A DNA stretch of 29,390 nucleotides, taken from IMG/VR virus record IMGVR_UViG_3300032053_000372, positions 1 through 29,390 of that record; one strand, 5' to 3'. The translations under genes and the position numbers were made by a program. Source of the stretch: a virus. Positions 1 through 29,390 of this stretch are shown here, one piece after another (position 1 is the first letter of the stretch; the number at the start of each line of letters is the position of its first letter). The notes beneath the pieces are model-generated. The model did not search any database and was not told the DNA's origin. It worked only from the letters and a program-made list of their open reading frames with translations.

Positions 1-213
1 CTTATCGAGTAGCCCTTGGTCAAGTTTTTGAAGACTTATCCATTCTTCTTTTAACCGCTTTTCTTTTTCTACAAATTCAAAAACAAGTCGATCGAGTTCC
101 ATTTTTTCTACTTGAAGATTGCCAAGTTTGATAATTGTTTCGTTGAATTTCCCACTCAACATTTTGATTTCCGACAATTCTGTGTCCAATATTTTTATTT
201 TTTCGTTATTCAT
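1..213 (-). CDS. Coiled-coil protein of the tail-fibre operon (3' part outside window)
   Basis: The ATG is at 211-213 and the frame stays open to the window edge, giving 71 codons. It starts MNNEKIKILDTELSEIK and is rich in Glu, Lys and Leu with heptad-like spacing, consistent with a coiled coil. It is the last visible gene of the minus-strand fibre operon, 11 nt after the 56-aa gene. I do not recognise the family; a fibre chaperone or trimerisation protein is possible but is inference. Its first ~30 codons and the sequence just upstream are duplicated at 4861-4975, so this gene or its neighbourhood has taken part in recombination within the fibre module. Confidence 0.6.
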   Translation of the reverse strand, partial: MNNEKIKILDTELSEIKMLSGKFNETIIKLGNLQVEKMELDRLVFEFVEKEKRLKEEWISLQKLDQGLLDK

Positions 214-224
214 AACTTTATGTC

Positions 225-395
225 TTAAAATATATATACTTGTCTTCTTACTGTAGATGGTATAATATTTGAAAAACCTTCATCAATATCTGCCACAGGA
301 GCGTCATCCTGCCATGCAGCAAATTCCTGCTCAGTTGCCATTGCAACAACTGGACACTCATTTTCCCATACTAAAAATTCATTGGTATTAGTCAT
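225..395 (-). CDS. Small 56-aa acidic protein in fibre operon
   Basis: This short reading frame starts MTNTNEFLVWENECPVV and ends RRQVYIF. Its ATG overlaps the stop of the upstream carbohydrate-binding-like gene in an ATGA arrangement (stop 392-394, start 393-395), which indicates translational coupling. It is followed after 11 nt by the coiled-coil gene. It contains two Trp and many Glu/Asp and no membrane segment. Small acidic proteins often lie next to phage receptor-binding genes, sometimes as assembly factors, but I recognise no family here. The last codons of this gene are part of the segment duplicated at 4861-4975. Confidence 0.6.
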   Translation of the reverse strand: MTNTNEFLVWENECPVVAMATEQEFAAWQDDAPVADIDEGFSNIIPSTVRRQVYIF

Positions 396-922
396 GTAAC
401 TACAATGTGATCAAAATAAACAGATGAATTTTGGGTTATTATATTATTATAAAGTTCAACCCAAACAACGCCCGTGCCTGTGGATGTAAGTGTAATTGGA
501 CCAATCGTAACCCAATCTGTTCCTGATGGAGCAGAAGAAGTTAAGTCAGTAGTTATTCCGACATTTACATTAGCCTTTACTATCATACTTGGCCGAGGAG
601 AAAGATTTTCAACTTGTTTGCATTTTATAGAAACAGACCTAGACCCGGGTTTCACAACCCATCGGAATCTCCACATACCTGGATATTTCAATTCCAGAGA
701 TGGTGCATCCGGACTTCCTTGGTTAGTATTTTTAGTTACACCAATCTGTAAATGTCTGCCCATAGTCCCATCACCATATATGCTTGTTGGCCCTCCCAAA
801 GCTATACCTCGACCATATCCAATAACTGTGGGATTTGTACTATAAGTTTGGTTGGCTGTATTGAATATAGCTCCACCTCCCGAAAGATTTGCCTTTACTC
901 CTATTGCTCCAAGGTCAGCCAT
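392..922 (-). CDS. Carbohydrate-binding-like tail protein (176 aa)
   Basis: The protein starts MADLGAIGVKANLSGGG and ends with a beta-rich region (WVTIGPITLTSTG ... VWVELYN ... SVYFDHIVVT). That alternation, with a final strand of the [YF]-[ID]-D/H-x-V-V type, is typical of jelly-roll carbohydrate-binding modules. It lies 3 nt after the tail paralogue at 926-1906 and overlaps the next small gene by ATGA. Together with the two paralogues upstream it probably forms part of the host-recognition structure. The fold assignment is inference from strand pattern; the gene itself is well supported by compact operon packing. Confidence 0.7.
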   Translation of the reverse strand: MADLGAIGVKANLSGGGAIFNTANQTYSTNPTVIGYGRGIALGGPTSIYGDGTMGRHLQIGVTKNTNQGSPDAPSLELKYPGMWRFRWVVKPGSRSVSIKCKQVENLSPRPSMIVKANVNVGITTDLTSSAPSGTDWVTIGPITLTSTGTGVVWVELYNNIITQNSSVYFDHIVVT

Positions 923-925
923 AAA

Positions 926-1906
926 TTAATTCGTTTCAACGGTATCAGAAGTTTCCATACAATACAATGCCGCGTTACCACTTTGTTTGAAAATGACAAA
1001 TGTTTTTCCGGCAAAATCACTACTTGCCGATCCACTGAATGTTGATAAATCAGTAAAATTAGTAATCGCATGACATATTTGATATAATCCACGCATTCTG
1101 CCTCTCACAGTAGAAGTTGCACTTTCACATACCCATACTGGGCTCATATACAACGCACTATCGGGAGGGTTGAGATATGCGGTTGTTCCAGCTAATTTAA
1201 GCGCACTTCCCTTGACACCATCACCGTGTTTACTAGCAAGAATACTTGTTCCTTCACCGGAATATGCATGTGCGATGAAAGACCCGGCAGTTGCAGTACC
1301 TATGGCAGATAATTGATCTAAGCTATCATTGGCCAAATTGGTATTGCTTTCAACTGCTCTTCCTGAAATTATACAATTACAGGTATCGGCTGTAGATTTT
1401 ATGGAATAAAAATCACCAAAGAAAAATGCGGCATAAGCATTTGCCGTATCTCCACTGTTTATAAACATATAAAGTGATCTGGAATCAGCAAATATGTACC
1501 ACGGTCTAGCAATAGATTCGGTTGGCGCGTGAGTCTGGGATTTTCTAGTAGTAACCATATTCAAACCACCTACTCCTTGAGCTGTAGTTGGAAATGGGTT
1601 GCTTCCAGAATCCACACTTGTCAACGAATCAAACCCAAAAAGACGTGCCTCTGATCCAAGTGCTGCGCTTTTTCCGGAGTCATCTACACTTAAACAAAAC
1701 ATAGATCCAGTTCCCTGTTGATAGCACCCAACAGTAGTACCCGTATTTGCATATGGTTTCGTCCACCCCGTACCTATTTTAGTATTTGCTCCCGTTCCAT
1801 AACCATTTACTAACACCGCATCCAAAACAGCAACTAATGACCCGGATTGACCTGTTAGTACTGGAGCACTTACATCTGAACTAGAATATTGTATAAACCG
1901 TGCCAT
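926..1906 (-). CDS. Tail/receptor-binding protein, paralogue A (326 aa)
   Basis: This is a paralogue of the gene immediately upstream (1909-2922). Both share, in order: an N-terminal GSL[VI]A[VL]LD segment, G-W-T-K-P-[YF]-A-N, TGS[ML], RPW[YV][IL][FY]ADS, a central FFFGD motif, [LI]-x-G-R-x-V-E, a block reading YMSPV or YLSPV then VCE, RGRMRG[LM]Y.ICH, the DFAGKTF motif, and the identical C-terminus S[DN]TVETN. Conserved positions through the whole length imply tandem duplication followed by divergence. Position in the fibre operon suggests an adhesin or tail-tip decoration. There are no catalytic motifs that I recognise. The start is 2 nt after the stop of its paralogue. Confidence 0.8.
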   Translation of the reverse strand: MARFIQYSSSDVSAPVLTGQSGSLVAVLDAVLVNGYGTGANTKIGTGWTKPYANTGTTVGCYQQGTGSMFCLSVDDSGKSAALGSEARLFGFDSLTSVDSGSNPFPTTAQGVGGLNMVTTRKSQTHAPTESIARPWYIFADSRSLYMFINSGDTANAYAAFFFGDFYSIKSTADTCNCIISGRAVESNTNLANDSLDQLSAIGTATAGSFIAHAYSGEGTSILASKHGDGVKGSALKLAGTTAYLNPPDSALYMSPVWVCESATSTVRGRMRGLYQICHAITNFTDLSTFSGSASSDFAGKTFVIFKQSGNAALYCMETSDTVETN

Positions 1907-1908
1907 AT

Positions 1909-2922
1909 TTAATTTGTTTCTACTGTATTACTTATTTCAATTGCCCACATTCCGGAATTATATCCAGGTTTAACTACCTGAAATGTTTTTCCGGCAAAAT
2001 CGTTGGCACCATATATTATTTGCCCATCTCCAAAACTTGTAAGAGGATGACAAATATGGTACATTCCACGCATTCTTCCTCTAATAGATTTATTTGCAGG
2101 TTCACATACTAACACAGGACTCAAATAAATAGAATTATCCACCGGATTGGGGCATCCAACAATTCCTACCATATATTCTGCGGAGACTAAATCGAGGGCA
2201 GTTTTACTCGCATCCCCCATTTTATATACTTGTAGGCTATTCCCCCGTCCCCCGGCTGTTCTTGCTATATAATGTCCAAAATATGTTGTTGTTGTTGCAT
2301 TAAATGCAAATATTACATCACTATTATCAACTTGACCTGCTGTGGCGGCAGTTGAATTTTCCACGACTCTTCCTTGAATCATACATTTCCATATATCAGA
2401 CGTTCCTGCTAATGAAAATACATCTCCGAAAAAGAAGGCATTATAACAACCAGCAACAGTTGTATCTCCGGTTTGTATAAAAAGATAAAACGAGGAAGAA
2501 TCAGCATATAATACCCATGGTCTTGTAAGAGAATCGGCAGAAGTAGTTTTTCGTACGACTACATGCCCGGAAGTTAAAACCTGATCGGGGGTGGGGAATT
2601 GACCAGACCCAGTACCACAGGGACCGCCGAGAACTGAAAGTGATTCCCAACCAGTTGCCCATGCCTCTCTGGATTGGGCTAGAGATTTCGTATTCGGCAC
2701 AGAATCATTTATAAAAAGAGTCATTAATGACCCCGTGGCTTGTGTCCAACATCCAAGATTAGAACTGTTTGCAAATGGTTTTGTCCATCCACATGCCGGT
2801 TTGCTTGCCGAACCACTTACTAAACATTGGTCTAATAAAGCAATAAGACTGCCCGAAGTTCCGTTTAAAACCACGCTTCCTGAATCGGCGCTAGTATAAA
2901 TTGTAAATTGTGAGTTTGGCAT
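1909..2922 (-). CDS. Tail/receptor-binding protein, paralogue B (337 aa)
   Basis: Tandem paralogue of the 926-1906 gene, with the same ordered motifs (CGWTKPFANSS, TGSLMTLF, TRPWVLYADSSS, FFFGDVFS, SIRGRMRGMYHICHPL, NDFAGKTF) and the same SNTVETN ending. It starts MPNSQFTIYTS, with an AGGAAA Shine-Dalgarno-like stretch about 8 nt upstream. It follows the hexapeptide-repeat fibre. The two copies differ most in mid-protein loops (for instance the segment around GGPCGTGSGQF, absent from copy A). That pattern fits a conserved scaffold with variable receptor-contacting loops. The receptor-binding role is inference from context. Confidence 0.8.
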   Translation of the reverse strand: MPNSQFTIYTSADSGSVVLNGTSGSLIALLDQCLVSGSASKPACGWTKPFANSSNLGCWTQATGSLMTLFINDSVPNTKSLAQSREAWATGWESLSVLGGPCGTGSGQFPTPDQVLTSGHVVVRKTTSADSLTRPWVLYADSSSFYLFIQTGDTTVAGCYNAFFFGDVFSLAGTSDIWKCMIQGRVVENSTAATAGQVDNSDVIFAFNATTTTYFGHYIARTAGGRGNSLQVYKMGDASKTALDLVSAEYMVGIVGCPNPVDNSIYLSPVLVCEPANKSIRGRMRGMYHICHPLTSFGDGQIIYGANDFAGKTFQVVKPGYNSGMWAIEISNTVETN

Positions 2923-2969
2923 GATATTATTTCCTAAATGTTTGTAACTACCATATCATCAATATATAG

Positions 2970-4850
2970 TCATAAGTTGGATATTTCTGCGACGATTGTC
3001 CAGTTTGTAGCATCCCCGAGAGTATTTACATTGAACCTCATTTTGTCTCCGCTGACAATCGAATATAAAGATCCAGTGGTTATTTCATATAAAGATGTGA
3101 GCAACGTTAATGTTCCTATTGATGTCGCGGAGAATGAACCCACATCAGATGATTTTTCGATGGTCATTGAAGATGTTGTAGAAACTCCTGCTGTTTGTAC
3201 CCTTAAATTTATTCTTTTTACTGACCACGATATGGGTGTTAATCCATCTACTGGATCGTATGGCATTGGAATCTCGGCGACATCCGGTCCAATAGAGGTA
3301 GGTGTAAACGCAGAACAAAGTACAACCGATTTTCCAACTGAAACATAAGATGCAGACAATGACTGAGATGCCCAAGAAGCTGAAAGAGCAATATCGGATG
3401 GAATTGGTGGTGCATATGATGCACTAATAGAACTAGATGCCCAAGAAGCTGAAAGGGCTATATCAGATGAAATTGGCGGCGCGTATGATGCACTAATAGC
3501 AACCGATGAGGTTTCAGAATAACTTGCGCTGACTGATGGTGGCGCATAGGAAGCGGAAGAGACATATGATGCTGAAACACTATTAGCAGATTGTGAAGCA
3601 TAAGATGCGCTCGTGGCTGATAATGGTGTAAAATTTAAACTACTTGCTATCTGTGCCCATGAAGCCGACAATACATTCCCATCAATATTGCTTGCAGTAA
3701 TATAACTTGCCGACATTGCTAAAAAGGCATATGACGACGTAATAGAAAATGAGGCGGTTAATGCCCAACTTGATGATATAGATTCCGAAGCAAATGAAGC
3801 GGAAGTTGCTTGAGTAGCATTCGCAACATTCCCATCAATATTACTTGCAAGTATATATGATGCCGTAGAAGATTGTGTAGCATATAATGACTGTGTAGCA
3901 TATAATGACTGTGTAGCAAATAGAGATTGAGATGCGAATAATGATTGAGATGCGAATAATGATTGAGATGCGAATAATGATTGGGTAGCGAATAATGATT
4001 GAGATGCGAATAATGATTGGGTAGCGAATAATGATTGAGATGCGAATAATGATTGAGATGCGAATAATGATTGAGATGCGAATAATGATTGAGATGCGAA
4101 TAATGACTGTGTAGCAAATAGAGATTGAGATGCGAATAATGATTGGGTAGCGAATAATGACTGTGTAGCAAATAGAGATTGGGTAGCGAATAATGACTGT
4201 GTAGCAAATAGAGATTGAGATGCGAATAATGACCATACACTTCCGTCTGCCCATGATGATGATAATGACTGAGATGCCCAAGATGATGATACCGAAAATA
4301 ATGATTGAGTAGAATATAGAGATTGAGTAGAATATAGAGATTGGGTTGCAAATAGAGATTGGGTTGCAAATAGAGATTGGGTTGCAAATAGAGATTGAGT
4401 AGAATATAGAGATTGAGTAGAATATAGAGATTGAGTTGCAAATAGAGATTGAGTAGAATATAGAGATTGGGTTGCAAATAGAGATTGGGTTGCAAATAGA
4501 GATTGGGTTGCAAATAGAGATTGAGTTGCAAATAGAGATTGGGTTGCAAATAGAGATTGAGTAGAATATAGAGATTGGGTTGCAAATAGAGATTGAGTAG
4601 AATAAATTGTTCGTATAGAACTGGATGCCCATGAAGCACTAATATCATAAGATCCCCCAGGAGTTACCCCTCCTCCACCGATACCATATATTGCTGCCCA
4701 AATTGATATTCTATCAGCGGTTAATTTTCCTTGATGATCGTGATAAATTACTAAGTCAGAACCAGTAATATTTACTTGTTCATAAAAAGCATTGGTTGTA
4801 TCTCGCTGGATAAAAGCAGATTCTAACCGGGATGGAGTATTATCAAACAT
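2970..4850 (-). CDS. Tail fibre with long hexapeptide-repeat shaft (626 aa)
   Basis: I place the start at ATG 4848-4850 (MFDNTPSRLESAF). A GTG at 4889 would add 13 codons derived from the duplicated segment next door and is less likely. The N-terminus reads LVIYHDHQGKLTADRISIW. A shaft of about 36 copies of [FY]-[AS]-[TS]-Q-S-L follows (DNA ~3873-4607), broken once by SSSWASQSLSSSWADGSVW. A Ser/Ala-rich region with repeated SASYAPP and SASWASSS comes next, then a beta-rich C-terminal domain starting near GKSVVLCSAF. The shaft is probably a thin repetitive fibre. The TGA stop is followed in frame by codons LYIDDMVVTNI up to TAG at 2934-2936, so the C-terminal domain looks clipped (see findings). 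Confidence 0.8.
   Translation of the reverse strand: MFDNTPSRLESAFIQRDTTNAFYEQVNITGSDLVIYHDHQGKLTADRISIWAAIYGIGGGGVTPGGSYDISASWASSSIRTIYSTQSLFATQSLYSTQSLFATQSLFATQSLFATQSLFATQSLFATQSLYSTQSLFATQSLYSTQSLYSTQSLFATQSLFATQSLFATQSLYSTQSLYSTQSLFSVSSSWASQSLSSSWADGSVWSLFASQSLFATQSLFATQSLFATQSLFATQSLFASQSLFATQSLFASQSLFASQSLFASQSLFASQSLFATQSLFASQSLFATQSLFASQSLFASQSLFASQSLFATQSLYATQSLYATQSSTASYILASNIDGNVANATQATSASFASESISSSWALTASFSITSSYAFLAMSASYITASNIDGNVLSASWAQIASSLNFTPLSATSASYASQSANSVSASYVSSASYAPPSVSASYSETSSVAISASYAPPISSDIALSASWASSSISASYAPPIPSDIALSASWASQSLSASYVSVGKSVVLCSAFTPTSIGPDVAEIPMPYDPVDGLTPISWSVKRINLRVQTAGVSTTSSMTIEKSSDVGSFSATSIGTLTLLTSLYEITTGSLYSIVSGDKMRFNVNTLGDATNWTIVAEISNL
3873..4607 (-). repeat. 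18-nt tandem repeat array encoding Q-S-L hexapeptides
   Basis: An in-frame 18-nt unit is repeated about 36 times within the fibre gene. Two DNA sub-families are visible on the plus strand. At 4300-4607 the units read mainly aatagagattgggttgca or atatagagattgagtaga. At 3873-4220 they read mainly aataatgattgagatgcg. The two blocks are separated by a non-repeat spacer of about 90 nt. Block-wise homogeneity indicates local expansion by slippage or unequal recombination within each block. Array length is likely to vary between related phages. Confidence 0.9.
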
Positions 4851-4941
4851 AAAGTCCAGATTTGATAATTGTTTCGTTGAATTTCCCACTCAACATTTTG
4901 ATTTCTGACAATTCTATGTCCAATATTTTTTCGTTATTCAT
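4843..4941 (-). pseudogene. Truncated copy of the coiled-coil gene start
   Basis: The 32-codon frame starts MNNEKILDIELSEIKMLSG. It matches the first ~29 codons of the gene at 1-213 (MNNEKIKILDTELSEIKMLSG), apart from a two-codon deletion and substitutions. After ...NETIIK the match ends abruptly, and the frame runs SGLYV and stops inside the start of the hexapeptide fibre gene. The homologous DNA extends upstream to about 4975, covering the last codons of the 56-aa gene. This is best read as a scar of recombination that copied or exchanged a fibre-gene module. Confidence 0.75.
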
Positions 4942-4975
4942 AACTTTATGTCTTAAAATATACTCGTCTTCTGTA
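4861..4975 (-). repeat. Partial duplication of 127-255
   Basis: About 115 nt here align with 127-255 in the same orientation. Long identical runs include the gene-start segment cgttattcataactttatg and the stretch gtttcgttgaatttcccac. Differences are small indels (for example in the poly-T of the first codons) and a few substitutions. The pair flanks about 4.7 kb carrying five fibre-module genes, so homologous recombination between the copies could delete or swap that block. Confidence 0.85.
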
Positions 4976-4988
4976 AATAGTGTTTTTA

Positions 4989-7900
4989 TTATAAATAAAG
5001 TGGTAATTTGTACGTTATTCCATTAGCAACTATGTTTAACCATGCCGACATAGTTGTTTGCGTTACTGCTCCTGTACTTGACGTTATACTATTAAGTATT
5101 GAAGCTGTGATCACTGAACATGAAATATTACCCAAAACATCTAGTGAATTGGTTGGGTTAGTAAGTCCAATGCCAATCTTGCCGGTTGAATTGAAAAATA
5201 AATTACCGATTTGACTTGTTGGTTTAATTTGAGATACTCCTGTGGTAGTAACTGTACCTATATAATTATTAGAACTTAAGTCCGTAACTACCGTGGATTT
5301 CGCAGGATCGGCATGTTCAAGGTCAGAATTTAAAACTTCTCCGATTTGTTCTATTTTTACATCGTCAATATAAAGTGATTTGCTTGTCATGTAAGAACCG
5401 CGTTTTAAGTCAGCAGTCGTTCTATTAGCAATTCCTTCAACGATATATTTAGTATAGGTTGTAGTAAGCGTGCCAAGGTTCATATTGCCTGAAACACCCA
5501 ATGAATCTGTTTGCAAAGTTGGATCAAGAGTCGCGTCACTCACTTTTGCCCAAACTGTAAATTTATAGCGTTTCCCGATAGTCAAAGCTGTCATATAGAT
5601 TTTAACCAAACTATTTGAACTATCAACATCCATTCTACAAGCGTGCCCTCCAGCGTGAACAACAGAGGTTTCGTCATTAATTGTAGATGTTCCTGATACT
5701 GATTCAGTCCAATTGGCAAATGGGTCTGCTCCACCACTACCTGTAGTTTCAAAGTCTCCGTTCAAAATCGTTGCGCCGAGATAATTTGAACTGTTTAGCT
5801 TCGGCAGAAAACTTCCTCCCAAGTCAGCCCACGCGGTGCCACGTTCTCGCAACTGTATTATTTCGGCGGCGGTCAATGCCCGATTGAACAGTGATGTTTT
5901 ATAAATGCGGTCATTGTAGGGTAAAGAATCAGTGGAGCCTGCTCCAATTATGGCATAAGTAGAAGTGATGCTTCCCGCCCAAGTCGGTGGAGTGCCGCCT
6001 GTTGTGGTGCTTAAAGTTTGAGCCATTCCATTTATGTATAGGGCAACGGTTGAGTTTGTCGTATTTCGGACAAAGACAATATCAACAATTTTACCGGCGT
6101 AATTGGTGATAAAATTTGCATAAATTGCTCGGTTAAAATCATTCGTGGTCGCGCCGTAGAATACAAGATTTAGACTGCCATCAGGATTGATGTAAATATA
6201 TGCCGCATACGGATAATAAATTGACGCGTTATTGCTGCTTAATCCAAAAATACTAGGGTAATGCCCAGTCGCGGGAGCGGTAGCCGGTGCCATAAATCTG
6301 GAGAAAATAGTAAAGTCAGAAGTTGAAGCTAAATATGTCGCATCAAGAGTATGGTATATCCTTGCGCTTGTGGTCGTACCATCAAAATACAAAGCTCCCG
6401 CTTGTGACTTATTATTCTGAATGGTAAGCAAATCAGAACCGTTAGTACCATAAGTGCCGACAACATCAAGTGTTTTAGTTGGGTTAATTGTTCCAATTCC
6501 AACGGCATTTGTCGAAGGATTAAATACCAATTTAGTACTGCTTATCTTTACAGGTTGGTTTCCTGTATCATCCACAAAAGTTAAGTATTTAAAAGCATCT
6601 GTTGTAGTGTCATCTGTTATTGCGGTTTTAGCTGAAGCACTGGCGTAACTGGAACTAATAGAAATCAATGAACTTGATGCATAAATACTTTGAGTACTGA
6701 ATAATGATTGTGTAGCAAATGTAGATTGAATACTATTCAGTGCTAAACTTGCTGTATCAGCCGTAGTTATTTTAGCCGACGCACTAACCCAAGATGCACT
6801 GGTACTTGTTGATGGTACGAAGTTTATTGAACTTGCAGTCAAAGTATTATTACTCCAGCTTGAAGTAATAACATACGTATTTCCATCAATTAATGTATCC
6901 TGTTTTAATCCAATTTGAGAAGATATGCTGGCAGAATAAGCATTAGATATGTTAGATGCTAAAATATAAGAAGCTGTATCAGCCGTAGTTATTTTAGCCG
7001 ACGCACTAACCCATGATGCACTGGTGCTGGTCAATGGTACAAAATTAATTGCCGTCGAAGTTGTGGCCCAACTTGAAGTAATAGTATAAGTGTTACCGGC
7101 AATTAATGTATTTTGTTTTACAGTAGAAATACTCGAACTATAAGCGGGTTCTACTGGTGAATATGACGCGCTTGTAGCTAATGATGCTGTAATTGTATAT
7201 AAAGTATTAGTTAGTGTATTCTGTTTAAGTCCAATTTGAGAAGACACACTTGCAGAATAAGTATTAGAAATATTACCAGCATCAATATAACTAGCCGTGT
7301 CAGCCATGGTTATTTTAGCCGAAGATGATACCCAAGAAGCACTATTGCTGGTCAAGGGTACAAAGTTTATTGCATAAGCAGTTTCAGTATTCGTGGAAAA
7401 TGATGAAGATATACTATAAGATGCACTGGTAACTGTACCTGCTAGATTTGATGCGGTAACATAAGATGCAGTATTTACATTATCTGCCCATATAGCATAC
7501 GATGACGTAATAGTGTAAGTATTCCCGGTTATTAAAGTTGCTTGGAATGAAGATGAGTGAAGTCCATCCAAAGTATCCGCATTAGAACTCGAAATGCTAC
7601 TCGAAGCCCAAGAAGCACTAATAGATACTAAGGAACTTGAAGCATAAATACTTTGAGTCGAATATAATGATTGAGTGCTAGTCAACGCTGTATTTGGTAC
7701 AAAATTAATAGCATAAGCAATACTCGAAGCAGAAGCATAAGAAGCACTTGTAGCCGTTCCAAATAAACTTGCGGTTATTACTGAACAGGATATATTACCC
7801 GAAACATCTAGTGAATTAGTAGGTGTTGTTGTCCCGATGCCGACGCTGCCGCTTGGTACGTACAATCCATTGTTTATAGTAGCACTCGAAGAAACATTTA

Positions 7901-9134
7901 AGTTACTACTACTCAAATTAGTTACAATCATCGTAGTAGTTGAAGGATTATAAGACAAAGATGGATTAGTAAAGAGTGCTTGATTAGACCCCGTATTTGG
8001 TGAAATAAGTGGATAAAAACTACTATTGTTGGTAGTAGAAGATACCGACATACTAATTGAACTTGATGCCCACGAGGCACTTGTTGCTGATGCTGGCGTA
8101 CCATCAATGTTTGCTACAAGTATATAACTAGCCGTGTCAGCTGTAGTTATTTTGACCGAGGCACTAACCCACGACGCAGATATAGATGTTAATGGCACAA
8201 AAGAAATTGCCGTCGCAGTTGTGGCCCAACTTGAAGTAATGGTGTATGTGTTACCGGCAATTAATGTATTTTGCTTTACAGTAGAAATACTCGAACTATA
8301 AGCAGGTTCCACTGGCGAATATGATGCGCTTGTAGCCAATGATGCTGTAATAACATACAATGTATTGGTCAATGTATCTTGTTTCAATCCGATTTCCGAT
8401 GATACACTTGCAGAATAAGTATTGGATATGTTTTCTGGTAAAATATAAGACGCGGTATCCGCAGTTGTAATTTTAGCCGAAGCACTTACCCAAGAAGCAC
8501 TATTGCTGGTCAAGGGTACAAAGTTTATTGCATAAGCAGTTCCAGCATTCGTGGAAAATGATGATGATATACTTGATGAAGCCCAAGAAGCCGACTCAAC
8601 CATTATAGTTACATCCGGTGCCCAAGATGCTGATAAAGCGTGTGAGGCACTTGTAGATGACGAAGCATATGAGGCCGAAGTAGCTGATAACGGAGTACCA
8701 TCAATATTTGCTACTGCCACATATGATGCCGTATCTGCCGTAGTTATTTTGACCGAGGCAGATACCCAGGACGCAGAGGTAGATGTTAATGGTACGAAGT
8801 TAATCGAACTTGCAGTCAAAGCATTGTTGCTCCACGAAGATGTAATAGTATAAGTGCTCCCGGTTACTAAAGTTGCTTGGTAAGTTGAATTATCAGCACT
8901 TAATACCGAACCATCACCTTTTATAAATCCTGTTAAATCGGTTGTTGAGGCAGTGGTTAAATTATCTAAAGTAAAACTTCTACCAGGGGCAGTAATAACA
9001 TTAGTTCCCGAACCTACAATAGTTACATCAGCCCCAGACACATCAAAATTTACTGACGTAGATAAAGTTTTAGTTGTACCTATTGTAAGTGTTGCGTCTG
9101 TAGGTATTAAAGGTATTTTTTTTCTTATAGCCAT
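4989..9134 (-). CDS. Giant modular tail fibre with LamG-like and CBM-like domains (1381 aa)
   Basis: The protein starts MAIRKKIPLIPTDATLTIG. Residues ~80-700 are Ser/Ala/Thr repeats built around recurring motifs INFVPLTS.SASWVSAS, KITTADTASY and TYTITSSW. A VGIGTTTPTNSLDVSGNIS module, of the kind found near phage fibre and spike ends, appears mid-protein and again near the C-terminus. From about residue 885 a concanavalin/LamG-like domain is visible (ALYFDGTTTSARIYHTLD ... FTIFSRFM ... LFNRALTAAEI). It is followed by a CBM-like domain (LNGDFETTGSGG ... GKRYKFTVWAKV ... SLYIDDVKIEQ). These two domains probably bind host surface glycans. Several internal repeats are nearly identical at DNA level to the 305-aa fibre at 9810-10727, which points to exchange between fibre genes. 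A single TATAAATA lies 13 nt upstream. Confidence 0.85.
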   Translation of the reverse strand: MAIRKKIPLIPTDATLTIGTTKTLSTSVNFDVSGADVTIVGSGTNVITAPGRSFTLDNLTTASTTDLTGFIKGDGSVLSADNSTYQATLVTGSTYTITSSWSNNALTASSINFVPLTSTSASWVSASVKITTADTASYVAVANIDGTPLSATSASYASSSTSASHALSASWAPDVTIMVESASWASSSISSSFSTNAGTAYAINFVPLTSNSASWVSASAKITTADTASYILPENISNTYSASVSSEIGLKQDTLTNTLYVITASLATSASYSPVEPAYSSSISTVKQNTLIAGNTYTITSSWATTATAISFVPLTSISASWVSASVKITTADTASYILVANIDGTPASATSASWASSSISMSVSSTTNNSSFYPLISPNTGSNQALFTNPSLSYNPSTTTMIVTNLSSSNLNVSSSATINNGLYVPSGSVGIGTTTPTNSLDVSGNISCSVITASLFGTATSASYASASSIAYAINFVPNTALTSTQSLYSTQSIYASSSLVSISASWASSSISSSNADTLDGLHSSSFQATLITGNTYTITSSYAIWADNVNTASYVTASNLAGTVTSASYSISSSFSTNTETAYAINFVPLTSNSASWVSSSAKITMADTASYIDAGNISNTYSASVSSQIGLKQNTLTNTLYTITASLATSASYSPVEPAYSSSISTVKQNTLIAGNTYTITSSWATTSTAINFVPLTSTSASWVSASAKITTADTASYILASNISNAYSASISSQIGLKQDTLIDGNTYVITSSWSNNTLTASSINFVPSTSTSASWVSASAKITTADTASLALNSIQSTFATQSLFSTQSIYASSSLISISSSYASASAKTAITDDTTTDAFKYLTFVDDTGNQPVKISSTKLVFNPSTNAVGIGTINPTKTLDVVGTYGTNGSDLLTIQNNKSQAGALYFDGTTTSARIYHTLDATYLASTSDFTIFSRFMAPATAPATGHYPSIFGLSSNNASIYYPYAAYIYINPDGSLNLVFYGATTNDFNRAIYANFITNYAGKIVDIVFVRNTTNSTVALYINGMAQTLSTTTGGTPPTWAGSITSTYAIIGAGSTDSLPYNDRIYKTSLFNRALTAAEIIQLRERGTAWADLGGSFLPKLNSSNYLGATILNGDFETTGSGGADPFANWTESVSGTSTINDETSVVHAGGHACRMDVDSSNSLVKIYMTALTIGKRYKFTVWAKVSDATLDPTLQTDSLGVSGNMNLGTLTTTYTKYIVEGIANRTTADLKRGSYMTSKSLYIDDVKIEQIGEVLNSDLEHADPAKSTVVTDLSSNNYIGTVTTTGVSQIKPTSQIGNLFFNSTGKIGIGLTNPTNSLDVLGNISCSVITASILNSITSSTGAVTQTTMSAWLNIVANGITYKLPLYL

Positions 9135-9150
9135 TGTATTTTTTAATTAT

Positions 9151-9705
9151 TTATAATGTGATAGTTCCGATACCTGTCATACTTTGAACTCCTGTTATTA
9201 TTTTGGTTTCTGTATAATAAACCGTGATACGAACGTGGTCAACGGACACTGTCGCCCATTTTGTTATTGTAGCACTAAAAACACTCCCAAAATCAATATC
9301 ATTTATATTTGCTGGTGTCCAAGTCTCGTCCCATAAATCAGACGAACCACCATAAGAAATATATATTTCAGTTGTCGGTAATGCCATGTTTGTTGCTTTA
9401 TTTGTTGTTCCTATTGTTCCATCGCTTTTAACAATTTGAATTCTTGAATCTTTTCCTCCGGCTCCGCCGGCAACTTTTATTTCTATTTCTACCAAAATAC
9501 CACTTATTATTGCTCCAACTGGAATTGAAAACCCAAAATTAGTTACTTTGAGATAATGTGAATAGGTAAGAAATGGACCTGGACCCAGTGCCGTTGTATA
9601 TACATTATCACTCACCTTCGCATTATTAGGATTAGACCAACTGACGGTGCCAACGGTAGCATCATCAATAACAGTTCCAGCTAGTATTTGAAGTTGGCTA
9701 CTCAT
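9151..9705 (-). CDS. Beta-sandwich phage structural protein (184 aa)
   Basis: It starts MSSQLQILAGTVIDDA. Motifs in order are VSWSNPNNAKVSDN, LKVTNFGFSIPVGAIISGI, DSRIQIVKSDGTIG, SSDLWDETWTPANIND and VDHVRITVYYTE. This order (W-x-N-P, then NFGF-x-I-P-x-G-A-x-I-x-G-I, then a Trp-rich loop, then VD-x-V-x-I-T-V-Y-Y) is one I associate with phage and bacterial structural beta-sandwich proteins of unknown role. It lies between two large fibre genes, so a fibre-base or tail-surface role is plausible. There are no enzyme motifs. The end lies 16 nt before the start of the 1381-aa fibre. Confidence 0.75.
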   Translation of the reverse strand: MSSQLQILAGTVIDDATVGTVSWSNPNNAKVSDNVYTTALGPGPFLTYSHYLKVTNFGFSIPVGAIISGILVEIEIKVAGGAGGKDSRIQIVKSDGTIGTTNKATNMALPTTEIYISYGGSSDLWDETWTPANINDIDFGSVFSATITKWATVSVDHVRITVYYTETKIITGVQSMTGIGTITL

Positions 9706-9807
9706 ATAATTTTAGTTAAAGATTCTTCTAATGGAATCATTCCTTTAATATTTTTATTTCCAAGTTTAGAAAAAAACTTTTTTAATTGTTGCTAGTGTAT
9801 TTATCAT
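9702..9807 (-). pseudogene. Possible small gene interrupted by a 1-nt shift at a T7 run
   Basis: From ATG 9807 the frame reads MINTLATIKKVFF and stops. If one T were removed from the T7 run (plus-strand A7 at 9770-9776), the frame would continue SKLGNKNIKG, then MIPLEESLTKII. It would then end in a TGA that overlaps the next gene's ATG, the coupling arrangement used elsewhere in this operon. The downstream frame has no ATG before GGA-ATG-ATT. It could be a mutation, a sequencing error in a homopolymer, a programmed shift, or chance. Confidence 0.4.
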
Positions 9808-9809
9808 AA

Positions 9810-10727
9810 TTATATACTAAAAAATAATGAGGTTCCATCAAATTCCATTACTCCTGCTTCTGCGATAGTTAAATTAACCCCACTTGTAAACTTCAACGGA
9901 GCTGTGCTCGCCGTGGCTGTGCCAGCTTTGAGGTTTAAAACAGCAGTCGGACTCATCGTCCCGATGCCGACGCTGCCGCTTGGTACGTACAATCCATTGT
10001 TTATAGTAGCAGTAGATGATGACAAATTCGAAGCACTTATTGTAAGTACAGTCAATGTAGTAGTACTAGGATTATAAGTTAATGAAGTATTAACAAATAT
10101 TGGTTGACTACTGGAAATTTCTGGAGAGAAAATTGGATAAAATGTAGCATTGGTAGTAGTCGTATTAATCGAACTACTACCGGCAATAATCGAAAATGAT
10201 GATGAATTAACTATACCCAAAATATTACTCGATGTAATATAACTTGCTGTATCAGCTGTAGTTATTTTGACCGAGGCAGATACCCAGGACGCAGAGGTAG
10301 ATGTTAATGGTACAAAGTTTATTGCATAAGCAGTTTCAGCATTCGTGGAAAATGATGCAGAAATACTCGATGATGCCCACGATGCTGAATCAACCATTAT
10401 AGTTACGTCCGGGGCCCAAGATGCTGATAAAGCATAAGAAGCCGACATCGCAAAATCAGATATTGAGGCGGTTAAAGCATTTTCAGCTACCAAGGCAACA
10501 TCAGCTATTGTAGATGTAGAAGAATATGACGAAGAAGTGGCAAATGGTATAACTTGGTCGGCAGTTAAAATGGATTGACCTATGGAAGATGTTGGAACAT
10601 AGAGGATTACATTTCCAAGTCCATCCAGAAAATAGCTTGCCGTACCAACGGGATCATACCGCTGAACAACGTCTTGATATGAAAGACTAATGTATTGATT
10701 TGAAAGGTCTCTGGAATTAAACGTCAT
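9810..10727 (-). CDS. Tail fibre / fibre-connector protein (305 aa)
   Basis: The N-terminus (MTFNSRDLSNQYISLSYQD) looks like a capsid-proximal attachment region and differs from the other fibres. The middle carries the same Ser/Ala modules as the 1381-aa fibre (LSASWAPDVTIMVDSASW, INFVPLTSTSASWVSAS, KITTADTASY) and the GLYVPSGSVGIGT module. The C-terminus reads TAPLKFTSGVNLTIAEAG, then MEFDGTSLFF. That motif commonly closes phage and bacterial fibre-like proteins. Two stretches of more than 50 nt are identical to the 1381-aa gene (9958-10011 with 7831-7884; 10258-10313 with 8740-8795). Probably a shorter fibre or the connector of the longer one. Confidence 0.8.
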   Translation of the reverse strand: MTFNSRDLSNQYISLSYQDVVQRYDPVGTASYFLDGLGNVILYVPTSSIGQSILTADQVIPFATSSSYSSTSTIADVALVAENALTASISDFAMSASYALSASWAPDVTIMVDSASWASSSISASFSTNAETAYAINFVPLTSTSASWVSASVKITTADTASYITSSNILGIVNSSSFSIIAGSSSINTTTTNATFYPIFSPEISSSQPIFVNTSLTYNPSTTTLTVLTISASNLSSSTATINNGLYVPSGSVGIGTMSPTAVLNLKAGTATASTAPLKFTSGVNLTIAEAGVMEFDGTSLFFSI

Positions 10728-10750
10728 ACTTTATAACTATATATTCACTT

Positions 10751-11314
10751 TTATTTCAAAAAGTGCGGTAAGATATGCAAAACAATAGATTTATGTTCTG
10801 AATATTCCGGGTTGGATTGAAAATACTCTTTAACAAGCTGACGAAAATCTTTTTTCTTTCCTACAATGTTTGTTTTTGATATACTGAACTTTTTGCACAA
10901 TTGAGAAAGTTCGTAAATAGGAATTAGGTTTTCTTTGATACTCATAACCTGTTTTTTATTGGGCAACACTTTAACTTTGATGGAAGGCTTGGCAGGCATC
11001 ATTTGTTCATTAACCTTTACTTTAACAGATGTATGTTCTTCAACAATAAAGTTATCACTCCAAGGAGAAAAATATGTATCTTCGACAATGACCTCCAACT
11101 TCATTTTGCCGTTTGTATTTTCATCCAAAAGACCTTTCAATCGACGAATAGGAATTTTACATTTACCACTTTCAATTTTTCCATTGAAAATGAGGTTTAT
11201 CCCATCGACTGACTCAACTATCAGACGTGCTATAGAACCTTTGAGAGATGCATTTTTGACAGTCACCTCACATTCGAAGTTTTCCGATTTGTCGGTATAA
11301 AGTTTGTATGCCAT
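10751..11314 (-). CDS. Uncharacterised conserved-looking phage protein (187 aa)
   Basis: It starts MAYKLYTDKSENFECEV. The first ~120 residues are beta-rich (ARLIVESVDGINLIF, KCKIPIRRLKGLLDENTNG, MKLEVIVEDTYFSPW, FIVEEHTSVKVKV). A Lys-rich linker (IKVKVLPNKKQVMS) follows, then a helical C-terminal part containing FSISKTNIVGKKKDFRQLV. It lies 1 nt downstream of the Trp-rich gene, which suggests co-translation. Placement between gp15-like and the fibre genes suggests a structural or assembly role. I do not recognise the family and infer no enzymatic function. Confidence 0.65.
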   Translation of the reverse strand: MAYKLYTDKSENFECEVTVKNASLKGSIARLIVESVDGINLIFNGKIESGKCKIPIRRLKGLLDENTNGKMKLEVIVEDTYFSPWSDNFIVEEHTSVKVKVNEQMMPAKPSIKVKVLPNKKQVMSIKENLIPIYELSQLCKKFSISKTNIVGKKKDFRQLVKEYFQSNPEYSEHKSIVLHILPHFLK

Positions 11315-11315
11315 C

Positions 11316-11753
11316 TTATTTCTCCAGTTTCATTTTTAAGTCAATATTTGATACTGCCTTTACTATCATTTTTATATCATCAATCGTTACTTTGGCTTCG
11401 TGTATTTCTTTTTCGGAATTGTATTCCTGTCCTTTAACTTTACATATCAGTTTAATAAGGCGTTTTCTTTTATTCTTGTCTTTTTCACCCGCTTTATACG
11501 GGTTCCACGGTTCTTCCAACCACGGGTGTATTAAAGTAGTTGCATCAACACCAGGACGATTTCCTGTTATACTCGGCTGTGGAGGTATAGATCCAGAACA
11601 CTCAGACCACTTCCAATTCGCCGCCTTCCATAAAATTCCTGTATGTTGCCAAACAGCACATATCTCTTGGACAAGTTGACATTCTGAGAACGTCCAATTA
11701 GATTTTGACCACTGAACATCTTCAGTACTCCATAAACTACAAATTTGTTGCAT
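11316..11753 (-). CDS. Trp-rich uncharacterised protein (145 aa)
   Basis: The first ~55 residues carry a repeated Trp pattern: LWSTEDVQWSKSNWTFSECQ, then VWQHTGILWKAANWKWSECS. These are two copies of about 28 residues of the form W-x5-6-W-x3-[ND]-W-[TK]-[FW]-S-E-C. A Pro/Gly linker (PPQPSITGNRPGVDATTLIH) and a Lys-rich helical C-terminus follow. The duplicated aromatic motif may be a small structural or binding module. The gene has a GATATTTATA element 8 nt upstream of its ATG and lies 1 nt before the 187-aa gene. Function unknown; it is probably part of the late structural operon. Confidence 0.65.
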   Translation of the reverse strand: MQQICSLWSTEDVQWSKSNWTFSECQLVQEICAVWQHTGILWKAANWKWSECSGSIPPQPSITGNRPGVDATTLIHPWLEEPWNPYKAGEKDKNKRKRLIKLICKVKGQEYNSEKEIHEAKVTIDDIKMIVKAVSNIDLKMKLEK

Positions 11754-11761
11754 TTGTTTTT

Positions 11762-11771
11762 TATAAATATC
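11762..11771 (-). promoter_or_regulatory. GATATTTATA start-proximal element
   Basis: On the minus strand GATATTTATA ends 8 nt before the ATG of the Trp-rich gene. It is one of nine TATTTATA sites found upstream of genes in the same orientation. See the findings for the promoter hypothesis. Confidence 0.45.
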
Positions 11772-11791
11772 CCCATTTTAACCAATATATC

Positions 11792-13114
11792 TCAAAATAA
11801 TGAAATCGCCACTTGTCTCCACGCTCCGCCAGTGTAAATGTAAAGAAATGCGGCATCATACATTACATCTCCTTCTGACCCATGTATAGATAAACGTATG
11901 CTGTTAAGTGCTACTTTTCTCCATTTTCCCTTAGAATAAATATAAAAGAATTGAGTATTAAATGAAGTAGAACCATCGTTTCCTGTTATAGGTACGTTAT
12001 CTGAACAAGTCGGAGTAAATTCTACAATTGCTACTCGTCTCCATTTATGATTGGTGTGAAGATAAAAATATTCAGAATCATAAGACATATCCCCATCTTG
12101 ACCTCCTGCGTCTTGAATAAGCGGAACGGGCACAATTCGCAAGAATAATGGAGAATTATCAACTTTAATACCTACAATTCCGGTCACAATTCTTGTATCC
12201 ACAGATACAGGTGGTGATGGAATGTTAACATCTGCTTGAAGATTAGGATAATTTGGATTTTGCCATTTTTGGCGATTGGTATCCAACTGTTGCCAATCAT
12301 AATCAGTCGCCACGACTTCCAACCCCATTACAATTTTCTTCGGAGTAAAATATTTTTCGGTCGTCATCATATGACGATCTAATTTCGTCATAGAATCTGG
12401 CAGGATATATCCGTGAGTCACGAGGTCAAACTCGGTCTTTACAATTCTATCTTCATTGGCTTGTAGTTCCACTGTATGACCATAGGATTCTACCCTCGTG
12501 CGGAAACGAAATCCTTTTTTGCTACCCCAATAATCTTTGGTATTAAACTGGATAGTTTCCACCAGCTTATTCATTTGTTCCACATAAGCAGTCCAGATGA
12601 TAAAATGATAAGTCAATATCATATGACTCGGGACTATTACGTTGTACACTTCATGCACGGAAGTATTTTTTCCCATAAGTGTACTAAATCTTGTATATCG
12701 ATTCTTTGGAGAATACAACTTCATAACCGGAGTATTCAGATAACGGTTAAAAAATTGAAGAGATGCGTCATTCTCAGAATTCGTCCGCTTAAGAATCAGA
12801 GCTGGAAGAAGGACTTTACCTTGCTTATCACGGAGATAACCATCACGTTGAGCTGATACCCATCGTTCGGGTGATCCATAAAAAACAGGAACCTTGACTT
12901 GCTTTCCTACATCTTCTACCTGTAACTGCAATTGTTCAAGTTGAAGTAAAATGGTTTCGTCAATATCAAGAAGGGTAATGGTGAAATTTTTCTGATCGTC
13001 AGTATCCCGGCGCACCTGTAGCGCACGATTGTCGTCAATGATTTTCTCTGAACGCTCAATTGGTTCTTGAATCTCATTGGGCGATGGATTGCCAATATTT
13101 CCTTTCCAACTCAT
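11792..13114 (-). CDS. 15: gp15-like tail-completion / sheath-stabiliser protein with C-terminal repeat extension (440 aa)
   Basis: Residues ~70-270 follow the T4 gp15 plan. They comprise QVKVPVFYGSPERWVSAQRD (cf. gp15 IRVPITYASKEHF), PALILKRTN, TPVMKLYSPKNRYT, then VPSHMILTYHFIIWTAYVEQ (cf. PSPIKMIYELSIFTRYEDD), QFNTKDYWG and VKTEFDLVTHGYILPDS (cf. WSLTFEVNGWMYPP). In T4, gp15 caps the tail tube and sheath and joins the tail to gp13/gp14 of the head. The protein is longer than the ~270-residue T4 protein. The last ~110 residues contain three copies of G-x-[ED]-G-[DS]-x-x-[YF]-x3-[YF]-[FL]-Y-[IL]-x4-[KA]-W-R-[RKQ]-V-A. That extension is unusual for gp15. A TATTTATA element ends 4 nt before the ATG. 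Confidence 0.8.
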   Translation of the reverse strand: MSWKGNIGNPSPNEIQEPIERSEKIIDDNRALQVRRDTDDQKNFTITLLDIDETILLQLEQLQLQVEDVGKQVKVPVFYGSPERWVSAQRDGYLRDKQGKVLLPALILKRTNSENDASLQFFNRYLNTPVMKLYSPKNRYTRFSTLMGKNTSVHEVYNVIVPSHMILTYHFIIWTAYVEQMNKLVETIQFNTKDYWGSKKGFRFRTRVESYGHTVELQANEDRIVKTEFDLVTHGYILPDSMTKLDRHMMTTEKYFTPKKIVMGLEVVATDYDWQQLDTNRQKWQNPNYPNLQADVNIPSPPVSVDTRIVTGIVGIKVDNSPLFLRIVPVPLIQDAGGQDGDMSYDSEYFYLHTNHKWRRVAIVEFTPTCSDNVPITGNDGSTSFNTQFFYIYSKGKWRKVALNSIRLSIHGSEGDVMYDAAFLYIYTGGAWRQVAISLF

Positions 13115-13118
13115 ATGA

Positions 13119-13126
13119 TATAAATA
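13119..13126 (-). promoter_or_regulatory. TATTTATA element before gp15-like gene
   Basis: TATTTATA on the minus strand ends 4 nt before the ATG of the gp15-like gene. If used as a -10 box, the transcript would begin at or inside the start codon. Confidence 0.35.
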
Positions 13127-13128
13127 TG

Positions 13129-13211
13129 ATGTCGATGCCCAATTGTTGTTTTTGTTAAAATAAATTGTGTTTTTAGTATTTAGGTATATACTTATGTAAT
13201 GGAGATAAATT
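13129..13211 (+). repeat. Leader shared by the two endonuclease cassettes (copy A)
   Basis: The stretch from about 13129 (ataaatatgatgtcg, then atgcccaattgttgtttttg) to the ATG at 13212 resembles 14269-14350 before the intact cassette (ataaatattgcgcc, then atgcccaattgttgtttta). The identical core is at 13135-13152 / 14287-14304. The leader was therefore duplicated together with the two ORFs. Confidence 0.7.
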
Positions 13212-13361
13212 ATGGGAAGAAAAATGATTTATAAAACAAATGAAGAACGAGTTATGGCTCAACGAAAATGGGCATTAAAATATTACTATAGAAATCAGGA
13301 AATGTGTAAAAAGAAAAGAATGGAGAAATATTACGGATATGCCAAAAAAATTAACAACTAA
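13212..13361 (+). CDS. Mini-ORF of decayed homing cassette (49 aa)
   Basis: It encodes a basic, aromatic, helical peptide (MGRKMIYKTNEERVMAQRKW ... YYYRNQEMCKKKRMEKYYG). It is closely similar to the 46-aa ORF at 14351-14491, which precedes the intact endonuclease. It shares MGRK-x-IYKT-x-EE, RKWA, YYY-x-NQE-x-CKKKRME and YY. The two copies differ mainly after YY, where this one runs GYAKKINN. Its 3' end overlaps the start of an endonuclease remnant in another frame, as in the intact cassette. The peptide looks like a nucleic-acid-binding helix, but that is inference. It remains open although its partner is truncated. Confidence 0.55.
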   Translation: MGRKMIYKTNEERVMAQRKWALKYYYRNQEMCKKKRMEKYYGYAKKINN

Positions 13362-13446
13362 AGAATTTATTGCTAAAGCAGGATTAATATATAACGATAG
13401 ATATGATTATAGTAAAGTTGATTATATAAATTGGAAGAAATGTTAA
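13339..13446 (+). pseudogene. N-terminal remnant of a zinc-repeat homing endonuclease
   Basis: The frame starts MPKKLTTKEFIAKAGLIYND and continues RYDYSKVDYINWKKC before a stop at codon 36. It matches the first ~35 residues of the intact enzyme at 14472 (MKKLSTDEFIAKATLIHGD, KYDYTFVNY). No zinc motifs or nuclease domain follow, because the gp14-like gene ends 12 nt beyond, at 13458. The rest has been deleted. Together with the mini-ORF and the shared leader this is a degraded second copy of the cassette. Confidence 0.75.
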
Positions 13447-13457
13447 TGCATAATTTA

Positions 13458-13931
13458 TTATGATTGACGATCAACAAGATCAACTTTACTGAGAGATGTA
13501 TAATGTGTATGACAAATAATAGAAAATGATTTATCTGGTTGTCCTCCGAGAAATTGTTCCTGGACTATATTATCACATTCATAATAACGATCATTAAAAA
13601 ATATTAGATCTCCATTCACAGGAAATAAATTTATTTTTTGTAAATCCTTTTCCATAAATTTGAATACACAATTCTGAGAACGTGTGGGGCCAAAATCATC
13701 CACATCGCTTGCAATCTCGTCCCGATCAACTATTGCAACAACATCAATGCCTGGAAAATACATCTTACCGGACGATGGAGCGGATTCGCCATAGATATTT
13801 TGTTTAGTTTGTTCTGGACATATTCTAAACATAGTTATCTCAACTTGTATAATATCACCCAATAATTCATCATTTATCGAATTGATAAAGTTGATGTCTC
13901 GTTCTGAAAAATATCTTCCTGGAAGTGACAT
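13458..13931 (-). CDS. 14: gp14-like neck protein (157 aa)
   Basis: It reads MSLPGRYFSERDINFINSIN, then a beta-rich body with VEITMFRICPEQTKQNIYGE, KMYFPGIDVVAIVDRDE, and near the C-terminus FPVNGDLIFFNDRYYECDNI. The last motif parallels T4 gp14 ([20 protein letters not shown]). gp14 of T4 joins gp13 to complete the neck after DNA packaging. The protein is shorter than T4 gp14 (256 aa) and lacks its C-terminal part. Order gp13 - 97-aa gene - gp14 - gp15 on one strand supports the call. It starts 3 nt after the 97-aa gene ends. Codon use matches its neighbours. Confidence 0.7.
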   Translation of the reverse strand: MSLPGRYFSERDINFINSINDELLGDIIQVEITMFRICPEQTKQNIYGESAPSSGKMYFPGIDVVAIVDRDEIASDVDDFGPTRSQNCVFKFMEKDLQKINLFPVNGDLIFFNDRYYECDNIVQEQFLGGQPDKSFSIICHTHYTSLSKVDLVDRQS

Positions 13932-13934
13932 ATG

Positions 13935-14228
13935 TTATTCTTTTACGAATGTCTGAGCATCTTCGTTGTCAATGTATCCATATTCAGACGCCAAATCTCT
14001 GGCTTCTTGCATGGCACATTTTCTGGCTTCGTTGACATCTTTGATGTATCCCATTCCAATGTTTGCCAGCTGAGTGTATGAAAGTTTCTTTCCACCATTA
14101 GAAAATACTTTCTTGAGACCTTCACGGATAAGAGTTGATTTTGGGTTAGACTCAACCGCAATACTTTCAGTTATCAATTTGAATTGATTTCCGCCAACAT
14201 TTTCGAATAATTTTTGTTTGTTTTTCAT
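13935..14228 (-). CDS. Small protein between gp13 and gp14 (97 aa)
   Basis: It starts MKNKQKLFENVGGNQFKLIT after a good Shine-Dalgarno (AGAGGATAACAT before ATG). It is mostly helical: LIREGLKKVFSNGGKKLSY, LANIGMGYIKDVNEARKCA, MQEARDLASEYGYID. The N-terminal segment KLITE-SIA has the [LI]-x-E form of prohead protease sites. It sits 3 nt upstream of gp14. Unrecognised; a head- or neck-associated structural component is the simplest guess from position. Confidence 0.65.
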   Translation of the reverse strand: MKNKQKLFENVGGNQFKLITESIAVESNPKSTLIREGLKKVFSNGGKKLSYTQLANIGMGYIKDVNEARKCAMQEARDLASEYGYIDNEDAQTFVKE

Positions 14229-14268
14229 ATGTTATCCTCTATCAAATCCTATAGTGCAATTCTTCATG

Positions 14269-14350
14269 TTAATAAATATTGCGCCAATGCCCAATTGTTG
14301 TTTTATTAAAATAACTTGTGTTTTGTGTTTTTTGTGTTATATTTATTAAC
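14269..14350 (+). repeat. Leader shared by the two endonuclease cassettes (copy B)
   Basis: This is the counterpart of 13129-13211. The core atgcccaattgttgttt is followed by an A/T- and GTGTTTT-rich stretch leading to the ATG at 14351. It also contains TATTTAT 4 nt before that ATG, a one-base variant of the start-proximal element seen elsewhere. Confidence 0.65.
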
Positions 14351-14491
14351 ATGGGAAGAAAACGAATATATAAGACCAAAGAAGAAATATTAAATGCCCG
14401 GCGGAAATGGGCGATTGAATATTATTATAAAAACCAAGAAAAATGTAAAAAGAAACGAATGGAACGATATTATGAAGAAATTAAGCACTGA
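14351..14491 (+). CDS. Mini-ORF preceding the homing endonuclease (46 aa)
   Basis: A 46-residue, strongly basic peptide, MGRKRIYKTKEEILNARRKW ... YYYKNQEKCKKKRMERYYEE, predicted all-helical. Its last 20 nt overlap the endonuclease start (ATG 14472) in another frame, so the two would be translationally coupled. A near-identical ORF in the same arrangement survives at 13212-13361, which shows that the pair moved as a unit. It may be an N-terminal DNA-binding piece split from the nuclease or a separate accessory peptide; both are inference. Confidence 0.6.
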   Translation: MGRKRIYKTKEEILNARRKWAIEYYYKNQEKCKKKRMERYYEEIKH

Positions 14492-15377
14492 TGAATTTAT
14501 TGCCAAAGCAACATTAATTCATGGTGATAAATATGATTACACGTTTGTAAATTATACTGGAACATATAATATAGTTTGTATTAAATGCCCATTTCACGGA
14601 AAATATTATCAGCCGGCCCACAATCATCTCATAGGACGAGGATGTATTTATTGTGCGGGTAATTTACAATCAAATACTAAAAATTTTATAGAAAAATCAA
14701 ACGCTATCCATAAAAATAGATATGATTATTCCAAAACAAAATATGTAAAAAATTCTAAAAAAGTAAAGATTATATGTAAGAATCATGGTGAATTTTTACA
14801 AACCCCATCTAATCATTTGCGAGGTAATGGATGTGGCATATGTGTTAAAAATATACGTTCAAATACCAATGAGTTTATAAATAAAGCAATAAATATTCAC
14901 CAAAATAAATACAATTATTCTAAAGTGATTTATAATGGTGCTCACAATAAAATAATTATTATTTGCCCAAAACACGGAGAGTTTGTTCAAACTCCAAGGA
15001 ACCATCTCAATGGACAAACATGTCCTTCATGTACTTACCGAATATCCAAACCGGAAAAAGAATTTTTAGACTATTGCAAAATTACTATTAACAATAGACA
15101 AAAATATATATGTGGTTATAATGTAGATGGGTATGATCCAAATACAAATACTATTTACGAATTTCTTGGCAATTACTGGCACGGAAACCCCAAAATGTTT
15201 AATTTTAATGATTTAAACCGACACTGTAAGAAAACATTTGGAAATCTTTATAACGATACCATATCAAAATTTAATATTTTAAAAAATAATGGATATAAAG
15301 TAATTTATGTATGGGAACAGGAATGGACATTATGGAATAAAACCAAAAATTATAATCTTCCAGTTATAAATTTTTAG
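14472..15377 (+). CDS. Homing endonuclease: zinc-binding repeats + VSR-like nuclease domain (301 aa)
   Basis: The start at ATG 14472 is preferred over 14394, because the extra N-terminal codons lie inside the mini-ORF and do not resemble the family. The decayed copy also starts here. Three ~60-residue repeats follow the pattern F-I-x-K-[AS]-x-x-I-H-x-x-[KR]-Y-[DN]-Y, then I-x-C-x-x-H-G-[EK]-[FY], N-H-L-x-G-x-x-C-x-x-C, with zinc-ligand Cys/His. The C-terminal ~110 residues (ISKPEKEFLDYC ... VDGYDPNTNTIYEFLGNYWH ... KFNILKNNGYKVIYVWEQEW) have the D/E/H arrangement of phage EDxHD/VSR-like homing nucleases. It lies on the opposite strand to the neck operon, between gp13 and gp14, converging with gp13 and overlapping it by 4 nt. 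It is probably a mobile selfish gene. Confidence 0.85.
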   Translation: MKKLSTDEFIAKATLIHGDKYDYTFVNYTGTYNIVCIKCPFHGKYYQPAHNHLIGRGCIYCAGNLQSNTKNFIEKSNAIHKNRYDYSKTKYVKNSKKVKIICKNHGEFLQTPSNHLRGNGCGICVKNIRSNTNEFINKAINIHQNKYNYSKVIYNGAHNKIIIICPKHGEFVQTPRNHLNGQTCPSCTYRISKPEKEFLDYCKITINNRQKYICGYNVDGYDPNTNTIYEFLGNYWHGNPKMFNFNDLNRHCKKTFGNLYNDTISKFNILKNNGYKVIYVWEQEWTLWNKTKNYNLPVINF

Positions 15378-16552
15378 CCAATGTAGATCATTAGCGGAAT
15401 CGATTTCATCGTAATTTGTAATTGTTCATTAAATTGTGACATTTTTTCTGCTTGTGCAAATTTGCCAGCTGCTTCTAACATTTCCTTTAAATTGTCCATT
15501 AACCTCTCCTTGGTTTGTTGTGCATCCGAGCGAAGCTCTGCACCATCAAGAGTTATTTCACCGCCAGGAATCGGAATCGTTTGATGTTTTTGACGAATAG
15601 ACCCAAGAATTTCCTTACAATTGGCGAGAAAATAATCTCTAATCCACTGTCTGCCGGGGTCATTAATAGTTGAATAGGGATGATTAGTATATGGAATGTC
15701 AGCAAAATCCGATGATACAGTAGATATTCCATCCGGGCCCAATGGAGATAAAGAACCACTTTCAAGTCTATCTTTTTCGGTAATATATTCAAGCCATAAT
15801 GTATATGCCGTAGTTGGAAGTGGAAAAAGTCTAAGCTTATTGTTAATGACTTCAAACGAATACGCACTTTTGCGAACCATATCATTGAACTGAATTGCCT
15901 GCCCACGAAGCAAATCTTCAAAAATTGGAGTCATAAGAAATTGAACGGCCGGTGAATACGCTCCAAATCCCATTTCTTGCAAAACGTTTGAGTATGACAT
16001 TCCAGTCATCGAAAATGGATCATAGATACGGGCAAAGGCCGGAGGTCGGAAGTGAAATACCCGCTTAACCTCGATACGATTACAATTCTCCAATTTATCA
16101 CCAATTAAAGCTTGAAGATCGTAATCTTGTTGCTGTGCATTAACTTGAATAGATACTTTTTTCCATGTAATTTTTCCACCTGTTCCGATCTCAGAACCAT
16201 AATCCTTTGCAATGTTAATAAAATACGCAAGTCCAGTTCCTTGTATATATCTGCCAGTAAGTTGTACATCACGACTCTGACCCTGGAGAACCAACATATT
16301 GTTAATCATGTTGTATTCATTGATTTTGGCATTATAAACATTGCAACTTTCTTCGAATGCTGCATAGAAATTGATGTCAATCATTTCAATGGCAACCGAT
16401 GGATACCCAAGGCGTCTTGCGGCCCAAATCATCGAGTTATAGCAATCCTTTTGAAACGCAGGATCACTATCATACATTCCAAACGGAGTATTATTTTTGA
16501 CAGCAGAACCACTACCAGGGAATCGTATTCGATCTTGATTGCTTACAGACAT
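15374..16552 (-). CDS. 13: gp13-like neck protein (392 aa)
   Basis: It starts MSVSNQDRIRFPGSGSAVKN. The early region reads SMIWAARRLGYPSVAIEM, then NFYAAFEESCNVYNAKINEY, then a beta-rich part (WKKVSIQVNAQQQDYDLQAL, NRIEVKRVFHFRPP). This layout, with an N-terminal helix-rich segment of the form L-G-x-P-x-x-x-[IV]-E-[ML] followed by a tyrosine-rich helix, matches T4 gp13 and cyanophage neck proteins, though this protein is longer than T4 gp13 (309 aa). The C-terminal part has a conserved-looking YFLANCKEILGSIRQKHQTI and an amphipathic helix. Role: with gp14 it closes the head-tail connector after packaging. First gene of the gp13-gp14-gp15 block. Confidence 0.7.
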   Translation of the reverse strand: MSVSNQDRIRFPGSGSAVKNNTPFGMYDSDPAFQKDCYNSMIWAARRLGYPSVAIEMIDINFYAAFEESCNVYNAKINEYNMINNMLVLQGQSRDVQLTGRYIQGTGLAYFINIAKDYGSEIGTGGKITWKKVSIQVNAQQQDYDLQALIGDKLENCNRIEVKRVFHFRPPAFARIYDPFSMTGMSYSNVLQEMGFGAYSPAVQFLMTPIFEDLLRGQAIQFNDMVRKSAYSFEVINNKLRLFPLPTTAYTLWLEYITEKDRLESGSLSPLGPDGISTVSSDFADIPYTNHPYSTINDPGRQWIRDYFLANCKEILGSIRQKHQTIPIPGGEITLDGAELRSDAQQTKERLMDNLKEMLEAAGKFAQAEKMSQFNEQLQITMKSIPLMIYIG

Positions 16553-16677
16553 ATTATTTCTTTTTTATATATTTTTATTGGAAATACTGAAGATTTATTC
16601 TTTTTCCACCAATTCCAATCATGTTCCCACATATAATAAATATCATACCCAGACTCATTTAACTGTTTGAATTTTGT
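16543..16677 (-). pseudogene. C-terminal remnant of a VSR-like homing endonuclease
   Basis: The frame (no start codon, TAA just upstream) reads TKFKQLNESGYDIYYMWEHD, then WNWWKKNKSSVFPIKIYKK, and runs into the gp13 start region. It aligns with the C-terminus of the intact endonuclease (KFNILKNNGYKVIYVWEQEW, TLWNKTKNYNLP). It is on the minus strand, opposite to the intact gene, immediately upstream of gp13. The rest of the gene is gone. A relic of an independent insertion is the simplest reading. Confidence 0.75.
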
Positions 16678-16690
16678 TTATTTATTTTAC

Positions 16691-16698
16691 TATTTATA
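16691..16698 (+). promoter_or_regulatory. TATTTATA element before the NUDIX/SleB/GNAT gene
   Basis: TATTTATA ends 8 nt before ATG 16707. A weak TTGAAT lies 18 nt further upstream. It could be a -10 region giving a very short leader. Confidence 0.4.
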
Positions 16699-16706
16699 TA
16701 TAAAAT

Positions 16707-18023
16707 ATGTCATCCACATTAGACTATAGATCATTTTTCCGCGAAAAAGATGGCGAACAGCGCCAATATTGGGGCAGTGAAGCCGCAGGAGCATTGATTG
16801 TTGCCCAAAATACTGGACGAATTTTACTTGTTCATCGGTCGAAAAATGTCGATCAACCAGGAACATGGGGAACTATTGGTGGAAAAGTTGATTTTGAAGA
16901 AACTCCCCAAGAAACTATTTCCAGAGAGGTAGAAGAAGAAAGTGGGTTTGATGGAAATTACAAAATATCTCATTTATATACTTACAAAGATGGAGAATTC
17001 AAATATCATAATTATCTTCTAATTATAAAATTCGAGCAAACTCCTATGTTAAATTGGGAAAACGATACTTCTGCATGGGTCGAATATGGAGAGTGGCCAG
17101 ACCCGCTTCATTTTGGGATGGAAGAACTGATAAAACACGCTGGACATAAAATCAAACGTGTGATAGACTTGATAAAAAAGAAGAATGCCGAAATCCTTGA
17201 ATCTATGGATGTACCTCCACCAGCTATAATTCAACACGTTGGATTGCCAAAAACCAGTGGTATGATGGACAAACAAGCAATGATCAATGCTTACATTGTT
17301 GCTGCTACCCTTTGGGGTGAGGCGCGGGGGGAAGGCGAACGAGGAATGCAGGCAGTGTTAAATGTTATTATGAATCGAACAAAACAAGATTTTTCGAAAA
17401 CAAAAGATATTGTTTTGAAACCAAAACAATTTTCGATGTGGAATGGAGTATCTAATCCCGAAGAAGCATCTATACAGTTAGCAAAAAAGATGTGCGATGA
17501 TAAAACATATCAAACCATTATTCGTTTGGTTGATCTGGCGTCCAAAGGAAAATTACCAGATATTACAGGCGGGGCGACTTTCTATTTCAATCCAAAAAAA
17601 GTAAATCCATCTTGGGCTAAGAAATTGAGTTATACCATCACTATTGGAAACCATAAATTTTACAAAATTTCAGATAAATCGCAACAGATAAAAGAAAATG
17701 ATGCGACAATTTCTAAGCAAGGTCTTGTTGATGATGGTATCTATGGATATGAAATGAGGACAAACACATCGTATATTCGTTATGGATATGAACCCAATAC
17801 GAAGATATTTTATCTCTACAACATCACAACTCTTAATATTGATGACCGAAATAAAGGATATGCTAAATCACTCCTGGAAACTTTTTTTCAGTTTATCAAG
17901 CAGAATGGGGGGTCATTAAATACCGGAAGCTATACCACTTCGGGTATGGCTTATATTGAACCCGTGGTGAAAAGACTTTCAAAACAATATGGGATAAGAT
18001 TGGTGAATGATAGAGAAGTATGA
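16707..18023 (+). CDS. Three-domain fusion: NUDIX hydrolase + SleB-like cell-wall hydrolase + GNAT-like domain (438 aa)
   Basis: Residues ~25-150 form a NUDIX domain with a perfect box at 59-81 (G-x5-E-x7-R-E-V-x-E-E-x-G-F), typical of nucleoside-diphosphate-linked substrate hydrolysis. Residues ~190-322 match the SleB / Hydrolase_2 cell-wall hydrolase family: AATLWGEARGEGERGMQAVL, with the Glu of WGEARGE as likely catalytic residue, then NVIMNRTKQDF, QFSMW and GGATFYFNP. Residues ~345-438 look like a GNAT acetyltransferase fold with the R-N-K-G-Y-A acetyl-CoA loop at 381-386. There is no signal peptide or membrane helix. The stop overlaps the next gene by ATGA. Opposite strand to the neck genes. 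Each domain is recognisable; their union in one chain is unusual and the combined role is unknown. Confidence 0.85.
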   Translation: MSSTLDYRSFFREKDGEQRQYWGSEAAGALIVAQNTGRILLVHRSKNVDQPGTWGTIGGKVDFEETPQETISREVEEESGFDGNYKISHLYTYKDGEFKYHNYLLIIKFEQTPMLNWENDTSAWVEYGEWPDPLHFGMEELIKHAGHKIKRVIDLIKKKNAEILESMDVPPPAIIQHVGLPKTSGMMDKQAMINAYIVAATLWGEARGEGERGMQAVLNVIMNRTKQDFSKTKDIVLKPKQFSMWNGVSNPEEASIQLAKKMCDDKTYQTIIRLVDLASKGKLPDITGGATFYFNPKKVNPSWAKKLSYTITIGNHKFYKISDKSQQIKENDATISKQGLVDDGIYGYEMRTNTSYIRYGYEPNTKIFYLYNITTLNIDDRNKGYAKSLLETFFQFIKQNGGSLNTGSYTTSGMAYIEPVVKRLSKQYGIRLVNDREV

Positions 18024-18412
18024 TTAAACTTGTAGAACTTTTAAGAAAAGACAAAGCAAAATTTAAGGAGTATCCTCTGGCGGGGGAGATTGTAGATGGT
18101 CGTACTGTTTTAGACAATATAGACAATACATCTTCTATTGGGGCATCTTTGTATAATTATAAGGTTCTTAATGGAATACGTGAAGTTCCGATGTCAGATT
18201 TTCAAGTTTCGGGCAAACATTACAGTGTAGAAGGTACTCAACGCATACAACAACTAGCAGCTGAGATTCAGCAATCCAGAGAAATATCTCCGTTAATTGT
18301 TGTGGTTGATAAAGAAGGCCCATATATTTTGGAAGGTTCGCATAGAATAAGTGCCCTCAAACTAATAGGAGCAGAGTCTTTCCCGGCTTTGGTTGTAATT
18401 GATTATGATTAG
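18020..18412 (+). CDS. ParB-like domain protein (130 aa)
   Basis: It starts MIKLVELLRKDKAKF, and its ATG overlaps the previous stop by 4 nt. The C-terminal half carries a ParB/sulfiredoxin-fold signature: IQQLAAEIQQSREISPLIVV, then YILEGSHRISALKLIGA and FPALVVIDYD. The EGSHR-x-x-A motif corresponds to the GxxR-type nucleotide-binding loop of ParB N-terminal domains. Some relatives are nucleases or CTPases; activity cannot be told from sequence alone. The N-terminus resembles those of other island proteins (M-I-K-L-x-x-L-L). It is coupled to both neighbours, indicating one operon. Confidence 0.7.
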   Translation: MIKLVELLRKDKAKFKEYPLAGEIVDGRTVLDNIDNTSSIGASLYNYKVLNGIREVPMSDFQVSGKHYSVEGTQRIQQLAAEIQQSREISPLIVVVDKEGPYILEGSHRISALKLIGAESFPALVVIDYD

Positions 18413-18920
18413 CTTAAAAAATATTTTATTTGAAAATGTGTATGAATATTTTTATCATGCCACATTACCAGAGAATTTACCAGAAATAGTAATACACGGA
18501 CTTATTCCATCGAAAAATCCACATTGGGGTGGTGACTTGGGAAAATTTAGTTATGGAAAAGTTTGTATATCTGATAGATTTAGGGAAGCCAACTATTATG
18601 GAAATATTTTATGGAGAGACAACCCCAATAGATATAGACCAATTTTAAGGTTTAAATATAATAAACTTCGCGTCATATCCGACCCCAGTAAATCTGCTGC
18701 ACATGATTTCTATGTCGAATATCCTATTAAAGCTAAGTTTGAAATATTTGTTTATAATGAAAACACAAAATATAAACAAGATTCAAATGGAGATATTTGG
18801 TTCAATGATAAAACCGGGGGGTGGAGATTTCTTACCAAAGACATTGCCGATGGTATTGCTACAGGGGAATGGGACAAAGAAAATGAAGATGAAGATGAAG
18901 AAATGACTTACCTACCTTGA
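18405..18920 (+). CDS. ADP-ribosyltransferase-like protein (171 aa)
   Basis: I choose ATG 18405 (MISLKNILFENVYEYFYHAT), which overlaps the ParB-like stop by 8 nt; a TTG six bases earlier is possible. After a leader of the [LI]-x-E type (ILFE), the sequence YFYHATLPENLPEIVIHGLI has the H-x-T and x-I-x-x-x-G-[LF] pattern of ART/RNA-2'-phosphotransferase folds. KVCISDRFREANYYGNILWR and a later FEIFVYNENTKY segment could form the remaining core strands. The acidic tail (ENEDEDEEM) is unusual. By analogy with T4 Alt, a packaged enzyme that modifies host proteins is conceivable. The ART assignment is moderate; no catalytic Glu is assigned with certainty. Confidence 0.6.
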   Translation: MISLKNILFENVYEYFYHATLPENLPEIVIHGLIPSKNPHWGGDLGKFSYGKVCISDRFREANYYGNILWRDNPNRYRPILRFKYNKLRVISDPSKSAAHDFYVEYPIKAKFEIFVYNENTKYKQDSNGDIWFNDKTGGWRFLTKDIADGIATGEWDKENEDEDEEMTYLP

Positions 18921-19607
18921 TTCGAGAGTAGGCTTAAACCAAATATCTTTGGCTTTGATTACTTCCCATAAAAACGGATGGTTTTGTAGAATAGATATTG
19001 CCAGTTTCCAATCAGCACTAAATGCCTTACAAAGCTCAATCTGAACCATTTCTTTGGTAACTGGATCGAACTCCTTAATGGTTTGAAATACATCAATAGC
19101 ATTGCCAACTTCTTCGCTTATAGCAAAGTTTAATTGACAAGAAAATCGAATGGCGCGAAAGATGCGAAGACGATCTTCAATAAATCTATCAACTGCCTTC
19201 CCCACTGAATTAATATGCTTATTAACAATATCTATCTGTCCACCAAATGGATCGATTAAATTCGGAGTCCCGACTTCCCGCGCAATGGCATTCATTCGGA
19301 AATCGCGCCGCGCCAGATCCTCTTCAATGGTCTTAGCAGAAGTAACATTATCGGGGTGTCTTGCGTCTGTATAAAACGACTCTTTACGAGCAAGGGTAAA
19401 ATCAACCGCTCCCAGTGGTTCTAATTTTGCCCGAATACTCACATATTCTGGTCGTTCCTGATAAAAAGTAGCACCTTGCTCTATCAGGTATTGACGCATC
19501 GCGTTGTAATCGGCTGCAATAACGGCAAAGTCCCGATCTTTGGCGGGTTTACCCATCAATTCGTTGCGAATTGATCCACCAACTTCAAAAATGCGAATAT
19601 CAGTCAT
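18912..19607 (-). CDS. CCA-adding / poly(A) polymerase-type nucleotidyltransferase, short form (231 aa)
   Basis: The start is ATG 19607 (MTDIRIFEVGGSIRNELMG). The class II CCA-enzyme head is clear: GG-S-I-R-N-x-L-M-G, the catalytic D-x-D at 24/26 (KDRDFAV), a third carboxylate near D69 (GAVDFTL), RRDFRMNAIA at 100-109, DPFGGQIDI at 119-127 and the EDRLRIFRAIRFSCQLNF motif near 144-161. The family adds CCA to tRNA 3' ends or poly(A) to RNA. At 231 aa it lacks the C-terminal body/tail of full-length enzymes (~400 aa). A tRNA-repair or RNA-tailing role is plausible. The coding end overlaps the plus-strand ART-like gene by 9 nt. A consensus sigma70 promoter abuts the start. Confidence 0.9.
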   Translation of the reverse strand: MTDIRIFEVGGSIRNELMGKPAKDRDFAVIAADYNAMRQYLIEQGATFYQERPEYVSIRAKLEPLGAVDFTLARKESFYTDARHPDNVTSAKTIEEDLARRDFRMNAIAREVGTPNLIDPFGGQIDIVNKHINSVGKAVDRFIEDRLRIFRAIRFSCQLNFAISEEVGNAIDVFQTIKEFDPVTKEMVQIELCKAFSADWKLAISILQNHPFLWEVIKAKDIWFKPTLESR

Positions 19608-19613
19608 AGAACC

Positions 19614-19641
19614 ATTATAACACACCTAGCCCAAATGTCAA
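19614..19641 (-). promoter_or_regulatory. Consensus sigma70 promoter, leaderless arrangement
   Basis: On the minus strand TTGACA (19636-19641), a 16-nt spacer and TATAAT (19614-19619), with an extended -10 TGT just before it. All twelve hexamer bases match consensus. Only 6 nt separate TATAAT from the ATG of the nucleotidyltransferase, so transcription should begin at about the start codon. This predicts early expression by host RNA polymerase from a leaderless mRNA. Confidence 0.8.
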
Positions 19642-19724
19642 AATATTTCGTTGTTTGGACGATTTTCTTAAATAGTTGTAGTCTTGCCATTAACGGAACT
19701 TTGAATATTGCGAGGATTGGAGAG

Positions 19725-19732
19725 TATTTATA
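19725..19732 (+). promoter_or_regulatory. TATTTATA element before second ART-like gene
   Basis: TATTTATA lies 29 nt upstream of ATG 19762 in the divergent interval. TTGAAT 18 nt further upstream could serve as a weak -35. Confidence 0.35.
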
Positions 19733-19761
19733 TAAAGATGCTGCCCGTTTAATAGAAATAT

Positions 19762-20304
19762 ATGATCAAACTAAAATCATTGCTTATAGAGTTAAAAGAG
19801 AAGATTGAAGTACCAGCTGAAGCGGGAACCGTTCCCATCCCTCCAAATCATCTTCGTTTGTATCACTATACTGACGCACCCCCCGAGGTAATACGAAAAG
19901 AAGGATTGAAATTATCCCACGCCAAAGGTGTTACCTATGGCGAACCAAATTCGATATGGGCATCATTGGCGAAACCAAATGACCAAAAAATTTACGTTGA
20001 ATTTTCAATGGCAATTAATGACCCCAGGTTCAATAAATGGTTGGGAGCTGCGCCAGACCCCCTAGACGGAGTAGAATACTATAAAAATCGCAATAATGAC
20101 TTCACTATTGGTGGAGATATAAAACCTTCAGAGTTTATTGCTATCCACGAGCCATGGCACCATACTTACAGGTATCTTATCGACGCAAATAAAGTCGATG
20201 ATACCTTAAAAGGTGAATATGATTATTTATTAAAAGATGACCTCCACCCCGATGAAAAGAAAGCAATCTTGGTAATCAAACACAATTTTGGGAACTATGA
20301 TTAA
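19762..20304 (+). CDS. ADP-ribosyltransferase-like protein with capsid-targeting-like N-terminus (180 aa)
   Basis: The N-terminus MIKLKSLLIELKEKIEVPAE has the form of T4 capsid-targeting peptides, ending in an L-I-E prohead-protease-type site at residue 10. The following domain starts RLYHYTDAPPEVIRKEGLKL, the H-Y-T then I-x-x-x-G-L signature of ART/phosphotransferase-fold proteins. It continues with TYGEPNSIWASL, KIYVEFSM and a C-terminal GDIKPSEFIAIHEPWHHTY. Length and fold suggest a small mono-ADP-ribosyltransferase-like effector. The gene is isolated on the plus strand and converges with the 602-aa gene. Confidence 0.6.
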   Translation: MIKLKSLLIELKEKIEVPAEAGTVPIPPNHLRLYHYTDAPPEVIRKEGLKLSHAKGVTYGEPNSIWASLAKPNDQKIYVEFSMAINDPRFNKWLGAAPDPLDGVEYYKNRNNDFTIGGDIKPSEFIAIHEPWHHTYRYLIDANKVDDTLKGEYDYLLKDDLHPDEKKAILVIKHNFGNYD

Positions 20305-20315
20305 GATTATCGTTA

Positions 20316-22124
20316 TTATCCCATTCGAGTAAAATTAACAGGATCAAACACTTTTTGTTCGTGAGAATGACGAATATATTCCTTCATTTCAGGATTTCTT
20401 AATGCTTCGTCAAAACATTCTTTCCAAGGCTTAATAATAGGATTTCCTTGTTCTGTTAACTCTGTTTCACTATGTAATTTACTAGCTAGAGTTTTCCATT
20501 TAGAAGCCGCCTTTTTACGATGTTTTTCTCGATCATCTTTATGATTATTTCTAAAATGAACTTCAAATTTCAATCGAGTATTATCTTCAAAAATCGCCAC
20601 GATGTGACGATTGCCTTCATATAGGCGATATTCTTTGTGAAGAAGATGATAGTCCTCGTTGATATTTTCGGTGTATCCCGTGTGAACTCCGCTTTGATAA
20701 TTATGAAGATTCTGGGGCATTTTCTTTTCTAATACTGCTAAAGGTATATCTATAAATCTCTTGCCTGACGCCTGAACAGTTACATTAATTCTTGGTCCGG
20801 GATACCCATCTTCACCCACATTATTATCGCTATCTTCTGGATTTTCTGGATCGTCTTCACCCATGATTTCCCATACACCACGAACAATAATAGATAGGTC
20901 TTCCGGCTTTAAATGCCAAGTTTGAATTTCAATATCTGTACCGTCGGTTTTCATAACCTTCCATCGCCAATATTTCATAGCAAATTCCCGAGCATCACGA
21001 GTTCCACTGCCATACGCAATATACACGGCATCTTCAGTTTGCTTTGGATCTTTATATACTTTGTCTTCTACAAGCTTTTTAATGATAATGTCTGACGGAC
21101 CTTTATATTTGGCTCCCGACATATTATCCCATCCTGCAAGTTCATCATCATCCAAGCGACCATCATCAATTAAATTCTGCTTAATTTGGTCTTCATAACT
21201 GGTAAGTTCATCTGGCTCATCTTCATTAATCCCAAAATGTGAAATAATTTCATGAATTAAAGAACCAATGACAACTGCTTCGTGATTACTATCACCAACA
21301 TTACCATCAGCAAATACCGTACTTCCAGTTTCATCAATCCACCATTCGCCTCGGTCATGTTCTTCGGATACAACATTTACAATTTCATTGGTAGATTCTG
21401 CTTCATATTGTACTTCGAATTCGGGGGTTGACCTTACAAAGCTGGAAAATCGTTCATAAAGTAATGAACATTGCTCTTGAAGAGTATCAGAACCAGTCCT
21501 ACTATCCGAGTAACTATCTTCTGGGGTTGGAGCATTTATCGTGGTCGGTTTCATAGACAAAGGTAATTTGCTACTACCCGTAGGCTTAGGACTTATCGAT
21601 GGTTCGGGGGTTTCACCCGGTTCGGGAGCATCGGGTTGAATCTTTGTCTTGAGATATTCAGACAACGCACATAAATGTTTGCAAAGTCCTACGCCATAAT
21701 CACCAACCCCACCTTGACTGCGTGGTCTCCATTTTCTACCATTATTTTGATTACCAGATGGTGCCTCGGGATATTTGCCTATACGCCCAACACCATCTTT
21801 AGCATTATTATATGCATAGCGATAACGATAATCAGGACAATCGCAATCAATCATACATTCCAAATCTTCGGCATTATCCTTATGTGAAACATCTTCCTTG
21901 AAAAATTGTACATACCCATGCCAAGGGTTGCCAGTCGTAGAGGGGTCGGATTTATATCTAAAAGTCCATGTTTCATTACCATCCAAAGTAGTTACTTTCA
22001 AAGGACGAACATTGACATCACTCTTCCCTCGCTGTATTCTTCCAGATTCACTTCCACCGAGAAGGTCTCTAAATGATCTTCTTTCAGTCAAAACAGTTCG
22101 CATTATTTTTGAAAATGAAATCAT
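20316..22124 (-). CDS. SWIM-type zinc-finger protein with cleavable-looking N-terminus (602 aa)
   Basis: It starts MISFSKIMRTVLTERRSFRD, with an L-T-E motif at 12-14 like prohead-protease sites. Residues 94-150 contain C-x-C ... C-x-H (IDCDCPDYRYRYAYN ... GVGLCKHLCALSEYL), the SWIM zinc-binding pattern, here with a 51-residue insert. A Pro-rich linker lies at ~165-200. An acidic middle region includes SLIHEIISHFGINEDEPDEL and a WRWKVMKTDGTDIEIQTWHL segment. The C-terminal part is charged and helical and ends VFDPVNFTRMG, which echoes the capsid protein (VYDPVNFTPRRG). SWIM domains bind DNA or proteins; the whole-protein role is unknown. The start overlaps the previous stop by 1 nt (TAATG). 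Confidence 0.7.
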   Translation of the reverse strand: MISFSKIMRTVLTERRSFRDLLGGSESGRIQRGKSDVNVRPLKVTTLDGNETWTFRYKSDPSTTGNPWHGYVQFFKEDVSHKDNAEDLECMIDCDCPDYRYRYAYNNAKDGVGRIGKYPEAPSGNQNNGRKWRPRSQGGVGDYGVGLCKHLCALSEYLKTKIQPDAPEPGETPEPSISPKPTGSSKLPLSMKPTTINAPTPEDSYSDSRTGSDTLQEQCSLLYERFSSFVRSTPEFEVQYEAESTNEIVNVVSEEHDRGEWWIDETGSTVFADGNVGDSNHEAVVIGSLIHEIISHFGINEDEPDELTSYEDQIKQNLIDDGRLDDDELAGWDNMSGAKYKGPSDIIIKKLVEDKVYKDPKQTEDAVYIAYGSGTRDAREFAMKYWRWKVMKTDGTDIEIQTWHLKPEDLSIIVRGVWEIMGEDDPENPEDSDNNVGEDGYPGPRINVTVQASGKRFIDIPLAVLEKKMPQNLHNYQSGVHTGYTENINEDYHLLHKEYRLYEGNRHIVAIFEDNTRLKFEVHFRNNHKDDREKHRKKAASKWKTLASKLHSETELTEQGNPIIKPWKECFDEALRNPEMKEYIRHSHEQKVFDPVNFTRMG

Positions 22125-22597
22125 TACTTTATCCTCTCCAAAATATCATCGGGTGAAATAATTTCCCCTCTATTACCAAACTGAATTTTGTAAGGTGGAT
22201 TGCGAAAATTTGTCTCATCACCAATTTCAATTTTATCTTCTTTAATCTTTATCCCGTGTATAGAAGCATTAAAAATCCATCTACGTTGAGCACTCGTCAG
22301 TTGTTTCCATGAAGTGTTAAACGTATCAAAATAAAGAAGATTGTCATCATGTTTAATAACGATTCTTGACCATCCTTTATCATACAACATTCGTTTCAAT
22401 ATCATAGAACGGTTCTCAAATGAGTTGGCATCTGTTTCGTCTGGCGGGTTGATGTTAAAATATCTTGCAATCCATTCCGCATGAGTATCTAGTACATGAT
22501 GACATTCCCCGTTTGTCTCCAACCATCCTTCCAATGCTCCACGAATTGAAGCTTCGGTAATAAGTAACGTTGGTATAAAATGTGCCAATTTTATCAT
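22124..22597 (-). CDS. Uncharacterised protein with capsid-targeting-like N-terminus (157 aa)
   Basis: It starts MIKLAHFIPTLLITEASIRG, again M-I-K-L with a hydrophobic stretch ending in I-T-E. The body reads GALEGWLETNGECHHVLDTH, AEWIARYFNI, KGWSRIVIKHDDNLLYFDTF, QLTSAQRRWIFNASIHGIKI. I recognise no family. It is coupled to the SWIM-protein gene (1-nt overlap), so both are probably co-expressed and may share a destination such as the capsid interior. A GATATTTATA element ends 11 nt before the ATG. Confidence 0.65.
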   Translation of the reverse strand: MIKLAHFIPTLLITEASIRGALEGWLETNGECHHVLDTHAEWIARYFNINPPDETDANSFENRSMILKRMLYDKGWSRIVIKHDDNLLYFDTFNTSWKQLTSAQRRWIFNASIHGIKIKEDKIEIGDETNFRNPPYKIQFGNRGEIISPDDILERIK

Positions 22598-22608
22598 AAT
22601 TCCACAGA

Positions 22609-22618
22609 TATAAATATC
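22609..22618 (-). promoter_or_regulatory. GATATTTATA start-proximal element
   Basis: On the minus strand GATATTTATA ends 11 nt before the ATG of the 157-aa gene. One of four sites sharing the full ten bases. Confidence 0.45.
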
Positions 22619-22652
22619 TCATTCTAAAACGATTGTTTGTATTGTTTTTCTT

Positions 22653-22802
22653 TTAACCACTTCCATCCATTGTAAGAAATTCACAATATTCTTCGTGTTT
22701 CTTTCCATACCAACCACAAGCAAAAGGAGGGTGAGATTCAATAAGCTCGATTTTACCATCAGGAAGAGTTCCAAAATCGCCGCACCAATTATAATGGTAG
22801 CC
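22653..22802 (-). pseudogene. Remnant of a Cys/Trp-containing gene lacking a start
   Basis: In one minus frame the stretch reads GYHYNWCGDFGTLPDGKIEL, then IESHPPFACGWYGKKHEEYC, then EFLTMDGSG and stop. Composition and T/A-rich third positions look like real coding sequence. No ATG precedes it in frame; a TAA lies two codons upstream. The other minus frame has an ATG at 22804 but gives a Leu/Ile-rich, less protein-like product with GC-richer third positions. The GIY-YIG gene lies just upstream, so loss of the 5' part during its insertion is plausible. A frameshifted small gene is the alternative. Confidence 0.45.
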
Positions 22803-22856
22803 ATATTATAAAGTATAATATCACTGCCCCAATCACTAAGTACTCAAATAATATGT

Positions 22857-23624
22857 TCATAACTCGTTTTCTCTAATCTTTCGCTTGTAATATTTTATTG
22901 CTGTCATACCAATGCCATATTTTTCACATAATTGTAATGATGAATATTTATAAGATTGTATGTCTTTTATAAGAAAAACTTTCTGTGTTTTCATTTTGTT
23001 TTTAGTATCTGTTATTTTTCGCTTTGTCTCATCAGACATAGATCCTCTAATTTTTCCTTTCATATCGCAAGGATGAGAAAAACATTCTATGGGTCTATTT
23101 GATAAATCTTCGCGGCGACTATTATATTTTTTCTTACCTTCTCGTTTCCCATATCTATCAACAAACCATTCCAATGTATATCTTCCTTTGGCTTTATCCT
23201 TCTGTTTTTTGATGGCATCATTTGTATGTGTCTTTCCATACATCCCATTATTTTCTCCACGATTTATTATCTTCATTTTTTCTATGAAAGCATCTCGATT
23301 AGGATTGTGTGTTATATTATCACCACCTTCAGCAACAGAACCTATGTTATATCCTTCATCTCTAACATATGGTTTCAATGTATCAAGATAATACTGCTCT
23401 CGCTCAAACAATTTTTGTTGATCTGGTCCTACTTCCTCAAGTATAGAAAATGAAAATTTGTCTTCTCCATGAAAATTCCACGAGTGTTGTAGTTTTGGAT
23501 TACAATGACGATTAGCTCTCAAATCCCGCCGATGAATTGTCCATCGCCACTCAATGTCCTTCGCACTTCCAATGTAAAATTTACCTGTTATATTATTTGT
23601 AATTTTGTATATTCCGCTATTCAT
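22857..23624 (-). CDS. GIY-YIG homing endonuclease (255 aa)
   Basis: I take the start at ATG 23624 (MNSGIYKITNNITGKFYIGS). The open frame extends back into the capsid gene, but that part overlaps the terminator and promoter and is not family-like. The catalytic domain has GIY at 3-5, the partner YIG at 17-19, R26-equivalent Arg within EWRWTIHRRDL, and the conserved Glu in FEREQYYLDTL, followed by GYNIGSVAEGGDN. Later come GMYGKTHTNDAIKK and SDETKRKI (NUMOD3-like DNA-binding motifs), and a C-terminal SYKYSSLQLCEKYGIGMTAI helix-turn-helix-like segment. Placement directly after the capsid gene is typical of T4-like phages carrying free-standing homing endonucleases. It has its own sigma70-like promoter. 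Confidence 0.9.
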   Translation of the reverse strand: MNSGIYKITNNITGKFYIGSAKDIEWRWTIHRRDLRANRHCNPKLQHSWNFHGEDKFSFSILEEVGPDQQKLFEREQYYLDTLKPYVRDEGYNIGSVAEGGDNITHNPNRDAFIEKMKIINRGENNGMYGKTHTNDAIKKQKDKAKGRYTLEWFVDRYGKREGKKKYNSRREDLSNRPIECFSHPCDMKGKIRGSMSDETKRKITDTKNKMKTQKVFLIKDIQSYKYSSLQLCEKYGIGMTAIKYYKRKIRENEL

Positions 23625-23631
23625 GTACATA

Positions 23632-23660
23632 AATATAACAGAATTCTTCGGCTTAGTCAA
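23632..23660 (-). promoter_or_regulatory. Near-consensus sigma70 promoter of the GIY-YIG gene
   Basis: On the minus strand TTGACT (23655-23660), a 17-nt spacer and TATATT (23632-23637), with an extended -10 TGT. Ten of twelve bases match consensus. Seven nt separate the -10 from ATG 23624. The earlier in-frame ATG at 23630 begins 1 nt after the -10, so 23624 is the usable start. It again predicts a leaderless transcript. Confidence 0.7.
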
Positions 23661-23687
23661 CTTTTTATATATATAATGTACAAAAGA

Positions 23688-23711
23688 AAGGACTTCCCGG
23701 AGGAAGTCCTT
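23688..23711 (-). terminator. Rho-independent terminator after the capsid gene
   Basis: A perfect 10-bp stem (aaggacttcc / ggaagtcctt) with a 4-nt loop is followed on the minus strand by TCTTTTGT. It lies 28 nt past the capsid stop and upstream of the GIY-YIG promoter, so it should end the scaffold-capsid transcript and insulate the endonuclease. Confidence 0.85.
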
Positions 23712-23739
23712 GTTGTTTAGATATTTAGGATTGCGTAAA

Positions 23740-25497
23740 TTATACCTGGTTGGTATCACTTACATATATTAATCCATAAAATTCGGGTCTGACTATTTTC
23801 TTGGCATAACGTGTCATGACCCCGCGTCTCGGTGTGAAATTGACGGGATCATATACCAATGGGGTCTGGATGAGTGGAATGTATGGAGCATATACAGCAC
23901 CCGTCTCAAGGAAGTTATTTCCACGGAATCCCATAAGGATCAAGTTTTCCTGCATATAAGGATTTTTATATACTTGGAAACGGCTTGCGAAGTTACCAAC
24001 GCGGCTTACGCCCATGGCGAACTTAGCGGAGTCACCGTCAGTATTGACCACGAATCCAGGGATGGATTCAAGGATGGTTGCTACATCTGGTCCTACGACC
24101 ATGAAGTTAGCTCCACCACGGAGGGTCAACTGATGAATCTTGTTGGATACTTTCTGAACCTTGTTGCCAAGAGTTTGATACCAAGTTGCCTTGGTGTAGT
24201 AACCACCCGCGCCTGCCGTTGCCTGATCAACAACTTCATAGCTGTTCAATCCAGTCTTGATGATTTCACGGTTGAGACGTGCGCTCCAACGTTCCTTATT
24301 GATATTAGGAGCATTGACAATCAACATATCAAGAATTTCAAGGTCGATTTCCATTGATACGTATTCAGACAACAGAGCAGTCAATTCTGCTTCTGCGTCA
24401 ACGCTGTGATAAGCGTTCAAGTCTTGTGCGAGTTCGGGAGTCCAAACAGCCTTCAATTTACGGGTCTTAGCCACGATTGGCTCAGATCGCAATTCAAGGT
24501 TGACTTCGGGAATACCGATGTCTTTATTCAAACCTGTTTGTGTTCCTACACTACCACCGTCATCAATCTTACCAAGCTTATCTTCAAAGTCGCCACGAGA
24601 CGTATCACGAGGCTGCAAGCTTAATACCACCGATGCGGTATGAAGATTCGTTGCAAAGTTTTGCATGGCAGTGACCGAAGAGCTAACTACGAACACGGCT
24701 TCTGTTCCGCTAATGCGGGAGAATCCAGGGAACCACGTTACCCATTGCGCAGCAGCATTGGCTATATTAACTGGCATGAAGGTACGAACATTGTTCAAAT
24801 CAGGATACGATCCCGAATAAGTAATGGTCGCAGTCGTCAAACCATTGGTTGTCAAGGTAAACAAATACCCCGCGGCCAATGATGCTGAAATACTTGAATG
24901 CACTGGGTCATTGGAATTTCCAGTATCAAAGTTGATGTCAACAAGGGATGCTGTACCAACCGTCACAGTAAGGTTATTTACCCGCGTGTCGTTGACTGTA
25001 TAAGCATTACGGCCTGGACCATAGAGACCACCAGCTGGATAGTTGGTAGAACCAAGTTTCCATGTACTTTCGGGATCATCCGAACCACTTAAACCACCGA
25101 ACAGAGACGAATACTTCGTGCTAGAGTCAGCGGTGAATACGCCAGAGGTTGAACCGTATTTGAAATCCAAGTAGAATACCAGCCCGGATGGGAGGTTCAT
25201 AGGTTGGACCGAGACGAATTCTTTGGCGGCGATTTCAGCAAACACACGGCGAACCAGTGGAAGTGCCACACCTGCCCATTGTTCAGAATTGCTCTGAGTT
25301 CCGGTTATAGATGACTCTTCAATCAGTTGCTTTGCTTGGTTTTCGAGCAATACGCTCATATTGCTTTTCTCAATGTCATTTTTCAATCCTTCTAGCAAGC
25401 CAGTTTTATCCCACTTGGAAACGAGACCTCTTGTTTCCGTCATGAGTCTAGCCTGTGGATTTAATGCATTGGTTAACAATTCTTTTATGTTTTCCAT
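23740..25497 (-). CDS. 23: Major capsid protein, gp23-like (585 aa)
   Basis: It starts MENIKELLTNALNPQARLMT. The segment NQAKQLIEESSITGTQ gives an L-I-E site at residue 60; T4 gp23 is cut by the gp21 protease after residue 65 (F-L-T-E). The mature part then reads LVRRVFAEIAAKEFVSVQPM, NLPSGLVFYLDFKYGS, closely paralleling T4 gp23 (MVRRAIPNLIAFDICGVQPM, NSPTGQVFALRAVYG). Further matches are RKLKAVWTPELAQDLNAYHS, SMEIDLEILDMLI, GANFMVVGPDVATIL, and the C-terminal YAPYIPLIQTPLVYDPVNFT, PRRGVMTRYAKK. HK97-fold subunit of the head. The ~110 residues around 125-300 (TNYPAGGLYGPGRN ...) form an insertion-like region. Co-operonic with the scaffold gene 28 nt upstream; a strong terminator follows. Confidence 0.95.
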   Translation of the reverse strand: MENIKELLTNALNPQARLMTETRGLVSKWDKTGLLEGLKNDIEKSNMSVLLENQAKQLIEESSITGTQSNSEQWAGVALPLVRRVFAEIAAKEFVSVQPMNLPSGLVFYLDFKYGSTSGVFTADSSTKYSSLFGGLSGSDDPESTWKLGSTNYPAGGLYGPGRNAYTVNDTRVNNLTVTVGTASLVDINFDTGNSNDPVHSSISASLAAGYLFTLTTNGLTTATITYSGSYPDLNNVRTFMPVNIANAAAQWVTWFPGFSRISGTEAVFVVSSSVTAMQNFATNLHTASVVLSLQPRDTSRGDFEDKLGKIDDGGSVGTQTGLNKDIGIPEVNLELRSEPIVAKTRKLKAVWTPELAQDLNAYHSVDAEAELTALLSEYVSMEIDLEILDMLIVNAPNINKERWSARLNREIIKTGLNSYEVVDQATAGAGGYYTKATWYQTLGNKVQKVSNKIHQLTLRGGANFMVVGPDVATILESIPGFVVNTDGDSAKFAMGVSRVGNFASRFQVYKNPYMQENLILMGFRGNNFLETGAVYAPYIPLIQTPLVYDPVNFTPRRGVMTRYAKKIVRPEFYGLIYVSDTNQV

Positions 25498-25525
25498 ATA
25501 TTGTTTCTTTAGGTTATTCTCGCAT

Positions 25526-27085
25526 TCAGATTACTTTTTTTGATGTCTTAATTCCTGCGAGTCTTTGGAATTTCGATATCATTTGATTTGCCTTACTCTC
25601 CGAGATAATTTCTCTGGAAGGTTTGGTCGATCCGACTGCGCCTGATGCGAGACCTTCAGTGATGCTTTGAACATTAGAATTGATTTTGGTCTTCTTCTTA
25701 ATGTCGCTGCCACTGAAATTCAATGACTCGGCAAAGTTTGCGTAGGTCAGTTTAACTTCACGAACATTTTTGGCGAGGTCAAACATTTCAACGATTCTCA
25801 TCTTTTGAGAATTGTTCATAATGAATTCCTTAAACAGCTTGTTCGTGTAAAGCAGTTTGGCATTCAACAAGTTAACCTCATTAAGTTGTACTTTAACATA
25901 CTTAATGACCTCTTCGGCTTCATTAAGTTGTTTTTTGAGAGCGGAGTTCTCTTCTAACATTCCACCCGGAGTTGAAAGATTGTCCTTGGTAGCATTTTTT
26001 GCTTGATTTGGACGTGTCGCAGTACTTGCTTCCTTAGCAGTCACTTTTGCATCTGTCGCCGAGGGCATTCCGGTTTCGGATTGACCTCCCGAACCGTTTC
26101 CTGCGCCCATACCGGGAGTAGAAAGGTTCGTCTTGGTAGCATTCTTTGCTTGATTTGGACGAGATGCGGTACTTGCTTCCTTAGCAGTCACTTTTGCATT
26201 ATCCGTGGTTGGGAATCCTTCCCCCGCGAGTCCACCCGATTCAATCTTGGAAGATGAACTTGCGCCCGATGCTGGTTTCTTATTAGCAGAACCACCGGCT
26301 TTACTACCACCGATTCCAGATGATGCGAGTTTGGTATCCTCGTTAATCTTTTCTTCATCTTCATCGTTAATCTTTCCTTCTTCCTCTTCTCCAATCTCTT
26401 CCCTGAGACTCTCTAAAAGTTCATTCAAATCCACATCTTCATCCGCTTCATCGCCCATTGGCGGTACTTCGGATGGTGGTGGTGCGCTTGTGTCCGGTGC
26501 TCCTGGTGCTCCCGCTCCCACTAATCCCGGTGCTCCTGGTGCTCCCGCTCCCACTAATCCCGGTGCTCCTGGTGCTCCCGCTCCCACTAATCCCGGTGCT
26601 CCAGCGTCTCCCGCCTGCGGAATTGGTTGGCCGCCCGGTGCTCCCGGGCATGGAATTGTCCCCGGAGGACATACAGCTGGTGCTCCCATTGGAGGTGCCG
26701 TTGGTGCTCCCATTGGAGGTGCCGTTGGTGCTCCCATTGGTGCTCCCATCGGAGGTGCCGTTGGTGCTGGCGCTTCACCCTGGGGTGCTCCCATATCATC
26801 ACTATCTGGTTCGGCGGGTGGTTGTTCGCCACCAACATCGGATTCGAGCTCTTTGATGAGTTCATCAATCTCTTGTTCCGATAGATTTTCTTCTGCTGAT
26901 CTCATTCCCTCTTCTTCTGCTGGCTGGGACTCACCCTGCGCAGCGTCTTCTTTCAATTTTTCTGCGAACATCGCTTGGTATCTCTCGGAGAATACTTCTT
27001 CAAGTGATACTTTTGCATTGGCAAGTGCTGTCTGACGTACTGCTTTTGCATCGGCGATAGCTTCTTTCAAAAGGTTACTATCCAT
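25526..27085 (-). CDS. 22: Prohead core / scaffold protein, gp22-like (519 aa)
   Basis: Gene order (immediately before the capsid gene) and composition support a T4-type prohead core protein. The N-terminal helix is MDSNLLKEAIADAKAVRQTA. An acidic Glu-rich region follows, then a Gly/Ala/Pro collagen-like stretch with three GLVGAGAPGAP repeats, and two ~50-residue repeats around VTAKEAST.[ST]RPNQAKNATK. A coiled coil (LKKQLNEAEEVIKYVKVQLN, EVNLLNAKLLYTNKLFKEF) precedes a C-terminus ending KFQRLAGIKTSKKVI. Several [LI]-x-E sites (LNE, ITE, ISE) suit digestion by the prohead protease during maturation. T4 gp22 is 269 aa, so the low-complexity centre roughly doubles the length. The ATG has an AAGGAA Shine-Dalgarno. 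Confidence 0.8.
   Translation of the reverse strand: MDSNLLKEAIADAKAVRQTALANAKVSLEEVFSERYQAMFAEKLKEDAAQGESQPAEEEGMRSAEENLSEQEIDELIKELESDVGGEQPPAEPDSDDMGAPQGEAPAPTAPPMGAPMGAPTAPPMGAPTAPPMGAPAVCPPGTIPCPGAPGGQPIPQAGDAGAPGLVGAGAPGAPGLVGAGAPGAPGLVGAGAPGAPDTSAPPPSEVPPMGDEADEDVDLNELLESLREEIGEEEEGKINDEDEEKINEDTKLASSGIGGSKAGGSANKKPASGASSSSKIESGGLAGEGFPTTDNAKVTAKEASTASRPNQAKNATKTNLSTPGMGAGNGSGGQSETGMPSATDAKVTAKEASTATRPNQAKNATKDNLSTPGGMLEENSALKKQLNEAEEVIKYVKVQLNEVNLLNAKLLYTNKLFKEFIMNNSQKMRIVEMFDLAKNVREVKLTYANFAESLNFSGSDIKKKTKINSNVQSITEGLASGAVGSTKPSREIISESKANQMISKFQRLAGIKTSKKVI
25978..26200 (-). repeat. Two-copy internal repeat of scaffold gene
   Basis: About 75 nt at 25978-26058 and 26123-26200 share long identical runs (for example gacttgcttccttagcag-like stretches on the plus strand). 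They encode the A-K-V-T-A-K-E-A-S-T unit twice, separated by a Gly/Ser linker. The duplication is recent enough for most codons to be identical. Confidence 0.8.
26496..26594 (-). repeat. 33-nt tandem repeat (three copies) encoding GLVGAGAPGAP
   Basis: Three identical 33-nt units (plus strand ggtgctcctggtgctccc followed by gctcccactaatccc) sit in the scaffold gene. They are flanked by shorter ggtgctcccat repeats at 26680-26770. The stretch is GC-rich compared with the rest of the window. Confidence 0.9.
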
Positions 27086-27195
27086 AATGGTTTTCCTTAT
27101 TTAGGATTTTGAACTTATTTTAAGTCCAATGAAGGTTATTAAAAATGATGACCTTATCGGTCAATTGGCGACAAAAGATTGCGGCATTTCTATAA

Positions 27196-27203
27196 TATAA
27201 ATA
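27196..27203 (-). promoter_or_regulatory. TATTTATA element upstream of the scaffold-capsid operon
   Basis: TATTTATA on the minus strand lies 110 nt before the scaffold ATG. Exactly 8 nt after it comes an ATG opening a 9-codon frame (MPQSFVAN, stop), the same gap as at other sites. The leader also holds a small hairpin, tgacc-ttatc-ggtca at 27149-27163. Possible late promoter with a leader peptide. Confidence 0.4.
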
Positions 27204-27252
27204 CTATCATATTTTTCTAAAACATAAAAAATTTTACTGAATTATAAAAACT

Positions 27253-27260
27253 TATTTATA
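27253..27260 (+). promoter_or_regulatory. TATTTATA element before mini-ORF
   Basis: Ends 7 nt before ATG 27268. Confidence 0.3.
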
Positions 27261-27267
27261 TAGTATT

Positions 27268-27333
27268 ATGTATAATCACAAAGAATATCAAAAACAATGG
27301 AGAGAAACCCACAAAAATTATAGAGCAGATTAG
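27268..27333 (+). CDS. 21-aa peptide resembling the N-terminus of homing-cassette ORFs
   Basis: Reads MYNHKEYQKQWRETHKNYRA D. The Y-x-x-[QR]-x-W-R-x-x-x-x-K-x-Y-[RK] spacing recalls the basic aromatic mini-ORFs at 13212 and 14351 and similar leaders of phage HNH-type endonucleases. It may be a relic of a third cassette lost from the scaffold/27363 divergent interval. The peptide is short, so this could be chance. Confidence 0.3.
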   Translation: MYNHKEYQKQWRETHKNYRAD

Positions 27334-27344
27334 ACAAAATACGA

Positions 27345-27354
27345 GATATTTATA
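27345..27354 (+). promoter_or_regulatory. GATATTTATA start-proximal element
   Basis: GATATTTATA ends 8 nt before ATG 27363 (AAG, then CATATG). Same ten bases as at 28465, 11762 and 22609. Confidence 0.45.
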
Positions 27355-27362
27355 AGAAGCAT

Positions 27363-28031
27363 ATGAAGATAAAACAACTTAAAGAATTAAAGAGTAAAAT
27401 GTCCCTTGAACAAAAGCGACGTTTGCTAAAAACTCTTAGAACTCTCAAAGAGGGTGGAAATATCGGTGGTGAAACAGACATCATAAATGCAGATAATCTT
27501 GTAGCTGAAGATGAATTCACAGCAGCCGAAAAACCCGAGAGAAATGTTATTGCAAAAACTTTTGATACCCAGGCAGATTTTGATAGTTATGTAAATCAAC
27601 GTCGTGGAATTGAAATAACACCGAGAGAACTTCAATCGCTCGTTACTGAAGAAATGCCAGGCGCAACAACTAATCCAGCTCAAACATCAACTCAACCAAG
27701 TCCATCCCAACCTTCTGTAAATAATGGCGAGGAAGAAGTTACAACAGTAAATGATCCAATCCGAATTACCAAGAGTATAACATTTACCGATGAAAATGAG
27801 GGATCTGATATTCTTGCTGACCTCATATTGGAACTCGGACTTCGAAAGGAAAAACCAACACAAAGGGATAGATTTTTTGTGAAGTTTGAAGTTACCGATG
27901 CGTTTGGAAACAATACTACCACTATCATTAAGAAATTAAAAGAGGGGTCTCAATTTTGCTGGACTGCATTTTCAAAGCATGAAACTGCCGAAGAAGAAGG
28001 AAAACCAGACGGGTCAGAAAAAGGCGATTAA
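27363..28031 (+). CDS. Uncharacterised protein (222 aa)
   Basis: The N-terminus is a basic helix (MKIKQLKELKSKMSLEQKRR). A linker rich in Asn/Gly/Glu follows, then FDTQADFDSYVNQRRGIEIT, a Pro/Ser/Gln-rich stretch (TNPAQTSTQPSPSQPSVNNG), and a C-terminal beta/alpha part (IRITKSITFTDENEGSDILA, FFVKFEVTDAFGNNTTTIIK). Not recognised. The mixture of charged helix, low-complexity linker and small C-terminal domain resembles phage virion-associated proteins. First gene of a plus-strand run, 4 nt before the next gene. Preceded by a GATATTTATA element. Confidence 0.65.
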   Translation: MKIKQLKELKSKMSLEQKRRLLKTLRTLKEGGNIGGETDIINADNLVAEDEFTAAEKPERNVIAKTFDTQADFDSYVNQRRGIEITPRELQSLVTEEMPGATTNPAQTSTQPSPSQPSVNNGEEEVTTVNDPIRITKSITFTDENEGSDILADLILELGLRKEKPTQRDRFFVKFEVTDAFGNNTTTIIKKLKEGSQFCWTAFSKHETAEEEGKPDGSEKGD

Positions 28032-28035
28032 GTAT

Positions 28036-28353
28036 ATGAAACTAACAGAACTGTTACATATAATGGACGAAGAATCTAAAGACGGATTCGTTAATATAGA
28101 TAATTGGCGCTGGCCAGATGTTGATCATCTCGCGACTATGGGATTCGAATTTGGCGATGATTTTCATATGCATACTCAAAAAGACCCGAAAATCACTATT
28201 TATAAAAAGAAAGATAAAAATGATAAAGGTAAACTCGTTCCTTTCTTCTTTGTAGAAGAAAAGAAGCGTAAACTCAAAAGATTTGAAACCTTCAACGATG
28301 TAATTGATTATTTCGATACGTACGTTCAACCCGAGGTCGACCGAAACAAATAA
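28036..28353 (+). CDS. Uncharacterised protein (105 aa)
   Basis: I start at ATG 28036 (MKLTELLHIMDEESKDGFVN), 4 nt after the upstream stop. An upstream ATG at 27979 lies inside the previous gene. It is charged, with aromatic motifs NIDNWRWPDVDHLATMGFEF and KITIYKKKDKNDKGKLVPFF, and ends FNDVIDYFDTYVQPEVDRNK. The first residues (M-K-L-T-E-L-L) again resemble the M-x-x-L-x-x-L-L leader of island proteins, though the acidic site is less clear. Function unknown. Confidence 0.65.
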   Translation: MKLTELLHIMDEESKDGFVNIDNWRWPDVDHLATMGFEFGDDFHMHTQKDPKITIYKKKDKNDKGKLVPFFFVEEKKRKLKRFETFNDVIDYFDTYVQPEVDRNK

Positions 28354-28437
28354 TCAATAAGATAATATTTTAGGAGTTTTATCTGTTCCATTTTTAAAAT
28401 TTTTCCAATCCGATTCCCATAAAATTGAAACATCAAA
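28354..28437 (-). pseudogene. C-terminal relic of a VSR-like homing endonuclease
   Basis: The minus frame between two stops reads FDVSILWESDWKNFKNGTDK, then TPKILSY. The [IV]-x-x-[VL]-W-E-x-[DE]-W core matches the C-terminus of the intact enzyme (YKVIYVWEQEWTLWNKTKNY) and the relic at 16543-16677 (YDIYYMWEHDWNWWKKNK). No upstream coding sequence remains. It fills the gap between two plus-strand genes. Confidence 0.6.
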
Positions 28438-28464
28438 TTATTTAGAAACAATAACATTATGGCT

Positions 28465-28474
28465 GATATTTATA
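28465..28474 (+). promoter_or_regulatory. GATATTTATA start-proximal element
   Basis: GATATTTATA ends 15 nt before ATG 28490. Confidence 0.45.
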
Positions 28475-28489
28475 GAATATAAGAATCAT

Positions 28490-29119
28490 ATGAACACACC
28501 AAGAACCACAAAATTTACTCTTAAGCGTATTATCGAAAACCTGGGGAAAATTCCCGATAAGGGTTTCGGGGAAGACGCAAAAAAATTGACTCCTGAACAG
28601 AAACAAAAGCTGATGCAAATGACATCCATGTTCGAAAACTTCGGCGAATGTTTAAGCAATGAAGAAGCTTTAATGAACTCTGCCAAAGGCATAACTGAGT
28701 TGTGTGAGCTGGCCGAATCCTACGCCATCAACGAATGTGGCGACTGGTTTCTGCAAGATATTGTCAAGAAGGACATGAATGAGCTTAAAAAGAGAGTAGG
28801 AGAATTTCAAAAAATCACCAAGGAAGCGTACGCTCGTATGCAACAATTGGGGGTTGCTTATCAAGACATCGGACATGTTCTTGGCCGTTATTATGACCTT
28901 AAGAAACCGGCATCCATAGATCAACCATCCGTAATGGATGAAAGTGAAGATGATAAAAAAACTACTTCGAAAGAAACTAATTTAGGATCAACAGGAAAAT
29001 TATCCATCGATGTAGATAAACAATCTAAAAAAATAGATAAAAGATATACAGATCCGTCGGGAATGACTCCTTATGAAAGAAGAATGTTAGGCTCTCACGG
29101 AATAACTTCTATAGATTAA
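28490..29119 (+). CDS. Uncharacterised helical protein (209 aa)
   Basis: Starts MNTPRTTKFTLKRIIENLGK. Residues ~35-145 look all-helical (LTPEQKQKLMQMTSMFENFG, ITELCELAESYAINECGDWF, NELKKRVGEFQKITKEAYAR, GVAYQDIGHVLGRYYDLKKP). A charged, disordered-looking Ser/Asp/Lys tail with TPYERRMLGSHG near the end follows. Two Cys sit near helix ends. No motif identifies a function. It is followed after 16 nt by the next plus-strand gene, which has a clear AAGGA Shine-Dalgarno. Confidence 0.65.
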   Translation: MNTPRTTKFTLKRIIENLGKIPDKGFGEDAKKLTPEQKQKLMQMTSMFENFGECLSNEEALMNSAKGITELCELAESYAINECGDWFLQDIVKKDMNELKKRVGEFQKITKEAYARMQQLGVAYQDIGHVLGRYYDLKKPASIDQPSVMDESEDDKKTTSKETNLGSTGKLSIDVDKQSKKIDKRYTDPSGMTPYERRMLGSHGITSID

Positions 29120-29135
29120 TACATCAAGGATATAT

Positions 29136-29390
29136 ATGTCTGAATTCATTCGTATTTGTACTCAATGCCAGAAAGATTTCCCCGAAGTAGATAAAGCGGT
29201 GAAAGATTCGGAAAGACAAGGAGCTAAATTCACACATGGAGTATGTACTGGTCATTTTATTAAACAAATGAAAGAAATGGAAGTGGATGATGCTGTGATT
29301 AAAAATATGCTTTTGTCATTTAAACAACCTCCACCGCCCACTTTAGAAAAACATCCCGAATTAGTACAAAAATATTCTCAAGGAATATTC
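29136..29390 (+). CDS. Small Cys-containing protein, 3' end outside window
   Basis: ATG at 29136, preceded by AAGGA at 29126-29130. The 85 visible codons start MSEFIRICTQCQKDFPEVDK and include C-x-x-C at 8/11, then HGVCTGHFIKQMKEMEV. The pattern C-x2-C ... H-x2-C-x2-H could bind one zinc ion. A helical stretch (DDAVIKNMLLSFKQ) and a Pro-rich PPPPTLEKHPELVQKY follow. The frame is still open at the window edge. A small zinc-ribbon-like protein of unknown role. Confidence 0.6.
   Translation, partial: MSEFIRICTQCQKDFPEVDKAVKDSERQGAKFTHGVCTGHFIKQMKEMEVDDAVIKNMLLSFKQPPPPTLEKHPELVQKYSQGIF

Follow-up and report, generated by a model that had tools for sequence, protein, structure and literature searches.

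Phages and conjugative elements encode polyvalent proteins, which are predicted to enter the host together with the DNA (Iyer et al., 2017, PMC5512222) and whose lysozymes have been proposed to act on peptidoglycan during entry (PMC5512222). The conserved part of the T-even internal proteins is the capsid-targeting CTS (PMC9026906, PMC3012670). For the CTS of T4 IPIII, positions 4 and 7 matter for targeting and positions 8 and 10 for processing (PMC9026906), and the T4 protease gp21 cleaves after L/I-X-E (PMC9026906, PMC3012670). Phage NUDIX proteins are generally inferred to target ADP-ribose- or NAD-type molecules or caps (Iyer et al., 2022, PMC9503650). Here we describe a 438-aa phage protein which, judging from its sequence, is probably a capsid-targeted polyprotein; cleavage in the prohead would split it into enzymes of one domain each, which would leave the particle together with the DNA.

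The window, i.e., the whole stretch of DNA analyzed, is a 29,390-base IMG/VR record of a T4-like phage with a gp23-type capsid gene. The ORF listing and translation give the 438-aa protein an ATG start and a single unbroken frame (Table 1), the latter as stated in the first-pass annotation of this DNA, which was made from the letters alone. Pfam finds a NUDIX domain (PF00293) at residues 26–142 (E 1.8e-13) and a Hydrolase_2 domain (PF07486) at residues 208–319 (E 3.9e-18), and PHROGs concur with Pfam. Two of the motifs read by the first-pass annotation, an intact NUDIX box at residues 59–81 and the WGEARGE of Hydrolase_2/SleB at about 203–209, are where it had placed them. The box is complete (G59-x5-E65-x7-R73-E74-x-x-E77-E78-x-G80), and together with the Pfam match and Foldseek matches to Nudix structures it satisfies the criteria for the Nudix superfamily. 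Those for Hydrolase_2/SleB are met by the PF07486 match and by the Glu of WGEARGE (E205), which is invariant in an alignment of eight sequences. A sequence search against solved structures returned pyrophosphohydrolases, and SleB (4f55) at E 2.4e-4. The combination of NUDIX and SleB had been called puzzling, but polyvalent proteins already offer examples of such a mix of domains (PMC5512222). The full-length AlphaFold model consists of three folded blocks with low-confidence stretches between them (residues 164–187 and 324–330, pLDDT<50), and residues 1–17 are also of low confidence. The absence of a signal peptide had been noted as well, and none is apparent to us, by eye only and without a predictor.

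The C-terminal part has no Pfam match, while the homolog L032 has a weak Pfam GNAT match at the corresponding place (E 0.002). Modelled alone from 12 homologous sequences, the C-terminal domain reached a pLDDT of 86 and a pTM of 0.79 (AlphaFold). The top PDB matches of this model are GNAT enzymes with a Foldseek probability of ~1.0, yet with a TM of only ~0.5 and an E of 0.002, and its BFVD matches are viral GNAT proteins. The R/Q-x-x-G-x-G/A loop of GNAT is present as RNKGYA (residues 381–386), where an acetyl-CoA-type loop had been claimed. That claim is therefore supported by the motif and the fold matches, and weakened by the TM value and the missing Pfam match. Structure prediction, which had been named as a check, thus backs the NUDIX fold by AlphaFold and Foldseek, and on the model the C-terminal part is a short, divergent GNAT-like domain whose acetyltransferase activity is not proven. 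As a single query this domain gave no tblastn match in phages and none in the contig scan; its relatives turned up only with an alignment query.

Table 1. Features of the window discussed in the text (positions in the window; a slash marks a candidate cleavage site).
Feature	Position	Strand	Basis
Putative NUDIX / Hydrolase_2 / GNAT-like polyprotein ORF, 438 aa	16707..18023	+	ORF, Pfam, homologs
Y7-RSFFR-E13, capsid-targeting-like N-terminus	16725..16745	+	T4 IPIII register, hydrophobic at -6, -3, -2 from E
NUDIX hydrolase domain, residues 21-156	16767..17174	+	Box 59-81 at 16881-16949; Pfam, PHROGs, Foldseek, structure-sequence search
I163-L164-E165/S166, candidate prohead-protease site, linker 1	17193..17201	+	Linker 164-187 pLDDT<50; junction enrichment
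Hydrolase_2 (SleB-like peptidoglycan hydrolase) domain, residues 194-320	17286..17666	+	Pfam, PHROGs; WGEARGE 203-209 at 17313-17333
I328-K329-E330/N331, candidate prohead-protease site, linker 2	17688..17696	+	324-330 pLDDT<50; junction enrichment
GNAT-like domain, residues 340-438	17724..18020	+	RNKGYA 381-386 at 17847-17864; model, Foldseek; weak Pfam GNAT in homologs
ParB_N-like protein, 130 aa	18020..18412	+	Weak Pfam, E 0.024; N-terminal tag MIKLVELL, no canonical site in tag register
171-aa protein, tag MISLKNILFE/N	18405..18920 (18399/18405 ORF)	+	YHAT motif suggests ART-like, without Pfam support
180-aa protein, tag MIKLKSLLIE/	19762..20304	+	YHYT motif suggests ART-like, unconfirmed
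602-aa protein, tag MISFSKIMRTVLTE/	20316..22124	-	Tag
157-aa protein, tag MIKLAHFIPTLLITE/	22124..22597	-	Tag
T4 gp23-like major capsid protein	23740..25497	-	QLIEE/SS aligns with relatives' ISE/A and VSE/A, inferred maturation cleavage
Putative scaffold, start MDSNLLKE/A	25526..27085	-	Adjoins capsid gene

The NUDIX domain as a lone query matched 3 contigs (57–70% identity). An alignment search gave 19 loci and a GNAT alignment search 18, with overlap between the two sets, and about 18 distinct multi-domain homologs were found on other contigs. Independent contigs carry the same NUDIX–Hydrolase_2–GNAT-like fusion at 53–61% identity, and the ORF is therefore not a chimera. The window is a metagenomic fragment and could for that reason be suspected of an assembly artefact that fuses separate genes, the outcome by which the first-pass annotation could have been refuted; the same order in one frame on many independent contigs contradicts this, and we give the artefact practically no credence. 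A search for the same architecture elsewhere had also been suggested, and besides these homologs it returned none in named phages: the full NUDIX–Hydrolase_2–GNAT chain is absent from these and no database record covers 80% of it. A cellular origin was considered and rejected; the genome-contig scan yielded only Hydrolase_2 relatives.

Shuffling of domains across the family can be observed directly. The wall-hydrolase slot is occupied by Hydrolase_2 in the window protein and in L033, L034, L035, L037, L039, L041, L042, L073, L076, and L080, by Phage_lysozyme in L032, L040, and L045–L048, and by a domain of ~95 aa without an assigned identity in L085 (4423–6411). ART-PolyVal is inserted in L041, L042, L045, L046, and L085 (E 1e-21 to 1e-23), and a CCA-adding enzyme is added in L033, L034, and L076. 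L073 and L076 have an additional ART and two uncharacterised segments, L046 has an additional N-terminal GNAT-like segment, and L048 is without the GNAT part. The longest homologs reach about 1,350 aa. Another contig group (L003:6732–8390 and near-identical loci) encodes a fusion of Polyphosphate kinase 2 (PPK2) and Hydrolase_2 behind a MRNLLTE tag.

The 438-aa protein contains just three [LI]-X-E motifs, ending at E165, E330, and E391, and the first two are in its two linkers. E330 is invariant among the Hydrolase_2-type homologs. In a first set of 14 proteins, [LI]xE was found in 24 of the 33 junction linkers, a number that none of 5,000 linker shuffles reached (mean 7.9, maximum 17). The site density was 0.025 per residue in these linkers (27 in 1,071) vs. 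0.0059 in the domains (40 in 6,792), and with gaps of 0–6 residues between [LI] and E the linkers contain 13, 27, 11, 6, 13, 5, and 4 sites, respectively. Linkers without the strict motif mostly have V or M at P3; when V, M, and F are allowed at this position, 29/33 fit (shuffle mean 12.6, maximum 21). A second homolog set showed the same, with 15/21 linkers fitting the strict and 20/21 the loose motif (shuffle maxima 11 and 15 in 10,000). We placed the junction limits with patterns that we devised ourselves, and those of the second set only after having looked at its sequences. The shuffle counts moreover overstate the significance because the sequences are related and not independent. All five ART/hydrolase-slot junctions depart from the motif, reading I-T-K-E or I-T-T-E, and the linker between the domains of the PPK2–Hydrolase_2 fusion is likewise without [LI]XE. 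It is plausible that V at P3 would be acceptable to the protease of this lineage, since the capsid site aligns with both ISE/A and VSE/A of relatives.

The CCA enzyme fused in L034 is preceded by LLME/ESNATPEQL, and as a separate gene in G004 it starts with MIKLKDLLLE/DVYKNKLLME/SRATPKQL, therefore the motif precedes the CCA domain in both layouts. Behind its MINLKLLME/ tag, the protein P0002 (L040:8339–10930) has three parts, of which the first is a 2H phosphoesterase with weak similarity to Acb1, the second is ART-like, and the third is a CCA-adding enzyme; LQE/A, then IHE/I and LKE/F, and then LME/R stand between the parts. P0002 also has motifs within its domains, and the presence of a motif alone is therefore no proof of cutting. 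On a 607-kb phage contig with Peptidase_S77, a NUDIX domain (L049:7428–8705) is flanked by LME/T and LHE/S, and this layout therefore also occurs in a very large phage.

A polyvalent protein might also be packaged in the head and delivered uncut, with only the N-terminal tag in use and the junction motifs incidental. There are precedents in the 250-kDa Dar protein DarB of P1, which is targeted to the capsid by its N-terminus (PMC9024508), and in the N4 virion RNAP, which is packaged unprocessed (PMC5512222), and the ART/hydrolase junctions and the PPK2–Hydrolase_2 fusion have no canonical sites. We nevertheless find uncut delivery unlikely, as the enrichment is specific for junctions and for spacing in two sets, two of only three motifs in the 438-aa protein fall in linkers, and the motif is retained when a domain shifts between fused and separate genes.

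Starts resembling MIKLKxLLxE were observed in 63 of 302 called genes from 11 contigs, 53 of them with [LI]XE within 18 residues, while only 1 of 1484 internal methionines used as control fits. At positions 4, 7, 8, and 10 the tag has mainly L, L/I, L/I, and E, respectively, which is the register of the T4 CTS. The 438-aa protein starts with MSSTLDYRSFFRE and has the T4 tag register, but P3 is F (F-R-E) and not L/I. Of the 18 polyproteins, nine fit the T4-register pattern and nine do not; among 24-aa control windows, the share that fits is 4%. The stand-alone NUDIX relative L050 has the N-terminus MDNIKSFQQYLSE/SDD, and gp242 of Salicola phage SCTP-2, also a stand-alone NUDIX protein, has RILFE/S near its N-terminus. 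Nine consecutive genes in L062:3972–7626 (G009 83972–87626) have a different common N-terminus like MKxRxxFVSNSSSSSF, the role of which is unknown.

The gene for the 438-aa protein sits beside head and neck genes, adjoining a neck/adaptor gene, and overlaps in series with the next two ORFs on the + strand in an operon-like layout (Table 1). This operon had been said to continue with a ParB-fold and an ART-like protein, for which there is weak ParB_N support and no Pfam support for the ART. The G003 homolog of the ParB_N-like protein starts with MIKLRDLLKE/N. No phage relative was found for the tagged 602-aa protein. The tRNA nucleotidyltransferase at 18912–19607 (-) is cut down to the head domain and has no MIKL tag, whereas in relatives the CCA enzyme is complete and either fused or tagged. 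Free-standing homing endonucleases of the HNH type (14394–15377, +) and the GIY-YIG type (22857–23759, -) are also present, the latter coming after the capsid gene. The putative scaffold contains GAPGAPGLVGAG repeats, and GC is locally raised there (0.54 at 26001–27000). The nearest named relatives of the capsid protein are from Flavobacterium phage immuto and Microcystis phage Mel-JY01 (49–51%), and there is no clear Shine-Dalgarno upstream of 16707. A Bacteroidota host would be a guess from these two observations only, and is not claimed.

Stand-alone phage NUDIX proteins and SleB-type endolysins are common, and the protein could be a cytoplasmic, non-virion enzyme of infection in which a housekeeping NUDIX is joined to a lysis enzyme. 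This is very doubtful given the position beside head and neck genes, the tags in the sister operon, the lack of an evident signal peptide (by eye) for a lysis role, and a lysis slot that is interchangeable while the linkers retain protease motifs. Many phage wall hydrolases are located on tails. A protein that pierces the wall from the tail or baseplate and carries accessory domains would fit with this and with the adjoining neck/adaptor gene, but no homolog has a tail-type domain, the NUDIX, GNAT, and CCA domains require cytosolic substrates, and the neighbours carry capsid-targeting tags, which makes this possibility fainter still.

The capsid-targeted polyprotein would need a protease, and Peptidase_S77 was observed in G009 (NUDIX-lysozyme form) and G016 (long chain of L081), the two largest contigs with the chain or its core. 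The G009 protease is a head maturation protease (phrog_207, E 6.5e-44) whose gene (L061:17016–18749; G009 77016–78749) is split by a LAGLIDADG intein, and that of G016 has the same split layout within one ~598-aa frame. No gp21-family protease was found in the 29,390-base window fragment or in the 82-kb fragment G017, which is near G009 and G016 in size.

We favour the cut polyprotein because of the junction-specific [LI]-X-E enrichment, the T4-register tags on 63 genes, and the Peptidase_S77 in G009 and G016. Against it stand the F-R-E at the N-terminal site, the 9/18 polyproteins off the pattern, the ART junctions, the PPK2–Hydrolase_2 linker, and the lack of a protease in the window. The first-pass annotation had offered either an early multi-enzyme effector or a polyprotein cut by the prohead protease; the sequence evidence favours both together, with no experimental support.

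In the proposed mechanism, the N-terminal tag would take the entire chain into the prohead core, where a gp21-type prohead protease would cleave the linkers between the domains behind [LI]-X-E. Cleavage would yield equal numbers of three units of roughly 12–19 kDa each (NUDIX, peptidoglycan hydrolase, and GNAT-like), to be packed with the DNA and to reach the cell by way of the narrow tail tube. Once inside, the NUDIX unit may break down RNA caps or signals of the ADP-ribose or NAD type and the GNAT-like unit may acylate a host target (unknown), while the hydrolase unit could open the peptidoglycan locally during entry. Tagged sister genes might deliver ARTs, 2H phosphoesterase, and CCA-adding enzymes likewise. 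Packaging, cutting, ejection, substrates, and activities are all inferred, and there are no virion proteomics. With slightly less assurance, we also think it likely that in some T4-like phages one tag carries an interchangeable string of counter-defence enzymes, which the maturation protease cuts before DNA packaging.

If this is true, the head-maturation protease has a second role in processing polyproteins, which is a strategy generally associated with eukaryotic viruses, and a route is suggested by which large multi-domain payloads could leave via a narrow tail tube. The rule of MIKLKxLLxE tags plus [LI]XE junctions could serve as a finder for injected effectors in uncultured, mostly unannotated phages, and it is directly testable by mass spectrometry.

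The domain mix is already known from polyvalent proteins, and the CTS with L/I-X-E from T4; the new part is the inferred protease-cut layout. A literature search without subscription papers and preprints found no multi-enzyme chain with a prohead-protease motif at its junctions. Polyvalent proteins likewise string unrelated enzymes together, and the domains found in them include those of lysozyme, PF07486, GNAT, ART, and Pol-beta nucleotidyltransferase (PMC5512222). With several unrelated enzymatic domains of polyvalent-type families on one polypeptide the 438-aa protein satisfies their domain criterion, and its delivery with the DNA is an inference. Their release is proposed to occur via embedded metallopeptidases, whereas the 438-aa chain has no peptidase and its linkers carry the prohead-protease motif. 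Among named phages, the NUDIX domain is closest to the stand-alone jumbo-phage proteins of SCTP-2 (gp242), Munch, and PA5oct (34–41% identity); gp242 is not fused to other domains, and those of Munch and PA5oct are known only as NUDIX matches or annotations. Phage NUDIX proteins for which packaging in the virion has been predicted (Iyer et al., 2022, PMC9503650) are similar in that they adjoin or are fused with myovirus head functions and in their virion lysozyme clusters, but the available part of that paper contains no NUDIX–hydrolase–GNAT chain or protease-cut polyprotein. In phiKZ and SPN3US, the prohead protease cuts many head proteins, ejection proteins included, behind a short motif that ends in X-E (PMC10052503, PMC9026906), and the 438-aa chain carries such motifs as well; the cuts reported for SPN3US, except self-cleavage, remove N-terminal propeptides and do not separate enzymes. 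With T4 IPI-III and Alt the protein appears to share the tag register (hydrophobic 4, 7, 8; E10), although only half of its family fits, and it shares the L/I-X-E motif and an arrangement in which the tag is conserved and the cargo hypervariable (PMC9026906, PMC3012670). These T4 proteins have one protein per tag that is trimmed at its ends, whereas the 438-aa chain would give several enzymes.
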